NCBI RefSeq assembly: GCF_016583785.1
Contig: NZ_NRRU01000018.1
Coordinates: 1 to 60,481, forward strand
Length of the DNA: 60,481 bases
Direction of reading: 5' to 3'
Source: Rubrivivax gelatinosus
GTDB taxonomy: Bacteria > Pseudomonadota > Gammaproteobacteria > Burkholderiales > Burkholderiaceae_C
This document shows positions 1 through 60,481 of this stretch, piece by piece (positions within the stretch are counted from its first letter, which is position 1; each line of letters starts with the position of its first letter). The position numbers and the translations under genes are program-made. The notes under the pieces are model-generated. The model had not been told where the DNA came from and did not search any database. It was given only the letters and a program-made list of their open reading frames with translations.

Positions 1-520
1 TGCTGGTGCTGGTGCTGGTGCTGGTGCTGGTGCTGGTGCTGGTGCTGGTGCTGGTGCTGGGGTCCGTGGCGGTGCTGGGGTCCGTGGCGGTGCTGGGGTC
101 CGTGGCGGTGGCCGTGCGTCAGCCGCCCGTGCCCGTGCCGGTGCCGCAGCGGCACCCGGCGCGCCCGACCCGGCTGCCGAACAGGCCGCGGCCGCCTTCA
201 CGGCTGCGCTGCTGGCGCGCGCCGCCTTCGTCACGCCGGGTGCCCGCAGCCGGCGTGCGGCGGTGCGTCGGCCGGTCTGGCTGCTGGCCGCGCCCCAGCC
301 GCTGGCCGAACGCGGCGAGCGCCCGCTGTGGCAGGGCCGGGCGCTGCGTGTGCTCGCCGGGCCGGAACGCATCGAGTCGGGCTGGTGGGACGGGGCGCTG
401 GCGGCGCGCGACTATTTCGTCGCCCAGGCCGAGGACGGCGCACTGGTCTGGATCTACCGCGCCCGGCTGCCCGACGACGAGGCGGTCGAAGGCTGGTTCC
501 TGCAGGGCTGGTTCGGCTGA
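1..520 (+). CDS. imuB: ImuB-like Y-family DNA polymerase, C-terminal part (5' end outside window)
   Basis: The frame is open from the left edge to the TGA at 518-520. The last ~85 codons resemble the C-terminal tail (DUF6504-like) of ImuB, the catalytically inactive Y-family polymerase of the ImuA-ImuB-DnaE2 SOS mutasome: a segment reading GPERIESGWWDG, then RDYFVAQ and a VWIYR strand, ending in WFLQGWFG. Before it lies low-complexity Ala/Gly sequence encoded by the tandem repeats at 2-110, then an Ala/Arg-rich linker, so the repeats probably encode a flexible tether between the polymerase fold and the tail. ImuB normally acts with ImuA and DnaE2 in error-prone lesion bypass; those genes would lie to the left and are not visible. 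The assignment rests on the tail only. A repeat expansion in a disordered linker is the likely explanation of the N-terminal oddity. Confidence 0.68.
   Translation, partial: AGAGAGAGAGAGAGAGAGAGVRGGAGVRGGAGVRGGGRASAARARAGAAAAPGAPDPAAEQAAAAFTAALLARAAFVTPGARSRRAAVRRPVWLLAAPQPLAERGERPLWQGRALRVLAGPERIESGWWDGALAARDYFVAQAEDGALVWIYRARLPDDEAVEGWFLQGWFG
2..58 (+). repeat. GCTGGT hexanucleotide microsatellite
   Basis: About nine and a half perfect copies of GCTGGT run from the window edge. In the frame of the downstream stop they encode alternating Ala-Gly. The array probably continues to the left of the window. A six-base unit keeps frame whatever the copy number. Confidence 0.95.
59..110 (+). repeat. 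18-bp tandem repeat, about three copies
   Basis: Unit GGGGTCCGTGGCGGTGCT at 59, 77 and 95, the last copy diverging in its final two bases. It encodes GVRGGA in the imuB frame and directly abuts the hexamer array, as if a second round of expansion had begun from a mutated hexamer tract. Confidence 0.92.
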
Positions 521-684
521 TGCAACCGGCACCCGCCATCAGGCCGCACGGCGCCGCCAGTTGGCGGCCAGGCCGGTCACGATGTGCTTTCGTTCGACCA
601 CGAAGTACACCGGTTGCCGCCTTCGCTCCCTGGACAGAGGGCGTCGCCGCAGTCGGGGCCACCTGGGGGTGGCCGCAGCGCGCC

Positions 685-1347
685 TCAGCCGAGCCGCTCG
701 ATCAGCCAGCGTTCGAGCGCCTGCAGTTCCTCGAGGCAGACCGAGTGCTCCATCGGGTACTCGTGCCATTCGACGTCGATGCCTTGGCGCTGCAAGGCAT
801 CGCGTGCCGCCAGCCCGCGGGCGATCGGCACGACGCCGTCGTCGCGCCCATGGGCCATGAACACCGGCACGCCGGCGCTGGCCGGATGGCGCTCGGCCGC
901 GCTCGTCTCGGGCAGCGGCAGGTAACCCGAGAGCCCCGCCAGCCCGGCCAGGCGGTGCGGCGAGCGCAAGCCGGCACCAAGCGTCACCGCGCAGCCTTGC
1001 GAAAAGCCGGCGAGCACGATGCGCGAAGCCGGCGTGCCGCGCGCGATCTCACGGTCGATCAGCGCCAGCACCGCGGCGAAAGACTCGCGCAGCCCGGCCT
1101 CGTCCTCGCGCCGCTGCAGGTCGGTGACGAGGATGTCGTACCAGGCCCGCATGCGGTAGCCGCCGTTGATCGTCACCGGCCGCACCGGCGCCCGCGGCAG
1201 CACCCAGCGCACCGGGCCGACCGCATCCAGGTGCAGTTCGTCTGCCATCGCCAGGAAGTCGGTTCCGTCGGCCCCGAGCCCGTGCAGCACGATCACCGTG
1301 GCCGCCGGCGTCACGCCCGGGTCGAGTTCGATCGTCTGCAGCACCAT
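685..1347 (-). CDS. alpha/beta-hydrolase carboxylesterase (phospholipase/carboxylesterase family)
   Basis: A 220-residue serine hydrolase of the family that includes Pseudomonas carboxylesterase II and acyl-protein thioesterases. The triad is visible: nucleophile S116 in GFSQG, an Asp at 169/170 in GRDDG, and H201 in EHSV; LHGLGADGTD at 21-30 is the oxyanion-hole strand typical of the group. It should hydrolyse short- to medium-chain esters in the cytoplasm; the physiological substrate cannot be read from sequence. Start chosen at the ATG at 1345-1347 because GAGGAGAC lies just upstream, whereas extension to 1380 adds residues unlike the family. Length is normal (about 215-225). It lies downstream of trpS on the same strand, separated by a strong hairpin, so it probably has its own promoter. 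Confidence 0.88.
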   Translation of the reverse strand: MVLQTIELDPGVTPAATVIVLHGLGADGTDFLAMADELHLDAVGPVRWVLPRAPVRPVTINGGYRMRAWYDILVTDLQRREDEAGLRESFAAVLALIDREIARGTPASRIVLAGFSQGCAVTLGAGLRSPHRLAGLAGLSGYLPLPETSAAERHPASAGVPVFMAHGRDDGVVPIARGLAARDALQRQGIDVEWHEYPMEHSVCLEELQALERWLIERLG

Positions 1348-1518
1348 CGTGTCTCCTCGGTCAGTCCAGTCCGCCGGCATCGTGTGCCGCGGTGAGCCTT
1401 CGCCGCCTACTCAGTCGGCGACCTGGGCGCCAGAGCAGGCACCACGCGCCCCTGCTTGCATGCCCACAGCACCCCCAGCAGACTCCGTGGATCCGGCTCT
1501 GCCGGTCCACTGGCGTCG

Positions 1519-1556
1519 CCCCCCTGGGGGGGAGCGCGCGAGCGCTCCGGGGGGGT
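1519..1556 (-). terminator. GC-rich hairpin abutting the trpS stop; repeat-like
   Basis: Runs of C (1519-1524) and G flank a perfect inner palindrome AGCGC-GCGA-GCGCT, followed by CC and seven G. It starts at the trpS stop codon. Similar C-run/palindrome/G-run elements recur between genes in Burkholderiales genomes (from memory). No U-tract follows, so termination is only inferred. Confidence 0.5.
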
Positions 1557-2764
1557 CAATACGAAATGCCCATCGCCTCGCGCACGTCCTTCATCGTCTG
1601 CCGCGCCACCGTGCGTGCGCGCTCGGTGCCCATCTCGACGATCCAGTGCACCTGCTTGGGGTTGGCGGTGAAGGCGGCGGCGCGTTCGAACCAGGGCTTC
1701 TGCTCGGTGACGATGGCGTCGATCACCGGCTGCTTGCACTCCAGGCAGCCGATGCCGGCCGTCGTGCAGCCCTTGCAGACCCAGTCCTGGGTCGCCGCGT
1801 CGCTGTAGACCTGGTGCAGGGCCCAGACGGGGCACTTCTCGGGCGTTCCCGGGTCGGTGCGGCGCACACGCGCCGGGTCGGTGACCATGCCGCGGATCTT
1901 CTTCGCGACCGTGTCCGGCTCGTCGCGCATCAGCACCGCGTTGCCGTAGCTCTTGCTCATCTTCGCGCCGTCCAGGCCGGGCAGGCGCGCGTTCTCGGTG
2001 TACAGCGCCTGCGGCTCGACGAGGATGGTCTTGCCACTGCCCTTCAGGTGGCCGGCGAGCAGTTCGCCGTCGTGCGCCGTCCAGCCTTCGACGCTGGCGG
2101 CGGCCTTCTTCAGGATGCCTTCGCCCTTGGCCAGCGCCTCGGCGGCACCGGTCTCGCCGAAGGCCTTGCGCTGCTTCTCGAAGTAGCGCTGGTCGTCCTT
2201 GGGCAGCTTGGCCAGCGCCGCCGCCACCTGCTCGGTGAAGTCGGGCGCGCGGCCGTACAGGCTGTTGAAGCGGCGCGCGACTTCGCGCGTCAGCTCGACG
2301 TGCGAGGCCTGGTCCTCGCCGACCGGCACGTAGGCGGCCTTGTAGATCAGGATGTCGGCCGCCTGCAGCAGCGGATAGCCGAGGAAGCCGTAGGTCGCGA
2401 GGTCGCGGTCCTTGAGCTTCTCGATCTGGTCCTTGTAGGTCGGCACGCGCTCGAGCCAGCCCAGCGGCGTGCCCATCGCCAGCAGCGTGAACAGCTCGGC
2501 GTGCTCGGGCAGGCGGCTCTGGATGAAGATCGTGCTCTTCTCCGGGTCCAGGCCGGCGGCGAGCCAGTCGATCACCATCTCGTAGACGTTCTTCTCGATG
2601 ACGTCGCGCTCTTCGTAGTGCGTGGTCAGCGCGTGCCAGTCGGCGACGAAGAAGAAGCAGTCGTACTGGTCCTGCAGCCGCACCCAGTTCTTCAGGGCGC
2701 CGTGGTAGTGGCCGAGGTGCAGGGAGCCGGTCGGGCGCATGCCCGAAAGAACGCGGGGTCGCAT
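1556..2764 (-). CDS. trpS: tryptophanyl-tRNA synthetase with a predicted [4Fe-4S] site
   Basis: Class I synthetase charging tRNA-Trp, 402 residues from the ATG at 2764. The HIGH-type motif HLGH is at 16-19 and KMSKS at 268-272. It is longer than the ~330-residue enterobacterial form because of a C-terminal segment carrying cysteines 311, 330, 333, 340 and 343; four of these fit C-x21-C-x6-C-x2-C, close to the cluster-binding pattern described for the Thermotoga enzyme (C-x22-C-x6-C-x2-C). An upstream in-frame TTG at 2780-2782 could add six residues; a GACAAT hexamer lies at 2794-2799 on this strand, but the ATG start matches the conserved N-terminus better. It is divergent from purN. Confidence 0.95.
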   Translation of the reverse strand: MRPRVLSGMRPTGSLHLGHYHGALKNWVRLQDQYDCFFFVADWHALTTHYEERDVIEKNVYEMVIDWLAAGLDPEKSTIFIQSRLPEHAELFTLLAMGTPLGWLERVPTYKDQIEKLKDRDLATYGFLGYPLLQAADILIYKAAYVPVGEDQASHVELTREVARRFNSLYGRAPDFTEQVAAALAKLPKDDQRYFEKQRKAFGETGAAEALAKGEGILKKAAASVEGWTAHDGELLAGHLKGSGKTILVEPQALYTENARLPGLDGAKMSKSYGNAVLMRDEPDTVAKKIRGMVTDPARVRRTDPGTPEKCPVWALHQVYSDAATQDWVCKGCTTAGIGCLECKQPVIDAIVTEQKPWFERAAAFTANPKQVHWIVEMGTERARTVARQTMKDVREAMGISY

Positions 2765-2822
2765 GGAGTTTTGCCGGGACAACGAAAGCGTCGATTGTCT
2801 CAGGTCGTCGTGGCCCGATCGC

Positions 2823-2828
2823 TACACT
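2823..2828 (+). promoter_or_regulatory. -10-like TACACT, 9 nt before purN
   Basis: TACACT followed by nine bases and the purN ATG at 2838; no purine-rich Shine-Dalgarno lies between. The expected start site falls within a few bases of the AUG. Confidence 0.45.
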
Positions 2829-2837
2829 GCGCGGCCC

Positions 2838-3467
2838 ATGAAACGCATCGTCATCCTGATCTCCGGCCGCGGCTCGAACATGGAGGCGATCGTCCAGCGC
2901 TGTGCCGCCGAGGGCTGGCCGGCGCGTGTCGCAGCCGTCGTGTCCAATCGGCCGGACGCATCGGGACTGGCCTTCGCCGCCGCGCACGGCGTGCCGACGG
3001 CGGTGGTCGACCACCGCGCCTTCGCCGGCGAGCGCGAGGCCTTCGACGCCGCGCTGGCTGCCGAGATCGACCGCCACGAGCCCGAGCTGATCGTGCTCGC
3101 CGGGTTCATGCGCATCCTCGGCGACGCCTTCGTGCGCCGCTACGCCGGGCTTTTGCTCAACGTGCATCCGTCGCTGCTGCCGGCCTTCCCGGGGCTGCAC
3201 ACGCACCGGCGCGCGCTCGAAGCCGGCTGCAAGGCCGCCGGCGCCACCGTGCACTTCGTGACGCCCGAACTCGACCACGGCCCGATCGTGATGCAGGCCG
3301 TGGTGCCGGTGCTGCCGGGTGACGACGAGGCGGCGCTGGCCGAGCGTGTGCTCGCCGCCGAACACGTCATCTACCCGCAGGCGGTGCGCTGGTTCGTCGA
3401 AGGTGCGCTCAGCGTCGAAAACGGCGTCGTGCACCAGCGCGACGGCCAGGCACAACTGCTCGTCTGA
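2838..3467 (+). CDS. purN: phosphoribosylglycinamide formyltransferase 1
   Basis: Transfers the formyl group of 10-formyltetrahydrofolate to GAR in step 3 of purine synthesis. The 209-residue protein has the N-terminal phosphate loop SGRGSN (9-14) and the catalytic set N108, H110 and D146 within NVHPSLLPAF and LDHGP. Length equals the usual ~205-215. The ATG at 2838 is preferred to longer frames because the family begins exactly at MKRIVILISG. The closest upstream signal is a TACACT hexamer rather than a ribosome-binding site. It is followed by rsmB on the same strand after 71 bases containing a short hairpin; the two need not share a transcript. Confidence 0.95.
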   Translation: MKRIVILISGRGSNMEAIVQRCAAEGWPARVAAVVSNRPDASGLAFAAAHGVPTAVVDHRAFAGEREAFDAALAAEIDRHEPELIVLAGFMRILGDAFVRRYAGLLLNVHPSLLPAFPGLHTHRRALEAGCKAAGATVHFVTPELDHGPIVMQAVVPVLPGDDEAALAERVLAAEHVIYPQAVRWFVEGALSVENGVVHQRDGQAQLLV

Positions 3468-3490
3468 GGCGGCCCCGGCCGGTGCGTGCA

Positions 3491-3507
3491 CGCCCCGACT
3501 CGGGGCG
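3491..3507 (+). terminator. short GC hairpin between purN and rsmB
   Basis: CGCCCCG (3491-3497), three-base loop, CGGGGCG (3501-3507). No T-run follows, so this is a weak or Rho-assisted terminator candidate only. Confidence 0.3.
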
Positions 3508-3523
3508 CGGTGCGCGCTCACGG

Positions 3524-3529
3524 GATAAT
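3524..3529 (+). promoter_or_regulatory. -10-like GATAAT, 9 nt before rsmB
   Basis: GATAAT followed by CGCGCCCCT and the ATG at 3539. No convincing -35 hexamer is seen 16-18 bases upstream, and no Shine-Dalgarno follows. Confidence 0.5.
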
Positions 3530-3538
3530 CGCGCCCCT

Positions 3539-4798
3539 ATGCATCCGAACGCCCTGCTCGACCTCGCCACCGATCTGCTGCGCAGCGTGCTGCGCCTGGA
3601 CCAGCCGGCCGACGCCGTCGTTTCCGCGTTCTTCCGCCAGCACCGCGCGCTCGGCAACCGCGAACGCCATGCGATGGCCGAAACCGCCTACGCCGTGCTG
3701 CGTCAGCGCCTGCTGCTCGCGCACCTGGCACAAAGCGGCAGCGGCGCGCTCGAACGCCGCCTGGCCATCCTCGCCTGGCAGGGCAGCGACAGCTTCCTGC
3801 GCGGCGCCCTCGGCCCGCACGAACAGCAGTGGCTGGCCCAGGTGAAGACGGTCGACCGCACGACGCTGGGCGAGAAGCTGCGCCACAACCTGCCCGACTG
3901 GCTGGCCGGGGCGCTGCAGGCGCAACTGGGCGAGGAGTTCTGGCCGCTGGTGCAGGCACTGGACGCCGGTGCGCCGCTGGACCTGCGCGTCAACGCGCTG
4001 AAGGCCAAACGCGAGGACGTGCTGAAGGCGCTGGCCGACGCCGGCATCAAGGCCGAGCCGACGCCGTTTTCGCCCTGGGGCCTGCGTGTCGACGGCAAGC
4101 CGGCGCTGAACAAGCTCGAGCTCTTCACCGGCGGCAGCATCGAGGTCCAGGACGAAGGCAGCCAGCTGCTGGCGCTGCTCACCGGTGCCAAACGCGGCGA
4201 GATGGTCGTCGACTTCTGCGCCGGCGCCGGCGGCAAGACGCTGGCGCTGGGCGCGATGATGCGCAACACCGGCCGGCTCTATGCCTTCGACGTCTCCGGC
4301 CACCGCCTGGACAACCTGAAGCCGCGGCTGGCGCGCAGCGGGCTGTCCAACGTCTACCCGGCGCAGATCGCGCACGAACGCGACGAACGCGTCAAGCGCC
4401 TGGCCGGCAAGATCGACCGCGTGCTGATCGACGCGCCGTGCTCGGGCCTGGGCACGCTGCGCCGCAACCCCGACCTGAAGTGGCGCCAGTCGCCCAAGGC
4501 GGTGCAGGAACTGCAGGCCAAGCAGCAGGCCATCCTCGCCAGCGCGGCACGCCTGCCCAAGTCCGGCGGCCGCCTGGTCTACGCGACCTGCAGCCTGCTG
4601 AACGCCGAGAACGAGGAAGTCGTCGCCGCATTCGACGCCGAACATGGCCGCGACTTCGTGCGCCTCTCACCGGCCGAGCTGATGCGCGAGCAGGGAGTCG
4701 AACGCGCCGACGAACTGGTGAGCGCCGAATGCCTGCGGCTGTGGCCGCACCGGCATGGCACCGACGGTTTCTTCGCTGCCGTCTGGCAGCGCCGCTGA
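3539..4798 (+). CDS. rsmB: 16S rRNA (cytosine-5) methyltransferase, RsmB family
   Basis: A 419-residue NOL1/NOP2/Sun-family methyltransferase. The N-terminal ~130 residues form the NusB-like helical domain seen in RsmB; the C-terminal Rossmann domain binds SAM through DFCAGAGGKT and carries both catalytic cysteines, C301 in DAPCSG (motif IV) and C351 in YATCS (motif VI). RsmB makes m5C967 in E. coli 16S rRNA. The usual fmt neighbour is absent here, so substrate assignment by context is not possible and RsmF-like specificity cannot be wholly excluded. The start at 3539 puts the NusB domain at full length. Confidence 0.9.
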   Translation: MHPNALLDLATDLLRSVLRLDQPADAVVSAFFRQHRALGNRERHAMAETAYAVLRQRLLLAHLAQSGSGALERRLAILAWQGSDSFLRGALGPHEQQWLAQVKTVDRTTLGEKLRHNLPDWLAGALQAQLGEEFWPLVQALDAGAPLDLRVNALKAKREDVLKALADAGIKAEPTPFSPWGLRVDGKPALNKLELFTGGSIEVQDEGSQLLALLTGAKRGEMVVDFCAGAGGKTLALGAMMRNTGRLYAFDVSGHRLDNLKPRLARSGLSNVYPAQIAHERDERVKRLAGKIDRVLIDAPCSGLGTLRRNPDLKWRQSPKAVQELQAKQQAILASAARLPKSGGRLVYATCSLLNAENEEVVAAFDAEHGRDFVRLSPAELMREQGVERADELVSAECLRLWPHRHGTDGFFAAVWQRR

Positions 4799-4944
4799 AG
4801 CTCTTCCGGCATTCGTCGCGCAGCGCTCTGGCGGTGGCGGATCTCACAAGTCGCGCCTGAAATCCCGGTCGATTCGCAAAGACCTTGCGAAATCACGGCC
4901 CCTACAATCGGGGTTGTTGATGTAACGCAAGGCTAGTGAACCGG

Positions 4945-6168
4945 ATGATTTACCTGACGACACTGCACGACGGCCTGGTCGAGTGGCTTTCCAACGGGCT
5001 GCTCGACGCGTCGTGGTGGCAGATCCTGCTCACCGCGCTGGTGTTCACGCACATCACGATCGCGGCGGTGACGATCTATCTGCACCGGTCGCAGGCGCAC
5101 CGTTCGCTGGACCTGCATCCGGTGGTCTCGCACTTCTTCCGCTTCTGGCTGTGGCTGACGACCGGCATGGTGACCAAGGAATGGGTCGCCATCCACCGCA
5201 AGCACCACGCGAAATGCGAGACCGTCGACGACCCGCACAGCCCGGTGACACGCGGCATCAAGACGGTGCTGCTGACCGGCAGCGAGCTCTACCGCGCCGA
5301 GGCCAAGGTCGGCGAGACGCTGTCCAAGTACGGCCACGGCACGCCGGACGACTGGATCGAGCGCCATCTCTACAGCCGCTTCAGCTGGCAGGGCGTGGCG
5401 CTGATGCTGATCGTCAACATGGCGCTGTTCGGTGCCATCGGCGCGACGGTCTGGGCGGTGCAGATGGCCTGGATCCCGATCAACGCGGCCGGCATCATCA
5501 ACGGCCTGGGCCACTACTGGGGCTACCGCAACTTCGAGGCGGCCGACGCTTCGACCAACATCTCGCCCTGGGGCATCGTCATCGGCGGCGAGGAGCTGCA
5601 CAACAACCACCACACCTATCCGACCTCGGCCAAGTTCTCGGTCAAGCGCTACGAGTTCGACATCGGCTGGGTCTACATCCGCGCGCTCGAGAGCATCGGC
5701 CTGGCCCGGGTGCGCAAGACGCCGCCGCGGCTGGCGCTGGGCGCGGTCAGGCCGGTGGCCGACAGCCAGACGCTGGAAGCCGTCATCGCCAACCGCTACG
5801 AGGTGATGGCCAAGTACGCGGTCGAGATGCGGCGCGCGGTGCGCGGCGAGCTGGCGCGCCTGAAGGAACAAGGTGCCCAGAACAGTGCGCACTGGCGCGA
5901 TCTGGTGCTGGCCAAGGCCTGGCTGCACCGCGATGAAGACAAGATCCCGAGCGGCGTGAAGACGCGCCTGGCCGATGCCCTGAGCGAGAGCCCGAAGCTG
6001 GCTCAGCTGGTGGCGATGCGCGAGGAGCTGCGTGCGCTGTGGACACGCACCAACGTCTCGGCCGAACAGCTCGTCGTCGACCTGCAGGCCTGGTGCCGGC
6101 GGGCCGAGGGCAGCGGCATCGCTGCACTGCACGACTTCTCGCTGAAGCTGCGCGCGGCGCGCATCTGA
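4945..6168 (+). CDS. desA: membrane acyl-CoA/acyl-lipid delta-9 fatty acid desaturase
   Basis: A di-iron membrane desaturase introducing a cis double bond into saturated acyl chains for membrane fluidity. The three histidine boxes are present: HRSQAH (47-52), HRKHH (84-88) and HNNHH (219-223), with hydrophobic pairs around 25-45, 60-80 and 150-185. The C-terminal ~130 residues form a soluble Lys/Arg/Glu-rich tail common in betaproteobacterial members. Start: ATG at 4945 gives the family-like MIYLTTLHDG; an in-frame GTG at 4936 would add three residues. A TACAAT hexamer at 4903-4908 is a plausible -10. A strong terminator follows at 6201, so it appears monocistronic. Confidence 0.9.
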   Translation: MIYLTTLHDGLVEWLSNGLLDASWWQILLTALVFTHITIAAVTIYLHRSQAHRSLDLHPVVSHFFRFWLWLTTGMVTKEWVAIHRKHHAKCETVDDPHSPVTRGIKTVLLTGSELYRAEAKVGETLSKYGHGTPDDWIERHLYSRFSWQGVALMLIVNMALFGAIGATVWAVQMAWIPINAAGIINGLGHYWGYRNFEAADASTNISPWGIVIGGEELHNNHHTYPTSAKFSVKRYEFDIGWVYIRALESIGLARVRKTPPRLALGAVRPVADSQTLEAVIANRYEVMAKYAVEMRRAVRGELARLKEQGAQNSAHWRDLVLAKAWLHRDEDKIPSGVKTRLADALSESPKLAQLVAMREELRALWTRTNVSAEQLVVDLQAWCRRAEGSGIAALHDFSLKLRAARI

Positions 6169-6200
6169 GAACGGCTGCGGCCCGCGGGCCGAGCACGAAG

Positions 6201-6230
6201 AACGGGGCCTCGATGGGCCCCGTTTGTCTT
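6201..6230 (+). terminator. Rho-independent terminator of the desaturase gene
   Basis: Nine-bp stem AACGGGGCC (6201-6209) / GGCCCCGTT (6216-6224) with a six-base loop, followed by TGTCTTTC. Confidence 0.8.
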
Positions 6231-6283
6231 TCTGCCGTGTGCCGGCTTGCGATCGGGCTGCCGAGCCCGCGGCACAAATGGCA

Positions 6284-6303
6284 ACGGGGCCCGCGGGCCC
6301 CGT
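6284..6303 (-). terminator. perfect 20-bp palindrome, terminator of rpmBG
   Basis: Self-complementary arms ACGGGGCCCG/CGGGCCCCGT; reading on the minus strand it lies 37 bases past the rpmG stop and is followed by TGCCATTTGT. It is convergent with the desaturase terminator. Confidence 0.65.
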
Positions 6304-6340
6304 GTCAATCGTGCGTGGCCGCCTTGCGGGCGGCCGACGA

Positions 6341-6511
6341 TCACTTCAGCTTCACTTCCTTGTACAGGACGTGCTTGCGAGCCTTCGGGTCGAACTTCAG
6401 GAATTCGAGCTTTTCGGGCGTCGTCTTCTTGTTCTTGCTCGTGGTGTAGAAGTGGCCGGTGCCCGCCGTGGACTCCAGCTTGATCTTTTCGCGTCCGCCT
6501 TTGCTGGCCAT
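6341..6511 (-). CDS. rpmG: 50S ribosomal protein L33
   Basis: A 56-residue basic protein starting [14 protein letters not shown] and ending YKEVKLK, the standard L33 ends. It contains no cysteines, so it is the zinc-independent (C-) form. The ATG at 6509-6511 is preceded on this strand by AGGAGA at ideal distance. It follows rpmB by 20 bases, the usual rpmB-rpmG operon. L33 sits near the E site of the large subunit. Confidence 0.96.
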
Positions 6512-6531
6512 ATCGATCTCCTAACGGGCTG

Positions 6532-6765
6532 TCAGATTTCGCCGCGGGCACGCAGGTCGGCGACGACCTGCTCGATGCCCTTCTTGTCGATCAGGCGCAG
6601 AGCCGCATTGGACACGCGAAGGCGCAGCCAGCGGTTTTCGCTTTCGATCCAGAAGCGGCGGTAGTGCAGGTTGGGCAGGAAGCGCCGCTTCGTTTTGTTG
6701 TTCGCATGGGAAACATTGTTTCCCACCATCGGGCGCTTGCCCGTGACTTGACAGACGCGTGCCAT
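6532..6765 (-). CDS. rpmB: 50S ribosomal protein L28
   Basis: A 77-residue L28 beginning [20 protein letters not shown] and ending ADLRARGEI, full length for the family. It has a single cysteine, so it is the zinc-free type. First gene of the rpmB-rpmG pair, transcribed from the TATAAT at 6860-6865 with a leader of nearly 90 bases. The ATG at 6763-6765 matches the invariant N-terminus; longer in-frame extensions are shadows. Confidence 0.97.
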
Positions 6766-6859
6766 GACGCTTCTCCGGAAAGGTTCGAGGGTGATGGCCG
6801 CCTGCGAAAGATACCGAGGTCCCAGCGGACCCGGGCCATCAAAGGCAGCAAAGCCGAAA

Positions 6860-7937
<1,078 letters not shown>

Positions 7938-8019
7938 TCAATGGGCACAATAGATCATTTCTTATCGCCGCCTACGCACCGCGCCGTGCGGCGCAGAACT
8001 ACCAGAGGAGGTTCCCGTC

Positions 8020-8688
8020 GTGTCGATGCTGTCGAATCTGGATCTGATCCGGCGCGTGCCGTTGTTCTCGATGCTGACGGCCGAACAGGCCCAGGCGATC
8101 GCCGACAGCGTCGTCAAGCGCCGCTTCCGCCGCGGTGAACTGGTCGTCGAACAGGGGCGCAAGAGCAATGCGCTGTTCATCCTGCTCAATGGCCGGGCCC
8201 GCGTGCTCACGTCGGACACGCGCGGCCGCGAGGTCATCCTCGCGGTGCTGGAGTCCGGCGACTATGTCGGCGAGATGAGCCTGATCGACGGCGAGCCGCA
8301 CTCGGCCACCGTGCGTGCCGAGATCCAGACCGACATGCTGGTGCTGCAGCGTGCCGACTTCGCGCGCTGCCTGCCCGAAGGCTCGACGCTGGCCTACGCC
8401 ATCCTGCGCGGCCTGGTGCGCCGGCTGCGCAACGCCGACCGCCAGATCGAGTCGCTGGCGCTGCTGGACGTCTACGGCCGCGTCGCGCGCACGCTGCTCG
8501 ACATGGCCGAGGACGACAAGGGCACGAAAATCATCCGCCACAAGGTCTCGCGCCAGGACATGGCCAAGGTCGTCGGCGCCTCGCGCGAGATGGTCAGCCG
8601 GGTCATGAAGGACCTGGAGGACCGCGGCGTCATCGAGACCCAGGAGAACGGCTCGGTGATCATCAAGGAACGGCTGCAGACCGACTGA
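8020..8688 (+). CDS. Crp/Fnr-family transcriptional regulator without Fe-S cysteines
   Basis: A 222-residue regulator: N-terminal cyclic-nucleotide-binding-like beta-roll (about 10-120, with [19 protein letters not shown]), a long dimer helix (130-165) and a C-terminal winged helix (recognition region ~173-195, [20 protein letters not shown]). Unlike FNR it has no N-terminal cysteine cluster, so it is not a direct oxygen sensor; whether it binds cAMP cannot be told. The start is GTG at 8020, eight bases after GAGGAGGT; the in-frame ATG at 8026 is too far for that site. A CACAAT at 7946-7951 may be its -10. It is upstream of ftsK on the same strand, but ftsK has its own start signal. Confidence 0.88.
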
Positions 8689-8713
8689 CACCCCTCGGGT
8701 CGGGGCGATCGGC

Positions 8714-8719
8714 CACAAT
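8714..8719 (+). promoter_or_regulatory. -10-like CACAAT, 6 nt before ftsK
   Basis: CACAAT, six bases (GGCCGC), ATG. No Shine-Dalgarno. Confidence 0.45.
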
Positions 8720-8725
8720 GGCCGC

Positions 8726-11047
8726 ATGACGTTCCCGCTCGGATCCCTGGGCGCCGGCACGGCCGCGGCCCGTTCGCCGCGCACGATCGAAGCTCCGGCC
8801 CGCTGGCGCCAGCAGGCGCTGCTGGCCCTCGGAGCCGTCGCCTGGCTGCTGCTGGTGCTGGCGCTGGCGACCTACCACCCGGCCGATCCCGCCTTCACCA
8901 CTTCCGGCAGCGGCGAGCCGGTGCACAACCGCGCCGGGCTGCTCGGCGCCTGGGTTGCCGATCTCGCCTATTTCCTGTTCGGCTTCTCGGCCTGGTGGCT
9001 GCTGCCGGTGGGTCTGCGCGTCTGGCTGGCGACGCTGGCCCAGGTGCTGCGTTCGGGTGACGACGCGCCGGCCGAGCCGCCGCGCCCGGCATGGAGCTTC
9101 TGGCTCGGTTTCGTGCTGCTGATGATGTCCGCAGCCGCGCTCGAATGGACGCGGCTGTACCGGCTGGAGGCGCTGCTGCCGGGGCATTCCGGCGGCGTGC
9201 TCGGATACGCGCTCGGCCCGCTGTCGATGCGCTGGCTGGGTTTCGCCGGCTCGGGCGTGCTCTGGATCGTGATGCTGGTCGCCGGCATGTCGCTGGCGCT
9301 GGGTTTTTCGTGGCTGAAGCTGGCGGACAGGATCGGCGAACGGGTCGAAGGCCTGCGCGAACGCCGCGCCGAGGTGCGCGAGCAGGCCGAGGACCGCCGC
9401 ATCGGCGAGCAGGCGACGCGCGAACGTGAACACGTCGTCGAGGTCGAGCGCCAGATCGTCGAGGAGCACGTGCCGATCGTCATCGAGCCGCCGGTCGTCG
9501 AGGTGCCCAAGTCCGAACGTGTCGCCAAGGAGCGCCAGAAGCCGCTGTTCGTCGAGCTCGCCGACACCAAGCTGCCGCAGGTCGACCTGCTCGACGCCGC
9601 GCCCGGGCGCCAGGAGAGCGTGACGCCCGAGTCGCTGGAGATGACCAGCCGGCTGATCGAGAAGAAGCTCAAGGACTTCGGTGTCGAGGTGCGCGTCGTC
9701 GCCGCGTCGCCGGGCCCTGTGATCACGCGCTACGAGATCGAGCCGGCCACCGGCGTCAAGGGTGCGCAGGTCGTCAACCTCGCGCGCGACCTGGCGCGTT
9801 CGCTGTCGCTGATCTCGATCCGCGTCGTCGAGGTCATCCCGGGCAAGAACTACATGGCGCTGGAGCTGCCGAACGCGCGCCGCCAGACCATCCGCCTGGC
9901 CGAGATCCTGGGCTCGCAGATCTATCACGACGCCGCCTCGCTGCTGACGATGGGCCTGGGCAAGGACATCATCGGCAACCCGGTCGTCGCCGACCTGGCC
10001 AAGATGCCTCACTGCCTGGTCGCCGGCACCACCGGCTCGGGCAAGTCGGTGGGCATCAACGCGATGATCCTCAGCCTGCTCTACAAGGCCGAGGCGCGCG
10101 ACGTGCGGCTCATCCTGATCGACCCGAAGATGCTCGAGATGAGCGTCTACGAGGGCATCCCGCACCTGCTGGCGCCGGTCGTCACCGACATGAAGCAGGC
10201 GGCCAACGCGCTCAACTGGTGCGTCGGCGAGATGGAGCGGCGCTACAAGCTGATGAGCAAGCTGGGCGTGCGCAACCTCGCCGGCTACAACAAGAAGATC
10301 GCCGAAGCCCAGGCCCGGGGCGAGAGCCTGGGCAACCCGTTCAGCCTGACGCCCGAGCAGCCCGAGCCGCTGGAGCGGCTGCCGCACGTGGTCGTCGTCA
10401 TCGACGAACTGGCCGACCTGATGATGGTCGTCGGCAAGAAGATCGAGGAGCTGATCGCGCGCCTGGCGCAGAAGGCGCGTGCCGCCGGCATCCACCTGAT
10501 CCTGGCGACGCAGCGCCCCAGCGTCGACGTCATCACCGGCCTCATCAAGGCCAACATCCCGACGCGGCTGTCGTTCCAGGTCTCGAGCAAGATCGACAGC
10601 CGCACCATCCTCGACCAGATGGGCGCCGAGGCGCTGCTGGGGCAGGGCGACATGCTCTACCTGCCGCCGGGCAGCGGCATGCCGGTGCGCGTGCACGGCG
10701 CCTTCGTCAGCGACGACGAGGTGCACCGCGTCGTCGAATACCTCAAGACCCAGGGCGAGGCCAACTACGTCGAAGGCATCCTCGAAGGCGGCACGCTCGA
10801 AGGCGACGCCGACGCGATGCCCGAAGGCGGCCCCAGCGGCGGCGGCGAAGACGACTCGATGTACGACCAGGCGGTGCAGGTCGTGCTGCAGCACCGGCGG
10901 GCGTCGATCTCGCTCGTTCAGCGCCACCTGCGCATCGGCTACAACCGCGCCGCACGCCTGCTGGAACAGATGGAGAAGTCCGGCATCGTCTCGGCCATGG
11001 GCCACAACGGCAACCGCGACCTGCTGGTCCCGAAACGCGAAGAATGA
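8726..11047 (+). CDS. ftsK: DNA translocase FtsK
   Basis: Division-septum DNA pump that clears chromosome termini and activates XerCD at dif. The 773-residue protein has four predicted membrane segments in the first ~200 residues (from about 28-48 through 180-200), a short charged linker (~205-290), the RecA-like motor with Walker A GTTGSGKS at 434-441 and Walker [13 protein letters not shown], and a C-terminal winged-helix gamma domain (~705-773, [20 protein letters not shown]) that reads KOPS sites. The linker is short, as in SpoIIIE-like betaproteobacterial FtsK. The last four bases overlap lolA (ATGA), so the two are translationally coupled. Confidence 0.96.
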
Positions 11048-11652
11048 AGAAGTACCTGATTGCCGCCGCGCTCGTCGCGGCCGCCGCGGCAGCGCATGCC
11101 GACGCCGTGCAGACGCTGCGTGCCTTCGTGCGCGACGTGAAGAGCGGCCGTGCCGAATTTACCCAGACCGTCACCTCGCCCGACGGCGCGAGGAAAAAAA
11201 CCTCCAGCGGTCGCTTCGAGTTCCTGCGCCCCGACCGCTTCCGCTTCGGCTACGAGAAACCCTTCCAGCAGACCATCGTCGCCGACGGTCAGAAGGTGTG
11301 GATCTACGACCCCGACCTGAACCAGGTGAGTTCGCGCAAGCTCGCCCAGGCGCTGGGCGCGACGCCGGCGGCGCTGCTGGCCGGCGGCTCGCTCGATGGC
11401 GACTTCACGCTCAGCGACGCCGGCAGCCAGGGCGGGCTCGACTGGGCTCAGGCGACACCGCGCACCAAGGACGGCGCCTTCCGCTCGATGAAGGTGGGTT
11501 TCCGCGGCAGCGAACTGGCGGCCGTCGAGATCGTCGACGGTTTCGGTCAGCGCTCGCGGCTGGACTTCACGCGCTTCGAGGCCGGCGTCGCGCTGCCGGC
11601 CGAGCGCTTCCGCTTCACGGTGCCGGCCGGCGCCGACGTGCTCGAGCAGTAG
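11044..11652 (+). CDS. lolA: outer-membrane lipoprotein carrier protein LolA
   Basis: Periplasmic chaperone that ferries lipoproteins from LolCDE to LolB. The 202-residue precursor has a clear signal peptide ([19 protein letters not shown], cleaved after residue ~19) and the LolA fold with [27 protein letters not shown] and [13 protein letters not shown]. Start ATG at 11044 overlaps the ftsK stop by four bases; ftsK-lolA-rarA is a common proteobacterial order, and rarA indeed follows here with cheW inverted between. A short hairpin with a T-run closes the unit. Confidence 0.95.
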
Positions 11653-11669
11653 CCGGCGCGGCCGGTTTT
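11653..11669 (+). terminator. short terminator after lolA
   Basis: CCGGC-GCG-GCCGG followed by TTTT, ending on the first base of the convergent cheW stop codon. Confidence 0.5.
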
Positions 11670-12187
11670 CAGAAGGTCTCGGCGTCCATCAGCCCCATGT
11701 CGGGGCTGCGCACCAGCGACTCGATGTCCAGCAGGATCAGCATGCGTTCGTCGTCGCCCGACTTCAGCGTGCCCAGGCCGGTGATGTAGGTCGCGTCGAT
11801 CGCGCCGTTGAACTCGGGCGAGGGCTTGATCTGCTCGCCGCCGAGTTCGAGCACGTCGCTGACCGAGTCGACCACCATGCCGACGGTGCGCCCGCCGATG
11901 TTCAGGATGATGACGACGGTGAAGCTGTTGTACTCGGCGTCGGCCAGGCCGAAACGCACGCGCAGGTCGACGATCGGCACGATCACGCCGCGCAGGTTGA
12001 CCACGCCCTTGATGAACACCGGCGCGTTGGCGATGCGGGTCGGCGGCTCGTAGCCGCGGATTTCCTGCACCTTCAGGATGTCGATGCCGTATTCCTCGGC
12101 ACCGAGCTTGAACGAGAGGTACTCGCGCGCCGCGGCGGCGATCGCGGCCGCCTGAGCGGCGGCAGGGCTGGCGAGGGCGGTGCTCAT
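11669..12187 (-). CDS. cheW: chemotaxis coupling protein CheW
   Basis: A 172-residue CheW-like SH3-fold adaptor linking chemoreceptors to CheA. After an Ala-rich N-terminal extension (~1-20) come the family strands [42 protein letters not shown] and [28 protein letters not shown] is the usual CheA-contact region. The ATG at 12185-12187 has AAGGAG at good spacing. It is isolated from other chemotaxis genes, so it may serve a system encoded elsewhere. It sits inverted between lolA and rarA. Confidence 0.93.
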
Positions 12188-12316
12188 GCGGGCTCCTTGC
12201 GTGGTTCTGTTGCGCGGTCCCGCCTGCGGTCGGCGGCCGTGGCGGCGATTCTGGTCGGGCAGGCGGCGCGTCAAAGCTCAAAAAACGCTGTCGACCGGCC
12301 CCAATTCCGGCTCGGC

Positions 12317-12322
12317 GACAAT
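12317..12322 (+). promoter_or_regulatory. -10-like GACAAT, 5 nt before rarA
   Basis: GACAAT, CGGCC, ATG; the tightest spacing of the series. No Shine-Dalgarno. Confidence 0.45.
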
Positions 12323-12327
12323 CGGCC

Positions 12328-13674
12328 ATGGACGCCCAGGACAGCCTGTTCGCCGAAGACCCGCCGCCGCCCGCGGTGCCGGCCGATGCCGCGCCGCTGG
12401 CAGGCGTGCCGCTGGCCGAGCGCCTGCGCCCGCAGACGCTGGCCGAGGTCATCGGCCAGCAGCACCTGCTGGGCCCGGGCCGCGCCTTGCGCGTGGCCTT
12501 CGAGAGCGGCCGCATCCCGTCGATGATCCTGTGGGGCCCGCCCGGCGTCGGCAAGACGACGCTGGCGCGGCTGGTCGCCGGCTCGGTGCAGGCGCAGTTC
12601 ATCGTGCTGTCGGCGGTGCTCGCCGGCGTCAAGGACATCCGCGACGCGGTCGAGCAGGCCAAGGACGCGCGCCGCCGCGGCCGCGCCACCATCGTCTTCG
12701 TCGACGAGGTGCACCGCTTCAACAAGGCGCAGCAGGACGCCTTCCTGCCGCACGTCGAGTCGGGGCTGTTCACCTTCATCGGCGCGACGACCGAGAACCC
12801 GTCGTTCGAGGTCAACTCGGCGCTGCTGTCGCGCGCCACCGTGCACGTGCTGAAGTCGCTCGGCGACGAGGACTTGACAGTGCTGCTGGACCGTGCCTGC
12901 ACGCTGCTGCAGGCGCCGCCGCTCAGCGCCGCCGCGCAGCTGCGTCTGGTGGCTCATGCCGACGGCGACGCGCGCCGCCTGCTCAACGCCTACGAGAACC
13001 TGGTCGCCACCGCCGGCGATGTCGCCGAGTTCGACGAGGCGACGCTCGAGCGTGCCCTGGGCGAGATGCTGCGCCGCTACGACAAGGGCGGCGACCAGTT
13101 CTACGACACGATCTCGGCGCTGCACAAGTCGGTGCGCGGTTCGAACCCCGACGCCGCGATCTACTGGCTCGCGCGCCTGCTCGACGGTGGTGCCGACCCG
13201 CGTTATGCCGCGCGCCGCATCGTGCGCATGGCGGCCGAGGACATCGGCCTGGCCGACCCGCGTGCGCTGCGCCTGGCGCTGGACGCGGCCGAGGTCTACG
13301 AGCGCCTGGGGTCACCCGAGGGCGAGCTGGCCCTGGCCGAGGCCGTGGTCTATCTGGCGATCGCGCCCAAGTCGAACGCGGTATACAAAGCGTGGAACCA
13401 GGTGCGCGACCTGGTGCGCCGCGACATCAGCCGGCCGGTGCCGGACCGCCTGCGCAACGCACCCACCAAGCTGATGAAGTCGCTCGGCCACGGCGAGGGC
13501 TACCGCTATGCCCATGACGAGCCCGAAGCTTATGCCGCCGGCGAGCATTACCTGCCCGACGGGCTCGGCGGCCAGCGCTTCTACGAACCGGTCAAGCGCG
13601 GGCTCGAGGCCCGCATCGCCGAACGCCTAGCAGAACTTCGCACTCTCGACGATGCGGTGACTACGCCGCGGTGA
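12328..13674 (+). CDS. rarA: replication-associated recombination protein A (MgsA/RarA)
   Basis: AAA+ ATPase acting at stalled replication forks, related to clamp loaders. The 448-residue protein has Walker A GPPGVGKT at 70-77, Walker [10 protein letters not shown], the sensor/arginine-finger segment [16 protein letters not shown], and the C-terminal tetramerisation domain ([22 protein letters not shown] and YPAxG-type end). Length is standard. The ATG at 12328 follows a GACAAT hexamer by five bases. Downstream, the liv operon begins after 168 bases. Confidence 0.95.
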
Positions 13675-13842
13675 CAGTTGCGTTTCAGGCGAGAATCGCG
13701 CCCCAAGCGCGGCCACCAGCTTGTGCCAGCGGGGAGTCGGGCCCTGCTTTACATACAACTCGAAACGATCCGGCCGGCTTCTTGCTAGCTACGACACGGC
13801 GCGCGGAGCACCCGCGCGGCTCACCCCGGAGACTTTCTTTCG

Positions 13843-14766
13843 ATGGAAACTTTCTTCCAGCAGATCATCAATGGTCTGGTGCTCGGCAGCATGTACGCGC
13901 TGGTGGCACTGGGCTACACGATGGTCTACGGCATCATCAACCTGATCAACTTCGCGCACGGCGAGGTGTTGATGGTGGGCGCGCTGACGAGCTGGACCGT
14001 CGTCACGCTGCTGGCCGACTCCGGCCTGCCCGGCTGGCTGATGATGCTGATATCGCTGATCGCGGCCATCATCGTCTGCGCCGCGCTCAACTTCACGATC
14101 GAGAAGCTGGCCTACAGGCCGCTGCGCAGCGCGCCGCGGCTGGCTCCGCTGATCACCGCGATGGGCATGAGTCTGCTGCTGCAGACCATCGCGATGATCA
14201 TCTGGAAGCCCAACCCCAAGCCTTATCCGCTGCTGCTGCCGACCGACCCGATCGACCTCGGTGGCCCGGTGATCAGCGTCACGCAGTGCCTGATCCTGGG
14301 GCTGACGGCGGTGATCCTGGCCTCGCTGATGTACCTGGTGAACCGCACCAAGCTCGGCCGCGCGATGCGCGCCACCGCCGAGAACCCGCGCGTGGCCGCG
14401 CTGATGGGCGTGCGCCCCGACATGGTGATCTCGGCCACCTTCATCATCGGCGCGGCGCTGGCCGCCGTCGCTGGCGTGATGTGGGCCGCCAACTACGGCA
14501 CGGTGCAGCACTCGATGGGTTTCCTGCCGGGGCTCAAGGCCTTCACCGCTGCGGTGCTGGGTGGCATCGGCAACCTGGCCGGTGCCGTCGTCGGCGGCAT
14601 CCTGCTGGGGCTGGTCGAGGCCATCGGTGCGGGATACCTCGGTGACCTCACCGGCGGCGTGCTCGGCAGCCATTACGCCGACATCTTCGCCTTCGTCGCG
14701 CTGATCCTGGTGCTCACGCTGCGCCCCGCCGGCCTGCTCGGCGAACGCGTCGCAGACCGCGCCTGA
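13843..14766 (+). CDS. livH: branched-chain amino acid ABC transporter permease LivH
   Basis: Inner-membrane permease, 307 residues, with about eight hydrophobic segments. The opening FFQQIINGLVLGSMYALVALGYTMVYGIINLINFAHGE is the LivH signature, and GRAMRATAENPRVAALMGV is the cytoplasmic coupling loop that contacts the ATPases. First gene of livHMGF; a GAGACTTTC region precedes the ATG. No periplasmic substrate-binding protein (LivJ/K) is encoded in this cluster, so the binding protein must be elsewhere. Confidence 0.94.
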   Translation: METFFQQIINGLVLGSMYALVALGYTMVYGIINLINFAHGEVLMVGALTSWTVVTLLADSGLPGWLMMLISLIAAIIVCAALNFTIEKLAYRPLRSAPRLAPLITAMGMSLLLQTIAMIIWKPNPKPYPLLLPTDPIDLGGPVISVTQCLILGLTAVILASLMYLVNRTKLGRAMRATAENPRVAALMGVRPDMVISATFIIGAALAAVAGVMWAANYGTVQHSMGFLPGLKAFTAAVLGGIGNLAGAVVGGILLGLVEAIGAGYLGDLTGGVLGSHYADIFAFVALILVLTLRPAGLLGERVADRA

Positions 14767-14782
14767 CGTCCTGGCCGCTCCC

Positions 14783-15874
14783 ATGAAGAACAAGCTCTTC
14801 CTCTTCCTCCTCGCGGCGGTGGCCCTGCTGGCGCTGCCGATCCTGGCGCAGCAGTTCGGCCAGGGCTGGGTCCGCATCCTGGCGCTGGCGCTGCTGTACG
14901 TGCTGCTGGCGCTGGGCCTGAACATCGTCGTCGGCTACGCCGGCCTGCTCGACCTGGGCTACGTCGCCTTCTACGCCGTCGGCGCCTACATGTACGCGCT
15001 GCTGGCGTCGCCGCACCTGGCCGAGAACTTCGAGTGGATCGCTCGGGCCTTGCCGGGAGGGATGCACACGCCGATCTGGGCGGTGATACCGCTGGCGGCG
15101 GGCCTCGCCGCACTGGCCGGCGTGCTGCTCGGCACCCCGGTGCTCAAGCTGCGCGGCGACTACCTGGCGATCGTCACGCTGGGCTTCGGCGAGATCATCC
15201 GGGTCTTCATGAACAACATGGAGTACCCGCTGAACATCACCAACGGGCCGCGCGGGCTGGACCGCATCGACTCGATGAACCTGTTCGGCTTCAGCTTCGG
15301 CGAGACCCACTACATCGGCGGCTTCGCGCTGCCGTCGGTCACGCTGTACTACTACCTGTTCCTCGCGCTCGTCATCTTCAGCGTGCTGATCTGCTACCGG
15401 CTCGAGCGCTCGCGCATCGGCCGCGCCTGGATGGCCATCCGCGAGGACGAGATCGCCGCCAAGGCGATGGGCATCAACACCCGCAACATGAAGCTGCTGG
15501 CCTTCGGCATGGGCGCCACCTTCGGCGGCGTCTCGGGTTCGATGTTCGCGGCCTTCCAGGGCTTCGTCTCGCCCGAGTCGTTCTCGCTGCAGGAGAGCGT
15601 GATGATCGTGGCGATGATCGTGCTCGGCGGTCTCGGCCACATCCCCGGCGTCATCCTCGGCGCGGTGATGCTGGCGGCTCTGCCCGAGGTGCTGCGCTAC
15701 GTCGCCGGCCCGCTGCAGGACATGACCGGCGGGCGCCTGGACGCAGCCATCCTGCGCCAGCTGCTGATCGCCAGCGCGATGATCTCCATCATGTTGCTGC
15801 GCCCGCGCGGCCTGTGGCCCTCGCCCGAACACGGCAAGGCCGCACCGCGGCCGGTCACCAAGCTGATGCGCTGA
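14783..15874 (+). CDS. livM: branched-chain amino acid ABC transporter permease LivM
   Basis: A 363-residue second permease of the heterodimer, 16 bases after livH. Hydrophobic segments are spread over the length; the early GLNIVVGYAGLLDLGYVAF and the coupling loop GRAWMAIREDEIAAKAMGI are LivM hallmarks. The C-terminus (RPRGLWPSPEHGKAAP) is a short cytoplasmic tail. Start ATG at 14783 gives a typical MKNKLFLFLL membrane start. Confidence 0.94.
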   Translation: MKNKLFLFLLAAVALLALPILAQQFGQGWVRILALALLYVLLALGLNIVVGYAGLLDLGYVAFYAVGAYMYALLASPHLAENFEWIARALPGGMHTPIWAVIPLAAGLAALAGVLLGTPVLKLRGDYLAIVTLGFGEIIRVFMNNMEYPLNITNGPRGLDRIDSMNLFGFSFGETHYIGGFALPSVTLYYYLFLALVIFSVLICYRLERSRIGRAWMAIREDEIAAKAMGINTRNMKLLAFGMGATFGGVSGSMFAAFQGFVSPESFSLQESVMIVAMIVLGGLGHIPGVILGAVMLAALPEVLRYVAGPLQDMTGGRLDAAILRQLLIASAMISIMLLRPRGLWPSPEHGKAAPRPVTKLMR

Positions 15875-15889
15875 AGGGACGCACGCGAC

Positions 15890-16660
15890 ATGTCGGAAAC
15901 GATTCTCAAGGTTCAGGGCGTCTCCAAGCGCTTCGGTGGTCTGCAGGCGCTGTCGGATGTCGGCATCGAGATCCGCAAGGGCCAGGTCTACGGCCTGATC
16001 GGCCCCAACGGCGCCGGCAAGACGACCTTCTTCAACGTCATCACCGGGCTCTACATTCCCGACGCCGGCAGCTTCGAGCTCGGCGGCCAGCCCTACAAGC
16101 CGAGTGCGGTGCACCTGGTCGCCAAGGCCGGCATCGCGCGCACCTTCCAGAACATTCGCCTCTTCGCCGAGATGACGGCGCTGGAGAACGTGATGGTCGG
16201 GCGCCACGTGCGCACCCATTCGGGGCTGATCGGCGCGGTGCTGCGCACCGGTGGCTTCAAGCGCGAAGAGATCGAGATCACCGAACGCGCGCGCCAGCTG
16301 CTCGAGTACGTCGGCATCGGCAAGTACGCCGACTACAAGGCGCGCACGCTGTCCTACGGCGACCAGCGCCGGCTCGAGATCGCGCGCGCCCTGGCGACCG
16401 ACCCGAAGCTGATCGCGCTCGACGAACCGGCCGCCGGCATGAACGCGACCGAGAAGGTCGTGCTGCGCGAGCTGATCGACCGCATCCGCCGCGACGGCCG
16501 CACGATCCTGCTGATCGAGCACGACGTGAAGCTGGTGATGGGGCTGTGCGACCGCGTGACGGTGCTGGACTACGGCAAGCAGATCGCCGAAGGCACACCG
16601 GCCGACGTGCAGAAGAACGAGAAGGTCATCGAGGCCTATCTGGGCACGGGTGGCCATTGA
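15890..16660 (+). CDS. livG: branched-chain amino acid ABC transporter ATP-binding protein LivG
   Basis: A 256-residue ATPase: Walker A GPNGAGKT at 38-45, signature LSYGDQRRLEIARAL (the LivG variant of LSGGQ), Walker B KLIALDEPAAGMN and the H-loop LIEHD. LivG is distinguished from LivF by this signature and by GIARTFQNIRLF. AAGGGA lies before the ATG. Its stop overlaps the livF start by one base (TGATG). Confidence 0.95.
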   Translation: MSETILKVQGVSKRFGGLQALSDVGIEIRKGQVYGLIGPNGAGKTTFFNVITGLYIPDAGSFELGGQPYKPSAVHLVAKAGIARTFQNIRLFAEMTALENVMVGRHVRTHSGLIGAVLRTGGFKREEIEITERARQLLEYVGIGKYADYKARTLSYGDQRRLEIARALATDPKLIALDEPAAGMNATEKVVLRELIDRIRRDGRTILLIEHDVKLVMGLCDRVTVLDYGKQIAEGTPADVQKNEKVIEAYLGTGGH

Positions 16661-17391
16661 TGAGCGGCGCGCAGAACATGACGACGACGATGTTGAAGGT
16701 CACCGGCCTGAAGGTGGCCTACGGCGGCATCCAGGCCGTCAAGGGTGTGAGTTTCGAGGTCAAGGAAGGCGAACTCGTGAGCTTGATCGGCGCCAACGGC
16801 GCCGGCAAGACGACGACGCTGAAGGCGATCACCGGCACCCAGCCGGTGGCCGAGGGCACCATCGAGTACCTGGGCCGCAACATCAGCGGCCAGGGCGCCT
16901 GGGACCTGGTCAAGCAGGGCCTGGTGATGGTCCCGGAAGGTCGTGGCACCTTCACCCGCATGAGCATCGTCGAGAACCTGCAGATGGGCGCGTTCATCCG
17001 CAACGACAAGGAGATCGACGCCGACATCGACAAGGTGTTCGCGCTTTTCCCTCGTCTGAAGGAGCGCCGCAACCAGCTCGCCGGCACGATGTCCGGCGGC
17101 GAACAGCAGATGCTGGCGATGGGCCGCGCGCTGATGGCCCGGCCCAAGGTGCTGCTGCTCGACGAGCCCTCGATGGGGCTGTCGCCGATCATGGTCGACA
17201 AGATCTTCGAGGTCGTGCACGACATCCACAGCCGCGGCACCACGGTGCTGCTGGTCGAGCAGAACGCCAGCCGCGCGCTCGGCCTGGCCGACCGCGGCTA
17301 CGTGATGGACTCGGGCGAGGTCACGATGACCGGCGAGGCCAAGGCGCTGCTGAACGACCCCAAGGTGCGCGCCGCCTACCTCGGCGAATAA
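16660..17391 (+). CDS. livF: branched-chain amino acid ABC transporter ATP-binding protein LivF
   Basis: A 243-residue ATPase paired with LivG: Walker A GANGAGKT at 44-51, MVPEGRGTF, signature MSGGEQQMLAMGRAL, Walker B VLLLDEPSMGLSP and H-like switch VEQN. The first ATG at 16660 overlaps the livG stop; a second ATG at 16678 would shorten the protein by six residues and is the alternative. Last gene of the operon, closed by the 17407-17438 hairpin. Confidence 0.95.
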   Translation: MSGAQNMTTTMLKVTGLKVAYGGIQAVKGVSFEVKEGELVSLIGANGAGKTTTLKAITGTQPVAEGTIEYLGRNISGQGAWDLVKQGLVMVPEGRGTFTRMSIVENLQMGAFIRNDKEIDADIDKVFALFPRLKERRNQLAGTMSGGEQQMLAMGRALMARPKVLLLDEPSMGLSPIMVDKIFEVVHDIHSRGTTVLLVEQNASRALGLADRGYVMDSGEVTMTGEAKALLNDPKVRAAYLGE

Positions 17392-17406
17392 ACCGCCGGC
17401 AGCAAA

Positions 17407-17438
17407 ACGAAGGGCCGTCCCGAGGGGCGGCCCTTCGT
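17407..17438. terminator. bidirectional terminator between livF and the Bug gene
   Basis: Eleven-bp stem ACGAAGGGCCG / CGGCCCTTCGT with a ten-base loop; a CGTTTCGG tail rightward and TTTGCTG leftward, suited to both convergent genes. Confidence 0.8.
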
Positions 17439-17457
17439 CGTTTCGGCGGGCAGCGCG

Positions 17458-18429
17458 TCAGTCGATCTTCGCCCCCGCGAGCTTGACGACCTGGCGGTAC
17501 TTGGCGAGCTCGCTCTTGACGAAGCCAGCGAACTGCTCGGGCGTCGTCGGCGCCGGTTCGACCATCAGCGTCGCCATGCGCGCCTTCAGCTCGGGCGTCG
17601 CGAGCGCGTCGGTGAAGGCCTTGTTCAGGCGCAGCGTGGTCTCGCGCGGCAGCCCGGCCGGGCCGAAGAGGCCGAACCAGGTACTGATGTCGAAGCCGGG
17701 CAGGCCGGCCTCGATCGCCGTCGGCAGCTCGGGCATCACGCTCGAGCGCCGCGCCGTCGTCACCGCCAGCGCCTTCAGCCGGCCGCTGCGGATGTTGGCC
17801 GAGGCGGCGGCGAGGTTGTCGAAGTTGAAGTCGACCTGGCCGCCCAGCAGCGCCAGCTGCGCCGGGGCCGCGCCGGCATAGGGGATGTGCACGATGAACA
17901 GGCCGGCGCTGGCCTCGAACATCTCGCCGGCCAGATGCCCGGCGCTGCCGTTGCCGCCCGAGCCGTAGTTCAGCTTGCCCGGGTTGCGCCTGGCGTAGGC
18001 GACGAGGTCGGCGAGGGTCGCGATCTTCAGCCGCGCCGCGGTCTGCGCGTTCATCACCAGCACGTTGGGCACCTGGGCCACCAGCGTGATCGGCGTGAAG
18101 TCGCGGATCGGGTCGTAAGGCATCCGGGCGTACAGCCAGGGGTTGATCGCGTGCGTCGCAACCGCGCCCATCACGATGGTGTGGCCGTCGGGCGCACTCC
18201 TGGCGGCAATGTCGGCGCCGAGGTTGCCGCCGGCGCCGGGTCTGTTCTCGACGACGACCAGACCGAGGCTGTCCTTGACACGTTCGGCCAGCGCGCGCGC
18301 GATCGTGTCCAGCGGGCCGCCGGGCGGGTAGGGCACGACCAGGCGGATCGGCCGCGAATCGGCGGCGAAGGCCTGGGCGCCGGCGGCAGCCAGTGCGGCG
18401 GCGACCAGCAGGTGGCGGCGGCTCGGCAT
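17458..18429 (-). CDS. Bug-family tripartite tricarboxylate transporter substrate-binding protein
   Basis: A 323-residue periplasmic receptor with a signal peptide (MPSRRHLLVAAALAAAGAQAFA). Family marks are present: RLVVPYPPGGPLDTIAR, VVVENRPGAGGNLG, MGAVATHAINPWLYARMPYDPIRDFTPI and the late ARMATLMVEPAPTTPEQFAGF. Bug proteins bind carboxylates or aromatic acids; the ligand is not predictable. No TctA/TctB membrane genes are near, so it is an orphan receptor, as is usual in Burkholderiales. Its ATG overlaps the stop of the upstream ferredoxin-reductase gene (TGATG), so the pair is translationally coupled. Confidence 0.93.
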   Translation of the reverse strand: MPSRRHLLVAAALAAAGAQAFAADSRPIRLVVPYPPGGPLDTIARALAERVKDSLGLVVVENRPGAGGNLGADIAARSAPDGHTIVMGAVATHAINPWLYARMPYDPIRDFTPITLVAQVPNVLVMNAQTAARLKIATLADLVAYARRNPGKLNYGSGGNGSAGHLAGEMFEASAGLFIVHIPYAGAAPAQLALLGGQVDFNFDNLAAASANIRSGRLKALAVTTARRSSVMPELPTAIEAGLPGFDISTWFGLFGPAGLPRETTLRLNKAFTDALATPELKARMATLMVEPAPTTPEQFAGFVKSELAKYRQVVKLAGAKID

Positions 18430-19472
18430 CACGCGGCGGCGCCGTGTTTGTCGGCCTCGGAGGTGAAGGAGTCGGCGTAGAACTCGTCGGCCGGCAGGCC
18501 GCAGCGTTCGACGAAGTCGCGCTGCGCGGCTTCGACCATCGCCGGCGTGCCGCAGGCATAGACCTGGTGGCCCGACAGGTCCGGCCAGTCGGCCATCACC
18601 GCCTGGTGCACGAAGCCGGTGCGGCCACTCCAGCCGTCCTCGGCCGCGGGCTCGGACAGCACCGGCACGTAGCGCAGATGGGGCAGCGCGCCGGCGGCTT
18701 CCAGGCACCAGTCGTGGCGGTACAGGTCGGCGCGGCGGCGGCAGCCCCAGTACAGCAGCACCGGGCGCTCGATCTTCTCGTCGCGCATCTGCTCGACGAT
18801 CGCCTTCACCGGCGCAAACCCGGTCCCGCTGGCCAGCAGCACGATGGGCTTGGCGCTGTCGGTGCGCAGGAAGAAGCTGCCCAGCGGCCCTTCCAGGCGC
18901 AGGATCTCGCGCTCCTTCATCGCGCCGAAGACGTGGTCGGTGAAGCGGCCGCCGGGCATGTGGCGGATGTGCAGCTCGATCGCCGCCGGCTCGCCCAGGC
19001 GCTGCGGCGCGTTGGCGATGCTGTAGGCGCGGCGCAGGCCGTCGCGCAGGATGAACTCGACGTACTGGCCGGCGCGGTACTGCAGGTTCTGGTTGGCCGG
19101 CAGCTGCAGCCTCAGCACCGCGACGTCGGCCGCGGCGCGTTCGATCGTGAGCACGCGCACCGGCATCTTCAGCACCGGGAACTGGCCGGCCGCGGGCACG
19201 CCGCGGGCCTCGATGCTGCAGTCGGTCAGCGGCACCGCGCAGCAGCTCAGCATCAGCCCGGCGGCTTCGTCCTCGGGCGACAGCGCCTTCAGCTGGTGCG
19301 CGCCGTGGGTGACGCGGCCGTCGACCAGGCGGCACTTGCAGGCGCCGCAGGCGCCGTCGCGGCAGCCGTAGGGCAGGCCCACACCCTGGCGGATGGCCGC
19401 CGCGAGCACCGTCTCGTCGCGCTGGACCTCGAACTCGACCCCGGCGGGGTTGACCTGGACTCTGAAACTCAT
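18429..19472 (-). CDS. ferredoxin/FAD/NAD(P)H reductase, CDP-6-deoxy-3,4-glucoseen-reductase-like
   Basis: A 347-residue electron-transfer protein. The N-terminal plant-type ferredoxin domain binds [2Fe-2S] through C37-x4-C42-x2-C45 and a Cys at 77/78. An FAD domain follows (~100-200, RAYSIANAP as the FAD-binding RxYS motif), then an NAD(P)H domain (~205-330, LLASGTGFAPVKAIVEQM and YACGTPAMVEAAQRDF). The same architecture serves AscD-type reductases and the reductase halves of ring-hydroxylating oxygenases; no oxygenase partner is nearby, so the acceptor is unknown. It is divergent from the epimerase gene by 33 bases and followed by the coupled Bug gene. Confidence 0.9.
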   Translation of the reverse strand: MSFRVQVNPAGVEFEVQRDETVLAAAIRQGVGLPYGCRDGACGACKCRLVDGRVTHGAHQLKALSPEDEAAGLMLSCCAVPLTDCSIEARGVPAAGQFPVLKMPVRVLTIERAAADVAVLRLQLPANQNLQYRAGQYVEFILRDGLRRAYSIANAPQRLGEPAAIELHIRHMPGGRFTDHVFGAMKEREILRLEGPLGSFFLRTDSAKPIVLLASGTGFAPVKAIVEQMRDEKIERPVLLYWGCRRRADLYRHDWCLEAAGALPHLRYVPVLSEPAAEDGWSGRTGFVHQAVMADWPDLSGHQVYACGTPAMVEAAQRDFVERCGLPADEFYADSFTSEADKHGAAA

Positions 19473-19505
19473 GGCATCGGACGGCACGTAAACTAACCCG
19501 CCATT

Positions 19506-20393
19506 GTGCCCCCTCCCACCTTGCTGATCGTCGGCTGCGGCGATGTCGGCGTCCGCGTGCTCGAGCAGCTCGGCGGCCGCTGGCGCGTGCTGGCGCTGAC
19601 CTCTTCCCCCGAACGGCGCGCGGCCTTGCGCGCGCTCGGTGCCGTGCCGCTGGTCGGCGACCTCGACCGGCCGGCGACGCTGGGCCGGCTCGCGGGCCTG
19701 GCCGACAGGGTGCTGCATCTGGCGCCGCCGCCGGGGCAGGGCGACGACGACCCGCGCACCCGTGCGCTGCTGCAGGCGCTGGCGCGTTCCGGCCGGGTGC
19801 ACACGCTGGTCTACGCCAGCACCACGGGCGTCTACGGCGACGCCGGTGGCGCGCGTTTCGACGAGACGCGCGCCGTCGCGCCGGCCACCGACCGTGCCCG
19901 TCGCCGCGTCGACGCCGAGCAGCAGATCAGGCGTTATGGGCGGCGTCACGGCGTGCGGGTCGCCATCCTGCGTGTGCCCGGCATCTACGCGGCCGACCGT
20001 GCCGGCGGCGACCCGCGCGAGCGCGTGCGCCGCGGCAGCCCGGTGCTGGCGGCGCCGCACGACCCCTACACCAACCATATCCACGCCGACGATCTGGCGC
20101 GCGCCTGCGTCGCCGCGCTCATGCGTGCCGCGCCGCAGCGCTGCTACCACGTCTGCGACGACACCGAGCTGACGATGGGGGCGTACTACGAACTGGTTGC
20201 CAGTCTCGCCGGCCTGCCGCCGCCGCCGCGTGTGTCGATCGAGGAGGCGCGGCGCACGCTGGGGCCGATGACGCTGAGCTTCATGGGCGAGTCGCGCCGG
20301 CTGGTGAACACGCGGCTCAAGCGCGAGCTGCGTCTCGTGCTGCGCTATCCGAGCGTCGTCGAGGGTCTGGCCCCCTGGCGGCCGGCCCCCTAG
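19506..20393 (+). CDS. NAD(P)-dependent epimerase/dehydratase-like (extended SDR)
   Basis: A 295-residue Rossmann protein. VGCGDVGVRVLEQL is the glycine-rich dinucleotide loop (8-21) and LVYASTTGVYGD carries the SDR Ser/Thr-Tyr strand, but the canonical YxxxK pair is not evident, as in the YeeZ-like subfamily, whose members are poorly characterised. The start is GTG at 19506; TAAACT at 19489-19494 may be a -10. Its TAG stop shares the palindrome CTAG with the stop of the convergent rhomboid gene. Confidence 0.82.
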   Translation: MPPPTLLIVGCGDVGVRVLEQLGGRWRVLALTSSPERRAALRALGAVPLVGDLDRPATLGRLAGLADRVLHLAPPPGQGDDDPRTRALLQALARSGRVHTLVYASTTGVYGDAGGARFDETRAVAPATDRARRRVDAEQQIRRYGRRHGVRVAILRVPGIYAADRAGGDPRERVRRGSPVLAAPHDPYTNHIHADDLARACVAALMRAAPQRCYHVCDDTELTMGAYYELVASLAGLPPPPRVSIEEARRTLGPMTLSFMGESRRLVNTRLKRELRLVLRYPSVVEGLAPWRPAP

Positions 20394-20980
20394 CGCCGGC
20401 GGCTGCCGAAGGGCGGCTGGCGCCGCCAGTAGCGGATCATCAGGAAGCCGCCGACCATGCCGCCCAGGTGGGCGAAGTGGGCGATGTCGCCGCGGTCCAT
20501 GAAACCCAGCAGCAGTTCGAGCGCGCCGAAGACGATGACGAAGGTGCGCGCCTTCATCGGGATCGGCGGGATCAGCAGCATCACCTGCCGGTTCGGGAAC
20601 AGCATGCCGAAGGCCAGCAGCAGCGCGAACAGCGCACCCGACGCGCCCAGCGTCGGGTTGTTCGAGCCGGTGAGCGCGGTCATCGCCATCTGCGCCGCCG
20701 CCGCCGCCAGCGCGCCGGCGAGCAGGAACTGCAGGTAGCGGCGCTGGCCCCACAGGCGTTCGAGCTCGGCGCCGAACATCCACAGCCCCAGCATGTTGAA
20801 GAACAGGTGGAACAGCCCGCCGTGCAGGAAGGCGTAGGTCACGAGCTGCCAGGGCCAGAACATCCCGCTGCCCGGCGGCCAGAGCGCGAACCACAGCGTC
20901 AAGGGCACGAAGAACTGCAGGCAGAAGACCGCCGTGCAGATCAGCATCAGCGTCTTGGTGACCGGTGGAAGCGGCGGCAT
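20390..20980 (-). CDS. rhomboid-family intramembrane serine protease
   Basis: A 196-residue, six-helix membrane protein. The catalytic dyad fits S114 in GASGALFAL and H171 in AHFAHLGGMVGG; HGGLFHLFFNM (53-63) supplies the conserved His/Asn of helix 2. It cleaves transmembrane substrates in the inner membrane; targets are unknown. The start at 20980 is chosen because upstream in-frame codons run into the tRNA gene. The Arg-rich C-terminus (RRQPPFGSRRR) is cytoplasmic. Confidence 0.93.
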   Translation of the reverse strand: MPPLPPVTKTLMLICTAVFCLQFFVPLTLWFALWPPGSGMFWPWQLVTYAFLHGGLFHLFFNMLGLWMFGAELERLWGQRRYLQFLLAGALAAAAAQMAMTALTGSNNPTLGASGALFALLLAFGMLFPNRQVMLLIPPIPMKARTFVIVFGALELLLGFMDRGDIAHFAHLGGMVGGFLMIRYWRRQPPFGSRRR

Positions 20981-21026
20981 GGATCGGGCCGAGGCGCGGG
21001 TAGCCCGGCAATGCTGTCGGGAGGGA

Positions 21027-21111
21027 TGGTGCCCGCGGCCAGACTCGAACTGGCACGCCTTGCGGCGGCGGATTTTGAATCCGCTACGTCTACCGATTTC
21101 GTCACGCGGGC
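21027..21111 (-). tRNA. tRNA-Leu (anticodon CAA)
   Basis: On the minus strand: acceptor GCCCGCG pairs with CGCGGGC, discriminator A, encoded CCA. Anticodon stem GCGGA/TCCGC with loop TTCAAAA gives CAA (codon UUG). The long variable arm makes it class II (85 nt), and the T arm has GTTCGAGTC. Confidence 0.96.
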
Positions 21112-21220
21112 GGTGACGGACGGCCGTCAGGCACGCCCGGAGGTCCAAACGATTATGTCATGCGACTTCCGCGCGGCCTCCTGCCGGCGCTGCCACAATG
21201 CCGTACGAGGAGCGATGACG

Positions 21221-22141
21221 ATGGATCAAGCGGCCGCACCGGCCTACCCGACACTCGAGGAAACGATCGGCCGCACGCCGCTCGTGCGCCTGCAGCGCCT
21301 GCCCGGCGCCGACAACGCCGCCCGCGGCAACCTCGTGCTCGGCAAGCTCGAAGGCAACAACCCCGCCGGCTCGGTCAAGGACCGCCCGGCGATCAGCATG
21401 ATCCGCCGCGCCGAGGAGCGTGGCGAGATCAAGCCCGGCGACACGCTGATCGAGGCGACCTCGGGCAACACCGGCATCGCGCTGGCGATGGCCGCGGCGA
21501 TCCGCGGCTACCGCCTCGTGCTGATCATGCCGGAGGACCTGTCGATCGAACGTGCGCAGACGATGAAGGCCTTCGGCGCCGAACTCATCCTGACGCCGCG
21601 CTCCGGCGGCATGGAGTACGCCCGCGACCTGGCCGAACGCCTGCAGCGCGACGGCAAGGGCAGGGTCCTCGACCAGTTCGCCAACGCCGACAACCCGCGC
21701 GTGCACTACGAGAGCACCGGCCCCGAACTGTGGGAGCAGACCGGCGGGCGCATCACCCATTTCGTCAGCGCGATGGGCACCACCGGCACGATCACTGGCG
21801 TCTCGCGCTATCTGAAGGAGCGCAACCCGGCGGTGCGCATCGTCGGCGCGCAGCCGGCCGAAGGCTCGCGCATCCCCGGCATCCGCAAGTGGCCCGAGGC
21901 CTACATGCCCAAGATCTACGACCCGCGCGCCGTCGACGAGACCGTGCTCGTCAGCCAGGCCGACGCCGAGGACATGGCGCGGCGTCTGGCGCGCGAGGAA
22001 GGGCTGTTCGCCGGCATCTCCGCGGCCGGCGCCTGCTGGGTCGCGCTGCAGATCGCGCGCACGGTCGAGAACGCGACGATCGTCTTCGTCGTCTGCGACC
22101 GCGGCGACCGCTACCTGTCCACCGGCGTCTTCCCCGCCTGA
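21221..22141 (+). CDS. cysM: cysteine synthase B (O-acetylserine sulfhydrylase)
   Basis: PLP enzyme making cysteine from O-acetylserine and sulfide or thiosulfate. The 306-residue protein has the Schiff-base lysine K53 in NNPAGSVKDRPA, the phosphate/substrate loop EATSGNTGIALAMAAA, and the CysM-type MPEDLSIERAQTMKAFGAELILT; GTTGTITG binds the PLP phosphate. The start at 21221 is favoured by ACGAGGAG eight bases upstream; the ATG at 21215 is too close to it. Confidence 0.95.
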   Translation: MDQAAAPAYPTLEETIGRTPLVRLQRLPGADNAARGNLVLGKLEGNNPAGSVKDRPAISMIRRAEERGEIKPGDTLIEATSGNTGIALAMAAAIRGYRLVLIMPEDLSIERAQTMKAFGAELILTPRSGGMEYARDLAERLQRDGKGRVLDQFANADNPRVHYESTGPELWEQTGGRITHFVSAMGTTGTITGVSRYLKERNPAVRIVGAQPAEGSRIPGIRKWPEAYMPKIYDPRAVDETVLVSQADAEDMARRLAREEGLFAGISAAGACWVALQIARTVENATIVFVVCDRGDRYLSTGVFPA

Positions 22142-22149
22142 ACCCGGCC

Positions 22150-22707
22150 GTGGACGAAGAGGCCTGTTTCTGCCTGCGCTGCGGCAGCGCGCTCGCCTGG
22201 CTGACGCTGGACGAGGACGGCGGCCCCAAGAGCCGCCGCCGCTGCCCGGCCTGCGGCTGGACGCATTGGAACAACCCGACGCCGGTGCTGGCGGCGATCG
22301 TCGAATGTGCCGACCGCGGCGGGCGCCTGCTGCTGGCGCGCAACGCCGCCTGGTCCGGGCGCCTGTTCGCGCTGATCACCGGTTTCATGGAAGCCGGCGA
22401 GAGCGCCCAGGACGGCATCCGGCGCGAGGTCGCCGAAGAGACTGGCCTCGAAGTGCAGAGCCTGGACCTGGTCGGTGTCTACGACTTTCAGCGCATGAAC
22501 CAGGTCATCATCGCCTGGCATGCGCTGGCGCGCGGGGAGATCCGGCTGTCGCCCGAACTGGCCGAATACCGGCTGTTCGAACCGTCCGAAGTGCGCTGCT
22601 GGCCGGCCGGGACGGGTTACGCGCTGGCCGACTGGCTGCGTTCGCGCGGCCACGAGCCGGTCTTCATCGATTGGCCGCCGCGCGAGCCGGCGGCTCCCGC
22701 CGCCTAG
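22150..22707 (+). CDS. zinc-ribbon NUDIX hydrolase (NudC-like)
   Basis: A 185-residue protein with an N-terminal zinc ribbon (C8, C11, C32, C35) followed by a NUDIX domain; the box GFMEAGESAQDGIRREVAEE with TGLEV occupies 79-103. The ribbon-plus-NUDIX order recalls NudC (NAD/decapping), but the protein lacks the large N-terminal NudC domain and its SQPWPFPxS motif is not seen, so the substrate is uncertain. The start is GTG at 22150, nine bases after the cysM stop; the TAG stop is reused in the tusA -10 hexamer. Confidence 0.85.
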   Translation: MDEEACFCLRCGSALAWLTLDEDGGPKSRRRCPACGWTHWNNPTPVLAAIVECADRGGRLLLARNAAWSGRLFALITGFMEAGESAQDGIRREVAEETGLEVQSLDLVGVYDFQRMNQVIIAWHALARGEIRLSPELAEYRLFEPSEVRCWPAGTGYALADWLRSRGHEPVFIDWPPREPAAPAA

Positions 22708-22710
22708 AAT
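22705..22710 (+). promoter_or_regulatory. TAGAAT, 8 nt before tusA; its TAG is the NUDIX stop
   Basis: The hexamer begins with the TAG stop codon of the preceding gene and is followed by CCGCCACG and the ATG at 22719. Confidence 0.5.
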
Positions 22711-22718
22711 CCGCCACG

Positions 22719-22955
22719 ATGGACGCCCTGCCTTTCGACAAGGAACTCGACACCCGCGGCTTGAACTGCCCGCTGCCCATCCTGAAGGCCAAGAAGGCGC
22801 TGGCCCTGATGACCAGCGGCGAGGTTCTGAAGGTGGTCGCGACCGACCCGGGTTCGATGCGCGACTTCCAGGCCTTCTCGCGCCAGACCGGCAACGAACT
22901 CGTCGACCAGCACGCCGACGGCGCCGAGTTCGTGCACTGGCTGCGGCGGCGCTGA
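22719..22955 (+). CDS. tusA: TusA/SirA-family sulfur-carrier protein
   Basis: A 78-residue protein of the TusA fold with the active C17 in CPLP (NCPLPILKAKKAL). TusA relays persulfide sulfur from IscS for tRNA 2-thiolation and other pathways. The small size and LDTRGLNCPLP start are family-typical. Encoded after cysM and the NUDIX gene; sulfur metabolism is a shared theme with cysM, though each has its own start signal. Confidence 0.92.
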   Translation: MDALPFDKELDTRGLNCPLPILKAKKALALMTSGEVLKVVATDPGSMRDFQAFSRQTGNELVDQHADGAEFVHWLRRR

Positions 22956-22968
22956 GGCCGCCGGGTCT

Positions 22969-23835
<867 letters not shown>

Positions 23836-23921
23836 TTAGTTACATAGAATGGGTTGATTCGAATTCATTGTGGCACGCGATCCCATGCGTCAGATGGCGT
23901 GATGTCAGTGCCTGTTTCCGC

Positions 23922-24896
23922 ATGGAAGTGCTGATCGTCGAGCCGCTGGAACCGCGTGCGCTCGACTGGCTCGGCAAGCGGCGTGCCATCCACGTCGACC
24001 CCAGCCTCGCGAGCGACCCGCGCCGTTTCGAGGCGCTGCTGGCGAACGCGCGTGGCATCGTCGTGCCGCCGACGATGCGGCTGGATGCGCGCATGCTGCT
24101 CGCGGCACCGGCGCTGCGCGCCGTCTGCCGGCTCGAGGGCGGGCCCGGCAACATCGACCTGCTCGCTTGCGAAAGTGCCGGCATCGCCGTGGTGCAGCCG
24201 GCCGGAGCCGGTGCCGTGGCCGAAGCCGAGTTCGCGACCGCCGCGATGCTGCAGCTGCTGCGCCGCGTGCCGGTGCACGAAGGCGAGGGCGTCTACGTCG
24301 GGCGCGAGCTGTCGGCATCGACCGTGGGCATCGTCGGCATGTCGCCGACGGCCCGGCTGCTGGCGCAGCTGGCCGGCGGGTTCGGCGCCCGGGTCGTCGG
24401 CTACGACCCGGCGCTGCACGCCTCGGACAGCGGCTGGCGCCAGACCGGCATCCGCCCGGTGCCGCTGGCTGAACTCTTCGAGTCCTGCGACGTCGTCGTC
24501 GTGCTGCTGGCCTACTACTCGCGTTACCACGGCCTGCTGGGCGAACGCCTGCTCGAAGCCTGCAAGGCCGACCAGGTGCTGGTCTGCCTGTCGCCGTCCT
24601 CGGTCTTCGACGAGGAGGCGCTGGCTGCCGCGCTCGGCAGCGGGCGCCTCGCAGCGGCCTGGTTCGACCGCATCGAGCCCGGCTGGCTGGACCCCGGGCG
24701 TGCGCTGTGCGGCATCGACACGCTGCACGTGACGCCGCGGCTGGCGCCGTCGACACGCGAGTCGCGTGCGCGCGGCGCCTGGGCGCTGGTGCGCCGGCTG
24801 GACGCGCTGCTCGGCGCGCCGCCCGCCGACGCCGCGTTCACCGAGACGGTGCCAAGCGCGCTCTTTGGTCCTGGAGGCGATCCAGAGCTTGCGTGA
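23922..24896 (+). CDS. D-isomer 2-hydroxyacid dehydrogenase-like protein
   Basis: A 324-residue protein resembling phosphoglycerate/hydroxyacid dehydrogenases. [31 protein letters not shown] is a Rossmann segment, but the usual GxGxxG is replaced by [23 protein letters not shown] parallels the 'N-ARG..D..AL' strand, and [14 protein letters not shown] stands where the catalytic histidine motif (TPHxA) would be, with Arg for His. The weak glycine loop and missing His suggest a catalytically altered or inactive relative. The start at 23922 is the first ATG giving a family-like strand (MEVLIVEP). Its 3' end overlaps valS tail to tail by 59 bases. Confidence 0.7.
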
Positions 24897-27672
24897 AGCC
24901 GTCCAGCCGCGCCTGCTCCTGCTGCACCACGGCTGCCGGCGCGCGCGCGACGAAGCTCTCGTTGGCGAGCTTGGCGCGCGCCTTCGTGATCTCGCCTTCC
25001 AGGCGCGCGATCTCCTTGCCCAGGCGCGCGAGTTCGGCCTCGACGTCGATCTCGACGTGCAGCGCCAGCCGCAGCCCGCCGCCCAGCGCCACCGGCGCGG
25101 TCTGGGTCGCGGCGGCGAAGGCGGCGTCGTCGGCCGGGGCGCGCACCTCGGCCACGCGCGCCAGAGCCTTCAGCAGCGGCGCGGCCTGCTCGACGAAAGC
25201 GGCGTCGCCGAAGGCGATGAGCGGCACGCGTTCCGAAGCTGACAGGTTCATCTCGCTGCGCAGGTTGCGCACGACACCGACCACGGCCTTGAGCCGGCCG
25301 ACCCAGTCCTCGGCGGCGGCGTCGATCTTCTCCGGCTGCGCGACCGGGTAGGGCGCGGTGACGATGGTCTCGGCGACCTTGCGCCGGGCCACCGGCGCCA
25401 CCGTCTCCCAGAGTTCGGCGGTGATGAAGGGCGCGAGCGGGTGCAGCAGGCGCAGCACGGTCTCGAGCACGCGGATCAGCGTGCGCCGCGTCGCGCGCTG
25501 CGCGGCCGCGTCGCCCTGGGCGATCTGCACCTTGGCGATCTCGAGGTACCAGTCGCAGTACTCGTCCCAGACGAAGGCGTAGATCGTGTTCGCGACGTTG
25601 TCCAGCCGGTACTCGGCGAAGCCCTGGGCGACGGCCTGCTCGACACGCTGCAGCTGGCTCGTGATCCAGCGGTCGGCCGGCGAGAACACCATGTGCGTGC
25701 TGCAGTCGCCGCTGGCACAGGCGGCATCGGCGGCGGCGTCCAGGCCGCAGTCCTGGCCTTCGCAGTTCATCAGCACGAAACGCGTGGCGTTCCAGAGCTT
25801 GTTGCAGAAGTTGCGGTAACCCTCGCAGCGCTTGGAGTCGAAGTTGATGTTGCGCCCCAGGCTGGCGTAGCTCGCCATCGTGAAACGCAGCGCGTCGGCG
25901 CCGAAGCCGGGGATGCCGGCCGGGAACTCCTTCTCGGTCTCCTTGCGCACGCGCGGCGCGGTCTCGGGGCGGCGCAGGCCGGTGGTGCGTTTGTCCAGCA
26001 GCGCCGGCAGCTCGATGCCGTCGATCAGGTCGACCGGGTCGAGCACGTTGCCTTCGCTCTTGCTCATCTTCTTGCCCTGCGCGTCGCGCACCAGGCCGTG
26101 GATGTAGACGTCGCGGAACGGCACCTTGCCGGTGAAGTGCGTCGTCATCATGATCATCCGGGCGACCCAGAAGAAGATGATGTCGAAGCCGGTCACGAGC
26201 ACCGACGACGGCAGGAACAGGTCCTGCTCGACGGTCTTCTCGGGCCAGCCCAGCGTCGAGAACGGCACCAGCGCCGACGAGTACCAGGTGTCGAGCACGT
26301 CTTCGTCGCGCTTCAGTTCACCGGTGTAGCCGGCGGCTGCGGCGCGCGCGCGCGCTTCGTCCTCGCTGCGTGCAACGAAGAGTTCGCCGCCCGTGCCGTA
26401 CCAGGCCGGGATCTGGTGGCCCCACCAGAGCTGGCGGCTGATGCACCAGTCCTGGATGTTGTTCATCCAGTGGTTGTAGGTGTTGACCCACTGTTCCGGC
26501 ACGAAACGCACCTGGCCCGAGGACACGGCGTCGATCGCCTTGGCGGCGATGCTCTTGCCGTCGGCGCCGGGCTTGTTGACGGCGACGAACCACTGGTCGG
26601 TCAGCATCGGCTCGACGATCTGGCCGGTGCGTTCGCAGCGCGGCACCATCAGGCGGTGCTTCTTGGTCTCGACCAGCAGGCCGAGCGCGTCGAGGTCGGC
26701 GACGATGCGTTTGCGCGCCTCGAAGCGGTCCAGGCCGCGGTAGGCCTCGGGGGCGTTGTCGTTGATCGTCGCCTGGAGCGTCAGCACGCCGATCGAGGGC
26801 AGGCCGTGGCGCTGGCCGACGGCGTAGTCGTTGGCGTCGTGCGCCGGCGTCACCTTGACGACGCCGGTGCCGAACTCGCGGTCGACGTAGGCGTCGGCGA
26901 TGACGGGAATCGTGCGTTCGGCGAGCGGCAGCTTGACGCGCTTGCCGATCAGCGCCGTGTAGCGCTCGTCCTCCGGGTGCACCATCACCGCGGTGTCGCC
27001 GAGCATGGTCTCGGGCCGCGTCGTCGCGACGACCAGGCTGCCCGAGCCGTCTTCCAGCGGGTAGCGGATGTGCCAGAGGAAACCGTCTTCCTCTTCGCTG
27101 GCGACTTCCAGGTCCGAGACCGCCGACTGCAGCACCGGGTCCCAGCTGACCAGGCGCTGGCCGCGGTAGATCAGGCCTTCGTCATAAAGGCGCACGAAGG
27201 TCTCGGTGACGACGCGCGAGAGCTTGTCGTCCATCGTGAAGTACTCGTGGTCCCAGCTGACGCTGTCGCCCAGGCGGCGCATCTGGCGCGTGATCGTCGC
27301 GCCCGAGCTCTTCTTCCAGTCCCAGACGCGGGCGACGAAGTTCTTGCGGCCGAGTTCGTGGCGCGACTGGCCGGCTTCCTGCAGCTGGCGCTCGACGACG
27401 ATCTGCGTGGCGATGCCGGCGTGGTCGGTGCCGGGCACCCAGAGCGTGTTGTCGCCGCGCATCCGGTGGTAGCGCGTCAGCGAGTCCATGATCGTCTGGT
27501 TGAACGCGTGCCCCATGTGCAGCGTGCCGGTGACGTTGGGCGGCGGCAGCTGGATGCAGAACGAGGCCTTGGCAACGTCCAGCGTCGGCGCGTGCGCGCC
27601 GCTGGACTCCCAGACCGGGGCCCAGCGGGCTTCGATGGCGGCAGGTTCGAAGGACTTGGCGAGTTCGGACAT
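24838..27672 (-). CDS. valS: valyl-tRNA synthetase
   Basis: Class I synthetase, 944 residues. HMGH at 52-55 in [15 protein letters not shown], the editing (CP1) domain with [24 protein letters not shown] at 535-539 in [13 protein letters not shown], an anticodon-binding helical domain, and a C-terminal coiled coil (~880-940, [23 protein letters not shown]). Length is as expected. Divergent from the S41 protease gene; a TACAAT on this strand at 27739-27744 could be its -10. The open frame continues upstream for kilobases because of base composition; the ATG at 27672 is the family start. Confidence 0.97.
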
Positions 27673-27774
27673 GAGGCGCGTGGGGGATCTGCGTGCGCCC
27701 GTGAGGCACACCCGGCAGACGAATCGGAGAAGATCGGGATTGTAGGTTGCCACCCCCGGCCGGGAGACCGCCCC

Positions 27775-29133
27775 ATGACCTTGACCGCCTCGCCTCTGGC
27801 GCGTGCCCTGCGCCGCGCCGCCCTCGTCTTGCTGCCCGTCGTGCTCGCCGCCTGCGGTGGCAGCGGCGACGACGAGGGCGGCGGCGCCGCAGACTGCAGC
27901 GTGGCCTCGCGCCAGGTCTGGCTGCGCGACTACATGGCCGACTGGTACTTCTGGTACCGGATCTCGCCGCGCCCCGACCCGTCGGGCTATGCCAGCCTGG
28001 ACAGCTACTTCGACGCACTGCTCTACACCGGCACCAGCGCCGACTTCCCCGCCGACCGCTGGAGCTACTTCGACAGCACCGAGGACTTCAACCGCTTCTA
28101 CGGCGAAGGCCGCACGCTGGGCTACGGCGTCTCGGTCGCCGGCTTCGAGGTCGAGGGCGCTCCCGATCAGCCGCTGTACGTGCGCGCCGTCGAGCCCCAG
28201 TCCGACGCCGCCGCCCGCTGGGTCGTGCGCGGCGACGAGATCGTCTCGATCAACGGCGTCGCTGCCGCCGCGTTGATCAACGACGGCAGCTTTTCGGTGC
28301 TGACCGCCGCCAACGCCGGCCAGACGATGACGCTGGTGCTGCGCCGCGACGGCGCCACGCGCACGGTGACCGTCACCGCCACCGAATACGCGCTGACGCC
28401 GGTGCCGACGAGCAGCGTCGTCACCACCGCCGGCGGCCGCAAGCTCGGCTACGTCGTCGTCAAGGACATGATCTCGCAGGTGGGCACGCCGCTGGCGCAG
28501 GCCTTCGCCGGTTTCGCCAGCGCCGGCGTCGACGAGGTCGTGCTCGACCTGCGCTACAACGGCGGCGGCCTGGTGTCGGTGGCGACGACGGTCGGCTCCT
28601 ACGTCGCCGGCAGCGCCAAGTCGGGGCAGACCTTCGCCTCGCTGCTCTACAACGACCGCCACAGCGACCAGAACCAGAGCTTCCGCTTCCAGAGCCCGGC
28701 GTCGGCAGCCGGTGTCGCGCGCGTCTTCGTGCTCGTCGGCCCGCGCACCTGCTCGGCCAGCGAGCAGGTCATCAACGGGCTGCGCGGCGTCGGCGTCGAG
28801 GTCATCGCGATCGGCGACACCAGCTGCGGCAAGCCGGTGGGGTTCCTGCCCCAGGACGACGGCTGCGGCCGCACCTACAGCGTCGTCAACTTCGAGTCGG
28901 TGAACGCGCGCTACGAGGGCCGCTACTTCGACGGCTTCGCGCCGACCTGTGCCGTCGCCGAGGACTTCACCCAGCCGCTGGGTGCCGCCAGCGAGCCGCT
29001 GCTGGCCGCCGCGGCGAACTACGCCGACAGCGGTGCCTGCCCGGCCGTGGCCGGCGTGCGCGCGCTGTCCGTGCCGCGCAGCGGCTGGCGGAAACCGGAA
29101 CCCGGTGAACGCCGCGGCATGATCGCGCGCTGA
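27775..29133 (+). CDS. S41-family (C-terminal-processing type) peptidase lipoprotein
   Basis: A 452-residue exported lipoprotein: signal peptide with lipobox LAAC at 24-27 and a Gly/Asp-rich linker. An N-terminal helical segment ([20 protein letters not shown]) precedes a PDZ domain (about 105-205, [17 protein letters not shown]) and the S41 core: [25 protein letters not shown], and the catalytic-serine region [33 protein letters not shown], where the Ser and downstream Lys match the family dyad. It probably sits at the outer membrane facing the periplasm. Substrate unknown. Ten cysteine-rich positions late in the chain suggest disulfides. Confidence 0.9.
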
Positions 29134-29150
29134 AGCGCCCGGCGGGCGGT

Positions 29151-30767
29151 TCAGGCCGCCGGCCGGACCTCGGGCACGACGCGGTTCTTGCCGTGGCGCT
29201 TGGCTTCGTAGAGCCGGGCGTCGGCGGCGGCCACCAGCGCCTGACGGCCGTCGGCGCCGTCGCGTTCGGCCAGGCCGAGCGACAGCGTGACCTGCAGCCC
29301 GGGCGCGATCGCCGGCCAGCCGTGGGCCTCGACCGCGGCGCGCATCGCCTCGCAGACGCGCAGCGCGTCGTCGGCGGCGGCTTCGACGAAGACGACGCAG
29401 AACTCCTCGCCGCCGTAGCGCGCGACGAGGTCGATGTCGCGGCAGTGGCGGCGCAGCAGCGATGCGACCTCGCGCAGCACGACGTCGCCGGTGGCGTGGC
29501 CGTAGCGGTCGTTGATGCGCTTGAAGTCGTCGATGTCGATCATCGCCACCGCCAGCGGGTGGCCGTTGCGCAGCGCGCGCGCGTATTCGTCGCGCAGCCG
29601 TTCCTCGAGATGGCGCCGGTTGGCGACGCCGGTGAGCGCGTCGGTGCGGGTCTGCGCCGTGAGCCGCGCCGACTCCATGCGTGCCATCGCCGCGTCGTGC
29701 TGTGCACGCGCGAGGTCGAAACGCACCTGCAGCGAACGCAGCTTGCGGTCGGACTCGGCGTTGAACTGGGAGCGTTCGGCCTCGTGGAAGGCTTCGTGGT
29801 GGACGAGCGCGGCCTCGAAGCGGCCCGCGGCCTTGTGCAGCGCCCACAGCGCCTTGTGCGCACGCGCGACGTGGTTGCGGCCGCCGAGCCGGGTGGCGAG
29901 GTCGACCGCACGTTCCAGCGCCGCCAGCGCTGCCGCATCGTCGCCGGCGGCAGCGAGCAGTTCGCCCAGCAGCACGTGGCCGTGGCACTCGGCGCTGCGG
30001 TAGCCGGTGCCGACGGTGCGCTCGATCGCCTGGCGCAGCGTCGCCAGCGCCTCGTCGCGGCGGCCGAGTGCCACCAGCGGCTCGACCCGGTTCAGCGCCG
30101 CGATGATGCAGGCGCCGGCGGCGGCGGCTTCGGTCTCGCCGATGGCGATCGCACGGTCCAGGTACTCGAGCGCCTGGGCGTGGCGGCCCAGGTTCTTGCA
30201 GTTGATGCCCATGTTGTTGAGCACATTGGCGCAGCCCGCCTGCTCGCCGGCCTGCTCGTAGAGCGCGAGCACCTCGTGGTACTGCTGCAGCCCGGCCTCG
30301 GGCTCGCCGCTGCGCGAGCGCACGACGGCGATGCTCAGCAGCGTGTTGCCCAGCTGCACCGGGTCGCCGAGCGCGCGTGCGACCTCGGCCGCGCGCACGC
30401 CCCAGTCCAGCGCCGTGTCCAGCGCGCCGGCTTCCTCGGCGGCGATGGCCAGCGCCCGCAGCGCCTTGCAGCGCGGCAGCAGGTCGTCCTCGGCCACGAG
30501 TTCGAGCGCGGCTTCCAGTTCGGCCAGCGCGTCGGCGTGGCGGCCGCAGAACGCGAGCGCGACGCCGCGCACGCGGCGCGCGCGCGCCAGCCCCCGCATT
30601 CCCAGCGCGCCACCCGCCAGCGCCTGTTCGGCCAGGCGCAGGGCCTCGCCGGGGCGGGTGTAGTAGTGCGTCTCGGCCTGGTCGAGCAGCCGCTCGCCCT
30701 CGGCCGCCGCCGCTTCGTCGGCGGCAGCGTCCGCGGTCGGGGCGTCGGGGCCGGACAGCGTGTTCAC
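29151..30767 (-). CDS. TPR-repeat diguanylate cyclase (GGDEF)
   Basis: A 538-residue soluble protein with no membrane segment. Residues ~40-360 are tetratricopeptide-like helices (for example [31 protein letters not shown] shows a clear TPR), then a coiled linker and a GGDEF domain with active GGEEF at 452-456. RDID immediately upstream is a product-inhibition I-site. It should make c-di-GMP from two GTP under control of a TPR-bound partner. The start is GTG at 30765-30767, overlapping the guaC stop by four bases (GTGA); no nearer start fits. Co-translation with GMP reductase is unusual. Confidence 0.88.
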
Positions 30768-31741
30768 ATGAACAGGTGTTCGCCGGCGTTCTCGCCGCCG
30801 AGGATCACGTAGTTGACCTTCTTCAGGTCGGCCAGCGCGCGCCCGCCGGCGTAGCTGATCGAGCTCTGCAGGTCCTCGCGCATCTCGCGCAGCGTGTCGC
30901 CCAGCCGGCCCTTGATCGGCTCGAGGATGCGCTTGCCCTCGACGTGTTTGTACTCGCCCTTGTTGAAGTCGCTGGCCGAGCCGTAGTACTCCTTGTAGCG
31001 CTTGCCGTCGACCTCGACGGTCTGGCCCGGGCTCTCCTCGTGGCCGGCGAACAGCGAGCCGACCATCACCATCGCGGCGCCGAAGCGCACGCTCTTGGCG
31101 ATGTCGCCGTGGTGGCGGATGCCGCCGTCGGCGATGATCGGCTTGGTCGCGACGCGCGCGCACCACTTCAGCGCCGACAGCTGCCAGCCGCCGGTGCCGA
31201 AGCCGGTCTTCAGCTTGGTGATGCAGACCTTGCCCGGGCCGACGCCGACCTTGGTCGCGTCGGCGCCCCAGTTCTCGAGGTCGATGACGGCCTCGGGCGT
31301 GGCGACGTTGCCGGCGATGACGAAGGCCTGCGGCAGGCGCTTCTTGATGTGCTCGATGGTCTCGCGCACGCTGTCGGCGTGGCCGTGGGCGATGTCGATC
31401 GTGATGTAGTCGGCCCCGACGCCGTCGGCCGCGAGCCGGTCTATCGTCTCGTGGTCCTGCGGCTTGACGCCCGAGCTGATCGAGACGAACAGGCCCTTGT
31501 CGCGCATGCGCCGGGCGAAAGCGACGCCGTCCAGGTCGAAGCGGTGCATCACGTAGAAGTGGCCGCCGGCGGCCAGCATCTCGGCGATGGGCTCGTCGAT
31601 CACCGTCTTCATGTTCGCCGGCACCACCGGCAGCGTGAAGCGGCGGGCGCCGAAGGTGATGGAGGTGTCGCACTCGCTGCGGCTTTGCACGCGGCACTTG
31701 CGCGGCAGCAGCAGGATGTTGTCGTAGTCGAAGATTTCCAT
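30764..31741 (-). CDS. guaC: GMP reductase
   Basis: NADPH-dependent deamination of GMP to IMP, purine interconversion. The 325-residue TIM barrel of the IMPDH/GMPR family starts [16 protein letters not shown], shows [10 protein letters not shown], the [11 protein letters not shown] loop with the catalytic Cys, and [21 protein letters not shown] for phosphate binding; no CBS domains, which separates it from IMP dehydrogenase. Start ATG at 31739-31741. Upstream 263 bases separate it from the divergent kinase gene; no clear promoter was recognised there. Confidence 0.94.
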
Positions 31742-32004
31742 GGCCGGGGCTTTCGCAAACCGTGAGAGGCGATGGACCCGGCTGCGTGGACGCCGGCTAC
31801 GGGCGGCCCCGACGGGGCGGCTTTCTGGCCGGACACAGTTTTCGAGTCCGGTGACCGATTCTACGCAGCGACCGGGGCGCGGCACTTGTCCCCCTTGGCG
31901 TCGTGCCGCGGGCCGGTGCGCGGGCGCGTACGGCCGGCGCGTCGGCGGCAGGTCCGCGTGCTACGCTGGCAGCACAGAAGGCCGAGACAGACCGCCCCGT
32001 TTTC

Positions 32005-35000
32005 ATGGCCAACAAGAGCCGCAGAGACCCGTTGGGACCGCGACATCACCAGGAGCGGTTGGCTCTTGCCGTGCTGCTGCTGGTCGTCGGCCTGACGCTC
32101 GCGCTGGTGCGGTTCCGGGCGCGCGACGATCTGCTCGCGACCGAGACCGCGCGTCTGGCCGGCCAGGCCACCGCGGTGCGTTCCGTGCTCGCGCAGCAGA
32201 TCCAGTCGACCCAGTCGGTGCTGGCGGCGCTGCGTGCCGGCATGGCGCCGGCGCGTCCCGCCGCCATCCAGCTGCCGCTCAGCGCCGTCGGTGAAGCCAT
32301 GCTCGGCGTCGACGACGTGTTCCGGGTCGATGCCGACGGCCGGGTGATCGCGGCCGGGCGGCCCGGGTCGCAACCGGCTGCGTTCGGCGGGCTGCCGGCG
32401 GTGCGCGCGCGCGACCGGCTGCACCTGCTGCTCGCGCCCGACCGCGAGCGCCCGGACAGCTGGCGCCTGCTGATGCTGCTGCCGCTGGACGACGGCGGCT
32501 GGCTCGGCGCCGCGCTCGACACCGAATACGCACGTGTCGTGCTCGCCGCCGTGCGTTATGCGCCGGACATGCTGGTGTCGCTGTCGCACGGCAGCGGCCG
32601 GGTGCTGATGTCCGAGCCGGTGCGGCCGGGCTCGGCGGCGATCGACCTCTCGCGCAGCAGCCAGCCTTTCATGAACCACCGCGCCAGCGGGCTCGAGACC
32701 AGCGTGCAGCGCGGGCTGAGCGCGCTGTCGGGCGACGAGCGCCTGTTCGCGATCACGACGCTGCGCGCGCCGCTGGTGCCGATGGACGGCGAGCTGGTGT
32801 TCGGTACCAATCGCAGCGTTGAGGCGGTGCTGCGCGACTGGAAGCGCCAGACCTTCATCGCGACCGTGCTCTTCGTGCTGCTGTCGGCCATCAGCGCTGT
32901 GGGCCTGGCGCTGATGCACCGGCGCCAGCGTGCCGCCAGCGAGAGCCAGCGCGAGCAGTCCGAACGCCTGGCGCTGGCGCTGCGCGGCGCCGACCTCGGG
33001 CTCTGGGACAACGACTTCGTGCGCGGCGGCGGCACCGTCAACGCCCGCTGGTGCGAGATCCTGGGGCTGGCGCCGCGTACCGGCCAGGACATGCGTGCGG
33101 CCTGGCTCGAGCGCCTGCACCCCGAGGACCGCGAGCGTGTGCTCGCCGCCGAGGACCTGCACCTGGCCGGCGGCAACGAAGCCTACGAGGCCATCTACCG
33201 GCTGCGCCATGCCGACGGCCGCTGGGTCTGGGTGCTGGACCGGGGCAAGGTGCTCGAGCGCGCCGCCGACGGCAGCCCGCTGCGCATGGCCGGCACGCTG
33301 CTGGACATCAACGCACGCATGCTCGAGCGCCAGGCGCTGGAACGCAGCGAGCGGCGGCTGGCGATCACGCTGCAGTCGATCGGCGACGGTGTCATCGTCA
33401 CCGACCGTCGGGCCTGCATCACGCGGCTGAACACCACCGCCGAGCGCCTCACCGGCTGGACCGACGCCGAGGCCTTCGGCCGGCCGCTGGCCGAGGTGCT
33501 GCGCATCTTCAACCAGACCAGCGGCGAGCCGGTGGCCAACCCGGCCGAGACCGTGCTCGCCACCGGCCGCATCGTCGAGCTGGCCAACGACACGGCGCTG
33601 ATCGCGCGCGACGGCCGCCGCCTGTACATCGAGGACAGCGCGGCGCCGATCCCGGGCGCCGACGGCAGCGTCGACGGTGTCGTGCTGGTCTTCAGCGACG
33701 TCACCGAACGTTATGTCGCGCGCCAGGCGCTGCGCGAGCGCGAGCGCCTGCTGGCCGGCATCACCGACGCGCTGCCCGGGCCGGTCTCGCGCCTGGACCT
33801 GCAGGGCCGCTACCTGTTCGCCAACGCCGCCTACCGCGAGTGGTTCGGCGCCGACCCGGCGGCGATGGTCGGCCGTGGCATCGCCGAGATCATCGGCGCG
33901 CCGCTGCACGAGCGAGTCCACACCTATCTGCAGCGCGTGCGCGGCGGCGAGACGGTGCGCTTCGACGTGCCGCTGACGACGGTCGACGGCGTCGTGCGCC
34001 AGGCACTGGTCACGCTGCTGCCCGACCGCGATGCCGACGGCACGGTGCGCGGCCACTTCGCGATCACCTTCGACATCGGCGACCTCAAGCGCGCCGAGGA
34101 GGCGCTGCGTGCCGGCGAGCGCCGGCTGCGCGTGCTGCTCGAGAACCTGATGACCGGCGTCGTCGTGTACGGCGCCGACCTGGCGGTGCGCGACGCCAAC
34201 CCGGCGGCGCTGCGGCTGCTCGGCATGCAGGACCTCGAGGCGCTGCGCGCGTGCGACGAAGCCGGGTCCTGGAACCTCGTCGACGAGGACGACATGCCGC
34301 TGGCGCCCGAGCGCTACCCTGCGGCGCGTGCCCGGCGCGAGCAGCGCCGCATCGCCGACCTCGTCGTCGGCGTGCAGCGTCCCGAAGGCGGCACGGTGTG
34401 GGCGCTGTGCAATGCGGTGCCGCTGACCGGGGATGACGGCCGGATCGAGTCGGTCGTCGTCACCTTCGCCGACATGACCGCACGCCGCGAGGCCGACCGT
34501 TTCGAGCGCCGCAAGCGCGAGGCGCAAAAGCTCGAGGCCATCGGCACGCTGGCCGGCGGCATCGCCCACGACTTCAACAACATCCTCGCCGGCATCCTCG
34601 GCCGGCTGACGCTGGCGCGGGAGGACGCCGCCGCCGGCCGCCCGGTGCACGAGCACCTCGAGCAGGCGATGCATGCCGGGCTGCGTGCGGTGGCGCTGGT
34701 GCGCAAGATCCTCGAGTTCAGCCGCGGCGAGAGCGGCAGCCGCGCGCTGCAGCCGGCCGCCGCCATCGTCGAGGAGACGCTGGACCTGCTGCGCGCGATG
34801 GTGCCAGCCGGCGTGCGCCTGGACGCGCGGCTGCCGGCGCAGCCGGTGTGCGTCGAGGTCGACGCGACCCAGCTGCAGCAGGTGCTGATGAACCTGGCGA
34901 CCAACGCCTGGCATGCGCTGCCCGAGTCGGGCGGCCACGTCGAGTTCGGCCTCGAGCGCCTGGACCCGGCCGCGGCCGACGGGCTCGGCGAGCCGGCGCT

Positions 35001-35673
35001 GGCCGGCGCCGCGGTGGCGCACCTGTGGGTGCGCGACGACGGCAGCGGCATCGCGCCGGAGCTGCGCTCGCGCATATTCGACCCGTTCTTCACCACCAAG
35101 GAGGTCGGCAAGGGCACCGGCCTGGGGCTGTCGGTGGTGCACGGCATCGTGCAGGCGCACGACGGCGTGATCCGGGTCGACAGCACGCCGGGTGCCGGCA
35201 GCAGCTTCCACGTCTACCTGCGCTCGCCCGAGCCGCCCGCGCCGGCACCGGCCGTGGCCGCCGGTGCGCCGCCGGCTCCGGCGGCCCCGTTGCGTGGCGG
35301 CCGCGTGCTGCTGGTCGACGACGACGCCAGCGTGGCCGAGGTCCACGGCCAGCTGCTGCGCCGCGCCGGCCTGCGGGTGCGGGTCTGCAGCGGCGGCGCC
35401 GAGGCGCTGGCGCTGCTGCAGGCGGCGGCGTCCGACTTCGACATCGTCGTCACCGACTACAACATGCCCGACGCCTCGGGCCTGGACCTGGCGCGCCGCA
35501 TCGCGGCGCTGGCGCCGGCGCTGCCGGTGGTGCTGAGCTCGGGTTTCGTCGACGACGCGCTGCGCGCCCGCGCCGCCGCCGCCGGCGTGCGTTTCGTCGT
35601 GCCCAAGGAGGAGAGCCACGAGCGCCTGGTGCCGGTGGTGGCCGCGCTGCTGGCGGCTCAGGCCGGCTCCTAG
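32005..35673 (+). CDS. four-PAS hybrid sensor histidine kinase/response regulator
   Basis: A 1222-residue membrane sensor. TM1 ~15-35, a ~245-residue periplasmic sensing region, TM2 ~284-305, then four PAS/PAC units (about 320-440, 447-570, 575-695, 702-830). The dimerisation helix carries H855 in GGIAHDFNNILAGILG, the HATPase domain has NLATNAWHAL (N box), DDGSGIAPE (G1) and GKGTGLGLSVVHGI (G2). A C-terminal receiver (~1100-1222) has D1151 as phosphoacceptor in VVTDYNMPD. There is no HPt and no cognate regulator gene nearby, so output is unknown. Start ATG at 32005 precedes TM1; an upstream GTG at 31903 is less likely. Its TAG stop is reused in the uvrD -10 hexamer. Confidence 0.9.
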   Translation: MANKSRRDPLGPRHHQERLALAVLLLVVGLTLALVRFRARDDLLATETARLAGQATAVRSVLAQQIQSTQSVLAALRAGMAPARPAAIQLPLSAVGEAMLGVDDVFRVDADGRVIAAGRPGSQPAAFGGLPAVRARDRLHLLLAPDRERPDSWRLLMLLPLDDGGWLGAALDTEYARVVLAAVRYAPDMLVSLSHGSGRVLMSEPVRPGSAAIDLSRSSQPFMNHRASGLETSVQRGLSALSGDERLFAITTLRAPLVPMDGELVFGTNRSVEAVLRDWKRQTFIATVLFVLLSAISAVGLALMHRRQRAASESQREQSERLALALRGADLGLWDNDFVRGGGTVNARWCEILGLAPRTGQDMRAAWLERLHPEDRERVLAAEDLHLAGGNEAYEAIYRLRHADGRWVWVLDRGKVLERAADGSPLRMAGTLLDINARMLERQALERSERRLAITLQSIGDGVIVTDRRACITRLNTTAERLTGWTDAEAFGRPLAEVLRIFNQTSGEPVANPAETVLATGRIVELANDTALIARDGRRLYIEDSAAPIPGADGSVDGVVLVFSDVTERYVARQALRERERLLAGITDALPGPVSRLDLQGRYLFANAAYREWFGADPAAMVGRGIAEIIGAPLHERVHTYLQRVRGGETVRFDVPLTTVDGVVRQALVTLLPDRDADGTVRGHFAITFDIGDLKRAEEALRAGERRLRVLLENLMTGVVVYGADLAVRDANPAALRLLGMQDLEALRACDEAGSWNLVDEDDMPLAPERYPAARARREQRRIADLVVGVQRPEGGTVWALCNAVPLTGDDGRIESVVVTFADMTARREADRFERRKREAQKLEAIGTLAGGIAHDFNNILAGILGRLTLAREDAAAGRPVHEHLEQAMHAGLRAVALVRKILEFSRGESGSRALQPAAAIVEETLDLLRAMVPAGVRLDARLPAQPVCVEVDATQLQQVLMNLATNAWHALPESGGHVEFGLERLDPAAADGLGEPALAGAAVAHLWVRDDGSGIAPELRSRIFDPFFTTKEVGKGTGLGLSVVHGIVQAHDGVIRVDSTPGAGSSFHVYLRSPEPPAPAPAVAAGAPPAPAAPLRGGRVLLVDDDASVAEVHGQLLRRAGLRVRVCSGGAEALALLQAAASDFDIVVTDYNMPDASGLDLARRIAALAPALPVVLSSGFVDDALRARAAAAGVRFVVPKEESHERLVPVVAALLAAQAGS

Positions 35674-35676
35674 AAT
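35671..35676 (+). promoter_or_regulatory. TAGAAT, 7 nt before uvrD; its TAG is the kinase stop
   Basis: The stop codon of the kinase gene forms the first half of the hexamer; CGGCCGG and the uvrD ATG follow. Confidence 0.5.
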
Positions 35677-35683
35677 CGGCCGG

Positions 35684-38038
<2,355 letters not shown>

Positions 38039-38050
38039 TCGTCCGCGGTG

Positions 38051-38875
38051 TCAGGCCGCGGGCGGTTCGCCGTCCGCCGCCTGGCCCTGGGCGCCGCCAA
38101 AGCTGTCGTTGAAGGTGAACAGCAGCGACACGTAGAACACGGTCGAGAACAGCAGCCCGGCCGGCAGCGCCAGCATCGAGGCCGCGCTGTGCGCGCCCAG
38201 CACCGAGAACACCAGCGCCGCGGCGATGCCGAAGACGGTGGCGACGACGAACCAGGCCAGGCCGTAGACGAAGAACGCGCCCTTGCATCGCCACACCGCC
38301 AGCGTGCTGGAGAACAGCGACTGCGCGACGCTCTGCCGGCCCCAGTGCACCAGCGCCGGCGCGTGCCAGAACGGCACCGACAGCAGCGAACCCAGCACCA
38401 GCGCGAGCATCGCCGCCGCCGTCACGCCGGGCTCGGCCATCAGCGCGTCGAGTTCCGCCTGGTCGACCGTACCCTGCGCCATCAGCTCCTGCAGGCGCTG
38501 CATCGCGCCGCCCGAGACCCAGTCGCAGATCACCAGGATCGCGATCGCCGCGAGGCCGTAGATCAGGCACAGCAGCAGCAGCGAACGCCGGCGCGCCGGG
38601 TCGGCGCGCAGCGGCTCGATGAACTGCGCCGGCGTCACCGGCCCGCCGAACAGCGCCGACTGCGAGGCCACCATGAAACCCAGCGACAGCAGCGGCAGCG
38701 ACATCATCTGCAGCACGCCGCCAACCAGCGGCAGCAGCGAGACGGCCAGCGCCGCGAACAGGAACACCGCGAACATCGCGGTGAAGGCGAGCGGGCGGCG
38801 TGCGAACAGCGCGAACGCGTCGCCCAGCCAGCGCGCGCCGCGCGCCGGTTCCACCTTCTTCAGTTGCAGCGGCAT
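38051..38875 (-). CDS. BPSS1780-family multi-pass membrane protein
   Basis: A 274-residue inner-membrane protein with about six hydrophobic segments and the N-terminal signature PARGARWLGDAFALFARRPLAFT. This family is widespread in Burkholderiales and has no known biochemical role. It follows thrB by 14 bases on the same strand and is likely its operon partner. Start ATG at 38873-38875; it is convergent with uvrD (12 bases apart). Confidence 0.82.
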   Translation of the reverse strand: MPLQLKKVEPARGARWLGDAFALFARRPLAFTAMFAVFLFAALAVSLLPLVGGVLQMMSLPLLSLGFMVASQSALFGGPVTPAQFIEPLRADPARRRSLLLLCLIYGLAAIAILVICDWVSGGAMQRLQELMAQGTVDQAELDALMAEPGVTAAAMLALVLGSLLSVPFWHAPALVHWGRQSVAQSLFSSTLAVWRCKGAFFVYGLAWFVVATVFGIAAALVFSVLGAHSAASMLALPAGLLFSTVFYVSLLFTFNDSFGGAQGQAADGEPPAA

Positions 38876-38889
38876 CGGGTCGGTCGGGA

Positions 38890-39864
38890 TCAGGTCGTGG
38901 CCGGCGGGTGCCACGGGTTGGCGATGCGGTCGCGCAGCAGGCGTTCGAAGTGCACCGGGTCCTTGGGCTGCAGCAGCGCGGCCTCGCGCGGCTGGTGCCA
39001 GTCGCGCAGCCGCGAGAGCCAGAAACGAAAGCCGGCGGCGCGCAGCAGCCCCGGCATCAGCCGGATCTCGCCGTGCGACAGCGGCCGCACCGTCTGGTAG
39101 GCGGCCATGAAGGCGAGCGCACGCGCCTCGTCCAGGCTGGCGGTCGTCAGGTCGGCGCACCAGTCGTTGAGGCAGACGGCGATGTCGAACAGCAGCGTGT
39201 CGGTGCCGGCGAAGTAGTAGTCGAAGAAGCCGCAGAGGCGGTCTTCGCCGGCGGTCTCGTCGAACATCACGTTGTCGCGGAACAGGTCGGCGTGGATCGC
39301 GCCGCGCGGCAGCGCACGGCCGGCGGCCGAAGCCGCGAGCTGCTGCTGGAAGGCGAGTTCGTCTTGCAGCAGTTCGGCCTGTTCGGCGTCGACGTAGGGA
39401 AGGACCTCGGGCACGGTGCGCTGCCACCAGTCCAGCCCGCGCAGGTGCGGCTGTTCGACCGCCAGGTCGGCGACTGCCAGGTGGGCGCGCGCCAGCATCG
39501 CGCCCACCTGGGCGCAGTGCGTGGCCTCGGGCGCCAGGCGGTGGCTGCCGGGCAGCCGGGTGACGACCGCGGCCGGCTTGTGCGCCAGCGTGTGCAGCAG
39601 TTCGCCGCCGGCGTCGGCTTGCGGCGCCGGCACCGGGATGCCGTGCTGCGCCAGGTGCTGCATCAGCTGCAGGTAGTAGGGCAGTTCGGCGCGCGACAGG
39701 CGCTCGAACAGCGTGACGACCCACTGGCCCTGGGCCGTGGTCGCGTAGTAGTTGGTGTTCTCGATGCCTGAGCGGATGCCGCGCAGGTCGCCGAGCGCGC
39801 CCAGATCCAGGCTGCGGAGCAGGGCATCGGCTTCGGCGAAGCCGACTTCGGTGTAGACGGCCAC
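38890..39864 (-). CDS. thrB: homoserine kinase, type II (aminoglycoside-phosphotransferase fold)
   Basis: Phosphorylates homoserine for threonine synthesis. The 324-residue protein has the APH/choline-kinase fold, not the GHMP fold of E. coli ThrB: N-lobe RGIRSGIENTNYYATTAQG, catalytic loop GAIHADLFRDNVMFD and metal-binding GFFDYYFAGTDTLLFDIAVCLNDWC. Start ATG at 39862-39864. It lies between DUF2782 (53 bases upstream) and BPSS1780 genes, a typical betaproteobacterial arrangement. Confidence 0.93.
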   Translation of the reverse strand: MAVYTEVGFAEADALLRSLDLGALGDLRGIRSGIENTNYYATTAQGQWVVTLFERLSRAELPYYLQLMQHLAQHGIPVPAPQADAGGELLHTLAHKPAAVVTRLPGSHRLAPEATHCAQVGAMLARAHLAVADLAVEQPHLRGLDWWQRTVPEVLPYVDAEQAELLQDELAFQQQLAASAAGRALPRGAIHADLFRDNVMFDETAGEDRLCGFFDYYFAGTDTLLFDIAVCLNDWCADLTTASLDEARALAFMAAYQTVRPLSHGEIRLMPGLLRAAGFRFWLSRLRDWHQPREAALLQPKDPVHFERLLRDRIANPWHPPATT

Positions 39865-39917
39865 CTAAAGCCTCGCTCGCCCGGCTGCGGGGCGGGTGTC
39901 TCGCAAGCTCTTCACGC

Positions 39918-40244
39918 TCAGAACGTCAGCATGTGCCAGACCCGCTGGCCCGACGGGTCGCCGGGCTGCGACGGGTCGCGCGCGCCGCTGGACGGCACGA
40001 TCTCGTAGGGCTTCACGCCGGGCAGCTTGCTGCGCACGGTGATGCTCTGCGTCTGGCCGCGGACCTTGAGTTCTTCGATGCGCACGTTGTCGTCTTCGGA
40101 AACCTGGCGCTGCACGGCCGGCTCGGGCGTGCGAGCGGAGGCCGGCTCGGCGACGGCCGGCGGGGTCGCCTGTTGGGCGATCGCGGCACCAGCCAGCGCG
40201 AGCAGAGCGCCAGCCGTCAGGTTTCGGGGAAATGAGCGCGCCAT
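39918..40244 (-). CDS. DUF2782 exported protein
   Basis: A 108-residue small exported protein: signal peptide (MARSFPRNLTAGALLALAGAAIAQ) followed by a Pro/Ala linker and a compact domain (NVRIEELKVRGQTQSITVRSKL and YEIVPSSGARDPSQP). Function unknown. The family is usually found beside polA/thrB in betaproteobacteria, as here. Start ATG at 40242-40244, seven bases after a TAGAAT. Confidence 0.85.
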   Translation of the reverse strand: MARSFPRNLTAGALLALAGAAIAQQATPPAVAEPASARTPEPAVQRQVSEDDNVRIEELKVRGQTQSITVRSKLPGVKPYEIVPSSGARDPSQPGDPSGQRVWHMLTF

Positions 40245-40251
40245 GTGACCG

Positions 40252-40257
40252 ATTCTA
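40252..40257 (-). promoter_or_regulatory. TAGAAT, 7 nt before the DUF2782 gene
   Basis: Minus-strand TAGAAT, CGGTCAC, ATG. Likely promoter of the DUF2782-thrB-BPSS1780 unit. The adjacent 40258-40471 shows no gene. Confidence 0.5.
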
Positions 40258-40471
40258 GGCGGGCGCAACGGCGGCTCCTCAACGGCGGGGGAATCGCTGA
40301 GGCGCGAGAAGCGGCGCAGCGGACAGTCCGGCCGGCCTCCAGCGCTCACGGATGGCCCGAACCGAAGACGGTGCAGCCGCCCGGAATCACCCCAGCTACG
40401 TGCGCGAGCGGGTACGGCCCCTCGGCCTCGCGGCCCTGGGGCCATGGCGCGCCGCAAGCCGCGGGTGTCGT

Positions 40472-42925
40472 TCACGGCGTGGTGGTTCCCCTGGGCGATC
40501 CTCGTTCACGCCGCCACCGTGCGGCGGTCGTGGCCAGACCGATGCCGGCCAGCCACAGTGCCCAGGTCGCCGGCTCGGGCACCATCAGCGCACCGGCCGC
40601 GACCAGGTACTCGAGGCCGAAGTCCTGGGCTCCGACGCCGCTGAACGTGTAGTCCACCGTCAGGTCCACCACGCCACTGAACACGCCAAGGTCCAGCGTG
40701 CGGTCCTTGAAGAAGGACTCGGCGGCGCTCAGCGACGTGAAACTGCGGCTCAGCAGCGTCTGGCCGAAGTTCTCGACGCTGAACCTGAAGTCGATCGGCA
40801 GACCGCCGTCCTGGCCGGTGAAGTCGACGAGGCCGAGGACGACGGGTTGGCTGCCGGCCAGGCTGATGCGGTAGTGGGCACCACCCTCGGCGGAGTGTCC
40901 CGATTCGTCGTCGAGGTAGCCACTGAGGTGCACACCGGTGGCGGTGGCGGCGATGACGCCGAGGGTACCGGACGCCAGCGCCGCGGCGACTGCGGGCGCG
41001 CGGGACAGGGCGCTGGCGACGGTGGTGTCGGCAGGGGCGGCGTCGATGCGGGTGAACGCCTGGTTCACGGAGAAAGGATCCTCGAGCGGCGGGCCGCCGA
41101 CGCCTTCGCCGTGGGCCACGCGCGCCGTGGCCAGGCCGAAGCTGCGGCCTGTCACGACCGCTTTCGCGCTCGTGACGCGCTCGAGTGTGCCGGCGGCCTC
41201 GGCCTGGGCACTGGCGCGGCTGTCACCGTCGCCGGTGGTTTGGGCGCGGACGTCGGCTCGCCCGTCCATGCCTGCCTGTGCCTGCGCCTGTGCGTCGGCA
41301 CGGCGCCAGAGGGAATCGGCGATAGCGGTCGCGGTCGCGGCTCCTCGGCGCTCGCTCGCGTTCGCCTGGGCTTGCGCGGTCGCGTCTGCCCAATCGAGGC
41401 TGCCGACCTCGCTCCGGGCCAACGCCACGCGCCCGGCGCGCGCCGTGGCGGTGCCGGAGGACGAGCCGCCACGGCCCCCCAGGTCGCCGCCCCTGCCGCC
41501 AAAGACGCCGAGCACGGCGTCCGCAGCCGATCCGGGGCTGTCGACAGCGAGTTCCAGGACACCGCGCGCGGCGCCGCCGAAGCCATCTTCGCCGTACACG
41601 GCGCCGTCTTCCGGCGGCCCGTGTGGCCTGCGCACGCTGCCGCCCGCGCCACCTCGGACCTCGAGCGCGCCCGACACCGCGCTCGCTCCGCTGCCGGACC
41701 AGCGCAGCGCCGCGTCGGCCTGGCCGCCGGCGCCGCCATTGCCGCCCTGGGTCGAGTCCGTATCGCCGCCCGACCCGGCTTGCACCCGCGCGCTCAGGTG
41801 CAGTGTGCCCCGCGCGCTGCCGCCGACCGTTCGGCTGGTGAAGACGTCGGCGCCGCGGCCGCCGTCGCCCGCTTGGCTGTCGCCGCCCTTGCCCCCTTGC
41901 AGGAGCAGTGATGCCCAGGCGTCGCCGCTGCCACTGGCGGCGGTCGCGTCTCCGGAGGCCGTGGCGCCATCGCCGCCGGACCCGTACGCGAGCTGACCGT
42001 CGCTGCCGATCGCCGTCACGAAGGATCGGGCTTCGGCGCCCGTCGTCCCGGCGTGACCGGAGGCCGTCGCACGACCGCCACGAGAGAAGCCGCTCGCGTA
42101 GGCGGCCGGGATTCCTCCCTCCGCGCGGACCTCGGCTTGCACCGGGCCGCGCCCATTGACCGAGGCGTGTGCGGTGGCGTCTCCCCCGCCGCCGCCCGAA
42201 TACCCCCAACTGGTGCCGCCCCCCGCACCGCCGATGGCTCGCACCACCGCAACCAGCGGGCGTGTCGGGCTGTCGCTTCCGAGACTGAGCGTGGCGCTGG
42301 CGGCGCCGCCGTCTCCACCGTACGCGAAGTTCTCGGACGCGCCGCCATCGCCCCCGACCGCGGTTGCGAGCGCCAGGTCGGATCCGGTGGCATATCCCGT
42401 GACGTCTGCAGTGGCCATGCCGCCGGCACCGGCCCGGAAGTCCATGCCGCTGGAAGCGCCGCCGTGCCCGCCGACCGCCGATGCCTGGGCGCTGCCACCC
42501 GCGGCGCCGGTCCCGTCCAGCCTCGCACGGGCCTGGGCCCCGCCGCCGTTGCCGCCGTCGGCCGCGCTGCCGGCGCCCCCGGCTCCACCGAATGCCTGCG
42601 CGCTGACGTCGGTCCGGTCCAGCCCCGAGCCGATGGCGGTGGCGCGTGCCGAACCGCCGTATCCCCCCGGGGCGCCGTCGCCCATCCCGCTATTGCCGCC
42701 GGGCCCGCCGTAAGCGCGGGCGGACACGGAGAGCGATTGACCCGCCACATCGGCGAAGCTCTGTTGCGCCGTGGCGCTGCCTCCGTCCTCGCCGACGGCG
42801 CCCGGGACGCCGTGGACGACGGTCTCCTTCGTCAGGTCCGCAGCCCAGGCCGGGGGCCACGCGACCAGCAGCAGGGCCCACATCGCGTGGTACCGACAAG
42901 CGCCGCATCGATTCCGGTAGCCCAT
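40472..42925 (-). CDS. large Gly/Ala-rich PEP-CTERM surface protein
   Basis: An 817-residue exported protein. Signal peptide to ~28 (…VAWPPAWA), then some 550 residues of degenerate repeats, each ~30-40 long, alternating an Ala/Ser beta-like strand (VSAQAFGG, SARATAIG, AQASAVGG) with GGxGG turns, reminiscent of polyglycine-II or beta-solenoid folds. A less repetitive C-terminal region (~600-780) resembles an extracellular beta domain. It ends in VPEPATWALWLAGIGLATTAARWRRER (782 on), the PEP-CTERM sorting signal: VPEP, hydrophobic helix, Arg cluster. Exosortase would cleave it and anchor or release it at the surface. The ATG at 42923-42925 has GAGGAGG at ideal distance; extension to 42985 lacks one. 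The partner exosortase is not in the window. Confidence 0.85.
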   Translation of the reverse strand: MGYRNRCGACRYHAMWALLLVAWPPAWAADLTKETVVHGVPGAVGEDGGSATAQQSFADVAGQSLSVSARAYGGPGGNSGMGDGAPGGYGGSARATAIGSGLDRTDVSAQAFGGAGGAGSAADGGNGGGAQARARLDGTGAAGGSAQASAVGGHGGASSGMDFRAGAGGMATADVTGYATGSDLALATAVGGDGGASENFAYGGDGGAASATLSLGSDSPTRPLVAVVRAIGGAGGGTSWGYSGGGGGDATAHASVNGRGPVQAEVRAEGGIPAAYASGFSRGGRATASGHAGTTGAEARSFVTAIGSDGQLAYGSGGDGATASGDATAASGSGDAWASLLLQGGKGGDSQAGDGGRGADVFTSRTVGGSARGTLHLSARVQAGSGGDTDSTQGGNGGAGGQADAALRWSGSGASAVSGALEVRGGAGGSVRRPHGPPEDGAVYGEDGFGGAARGVLELAVDSPGSAADAVLGVFGGRGGDLGGRGGSSSGTATARAGRVALARSEVGSLDWADATAQAQANASERRGAATATAIADSLWRRADAQAQAQAGMDGRADVRAQTTGDGDSRASAQAEAAGTLERVTSAKAVVTGRSFGLATARVAHGEGVGGPPLEDPFSVNQAFTRIDAAPADTTVASALSRAPAVAAALASGTLGVIAATATGVHLSGYLDDESGHSAEGGAHYRISLAGSQPVVLGLVDFTGQDGGLPIDFRFSVENFGQTLLSRSFTSLSAAESFFKDRTLDLGVFSGVVDLTVDYTFSGVGAQDFGLEYLVAAGALMVPEPATWALWLAGIGLATTAARWRRERGSPRGTTTP

Positions 42926-42944
42926 TTCGGCCTCCTCGAAACGG

Positions 42945-43048
42945 GTTCGACAAGCCTGGAGCATGGCCGAGCGGCCTGCCTTCAATCAAGCGGGCGGCCT
43001 CCGCGGCGAGGCTTCACGACCAGAGAAGTGTGTGCAGGCTTGTCGAAC
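42945..43048. repeat. perfect 14-bp inverted repeat flanking 76 bp
   Basis: GTTCGACAAGCCTG (42945-42958) and its exact reverse complement CAGGCTTGTCGAAC (43035-43048), between the PEP-CTERM start and polA. The interior shows no gene. The sequence is similar to the GTTCGACAAGC-type palindromic elements common in Proteobacteria. It could be a mini-element, a hairpin or an operator. Confidence 0.75.
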
Positions 43049-43164
43049 GCGTGTCGCGTCACGGCGAGGCAGCGCGAAACGCATCCGGCCCGCGCCGACC
43101 CGGCCTTGCAGGCATCCGCGACGCCCTGGCGGCAGCCGTCGGTGCGGTGGCGCGCACCGTCACC

Positions 43165-43170
43165 GACAAT
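43165..43170 (+). promoter_or_regulatory. -10-like GACAAT, 7 nt before polA
   Basis: GACAAT, CGCCGCC, ATG; no Shine-Dalgarno. Confidence 0.45.
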
Positions 43171-43177
43171 CGCCGCC

Positions 43178-45919
43178 ATGAGCGACACCCGCCCCACGCT
43201 GCTGCTGGTCGATGGTTCCAGCTACCTCTACCGCGCCTACCACGCGATGCCCGACCTGCGTTCGCCGGACGGTTTCCCCACCGGCGCGATCCACGGCATG
43301 GTCGCGATGATGAAGCGCCTGCGCGAGCAGGTGCCGGCCGAACACGCGGTCTGCATCTTCGACGCCAAGGGCCCGACCTTCCGCGACGCCTGGTACGACC
43401 AGTACAAGGCGCAGCGCGCACCGATGCCCGAGCCGCTGGTGCAGCAGATCGAGCCGATCCACGAGGTCGTGCGCCTGCTCGGCTGGCCGGTGCTGGAAGT
43501 GCCCGGCATCGAGGCCGACGACGCCATCGGCACGCTCGCCTGCGTCGCCAAACGCGCCGGCCACCGTGTCGTCGTCTCCACCGGCGACAAGGACCTGGCT
43601 CAGCTCGTCGACGAACACGTCACGCTGATCAACACGATGAGCAACGAGACGCTGGACCCGCCCGGCGTGCTCGCCAAGTTCGGCGTGCCGCCGGAGAAGA
43701 TCGTCGACTACCTGACGCTGGTCGGTGACAGCGTCGACAACATTCCCGGCGTCAAGGGCGTCGGCAAGGTCACGGCGCTGAAGTGGCTGGCCGCCTACGG
43801 CTCGCTCGACGGCGTCATCGCCGCGGCCGGCACGATCAAGGGCGTCACCGGCGACAACCTGCGCCAGGCGCTGGACTGGCTGCCGCAGGGCCGCCGCCTC
43901 GTCACCGTGGCCTGCGACTGCGACCTGACGCCGCAGGTGCCCGGCTGGCCGGCGCTGGACGCGCTCGCGCTGCGCCCGGTCGACGGCGCCGGGCTGCTGG
44001 GCTTCTTCGGCCGCTTCGGCTTCAAGACCTGGCGCCGCGAGCTGGAGGAGCAGAACAGCCCCGCGGGCGACGCGTCGCAGGCGGCCGAAATCCGCCCCGC
44101 CGCCGAAGCGGTCGCCCGCGAGTACGAGACGATCACGAACTGGGAGCGTTTCGACGCCTGGTTCGAGCGCCTGCAGGCGGCCGAGCTGGTGGCGATCGAC
44201 ACCGAGACCGACTCGCTGGAGCCGATGCGGGCACGCATCGTCGGCATCAGCTTCGCGGTCGAACCCGGCCGCGGCGCCTACGTGCCGCTGGCACACGCCG
44301 GCCCCGACGCGCCCGAGCAGCTGCCGCTGGCCGAGGTGCTGGCGCGGCTCAAGCCCTGGCTGGAGGACGCCACGCGCGCCAAGCTCGGCCAGAACCTGAA
44401 GTACGACCGCCACGTCTTCACCAACGAAGGAATCCGGCTCGCCGGCGTGCGCCACGACACCATGCTCGAGAGCTATGTGCTCGAGGCGCACAAGCCGCAC
44501 GGCCTGGAAAGCCTGGCCGAGCGCCACCTCGGCCGCAAGGGCCTGTCCTACGAGGACGTCTGCGGCAAGGGCGTGAACCAGATCCCGTTCGCCCAGGTCG
44601 ACGTCGCGCGTGCGACCGAGTATTCGGCCGAGGACAGCGAGATGACGCTGCACGTGCACGGCGTGCTCTGGCCCGAGGTCGAGGCCGACGCCGGGCTGCG
44701 CTACGTCTACGAAACGATCGAGATGCCGGTGGCCGAGGTGCTGGCGCGCATCGAGCGCACCGGCGTGCTCGTCGACCCGCAGGAGCTGGCGCGACAGAGC
44801 CGCGACCTGGCCGAACGCATGGTCGCGCTCGAGCAGGAGGTCTATGCGATCGCCGAGCAGCCCTTCAACCTGGGCAGCCCGAAGCAGATCGGCGAGATCC
44901 TGTTCGGCAAGCTCGGCCTGCCGGTGAAAAAACGCACCGCCAGCGGCGCGCCCAGCACCGACGAGGACGTGCTGACCGAACTCGCTGCCGACTACCCGCT
45001 GCCGGCGCGCATCCTCGAGCACCGCAGCCTGGCCAAGTTGAAGGGCACCTACACCGACAAGCTGCCGCTGATGGTCAATCCGGCCACCGGGCGGGTGCAC
45101 ACCAACTACGCGCAGGCGGTGGCGGTGACGGGCCGGCTGGCGAGCAACGAGCCCAACCTGCAGAACATCCCCATCCGCACGGCCGAAGGCCGGCGCGTGC
45201 GCCGCGCCTTCGTCGCGCCGCCGGGGCATGTGATCCTGAGCGCCGACTACTCGCAGATCGAGCTGCGCATCATGGCCCACATCAGCGGCGACGAAGGCCT
45301 GCTGCGCGCCTTCTCCGAAGGCGTGGACGTGCACCGCGCGACCGCCAGCGAAGTCTTCGGCGCGCCGCTGGAGGACGTCACGAGCGAGCAGCGCCGCTAT
45401 GCCAAGGTCATCAACTTCGGCCTCATCTACGGCATGGGCGCTTTCGGCCTGGCGAGCAACCTGGGAATCGAGCAGAAGGCGGCCAAGGACTACATCGACC
45501 GCTATTTCGCGCGTTTCGCCGGGGTCAAGCGCTACATGGACGAGACCCGTGTGCGCGCCAAGGAGAAGGGCTACGTCGAGACCGTCTTCGGCCGCCGGCT
45601 GTGGCTGCCGGAGATCAACTCGGGCAACGGCCCGCGCCGCAGCGGCGCCGAGCGCCAGGCGATCAACGCGCCGATGCAGGGCACGGCCGCCGACCTGATC
45701 AAGCTGGCGATGATCGCGGTGCAGCGGGCGCTGGACGAAGAGGGCCGGGCGACGCGCATGGTGATGCAGGTGCACGACGAACTGGTGCTCGAGGTGCCCG
45801 AGGCCGAACTCGACTGGGCGAAGGAAGCGATCCCGCGCTTGATGGCCGGCGTCGCCGCGCTGAAGGTGCCGCTGCTGGCCGAGGTCGGCATCGGCGCCAA
45901 CTGGGACGAAGCGCACTGA
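43178..45919 (+). CDS. polA: DNA polymerase I
   Basis: A 913-residue three-domain polymerase. The 5'-3' exonuclease/flap domain occupies ~1-290 (LLLVDGSSYLYRAYH, IEADDAIGTLA, VVSTGDKDLAQLVD, VKGVGKVTALKWL). The proofreading domain keeps the Asp-x-Glu pair D341/E343 in AIDTETDSLEP. The polymerase has motif A DYSQIELRIMAHIS, motif B AKVINFGLIYGMGAFGL and motif C MQVHDELVLEV. Full length. It lies beside the DUF2782/thrB block, from which it is separated by the inverted PEP-CTERM gene. Confidence 0.97.
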   Translation: MSDTRPTLLLVDGSSYLYRAYHAMPDLRSPDGFPTGAIHGMVAMMKRLREQVPAEHAVCIFDAKGPTFRDAWYDQYKAQRAPMPEPLVQQIEPIHEVVRLLGWPVLEVPGIEADDAIGTLACVAKRAGHRVVVSTGDKDLAQLVDEHVTLINTMSNETLDPPGVLAKFGVPPEKIVDYLTLVGDSVDNIPGVKGVGKVTALKWLAAYGSLDGVIAAAGTIKGVTGDNLRQALDWLPQGRRLVTVACDCDLTPQVPGWPALDALALRPVDGAGLLGFFGRFGFKTWRRELEEQNSPAGDASQAAEIRPAAEAVAREYETITNWERFDAWFERLQAAELVAIDTETDSLEPMRARIVGISFAVEPGRGAYVPLAHAGPDAPEQLPLAEVLARLKPWLEDATRAKLGQNLKYDRHVFTNEGIRLAGVRHDTMLESYVLEAHKPHGLESLAERHLGRKGLSYEDVCGKGVNQIPFAQVDVARATEYSAEDSEMTLHVHGVLWPEVEADAGLRYVYETIEMPVAEVLARIERTGVLVDPQELARQSRDLAERMVALEQEVYAIAEQPFNLGSPKQIGEILFGKLGLPVKKRTASGAPSTDEDVLTELAADYPLPARILEHRSLAKLKGTYTDKLPLMVNPATGRVHTNYAQAVAVTGRLASNEPNLQNIPIRTAEGRRVRRAFVAPPGHVILSADYSQIELRIMAHISGDEGLLRAFSEGVDVHRATASEVFGAPLEDVTSEQRRYAKVINFGLIYGMGAFGLASNLGIEQKAAKDYIDRYFARFAGVKRYMDETRVRAKEKGYVETVFGRRLWLPEINSGNGPRRSGAERQAINAPMQGTAADLIKLAMIAVQRALDEEGRATRMVMQVHDELVLEVPEAELDWAKEAIPRLMAGVAALKVPLLAEVGIGANWDEAH

Positions 45920-45942
45920 GTGACCCCGGCCCGGCAGCCCGG

Positions 45943-45966
45943 CCACGGCCGCCGACGCGGCCGTGG
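45943..45966 (+). terminator. hairpin after polA
   Basis: CCACGGCCG / CGGCCGTGG, nine-bp stem, six-base loop, 23 bases past the polA stop; no T-run. The remaining bases to 46129 hold only unrecognised leader sequence of the lipoprotein unit. Confidence 0.5.
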
Positions 45967-46129
45967 TCATGGCCATGGTCCGCCGCGGTTCTAGGGGTTG
46001 GTCGGGGCAAGGCTGCCCGATAGCGTGCGCCGGCGTCGGCCCGCAACCCCTGCCCTCTTGCGCCAGCGAGTTGCACCCGGCATCCGATATCCGGGGAGCC
46101 CCGTTGGCCGCTACCGCTTTTCCGCTTCG

Positions 46130-46606
46130 ATGATCCGTCCCGCCCTGCGCCTGAGCGCGCTGCTGGCGGGGGCATTCTCCGGCCTCGTCGCCTGCAGCGA
46201 CCGCGGGGCGGAACCGCCGCTGCATGACGCCGGCGCCCAGCTGCGCGCGGCCGCCGCCGAGCCGGTGCCACGTGCGCGCCAGATCCGCGATCTGCTCGAG
46301 CGTGAGAAGGAATGGGGCGGCGGGCATTCTCCCGTGCCGCGCCGCGGCGCGACCGCGAACACCTTCGCGAAGCTGCGCTCCGAACTCACCCGCGCCGACG
46401 TGCCGGCCCTGCTGCTGCTGATCGAGGACGACGCCGTCGACGTGCGCTCGATGGCGGTGAGCCTGCTCGAGTGCCTGGAGCCGCTGTCCGAACAACTGGT
46501 CGAGCAGCGCGCCGCGCAGGCCGTCGATGCCCAGCGCCGCAGCCGCGACCTCGATGCCTTGATCGGCATCCGCGCCATCCGTGCCGGCGGCACGTCCTGC
46601 CGCTGA
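46130..46606 (+). CDS. hypothetical lipoprotein, helical, upstream of a dockerin protein
   Basis: A 158-residue protein with a signal peptide and lipobox LVAC at 19-22 (MIRPALRLSALLAGAFSGLVAC). The mature part is acidic and helical; ADVPALLLLIEDDAVDVRSMAVSLLECLEPL resembles a single HEAT-like helical repeat. No family recognised. It ends 58 bases before the HetC/VWA/dockerin gene and probably heads its operon; a lipoprotein here may be a membrane tether or periplasmic helper for the two exported neighbours. Start ATG at 46130 gives the shortest signal peptide consistent with the lipobox. Confidence 0.6.
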   Translation: MIRPALRLSALLAGAFSGLVACSDRGAEPPLHDAGAQLRAAAAEPVPRARQIRDLLEREKEWGGGHSPVPRRGATANTFAKLRSELTRADVPALLLLIEDDAVDVRSMAVSLLECLEPLSEQLVEQRAAQAVDAQRRSRDLDALIGIRAIRAGGTSCR

Positions 46607-46664
46607 CCCGTCTTCAGGCCGGCTGCAGGGCCGCTGCAGCGAACGATCGACAGGGAGGCAACTG

Positions 46665-49193
46665 ATGTCATGGCACGAAGTTGAACGCTCGTCCCGCGCT
46701 GCGCTCAGGCGCGCCTGGCTGCTGGCGACGGGCATGGTGATGGCTGCAGGCGCGCTGGCGTTCGCCCCGGGCGGCGGCGTGCACGTCTATCCGGCGTCGA
46801 AGACGCATGGCGAAATCACCGATGAGGCGCTGGCAACGGTTTATGCGTCGGCCGGCTTGACCACGGTCAGCAATTCGATGAAGGCGGCGCGCAAGCAGTT
46901 CGTCGAGGCGAACAAGGCGGTCGACAACGACCAGTTCTCCAGCCGCAAGCATTTCGACGGCGAGAACTTCGCCGGCGGCCAGAGCGAGATCAACGGCCTG
47001 CTGTCCAAGGCGGTGACGCAGGCCAAGGCCGGCGACTTCTCCAATGCGCGCACCAGCGTCGGGGCGGCGTTGCACACGGTTCAGGATTTCTACGCCCATT
47101 CGAACTGGGTCGAACTCGGCAACTCCGCGCCGAGCGCCGAGGTGGGGCGGCCGGGGTCGATCAGCAACACGTCCCCGGTCGGGGACCTGGCCTGCGTCAG
47201 GCTGCCGGCGGTCTGCAACGTCTCCAACCTGGTGACGTCGCGGCTGACCAGCGGCTACTACGGCAAGGAGGACGCGGTCATCCTGCCCGGCAAGTGCCGC
47301 CACGGCGGTTTCTTCGACAGCGGCCCGGGCGCGGACGGGCTGCCGGATCTCACCGGCATCAGCAAGGATTCGGCCGTCTGCCTGGTCACGGGCGCGGGCC
47401 TGGTCGACAGCCCGCACAGCGACTTCAATCCGGCGGCCGCGGCCGTCGCGGTGCGGGCGACGGTGCAGGTCTTCGACGACCTGAAGTCCAAGCTCAGCAC
47501 GAGCGAGTTCAAGTCGCTGCTCGGCGTCGGCCCGAGCCTGGCGTTCTCGATCGACACCACGGGCAGCATGGGCTCGATCATCGCCGGGGTCCGCAGCGCG
47601 GCGATCTCGATCGTCAACAGCCGCCTGGGCACCGAGCAGGAACCGTCGAAGTACGTGCTCAGCCCGTTCAACGACCCGTCCACCGGGCCGGCGACCTCGA
47701 CTGCCGACGCCAACGCCTTCAAGGCCGCGATCGGCGCGCTCGGCGCCAGCGGCGGCGGCGATTGCCCGGAACTGTCGATGGCCGGCAGCTACAGCGCGGT
47801 CGACCTGTCCGACGACCGCGGCGACGTCTTCGTCTTCACCGACGCATCCTCCAAGGACGCCAGCCTGGCGTTTGCGGTCAGCTCGCTCGCGTCGACCAAA
47901 CGCGTCAAGGTCTTCTACGCCCTGTTCGGCAGCTGCTCGCCCTACGACCCCGCCTACTTCAGCGTCGCCAACGCCTCCGGCGGCCAGGTGTTCACGCTCG
48001 CCGCGTCCGAGGCGGGCACGGTCACCCGGCTCAGCGACATCCTGGCGCGCAACAACGCGGTCGACGTCGAGAGCCGCCAGGGCAGCGTCGTCACCGGCGC
48101 GCCGGTCACGATCCCGTTCAGCGTCGATTCCTCGATGTCCAAGCTCAACGTGTCGTACTCGGACATCGACGCCACCACGCTGACGCTTTACCGCCCCGAC
48201 GGCGTCATCGTCACGCCGTCGACGCCCGGCGTGTCGACGATCGCGCTCAGCAACGGCGTGATCTACTCGATCAACCCGCCCGCGGCCGGGGTGTGGCGCG
48301 CCGTCATCGGCGGCAGCGGCCAGTACTCGCTGCTGGTCAACGGCGAGAGCCAGGTCGCGCTGGACCAGTTCGACTTCGCCGAGCTCGCCGGGCGCGGCGG
48401 CCACCAGGGCTACTACGCGATCACGGGGCTGCCGCTGGTCGGCAAGACCTACAAGGCGGTGGCGCGCTTGTCCGGATCACCGGCCTCGGTGGCGTTCGAG
48501 TTTCGCGACCTCGACGGCGCCACCATCGCCCCGTTCGCGCTCGCCGACGCCGACGTGGAGGCCCACTACCTGGCGGGCGACGTGCGCATCCCGTCGCAGA
48601 GCTTTCGCGTCTACGCAACCGGCGCCGATGCCGGCGGCACCGCGTTTCAGCGCCTGATCGCGACCGTCGTCTTCCCGCAGACGGTGAGCGTCAATCCGCC
48701 GGCCGCGGTGGACCTGGGCCAGGGCCAGACGAGCAGCTACGTCTTCGAGGTGCGCAACGAAGGGCCGGCAGCGACCTTCGTCTTCGCGGCCAAGGACACG
48801 GCCGGCTTCGTTTCCGGGAGCATGACGCCGGCCTCGGCGACGCTGGCCACCGGGGCTTCGGCGCTGACCAAGGTGACGCTGAAGGTCGGTGCCGCGATAC
48901 CGGTCGGGACCCGTGACTCGCTCACCGTCACGGCCACCGATGCGGCCGATGCTGCGCGGCGCAACTTCGCGGTGCTGACGAGTTCGGTCGTCGCACCCAA
49001 GGTCTCGGGCGACGTGAACCGCGACGGCGTGGTCGACTGCGGCGACCTGAACCTCGTCAAGGCCTCGTTCGGCAGCCGCACGGGCTCGCGCGCGTTCAAC
49101 CCGGACGTCGATGTCGACGGCAACGGCGTGATCGACGCGCGCGACCTCGCCTTCGTCGCCCGGCTGGTGCCGGCCGGGACGGTGTGCAAATGA
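46665..49193 (+). CDS. secreted HetC/phospholipase-C-like + VWA protein with C-terminal type I dockerin
   Basis: An 842-residue exported protein (signal ~1-33). The N-terminal domain (~40-270) resembles the HetC/VWA7 family: THGEITDEAL at 47-56 and HTVQDFYAHSNW with H137, D141 and H145, an H-x3-D-x3-H arrangement related to zinc-dependent phospholipase C. A VWA domain (~290-470) has the MIDAS motif D297-x-T-G-S301 (DTTGSMG) and GGDCPELS. Ig-like or beta-sandwich segments follow (~480-775). The last 60 residues are a dockerin: two calcium loops DVNRDGVVDCGD (783-794) and DVDGNGVIDARD, with Cys in loop 1 and near the C-terminus. Start ATG at 46665 follows AGGGAGG. The next gene, 26 bases on, encodes a cohesin-like PEP-CTERM protein. 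Enzymatic activity is unproven. Confidence 0.85.
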   Translation: MSWHEVERSSRAALRRAWLLATGMVMAAGALAFAPGGGVHVYPASKTHGEITDEALATVYASAGLTTVSNSMKAARKQFVEANKAVDNDQFSSRKHFDGENFAGGQSEINGLLSKAVTQAKAGDFSNARTSVGAALHTVQDFYAHSNWVELGNSAPSAEVGRPGSISNTSPVGDLACVRLPAVCNVSNLVTSRLTSGYYGKEDAVILPGKCRHGGFFDSGPGADGLPDLTGISKDSAVCLVTGAGLVDSPHSDFNPAAAAVAVRATVQVFDDLKSKLSTSEFKSLLGVGPSLAFSIDTTGSMGSIIAGVRSAAISIVNSRLGTEQEPSKYVLSPFNDPSTGPATSTADANAFKAAIGALGASGGGDCPELSMAGSYSAVDLSDDRGDVFVFTDASSKDASLAFAVSSLASTKRVKVFYALFGSCSPYDPAYFSVANASGGQVFTLAASEAGTVTRLSDILARNNAVDVESRQGSVVTGAPVTIPFSVDSSMSKLNVSYSDIDATTLTLYRPDGVIVTPSTPGVSTIALSNGVIYSINPPAAGVWRAVIGGSGQYSLLVNGESQVALDQFDFAELAGRGGHQGYYAITGLPLVGKTYKAVARLSGSPASVAFEFRDLDGATIAPFALADADVEAHYLAGDVRIPSQSFRVYATGADAGGTAFQRLIATVVFPQTVSVNPPAAVDLGQGQTSSYVFEVRNEGPAATFVFAAKDTAGFVSGSMTPASATLATGASALTKVTLKVGAAIPVGTRDSLTVTATDAADAARRNFAVLTSSVVAPKVSGDVNRDGVVDCGDLNLVKASFGSRTGSRAFNPDVDVDGNGVIDARDLAFVARLVPAGTVCK

Positions 49194-49219
49194 TCGGGTT
49201 CGACTTTCGGGAGGACAAC

Positions 49220-49819
49220 ATGATGGATCGATGCTGGATGCAGAGAATCGTGCGCCGGGTTTGGGCGTGCGTGTTCGCGTTGGGCCTGCCCCTGGCCGCG
49301 CATGCGACGGCGGTGACGCTGACGCCGACAGGCCCGACGACGGTCGCGGTCGGCGAGACGATCACCTTCGACCTGGGCATCAGCGATGCGGTCGACCTGT
49401 TCGCGTTCCAGTTCTCGCTGCAGTTCGACCCGGCGATCGTCCAGGGCCTGACGCTGAGCGAGGGCCCTGCGCTGGGCACGGCGGGCACGACGTTCTTCAT
49501 CGCCGGCGCGTTCGACAAACTGTCCGGGCTGCTCGAGCTGACCGGCTCCTCGCTGATCGGCGCGATCCCCGGCTTCAGCGGCAGCGGCGTCCTGGCGTCG
49601 CTGACGTTTTCCGCGCTCGGCCCTGGCACGAGCGCGATCGAGCTCGGCGATGTGTTGCTGCTCGACTCGTCGTTCACCATCGCCGAGGCCACGCTCGCTT
49701 CGTCTGCGGTGGTCGTGGCCGAGCAGGCGGTGCCGGAGCCGGCGACGCTGGCGCTCGTGCTGACGGCATTGGCGGCAGCGGCGTCCACACGCGGCGGTGC
49801 AAGGCGTCGGGCCGGCTGA
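49220..49819 (+). CDS. cohesin-like PEP-CTERM protein
   Basis: A 199-residue protein: signal peptide to ~29 (LGLPLAAHA), a single domain (31-168) with cohesin features, and a C-terminal VPEPATLALVLTALAAAAS helix plus GGARRR (171-199), the PEP-CTERM sorting signal. Cohesin-like marks are the opening VTLTPTGPTTVAVGETITFDLGI, AFQFSLQFDPAIVQGLTLS and GVLASLTFSALGPGTSAIELGDVLLLDS, the beta-strand pattern of type I cohesins that bind dockerins. Start ATG at 49220 after CGGGAGGA; 49223 is equivalent. It directly follows the dockerin protein, so it is a candidate surface receptor for it. The domain is short (~138 residues), normal for cohesins. Confidence 0.8.
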   Translation: MMDRCWMQRIVRRVWACVFALGLPLAAHATAVTLTPTGPTTVAVGETITFDLGISDAVDLFAFQFSLQFDPAIVQGLTLSEGPALGTAGTTFFIAGAFDKLSGLLELTGSSLIGAIPGFSGSGVLASLTFSALGPGTSAIELGDVLLLDSSFTIAEATLASSAVVVAEQAVPEPATLALVLTALAAAASTRGGARRRAG

Positions 49820-49905
49820 ACGAGGCCGCCGCATGCGCCGGGGCCTACCCGGGCATGCGGGGGCGGTCGTCACGGCGTTGTCATCGAAAAGTCGCCTGCC
49901 GCACC

Positions 49906-49911
49906 TAGACT
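49906..49911 (+). promoter_or_regulatory. -10-like TAGACT, 7 nt before ppk
   Basis: TAGACT, CGGCAGC, GTG at 49919. A TTGTCA at 49878-49883 is 22 bases upstream, too far for a classical -35. Confidence 0.4.
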
Positions 49912-49918
49912 CGGCAGC

Positions 49919-51994
49919 GTGACTGACGCATCGACCCCGATGGCCCGGCAGGAAGAACGGCTGCCGGCGCCGGCCCCCCTCCTCAACCGCGAACGATCCA
50001 TCCTCCAGTTCAACCGCCGCGTGCTGGCCCAGGCGCGCCGCGCCGACGTGCCGCTGCTGGAGCGGCTGCGCTACGTCACCATCGTCTCGTCGAACATCGA
50101 CGAGTTCTTCGAGGTGCGTTTCGCCGACCTGGCCGAAGCCGCGCGCCAGCCCGGCGGCGGCGTCTCGCGCAGCGACCTGGCCGCGGTGGCGGTCGCCGCC
50201 CACGAGCTGATCGACGAGCAGTACAAGATGCTCAACGACGAGGTCGTGCCCGAGCTGCAGCGCCACGGCATCATCGTGCTCAACCACGCCGACCGCGACG
50301 AAGGCCAGCGCCGCTGGGTGCGGCGCTTCTTCGAGCGCGAGGTGCGGCCGCTGCTGGTGCCGCTGGTGCTGGACCCGAGCCACCCGTTCCCGCTGGTGGC
50401 CAACAAGTCGCTGAACTTCATCGCCCGGCTCGGCGGCCGCGACGCCTTCGGGCGCGAGAACTCGATCGCCATCGTCAAGGTGCCGCGTGTGCTGCCGCGC
50501 GTGATCCGCCTGCCCGACGCGCTCTGCGGCGGGCGCCAGGGTTTCGTGCTGCTGACCAGCGTCATCCGCGCCCACCTGGATGAGCTGTTCCCCGGGCGCA
50601 GCGTCGAGTCCTTCTCGCAGTTCCGCGTCACGCGCGACTCCGAGCTGGAGTTCGACGCCGACGACGTCACCAACCTGCGCCAGGCGCTGCGCAGCAACCT
50701 GAGCAAACGCCACTTCGGCCTGGCGATCCGGCTCGAGGTGGTGCGAAGCTGCCCGAGCGAGCTGCACGACTTCCTGCTGCGCCAGCTGCAGCTGCCCGAG
50801 TACGCGCTGTACAAGGTCAACGGCCCGGTGAACCTGGCGCGCCTGAACGAGATCATCGACCAGGCCGACGCCCAGACCCTGCGTTTCCCGCGCTACGACC
50901 CGGCCTGGCCGGCCTCGCTGCGCCCGGGGCACTCGATCTTCGAGCAGCTGCAGGCCGGCGACGTGATGCTGCACCACCCGTTCGAGAGTTTCGAGCCGGT
51001 CGTGCAGTTCCTGCGCGAGGCGGTCGAGGACCCGGCGGTGCTGGCGATCAAGCAGACGATCTACCGCACCGGCAGCCAGAGCGTGCTCGCCGACCTGCTG
51101 ATCGAGGCGGCGCGCCGCGGCAAGGAAGTGATGGCGGTGGTCGAGCTCACTGCGCGTTTCGACGAAGAGGCCAACATCAACTGGGCCGAGCGGCTCGAGG
51201 CCGTCGGCGCCCAGGTGGTCTACGGCGTCGTCGGCCTGAAGACCCACGCCAAGCTGATGCTGGTGACGCGGCGCGAAGGCAGCCGGCTGCGGCGCTACGT
51301 GCACCTGTCCACCGGCAACTACAACCCCAAGACCGCGCGCCTGTACACCGACGTCGGCTACCTGAGCGCCGACCCGGCGCTGGCTGCGGACGCCGACGCC
51401 GTCTTCCACCAGCTCGCCAGCCAGGGCCGCATGCGCAGCTCGCGCCGGCTGCTGACCGCGCCCTTCGTGCTGCACCGCACGATGGTGCGCCACATCGCGC
51501 AGGTGGCCGCGGCCGCACGCGCCGGGCGCGAGGCGCGCATCGTCGCCAAGGTCAACGCGCTCACCGACCCGGGGCTGATCGCGGCGCTGATCGACGCCGG
51601 CCGCGCCGGCGCGAAGATCGACCTGATCGTGCGCGGCGCCTGCATGCTGCCGCCGGGTGTGCCCGGGCACACCGACACGATCCGGGTGCGCTCGGTCATC
51701 GGCCGTTTCCTCGAACACACGCGGGTGCTGTACTTCCGCTGGGGCGAGGCGCCCGACGACGAGATCCTGTACCTGTCCAGCGCCGACTGGATGAGCCGCA
51801 ACATGTTCCGGCGCATCGAGCTTGCCTGGCCGGTGCGCGACGCGGTGCTGCGCCAGCGCATCATCGACGAGGCGCTGGTGCCCTATCTGCACGACGAACT
51901 CGACGCCTGGGAGCTGCAGGCCGACGGCGAGTACCGCCGCGTCGCCCAGACCGGCATCAGCGCGCAGCAGGCGCTGATGCGGCGCTACACCTGA
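49919..51994 (+). CDS. ppk: polyphosphate kinase 1
   Basis: Reversible polyphosphate synthesis from ATP. The 691-residue PPK1 shows the N domain opening LLNRERSILQFNRRVLAQA and SSNIDEFFEVRF, the autophosphorylated histidine H443 in KTHAKLML, the second histidine H600 in EHTRVLYF, plus RRYVHLSTGNYNPKTARLYTDVG and SADWMSRNMFRRIE. The start is GTG at 49919. It is followed by sixA after 11 bases and faces ppx. Confidence 0.96.
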   Translation: MTDASTPMARQEERLPAPAPLLNRERSILQFNRRVLAQARRADVPLLERLRYVTIVSSNIDEFFEVRFADLAEAARQPGGGVSRSDLAAVAVAAHELIDEQYKMLNDEVVPELQRHGIIVLNHADRDEGQRRWVRRFFEREVRPLLVPLVLDPSHPFPLVANKSLNFIARLGGRDAFGRENSIAIVKVPRVLPRVIRLPDALCGGRQGFVLLTSVIRAHLDELFPGRSVESFSQFRVTRDSELEFDADDVTNLRQALRSNLSKRHFGLAIRLEVVRSCPSELHDFLLRQLQLPEYALYKVNGPVNLARLNEIIDQADAQTLRFPRYDPAWPASLRPGHSIFEQLQAGDVMLHHPFESFEPVVQFLREAVEDPAVLAIKQTIYRTGSQSVLADLLIEAARRGKEVMAVVELTARFDEEANINWAERLEAVGAQVVYGVVGLKTHAKLMLVTRREGSRLRRYVHLSTGNYNPKTARLYTDVGYLSADPALAADADAVFHQLASQGRMRSSRRLLTAPFVLHRTMVRHIAQVAAAARAGREARIVAKVNALTDPGLIAALIDAGRAGAKIDLIVRGACMLPPGVPGHTDTIRVRSVIGRFLEHTRVLYFRWGEAPDDEILYLSSADWMSRNMFRRIELAWPVRDAVLRQRIIDEALVPYLHDELDAWELQADGEYRRVAQTGISAQQALMRRYT

Positions 51995-52005
51995 GGAGAG
52001 CGACG

Positions 52006-52467
52006 ATGGACCTGGTCCTCTGGCGCCACGCCGAAGCCTTCGACGCGCGCGAGGGCCAGGACGATCTGGATCGCCCGCTCAGCCCCAAGGGCGAACGCCA
52101 GGCGCAGCGTGTCGCCGCCTGGCTCAACCGCCAGCTGCCGGCCGGCACGCGCGTGCTGGCCAGCCCGGCGCGGCGCTGCCAGCAGACCGCGGCGGTGCTG
52201 GAGCGGCGCGTGAAGACGCTGGCCGAGCTCGCGCCCGGCGGCTCGGTCGAGGCGCTGCTGCACGCGGCGCGCTGGCCCGAGTCGCGCGAGCCGGTGCTCG
52301 TCATCGGCCACCAGCCGACGCTGGGGCTGGCGGCGGCGCTGCTGCTGGCCGGCGAGATCCAGCCCTGGGCGGTGCGCAAGGCCGGCGCCTGGTGGCTGCG
52401 TTCGCGTGAACGCGGCGACGAGGTTCAGTTCGTGCTGCACGCGGTGATCGGGCCCGAGACGCTGTAG
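52006..52467 (+). CDS. sixA: phosphohistidine phosphatase SixA
   Basis: A 153-residue histidine-phosphatase-superfamily protein with RHG-type R7-H8 in WRHAEAFD, SPARRCQQTAAVL and the second catalytic H102 in VIGHQPTLG. SixA removes phosphate from phosphohistidines, classically in phosphorelays and PTS. It is encoded 11 bases after ppk, itself a phosphohistidine enzyme, so an effect on PPK is conceivable. GAGGAGAG precedes the ATG at 52006. Confidence 0.9.
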   Translation: MDLVLWRHAEAFDAREGQDDLDRPLSPKGERQAQRVAAWLNRQLPAGTRVLASPARRCQQTAAVLERRVKTLAELAPGGSVEALLHAARWPESREPVLVIGHQPTLGLAAALLLAGEIQPWAVRKAGAWWLRSRERGDEVQFVLHAVIGPETL

Positions 52468-52486
52468 CGCCCGGGCGCCGCCGCAC

Positions 52487-53989
52487 TCAGCGCGGCAGCA
52501 GCAGCTTGCGTGGGCCCGAGCGCGCCCAGCTCTGCGCCTCTTCCTCGAGCAGGTAGGCGGTGCGGGGGTGCGCTCGCGCCCAGGAGGCGTCGTAGGCCAG
52601 CGTGGCGTCGCGGCCGCGCTCGCGCAGCAGCAGCGCGTCGGCATCGACGTCGGCGCGTGCATGGCACTTGATGACCGCCAGCCGCAGGCACATCACCTGC
52701 CAGGTCAGCGCCTCGCTGGTGAGCGCGTCCTCGATCTTGCGCAGGCCGCCACGCTGGCCGAGCACGAGCTGGCCGATGCGCCGCTGCTGGCTCTGCGAGA
52801 AGCCGGGCGCGTCGACATGCGCCAGCAGGTAGGCGCTGTGGCGGTGGTGGTCGTGGTGCGAGACCATCAGGCCGATCTCGTGCAGGTCGCAGGCCCAGCC
52901 GAGTTCGCGCCGCGACTCGGCGTCGGCGGCCGGCATGACGCCGTCGAACAGCGCCTGGGCCACGGTGGCGACACGCCGCGCCTGCTTCTGGTCGACGCCG
53001 AAACGGCGCTGCAGCTCGCGCACCGAGGCGTCGCGCATGTCGGTCGGCCGGGTGCGCTTGAGAGCCGTCAGGCGCTCGTGCAGATCGACGATGACGCCCT
53101 GGCGCAGCGCACCCTTGGCCGGCCACAGGGTTTCGATGCCGAAGTTCTCGGCCAGCGTCTGCAGGATCGCCAGGCCGCCGGGGATGACGGCGCGGCGCTC
53201 GGGCTTCAAGCCCGGCAGGTCCAGGCGTTCGACGTGGCCGGCGGCGACGCAGCGCTGTTCCAGCCAGGCCAGGCCCGCGGTCGTGATGCGGCCGTCGCTG
53301 ACGCCGGCGGCGGCGAGGATCTGCGACACCGCGCCCGCGGTGCCCGAGGAGCCCAGCGCCTGCTGCCAGTGGCGCGGCGCGAAGGGCTCCAGCGCTTCCT
53401 CCAGTTCGGCGCCGGCGGCGACCCGCGCGCCGCGGAAGGCGTCGGCCGTCATGCGGCCGTCGGCGAAGAAACGCAGCGACAGGCTGACGCAGCCGACGGC
53501 GAAGGACTCGGCCGTGACCGGCGTGCGCCCGCGGCCCAGGATCAGCTCGGTCGAGCGGCCGCCGATGTCGACGACGAGCCGCGGCTCGTCGGCCGGCTGC
53601 AGCTGGGCGACACCGGCGTAGATCAGGCGCGCTTCCTCGCGCCCGGAGATGACCTCGATCGTGTGACCCAGCGCCTCCTGGGCGCGCAGCAGGAAGGCGT
53701 CGCGGTTGCGCGCCTCGCGCAGCGTCTGCGTCGCCACCGCGCGCACCTGAGCCGGCGCGAAGCCGACCAGGCGCGACGAGAAGCGGCGCAGACAGTCCAG
53801 GCCGCGCTGCACGGCCTCTTCGGTCAGCAGGCGCTGGTCGTCGAGACCGGCGCCCAGGCGAACCATGTCCTTCAGGTATTCGGTGCGGCGATAGCGCCCG
53901 CGCTGCAGCTGTCCGATCTCGAGACGGAAGCTGTTGGAACCCATGTCCACCGCGGCCAGCGGCAGGTCGGGCGATGTGTTGTCGGCCAT
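52487..53989 (-). CDS. ppx: exopolyphosphatase / guanosine pentaphosphatase (Ppx/GppA)
   Basis: A 500-residue ASKHA-fold hydrolase. VDMGSNSFRLEI (19-31) is the phosphate-1 loop, LVVDIGGRSTELIL the phosphate-2 loop and SSGTAGAVSQILAAAG the adenosine-like loop; a C-terminal HD-like region follows (DLHEIGLMVSHHDHHRHSAYLL). It degrades polyP processively and may hydrolyse pppGpp. Start ATG at 53987-53989; it is preceded by CACAAT six bases upstream. It converges on ppk-sixA with 19 bases between, making a tight synthesis/degradation locus. Confidence 0.93.
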   Translation of the reverse strand: MADNTSPDLPLAAVDMGSNSFRLEIGQLQRGRYRRTEYLKDMVRLGAGLDDQRLLTEEAVQRGLDCLRRFSSRLVGFAPAQVRAVATQTLREARNRDAFLLRAQEALGHTIEVISGREEARLIYAGVAQLQPADEPRLVVDIGGRSTELILGRGRTPVTAESFAVGCVSLSLRFFADGRMTADAFRGARVAAGAELEEALEPFAPRHWQQALGSSGTAGAVSQILAAAGVSDGRITTAGLAWLEQRCVAAGHVERLDLPGLKPERRAVIPGGLAILQTLAENFGIETLWPAKGALRQGVIVDLHERLTALKRTRPTDMRDASVRELQRRFGVDQKQARRVATVAQALFDGVMPAADAESRRELGWACDLHEIGLMVSHHDHHRHSAYLLAHVDAPGFSQSQQRRIGQLVLGQRGGLRKIEDALTSEALTWQVMCLRLAVIKCHARADVDADALLLRERGRDATLAYDASWARAHPRTAYLLEEEAQSWARSGPRKLLLPR

Positions 53990-53995
53990 GGGCCG

Positions 53996-54001
53996 ATTGT
54001 G
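53996..54001 (-). promoter_or_regulatory. -10-like CACAAT, 6 nt before ppx
   Basis: Minus-strand CACAAT, CGGCCC, ATG; no Shine-Dalgarno. Confidence 0.45.
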
Positions 54002-54074
54002 CAAGAGGGCTATCACGCTGCCGTGACGCGCTTCCTAGAATGACTTCGACCTGCTCGGGATCAAGGAGGCTGGC

Positions 54075-54950
54075 ATGCAGCAAGACGACTTCGACACCCT
54101 GGTGCCGCGCCCGGACCCGAGCCGGCGCGACTTCGTGCGCTGCGCCGTCGGCGGCGGTTTCGCCGCCGCGGTGCTGCCTATCGCGGCCCAGACCGTGGTG
54201 CGCACCGACAGTGCCGGCCTCGTCGCCGGCGAGGTGACGATCCCCGTCGGCGACTTCCGCCTGCCGGCCTACCGCGCCGCGCCGGCGGGGCGCGCCCAGG
54301 CGCCGGTGCTGCTGGTGGTCAGCGAGATCTTCGGCGTGCACGAACACATCGCCGACGTCGTGCGCCGCTTCGCCAAGGCGGGTTATTTCGCGGTCGCGCC
54401 GCAGCTTTTCGTGCGCCAGGGCGACGCCGCCGCCTATACCGAGATCGCGCGGCTCGTCGCCGAGGTCGTCTCCAAGGTGCCCGACGAACAGGTGCTGCGC
54501 GACCTCGACGCCACGCTGGCCTGGGCCTCGGGGCAGGGCGCCGACACCAGCAAGGCCGGCGTCACCGGTTTCTGCTGGGGCGGGCGCATCACCTGGCTGT
54601 ACGCGGCACACAACCCGCAGATCAAGGCCGGCGTCGCCTGGTACGGGCGCCTGGTCGGCGACAAGAACCCGCTGCAGCCGGTGAACCCGGTCGAACTCGC
54701 CGGGCAGCTGCGCGCGCCGGTGCTGGGTCTCTACGGCGGGCAGGACAGCGGCATCCCGCTGGACAGCGTCGAGCGCATGAAAGCGGCGCTGGCGCAAGGC
54801 AGCGTCGCCGCGAAGCAGTCCCGTTTCGTCGTCTACCCGGATGCCGGGCACGCCTTCCATGCCGACTACCGGCCGAGCTACCGCGCCGACGCGGCCCAGG
54901 ACGGCTGGAAGCGCACGCTCGCCTGGTTCGCCGAGCACGGCGTCGGCTGA
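54075..54950 (+). CDS. Tat-exported dienelactone-hydrolase-family protein
   Basis: A 291-residue alpha/beta hydrolase. The N-terminus carries a twin-arginine signal (SRRDFVRCAVGGGFAAAVLPIAAQ at 16-39), predicting export folded to the periplasm. Catalysis is by C167 in GFCWGG with Asp in YGGQDSG and His in DAGHAFH, the DLH triad; EIFGVHEHI is the family's substrate-pocket strand. The substrate is not predictable. Start ATG at 54075 after AAGGAGG; TAGAAT at 54036-54041 is a plausible -10, giving a normal leader, in contrast to the divergent ppx. Confidence 0.9.
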   Translation: MQQDDFDTLVPRPDPSRRDFVRCAVGGGFAAAVLPIAAQTVVRTDSAGLVAGEVTIPVGDFRLPAYRAAPAGRAQAPVLLVVSEIFGVHEHIADVVRRFAKAGYFAVAPQLFVRQGDAAAYTEIARLVAEVVSKVPDEQVLRDLDATLAWASGQGADTSKAGVTGFCWGGRITWLYAAHNPQIKAGVAWYGRLVGDKNPLQPVNPVELAGQLRAPVLGLYGGQDSGIPLDSVERMKAALAQGSVAAKQSRFVVYPDAGHAFHADYRPSYRADAAQDGWKRTLAWFAEHGVG

Positions 54951-54976
54951 GGCGCCCGCGCGCGCTCGGGCCTGTC

Positions 54977-55462
54977 TCAGGGCGGCGGCCAGTCCTCGTC
55001 GGGTGGCCGCGGCGCCTCGACCGTAGGCAGCACCGGCGGCGGCACGTCGATCGCACGCTGCACGAAGGCGTCGACCAGCTTGTCGGCGATCTTGTCGAAC
55101 ACCGGGCCGGCCATTCGCGTCATCACGACGCTGTCGAACTCGTAGTCCAGCAGGAACGTGACCTTGCAGGCCTCGGCCGCCAGCACCTTCAGCTGCCACT
55201 CGCCGTAGAAGCGGCGGAAGGGCCCGCGCTCGAGGTGGATGGCCATGAACTCGGGCCGGCGCTTGGGGTTGCGCGTGCGGATCTCGAAGCCGACGCCCTT
55301 GAAGCGGATGCTGATGTCGGCGGCGACGACGCCGTCGTCGCGCTCCAGGATGGTCGCCGCCGAGCACCAGGGCAGGAACTTCGGGTAGTGCTCGGCGCCT
55401 TCGATCAGGTCGAAGAGGTGGGCGGCCGGCCGGGCCACGAGCGCGCTGCGTCGGACCTGCAT
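54977..55462 (-). CDS. ratA: RatA/Coq10-family START-domain protein
   Basis: A 161-residue SRPBCC protein, closely following E. coli RatA (RRSALVARPAAHLFDLIEGAEHYPKFLPWC and FEFDSVVM…FDKIADKLVDAFVQRA). RatA was described as a toxin inhibiting 70S formation; the homologous Coq10 binds ubiquinone. The last ~20 residues (PPPVLPTVEAPRPPDEDWPPP) are a proline-rich tail not typical of the family. It is the last gene of a unit starting with ubiE and menA, which favours a quinone-related role. Two bases separate it from the Bug stop. Confidence 0.88.
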   Translation of the reverse strand: MQVRRSALVARPAAHLFDLIEGAEHYPKFLPWCSAATILERDDGVVAADISIRFKGVGFEIRTRNPKRRPEFMAIHLERGPFRRFYGEWQLKVLAAEACKVTFLLDYEFDSVVMTRMAGPVFDKIADKLVDAFVQRAIDVPPPVLPTVEAPRPPDEDWPPP

Positions 55463-55464
55463 CG

Positions 55465-56445
55465 CTACAGGCGCACGACGCGGCCGTCGGCCAGCAGCGG
55501 CGCGTACAGCGCGCGGTCGGCTTCGGCGCGCGCGCGCAGTTCATCGGGCGCCGACGGCGTGATCTCGAAGCCGGCTTCGGCGGCACGTGCGCGCAGCCGC
55601 GGCGCGGCCAGCGCGGTGCGCAGGTCCTGCTGCAGGCGCGCCAGCCGCGGCGCCGGCGTGCCGGCGACGGTGACGATGCCGGCCCACGGATGCATCTCGA
55701 CCGCCGGGCCACCGGCTTCGGTGAGCGTCGGGATCTCGGGGTTGGCGCCCAGCCGCGCCCGGGCGGCGACGGCCAGCGGCCGCAGCCGGCCGCCGGCGTA
55801 CAGGCCGGCGGCGGTGTTGACGCTGCAGGCGTAGAGGTCGACCTCGCCCGCGGCCAGCGCCGCCAGCAGCGCGCCGTTGTCCTTGAACGGCACGTGCAGC
55901 AGCCGGATGCCGGCAGCGCGCGCGAAGCTCTCGATCGCGACCTGGCTCGCGTGGCCGTTGCCCAGCGAGGCGTAGCTCAGCCGCCCGGGCTCGCGGCGCG
56001 CCGCGTCCAGCAGCGTGTCGAGCCGGCCCCAGCGGCTGCTGCGTGCCGTCCAGAGCACGAAGGTGGCGCGAAACAGCAGCGACAGCGGCGCGATGTCCTG
56101 CACCGGGTCGTAGGGCAGGCTGGCGTGCAGCAGCGGGTTCACCGCCAGCGTCGCGGTGTCGGCGAGGAACAGCGTGTGGCCGTCCGGCGGCGTGCGCCGC
56201 AGCTCCGAGAACGCGACGATGCCCGAGGCACCGGGTTTGTTGTCGACGACGACCGGCTGCCGCCACGGCGCCGCGAGTTCGTCGGCGAGCGCGCGGGCCA
56301 CCACGTCCGGGCCGATGCCGGTCGAGTAGGGCACGACCAGGCGCACGGCGTGGCCCGGGAAGCGCTCGACCGCGGCGCGCGCCGGCAGCATGGCGGCAGC
56401 CGCCGTCGCGAGCAGCGCGCGGCGCGAGAGGCGCGCCGGGTTCAT
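55465..56445 (-). CDS. Bug-family substrate-binding protein inside a quinone operon
   Basis: A 326-residue periplasmic receptor with a signal peptide (MNPARLSRRALLATAAAAMLPARA, with a twin-arginine-like SRRALL). Family marks: RLVVPYSTGIGPDVVARALA, VVVDNKPGASGIVAFSELR, ADTATLAVNPLLHASLPYDPVQDIAPLSL. YS-TGIGPDV departs from the common PPGGxxD loop, so ligand geometry may differ from the receptor at 17458. Its ATG overlaps the menA stop by four bases (ATGA). No TctAB partner nearby. Confidence 0.9.
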   Translation of the reverse strand: MNPARLSRRALLATAAAAMLPARAAVERFPGHAVRLVVPYSTGIGPDVVARALADELAAPWRQPVVVDNKPGASGIVAFSELRRTPPDGHTLFLADTATLAVNPLLHASLPYDPVQDIAPLSLLFRATFVLWTARSSRWGRLDTLLDAARREPGRLSYASLGNGHASQVAIESFARAAGIRLLHVPFKDNGALLAALAAGEVDLYACSVNTAAGLYAGGRLRPLAVAARARLGANPEIPTLTEAGGPAVEMHPWAGIVTVAGTPAPRLARLQQDLRTALAAPRLRARAAEAGFEITPSAPDELRARAEADRALYAPLLADGRVVRL

Positions 56446-57386
56446 CGCGCGATCATCGTGCCGAGCAGGGCGCCGGCGGACAGCAGCGCGGCGAACCAGA
56501 GCTCGAGGCGGAAGGTGCGGAACAGGATCTCGTTGAAGGCGATGCCGCGCGGGCAGCGCACGAAGTCGCCACGCAGCTGCAGCGTAGCCGGCAGCAGCAG
56601 CAGCGGCAGCAGCATCGTCGCCGACTGCGCCAGCAGCGCCATCAGCGGCACCAGCGCGAAAGGCAGCAGCAGCAGCAGCGTGTACAGCGCCACCGAGCCC
56701 GACTCGCCGAAGGTGACGGCGAAGGTGCGGCGGCCGACCAGGCGGTCGTGGGCGATGTCGCGGTGGTTGTTGACCGCCAGCGCCGCGGCCGCGACCGAGC
56801 CGAGTGCGATCGAGGCCAGCAGCGTCACCAGGCCGAAGCTGCCGGTCAGCACCCAGTCGGTGCCGACGACGGCGATCAGGCCGAAGAAGATGAACACCGT
56901 CAGTTCGCCGAAGGGCGTGTAGGCGATCGGCTTGGGCCCGCCCATGTAGGCCAGCGCCGCGACCAGCGAGGCCGCGCCGATGGCCAGCACCGGCCAGCCG
57001 CGGTAGGCGACGAGCCCGACGCCGAGCGCGGCGGCGAGCACGGCGGCGACGACGATGCCGGCACGCACGTGGCGCACGCTGAGCCAGCCGTTGGCGGTGG
57101 CGCGCGGCAGGCCGGTGCGCGTGCCGGTGCTTTCGCCGCCGCGCACGGTGTAGCCGACGTCGTTCTGCATGTTGGTGATGACCTGCATCAGCAGCGCGGC
57201 GCCCAGCACCAGCAGCGCCGCGAGCATGTCGATCGCGCCGGTGCGGTCGAAACCGAGCGTGGCGCCGACGAGCACCGGGCTCACCGCCACCGGCAGCGTG
57301 CGCGGGCGCACGGCGACCGACCACGCTTGCAGCGACCCTGTGCGGACCGCGCGCGTGCTGTTCACCGTGGCTCTATCTCCGGGCAT
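56442..57386 (-). CDS. menA: 1,4-dihydroxy-2-naphthoate polyprenyltransferase
   Basis: UbiA-superfamily membrane enzyme attaching the polyprenyl tail to DHNA in menaquinone synthesis. The 314-residue protein has about eight or nine membrane segments and two Asp-rich prenyl-diphosphate motifs: NMQNDVGYTVRGGESTGT (72-89) and NNHRDIAHDRLVGRRTF. These match MenA, not UbiA (whose first motif is NDxxDxxxD). Start ATG at 57384-57386; a GTG 21 bases in (57365) is an alternative. Encoded 79 bases after ubiE and coupled to the Bug gene. Confidence 0.92.
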   Translation of the reverse strand: MPGDRATVNSTRAVRTGSLQAWSVAVRPRTLPVAVSPVLVGATLGFDRTGAIDMLAALLVLGAALLMQVITNMQNDVGYTVRGGESTGTRTGLPRATANGWLSVRHVRAGIVVAAVLAAALGVGLVAYRGWPVLAIGAASLVAALAYMGGPKPIAYTPFGELTVFIFFGLIAVVGTDWVLTGSFGLVTLLASIALGSVAAAALAVNNHRDIAHDRLVGRRTFAVTFGESGSVALYTLLLLLPFALVPLMALLAQSATMLLPLLLLPATLQLRGDFVRCPRGIAFNEILFRTFRLELWFAALLSAGALLGTMIAR

Positions 57387-57465
57387 GTACGGGGGCTCCG
57401 TGCGGACGAGGGAAAACGAGGATCCGATTCTCGGCGTCGCGGGGCGGCGCCTGGCTTGTGCAACA

Positions 57466-58227
57466 TCAAGCGTCGCGGGTCCGCGGACTTTGTGCCGGTT
57501 TCGTTGCGGCATGAATGCACGCGATGCCGAAGCTCAGGTTGTGCCAGTGCACCTGCTCGAAGCCGGCGTCGGCGATCAGGCGCGCGAAACCGGGCTGGTC
57601 GGGGAAGCGCCGGATCGACTCGACGAGGTAGACGTAGGCCTCGGGCGAGGCCGCGATCCAGGCGCCCAGGCGCGGGATCACCGTGAACGAGAACAGGTTG
57701 TAGAACGGCCGCAGCCACCACGCCGGGGTCGAGAACTCCAGGCACAGGAAGCGGCCGCCGGGCTTGAGCACGCGCTGGATCTCGCGCAGCGCGAGGTCGA
57801 TGCGGGTGGCGTTGCGGATGCCGAAGGAGATCGTCAGCGTGTCCACCGAGGCGTCGTCCAGCGGCAGCTTCTCGGCGCTGCCGACGAGCCAGTCGACGTG
57901 CTGGTGGCCGCGGCTGCGGCCGACCTCCATCATCTCGGCGCTCGGGTCGACGACCGTGACCTGGCGGTCGGGACCGGCCATCAGCGCCGCGACGTCGCCG
58001 GTGCCGCCGGCGAGGTCGACGATGCGCTGGCCGGCCTGCGGCGCGGCCATGCGCACGAAACGACGCTTCCAGAGCCGGTGCACGCCGAAGCTCATCAGGT
58101 CGTTCATCAGGTCGTAGCGCGCGGCGACGGCGCTGAAGACGCGGCGGATGCGCTGCTCGCGCTCCTGCTCGTCCACGCTCTGGTAGCCGAAACTGTGCGA
58201 CAGCGGCGTGGGTTCCTTCGGGGGCAT
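57466..58227 (-). CDS. ubiE: ubiquinone/menaquinone C-methyltransferase
   Basis: SAM-dependent methylase acting on both demethylmenaquinone and 2-octaprenyl-6-methoxybenzoquinol. The 253-residue protein has FSAVAARYDLMNDLMSFGVHRLWK (31-54), SAM motif VDLAGGTGD (70-78), GSAEKLPLDDASVDTLTISFGIRN and LKPGGRFLCLEFS. Head gene of the minus-strand unit with menA. Upstream is the palindromic FNR-type site at 58308-58329; TTAAAG on this strand near 58269-58274 could be a -10. Confidence 0.95.
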   Translation of the reverse strand: MPPKEPTPLSHSFGYQSVDEQEREQRIRRVFSAVAARYDLMNDLMSFGVHRLWKRRFVRMAAPQAGQRIVDLAGGTGDVAALMAGPDRQVTVVDPSAEMMEVGRSRGHQHVDWLVGSAEKLPLDDASVDTLTISFGIRNATRIDLALREIQRVLKPGGRFLCLEFSTPAWWLRPFYNLFSFTVIPRLGAWIAASPEAYVYLVESIRRFPDQPGFARLIADAGFEQVHWHNLSFGIACIHAATKPAQSPRTRDA

Positions 58228-58307
58228 CGAGTTCGTTTTCGCAGACGGGTGTCAGGTGGTCTCGACACTTTAACTGGCCCGCCCGAACCTCGTTGCACGC
58301 GGCAAAT

Positions 58308-58329
58308 CCCATTGACCTGTGTCAATGGG
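58308..58329. promoter_or_regulatory. FNR-type binding site in the ubiE/hemN-like divergent region
   Basis: A perfect palindrome CCCATTGAC-N4-GTCAATGGG containing TTGAC-N4-GTCAA, a variant of the FNR box TTGAT-N4-ATCAA. Its centre (58318.5) is 41.5 bp upstream of a start site predicted from the TAAGGT at 58347-58352, the classic activator position for the rightward gene. Confidence 0.8.
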
Positions 58330-58346
58330 TAGGTCGGGGCTGCGAC

Positions 58347-58352
58347 TAAGGT
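58347..58352 (+). promoter_or_regulatory. TAAGGT -10 candidate for the hemN-like gene
   Basis: With start near 58360 it leaves a 39-base leader before the ATG at 58399 and places the FNR-type site at -41.5. No -35 is visible, as expected for a class II activated promoter. Confidence 0.5.
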
Positions 58353-58398
58353 TCGGTCAACGTCAGGCTCGAACCATTCCGGCGTTCGAGACGTCTTC

Positions 58399-59805
58399 AT
58401 GAGAACGCCCAACCCATCCGATGACACCGGTGGCGATCGGCATCCGGCCCCTGTGCTGAAGATCGCAAACCTCGACGCCAGCGCACCGATGTGCTGGCAG
58501 CCCACTCCTGCCGGCAACCCGCTGGTCCAGGCTTCGGCCGTCAACGGCGCCCAGGCTGCGCTGGCGCTGTACGACGCCGCGCTGGGCACGCTCGCGGCCC
58601 AGCCCGACGAACCGATCTCGGTGTCGGCGCGGGTGCCGTTCTGCGCCGCGCACTGCTTCTGCTGCGACCGCGACATCCGCGCCGCGCAGCCCGACGACGT
58701 CATCGACGACTACGTCGCCGGCCTGGTCGAAGAAATCCGCGAAGTCGCCGAGCGCATCGGCGGCCGGCGCGAGGTGCTGCAGATGCACCTGGGCGGCGGC
58801 ACCGCGAGCGAACTCAGCGGCTCGCAGCTGGCGCGCCTGGTACAGGCGATGCAGTCGGCCTGGCGCATGCCGGCCGACATCGACATGTCCTGCGAATGCG
58901 ACCCGCGCCGCGTCAGCCAGACCATGTTCGAGGTGCTGCGCGGGCTGGGTTTCCGCCGCGTCTCGCTGGGCGTGCTCGACCTCGACCCGGGCGTGCAGCA
59001 GGCGATCGGCCGGCGCCAGTCGGCGGCGCTGATCGACGACGTCTGCGAACTCGCGCGTTCCGCCGGCATCGAGTACATCAACCTCGACGTGATGATCGGC
59101 CTGCCGCGCCAGACCCTGGCGAGCTGGAGCGCGACGATAGACCGCCTGATCTCGATGGGCCCCGAGCGCATCCGCCTCGCGCGCTACCACCACCGCCCCT
59201 GGCACGCGCCGGCGCAGGTGGCGATCGACACCGAGACGCTGCCTTCGCAGGCGGCCATGGCCGAGCTGGCGCGCACCACCGCGGCGATGCTGCGGGCCGC
59301 GGGTTACCGCTGGATCGGTGCCGACCAGTTCGTGCTCGAACACGACGAACTTTCGCGCGCGATGGACGACGGCCGGCTGCGTCGCAGCCTGATCTCGTAC
59401 ACCGCGGCCCCGGCCACGCCGATGATCGGCCTGGGTGTCGGCGCCGTCGGCGAAGTCGACGGTGCGATGTTCTGGAACGACGGCTCCCAGGCCGCCTGGC
59501 GCAACGCCTTGCGCCACCGCCATCTGCCGGTGGCCCAGGCGCGGCCGGCGACGCCGGAGACCGTGCGCCGACGTGCGGCGGTCGAGCGCCTGCTGTGCAG
59601 CCTGGAGCTGTCGGTCGAGCAGGCGCAAGGCATAGAAGACGGTTACCGCCGGCTCGCCGCACGCGAAGCCGACGGCCTGGTAAGGGTCTTCGGTGACCGC
59701 ATCGTCGTCACCGAGGCCGGCCGCCACGTGCTGCACGCCTTGTGCACCGAGCTCGACGAACCCGGCGCGCAGCCGGAAGGGAGGTCCGCACGGTGCGGAT
59801 GCTGA
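58399..59805 (+). CDS. hemN: HemN-like radical-SAM protein (oxygen-independent coproporphyrinogen oxidase family)
   Basis: A 468-residue radical-SAM protein aligned end to end with HemN: cluster cysteines C82-x3-C86-x2-C89 in PFCAAHCFCCD, GGGT at 132-135, ECDPRRVSQTMFEVLRGLGFRRVSLGVLDLDPGVQ, LDVMIGLPRQT, the late GADQFVLEHDELSRAM and TPMIGLGVGAVGEVDG. Deviations from E. coli HemN (YVHIPFCHKLCYFCGC): the Tyr before the motif is absent (VSARVPFC), the fourth Cys of CGC is not kept, and an extra Cys sits at 88. It could be a true anaerobic coproporphyrinogen dehydrogenase or a diverged paralogue. An FNR-type site precedes it and a tetraheme cytochrome gene overlaps its 3' end by 13 bases. Confidence 0.82.
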   Translation: MRTPNPSDDTGGDRHPAPVLKIANLDASAPMCWQPTPAGNPLVQASAVNGAQAALALYDAALGTLAAQPDEPISVSARVPFCAAHCFCCDRDIRAAQPDDVIDDYVAGLVEEIREVAERIGGRREVLQMHLGGGTASELSGSQLARLVQAMQSAWRMPADIDMSCECDPRRVSQTMFEVLRGLGFRRVSLGVLDLDPGVQQAIGRRQSAALIDDVCELARSAGIEYINLDVMIGLPRQTLASWSATIDRLISMGPERIRLARYHHRPWHAPAQVAIDTETLPSQAAMAELARTTAAMLRAAGYRWIGADQFVLEHDELSRAMDDGRLRRSLISYTAAPATPMIGLGVGAVGEVDGAMFWNDGSQAAWRNALRHRHLPVAQARPATPETVRRRAAVERLLCSLELSVEQAQGIEDGYRRLAAREADGLVRVFGDRIVVTEAGRHVLHALCTELDEPGAQPEGRSARCGC

Positions 59806-60481
59806 GCTGGCGCGCGGCGGCGGCGTCCTGCGCCGCGGTCGTGGGCCTGTTCCTGGTGTCGGGACTGACGGCGCCGACAGTTTCCGAGGCCTGGGCAGCG
59901 AAAGCTGACCCCGCCGTATCGATGGCGCCCGGCGCCGTGCCGGTGGCACCGCCGGCTTCGGCCGCGGCTACGCACAAGCCGCTGCGCGAGAACCAGCCGC
60001 CGGCCGGCCCGCAGCCCGCCGAGCCGGTGATCTTCGGCGCCTATCCCGGCGCGCCGGCTTTCAGCGTCGTCGCACGCAAGCCGCAGCTGGTGCTCTACCC
60101 CTGCAGCCAGTGCCACAAGGTGCTGCCGCTGAACCGCCAGCCGCGGGCGCTGGTCGCCGCGCCGCACGTCGCCTCGCTGGCGCACGGCGGCGGCCGCACC
60201 TGGTGCCTGGACTGCCACGTCGCCGAAGACCGCGACTGGCTGCGCACCGTCGACGGCCGTCGTGTCGACTTCGACCAGTCGCAACTCGTCTGCGGCCAGT
60301 GCCACGGCGCGCGCCACCGCGACTGGAGCTTCGGCGGCCACGGCAAACGGGTCGCCAACTGGCAGGGCGAGCGCCAGATCTACGCCTGCACTCACTGCCA
60401 CGACCCGCACGCCCCGGCGCTCGCGCCGCGGGCGCCGAGCCCGCCGCCGCCGGTGCGCGCCGGGCTGCAGCCGGCGCGCAC
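59793..60481 (+). CDS. multiheme (at least tetraheme) c-type cytochrome, 3' end outside window
   Basis: The frame from GTG 59793 stays open to the window edge (229 codons seen). AAGGGAGG eight bases upstream supports this GTG over the ATG at 59799. A signal or anchor segment (~8-35, ASCAAVVGLFLVSG) and an Ala/Pro-rich linker precede four CXXCH sites: CSQCH 104-108, CLDCH 138-142, CGQCH 167-171 and CTHCH 199-203, the last in a CTHCHDPHAP context. It is a periplasmic electron-transfer protein matured by the Ccm system; the pattern recalls cytochrome-c3-like subunits of quinol-linked respiratory complexes, but no named family can be fixed. It overlaps the hemN-like stop, so the two are co-translated under the FNR-type site. 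More haems may lie beyond the edge. Confidence 0.85.
   Translation, partial: MRMLSWRAAAASCAAVVGLFLVSGLTAPTVSEAWAAKADPAVSMAPGAVPVAPPASAAATHKPLRENQPPAGPQPAEPVIFGAYPGAPAFSVVARKPQLVLYPCSQCHKVLPLNRQPRALVAAPHVASLAHGGGRTWCLDCHVAEDRDWLRTVDGRRVDFDQSQLVCGQCHGARHRDWSFGGHGKRVANWQGERQIYACTHCHDPHAPALAPRAPSPPPPVRAGLQPAR

Follow-up and report, generated by a model that had tools for sequence, protein, structure and literature searches.

A candidate dockerin-cohesin display pair with a PEP-CTERM signal in Rubrivivax gelatinosus and its relatives

The window, which is the whole analysed stretch of 60,481 nucleotides of Rubrivivax gelatinosus DNA, contains two adjacent genes, one for a VWA7-like protein that ends in a dockerin (the cargo) and one for a cohesin protein that ends in a PEP-CTERM sorting signal (the socket). 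This dockerin-cohesin gene pair is not isolated. Similar pairs recur in related bacteria with other cargo, which is often a protease. It is likely that the dockerin of the cargo binds the cohesin of the adjacent socket, that the PEP-CTERM tail of the socket is processed by an exosortase of the genome, and that the VWA7-like protein is thereby kept at the outer surface or within the exopolysaccharide matrix. This docking reading rests on the domain matches, on the order of the genes, on the exosortase genes of the genome and on the recurrence with different cargo, from which we infer the binding itself, its calcium dependence, the exosortase processing and the final location. The sequence-only reading had already proposed an exosortase-sorted cohesin holding a dockerin effector. 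Its core gained support from the predicted fold, the exosortases and the recurrence with changing cargo, and it lost two parts, the membership of an upstream lipoprotein and the view of the pair as single and isolated, which was too narrow because related pairs are present in the genus, the order and the class.

The cargo protein and its dockerin

The cargo gene (46665..49193, + strand) encodes 842 residues with a predicted N-terminal signal peptide. By Pfam scan, VWA7_N, VWA, hemicentin-type and VWA7 Ig domains follow each other in this order, each above its cut-off, and the likeness is to the VWA7 family (Pfam VWA7_N, Ig_VWA7). To our knowledge the vertebrate VWA7 protein has no dockerin, and many bacterial VWA7 relatives of the cargo also lack one. 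The N-terminus had been labelled HetC/phospholipase C-like, which was corrected to VWA7_N (46818..47510, + strand, residues 52–282; 126.5 bits), whereas Het-C scored 21.1 bits against a cut-off of 21.0. H96, H137, D141, H145 and H213 of this domain are invariant in an alignment of 46 sequences, and these histidine and aspartate residues may bind metal. In the von Willebrand A domain (47535..47999, + strand, residues 291–445), D297, T299, S301 and D393 are invariant in an alignment of 46 sequences and are taken by us to be its metal site; with these residues conserved, the domain could serve as an adhesin or matrix-binding head. When the cargo was used for a structure-fold search, the matches were taken up by VWA chains, a result that speaks neither for nor against a phospholipase-like fold of the N-terminus. 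No glycoside hydrolase or CBM domain was found in the Pfam scan of the cargo protein, and the earlier statement of no glycoside hydrolase holds for the cargo.

The full-length cargo matched 1 of 399 genomes of the order, which is the window's own. Among the 81 genomes of the genus, 5 gave cargo matches: the window's own, three that match the dockerin tail only, and G456 without dockerin. No match to the cargo was found in plasmids at E 1e-20. The possibility that the cargo carries a PEP-CTERM tail itself was considered and rejected, as a PEP-type motif was present in the last 45 residues of 0 of 71 listed relatives (P0050–P0120).

The C-terminal dockerin had been described as two-looped, and this was confirmed. 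The type I dockerin with its two calcium loops (49008..49163, + strand) matched PF00404 with E 1.1e-10 and 39.7 bits, over the cut-off of 22.9, and D or N occupies positions 1, 3, 5, 9 and 12 in both loops (DVNRDGVVDCGD and DVDGNGVIDARD). A profile search of the window genome returned this PF00404 match only. Cys792 at position 10 of loop 1 (49038..49040, + strand) probably bonds with Cys841 adjoining the C-terminus (49185..49187, + strand), and cysteine is present at both positions in all 49 pattern-parsable family tails among the 120 matches listed. Because this predicted bond would occupy loop 1, loop 2, which has A/I/V-R at positions 10–11, is the likely recognition site, and a single binding mode through loop 2 would be expected. 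By counts made by eye, the loop-2 arginine of type-A dockerins is present in 8 of 9 paired and 2 of 5 unpaired cases (P 0.09), a difference that was given no weight as evidence. The generic dockerin-tail pattern, scanned over the named genomes, gave 48 loci with other dockerin-like matches. In the dockerin of G442, loop 1 is lost and the domain was missed by Pfam.

The socket protein, the exosortases and the upstream gene

The socket gene (49220..49819, + strand) encodes 199 residues. Its cohesin domain (49304..49723, + strand, residues 29–168) matched PF00963 with 28.4 bits against a cut-off of 24.1. The predicted model (pLDDT 88.3) has the beta-sandwich fold of cohesins according to the fold search, as the sequence-only reading had supposed. 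The PEP-CTERM sorting signal (49727..49807, + strand) consists of the PEP motif, a helix at residues 174–197 and a basic end. TIGR02595 scored 18.4 bits on this tail, above its cut-off of 16, and PF07589 scored 18.2 bits, below its cut-off of 20.7. That reading had made itself depend on a cohesin fold for the socket and an exosortase gene in the genome. The fold was predicted, and XrtA (334.7 bits versus 208) and XrtB (347 bits versus 275) were both found in the window genome above their NCBIfam cut-offs. A genome search with PF00963 returned no match, the window's own cohesin included, and alignments built in this work were therefore used instead; each of the two resulting profiles gave one cohesin match in the window genome.

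The reading frames, gene spacing and domains agree with the earlier description. A small putative lipoprotein (46130..46606, + strand; lipobox GLVAC read by eye) adjoins the pair, its gene ending 58 bp before the start of the cargo gene, on the same strand. This position would fit a three-part complex of lipoprotein, cargo and cohesin in the periplasm or on the outer membrane, in which the lipoprotein would be what really anchors the others. However, a protein search gave only 4 relatives of the lipoprotein, none of them from a genome whose longest contig matches that of any of the 120 listed cargo relatives, which makes such a complex most improbable. Apart from adjacency, nothing ties the lipoprotein to the pair as a member of a docking operon.

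Recurrence of the pair and its exceptions

All 41 PF00404 dockerin matches in the 81 genomes of the genus were examined. A PEP-CTERM or cohesin gene adjoins 29 of them and the neighbour is cohesin-like in 25, both being hand tallies from locus listings; the automated PEP-CTERM count uses a stricter tail call. By the automated count, 28 PEP-CTERM frames at the genus loci lie no more than 1.5 kb from a dockerin frame, versus 4 in the other 377 kb (1.3 expected). A further genus figure of 25 of 29, distinct from the hand tallies, is biased, because the loci were mostly picked by dockerin matches, and was not used; a random-frame control near dockerins (809 of 1972) is uninformative by construction, the loci being dockerin-centred. 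When counted from the cohesins, 10 of 14 non-secretin matches of the genus have a dockerin frame at most 1.5 kb away, after 3 of the 17 matches were dropped for their long frames (two confirmed secretins, and G405:C134 by length alone) and with L069, an 828-residue frame that combines a cohesin with RCC1 repeats and a PEP-CTERM match in its interior, kept as a miss. The corresponding numbers are 4 of 5 in the order, where 31 of 36 matches were dropped as secretin-like by frame length only (649–955 residues), and 17 of 24 examined matches in the class, where G715 (816-residue frame) was dropped. Dockerin and cohesin occur together in 9 genomes of the genus versus 4.2 expected (P 0.003), and in 9 genomes of the class versus 2.2 expected (P 4.8e-5, window genome excluded), a set that takes in cohesins without a visible sorting tail.

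Leave-one-out profiles called 28 of 32 tested neighbour proteins cohesin-like. Pfam cohesin was run on 21 of these 32, with 6 over the cut-off, 7 below it and 8 without match; as only 6 of 21 pass, most cohesin calls rest on the profiles built in this work. An anchor-like tail, defined by a loose pattern, was found in only 12 of 16 class cohesins outside the window that have a dockerin nearby.

The cargo types across the loci include VWA7-like proteins, peptidases of the M12B, C25 and M20 families and others, while dockerin and cohesin stay paired. Related pairs at other loci would hold proteases and other hydrolases. The window pair is most likely one instance of a modular system by which Gram-negative bacteria display proteins, each cargo having its own exosortase-sorted socket. 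The evidence leans towards a general form of it, in which single-cohesin sockets stand beside their own dockerin cargo, the cargo is swapped (adhesin heads, M12B, C25, M20 and subtilisin-type proteases, phosphatases), and orthogonal types differing in cysteine staples and tails coexist in a genome.

It is unlikely that the two are simply co-inherited secreted proteins whose domains do not bind, the dockerin being a C-terminal cap stabilised by calcium and a disulfide and the cohesin fold a separate matrix protein. Of 10 M12B-dockerin proteins recognised in the genus, five lack a nearby socket (L070–L074; the other five have one), and cohesins standing alone exist, as that explanation would have it, but the two domains are found together with unrelated cargo and in differing gene orientations, their co-occurrence exceeds chance, and in the divergent pairs (L058, L059, L063–L065) a shared transcript cannot explain the pairing. 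In a set of 28 pairs, dockerin distances correlate with cohesin distances (r 0.78; 0 of 5000 permutations), and they also do so over pairings without detected cargo similarity (r 0.63; 0 of 5000), a set that wrongly included two beta-lactamase-type loci; such a correlation would also be expected if neighbouring genes were inherited together and their products did not bind.

The exceptions to the pairing are of several kinds. No adjacent partner was found for 12 of the 41 genus dockerins, among them the five of the M12B proteins L070–L074. Four unpaired dockerins belong to very long frames (1313–7976 residues), two of which end at a contig end, and L082 and L090, the latter at a contig end, are also unpaired. 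L099, the last of the 12, has a cohesin-like frame at a distance of 1.55 kb, but this frame lacks a sorting tail. In 4 of 29 loci (L076, L091, L103, L108) the neighbouring PEP-CTERM protein is not recognisably cohesin, and two amidase-dockerin proteins adjoin a PEP-CTERM protein without recognisable cohesin. Lone cohesin-PEP-CTERM genes were observed at L069, L086, L087, L088, L112, L126 and L134.

Two genus secretins (L110, L111) end in a cohesin that passes the Pfam cut-off, and similar long frames, judged by length only, occur in 31 of 399 order genomes. Docking could accordingly be real with a dockerin serving several sockets, cohesin-bearing secretins included, and a role in secretion rather than display. 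This is distinctly improbable, since the window genome has one cohesin match only and the dockerin-adjacent cohesin bears its own sorting tail.

Comparison with known systems

The cell-surface anchoring of clostridial cellulosomes likewise uses a calcium-loop dockerin and a cohesin as plug and socket, and there too the socket bears a surface-attachment signal. The window pair differs in having one socket beside one cargo, and in that a Gram-negative exosortase signal takes the place of the wall anchor. A true cellulosome was rejected: no multi-cohesin scaffoldin was found, with one cohesin match per profile in the window genome; many dockerin enzymes would be expected, and one PF00404 match was found there; and glycoside hydrolase or CBM cargo would be expected, and the window cargo has none by Pfam.

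The predicted fold of the socket is the same as that of the non-cellulosomal cohesins of Archaeoglobus (2xdh) and Clostridium perfringens (2jh2). Different from non-cellulosomal cohesins and dockerins, the genes are adjacent here and the cohesin carries a sorting signal. The function of these domains outside the cellulosome is called not known in a passage citing Peer et al. 2009 (PMC5244752). The signal and enzymes of PEP-CTERM/exosortase sorting, as described in the parts of Haft et al. 2006 (PMC1569441) consulted, are present here too. In those parts, most PEP-CTERM proteins are placed in single-gene operons and dockerin and cohesin are not mentioned; compared with the proteins described there, the sorted protein here would serve to attach another protein as its adaptor. 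A literature search found no description of such an arrangement of dockerin cargo and cohesin-PEP-CTERM protein.

If the docking reading is true, non-cellulosomal cohesins and dockerins would have a concrete job, in which they tether secreted enzymes or adhesins non-covalently to an adaptor that an exosortase has sorted. This would further account for the display, by exosortase systems, of large proteins without a PEP-CTERM tail of their own. The pairs would then be natural and possibly orthogonal plugs and sockets, of which some genomes, such as G403, G404 and G418, have two or more.

Domains of the window gene pair and its genome

The cargo gene (46665-49193, 842 residues) encodes a VWA7-like protein, and the socket gene (49220-49819, 199 residues) starts 26 bp downstream of it. 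In the cargo, VWA7_N, VWA_4, GBD_Hemicentin, Ig_VWA7 and Dockerin_1 lie above their Pfam cut-offs, and the two-loop dockerin proposed by the sequence-only reading was confirmed, with Asp/Asn at positions 1, 3, 5, 9 and 12 of each loop. The socket matches Pfam Cohesin with 28.4 bits (cut-off 24.1); its sorting tail passes the PEP-CTERM model TIGR02595 of NCBIfam (18.4 vs cut-off 16) and stays below the Pfam PF07589 cut-off (18.2 vs 20.7). The window genome contains one PF00404 (Dockerin_1) match, one cohesin match with each of two purpose-made cohesin profiles and 12 other PEP-CTERM tails (E 0.01). The exosortase invoked for processing the socket is also present, as two proteins scoring as XrtA and XrtB. 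The lipoprotein gene (46130-46606) had been placed in the same operon, which was not upheld, as its four relatives gave no sign of linkage.

These results indicate that the dockerin-cohesin gene pair is real. Its likeliest function, a putative one, is that an exosortase-sorted socket displays the VWA7-like protein non-covalently. The pair was classed as a variant of cohesin-dockerin anchoring, and a cellulosome was rejected as its identity.

A second PEP-CTERM-like protein in the window (40472-42985, minus strand, 837 residues), with glycine-rich repeats and the tail VPEPATWALWLAG, is a probable second exosortase substrate.

No paper joining PEP-CTERM with cohesin, or with both cohesin and dockerin, was found in a search mostly of literature outside subscription. 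Further literature searches gave no title or abstract opening that concerns such an arrangement. The single paper found with exosortase plus dockerin or cohesin is a review of methane-oxidising archaea (PMC5244752), which names both as surface features and describes the function outside the cellulosome as "not known". The words dockerin and cohesin are absent from the available text of Haft et al. 2006 (PMC1569441). JGI annotation already has single proteins named, for example, 'Cohesin domain/PEP-CTERM motif'.

Adjacency counted from dockerins and from cohesins

PF00404 matched at 41 places in 29 of the 81 genus genomes, and all 41 neighbourhoods, the window among them, were inspected. A PEP-CTERM or cohesin gene adjoins 29 dockerins, and none was found beside the other 12. 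The test of adjacent proteins covered 32, of which 28 lie beside the 41 matches (one of them shared by two dockerins), three come from the order set and one from genome G442; leave-one-out profiles recognised 28 of the 32 as cohesin-like, accounting for 25 of the 41 dockerins. When 21 of the 32 were scanned with Pfam cohesin, 6 scored above the cut-off, 7 below, and 8 gave no match. In a profile comparison, partner families B, C, D and E connected with the window's own group at 96-98%; family F, the amidase partners, did not. Across the genus loci, PEP-CTERM frames number 28 at a distance of at most 1.5 kb from a dockerin frame, and 4 in the remaining 377 kb.

Starting from cohesins, 14 of 17 genus matches were used (not of secretin length, or kept), and a dockerin frame lies within 1.5 kb of 10 of them. 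The same holds for four of the five short matches among 36 in the order set (399 genomes), and for 17 of 24 examined, window counted, among 25 in the class set (256 genomes). An anchor-like tail (loose pattern) was seen in 12 of the 16 non-window class cohesins having a nearby dockerin. As a control, none of 6155 reversed frames matched either cohesin profile. Both domains co-occurred in 9 class genomes against 2.2 expected with the window genome left out (P 4.8e-5), and in 9 genus genomes against 4.2 expected (P 0.003), species relatedness being uncorrected in both tests.

Several class-level sockets carry VPLPA- or VPVPA-like tails, which we take to be another exosortase signal, and the adjoining dockerin frames partly contain thrombospondin type 3 repeats. 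At locus L113, a single cohesin, its tail VPLPA-like, adjoins four frames that bear a dockerin, so several cargo proteins may share one socket. Locus L115 holds, within 6.4 kb, at least three frames with a cohesin and two with a dockerin, one frame having both domains; the arrangement looks scaffoldin-like.

Different cargo with related dockerins and cohesins

A genus search with the whole cargo returned three proteins whose likeness to it is confined to the dockerin tail. In genome G424 the tail sits on an M20 peptidase, and a cohesin-PEP-CTERM gene comes next; in G462 and G418 it sits on M12B peptidases, and the cohesin-PEP-CTERM gene there is divergently oriented. According to Pfam, the cargo beside cohesin sockets includes VWA7, M20, metallo-beta-lactamase fold, metallophosphatase and PKD/Ig domains, as well as M12B peptidases (six loci), C25 peptidases (seven loci) and the beta-lactamase family PF00144 (two loci). 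A further locus, L118, has a subtilase beside the socket, its dockerin being seen with a purpose-made profile alone. Peptidases of these kinds make up 12 of the 25 cohesin-paired dockerin proteins in the genus; for several others Pfam shows the dockerin alone.

Dockerin distances were correlated with cohesin distances over 28 pairs (r 0.78, reached by 0 of 5000 permutations). When the pairings were restricted to those in which no cargo similarity was detected (327 of 378, a set that wrongly includes two beta-lactamase-type loci as unrelated cargo), r was 0.63 (0 of 5000). Co-inheritance alone could produce such a correlation. The stronger evidence is that the catalytic part swaps while dockerin and cohesin remain together, divergent gene pairs included.

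The cargo is matched by 618 proteins. Among the 120 listed, most of the closest relatives bear the dockerin, including entries named Zoogloea, Massilia and Methylobacter, and most of the more distant ones lack it. In the 49 dockerin tails parsable by pattern, Cys occurs at loop-1 position 10 and near the C-terminus in all 49; at loop-2 position 11, 45 have R or K. We infer that a disulfide between the two Cys would block loop 1, leaving loop 2 as the putative binding site. Two database pairs of a cargo relative and a cohesin have equal longest contigs, P0002/P0125 (4501) and P0005/P0126 (6139), a match that suggests genetic linkage and does not prove it.

Unpaired dockerins, lone sockets and other cohesin proteins

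Five genus M12B-dockerin proteins (loci L070, L071, L072, L073 and L074) have no cohesin or PEP-CTERM neighbour in the stretch examined, as many as have a nearby socket (five each). Sockets without dockerins occur as well, and at loci L076 and L091 amidase-dockerin proteins lie beside a PEP-CTERM protein of another family, not recognisable as cohesin and possibly a different socket fold. The pairing is therefore common, not universal.

Cohesins were also observed in other proteins. In an 828-residue frame (L069:6929-9415, plus strand), RCC1 repeats come after a cohesin and an internal PEP-CTERM-like match, and no dockerin lies nearby. Two secretins (L110:5889-8486 and L111:2190-5027, both minus strand; STN, Secretin_N and Secretin) carry a C-terminal cohesin above the Pfam cut-off, and in 31 of the 399 order genomes the cohesin profile matches frames of secretin-like length.
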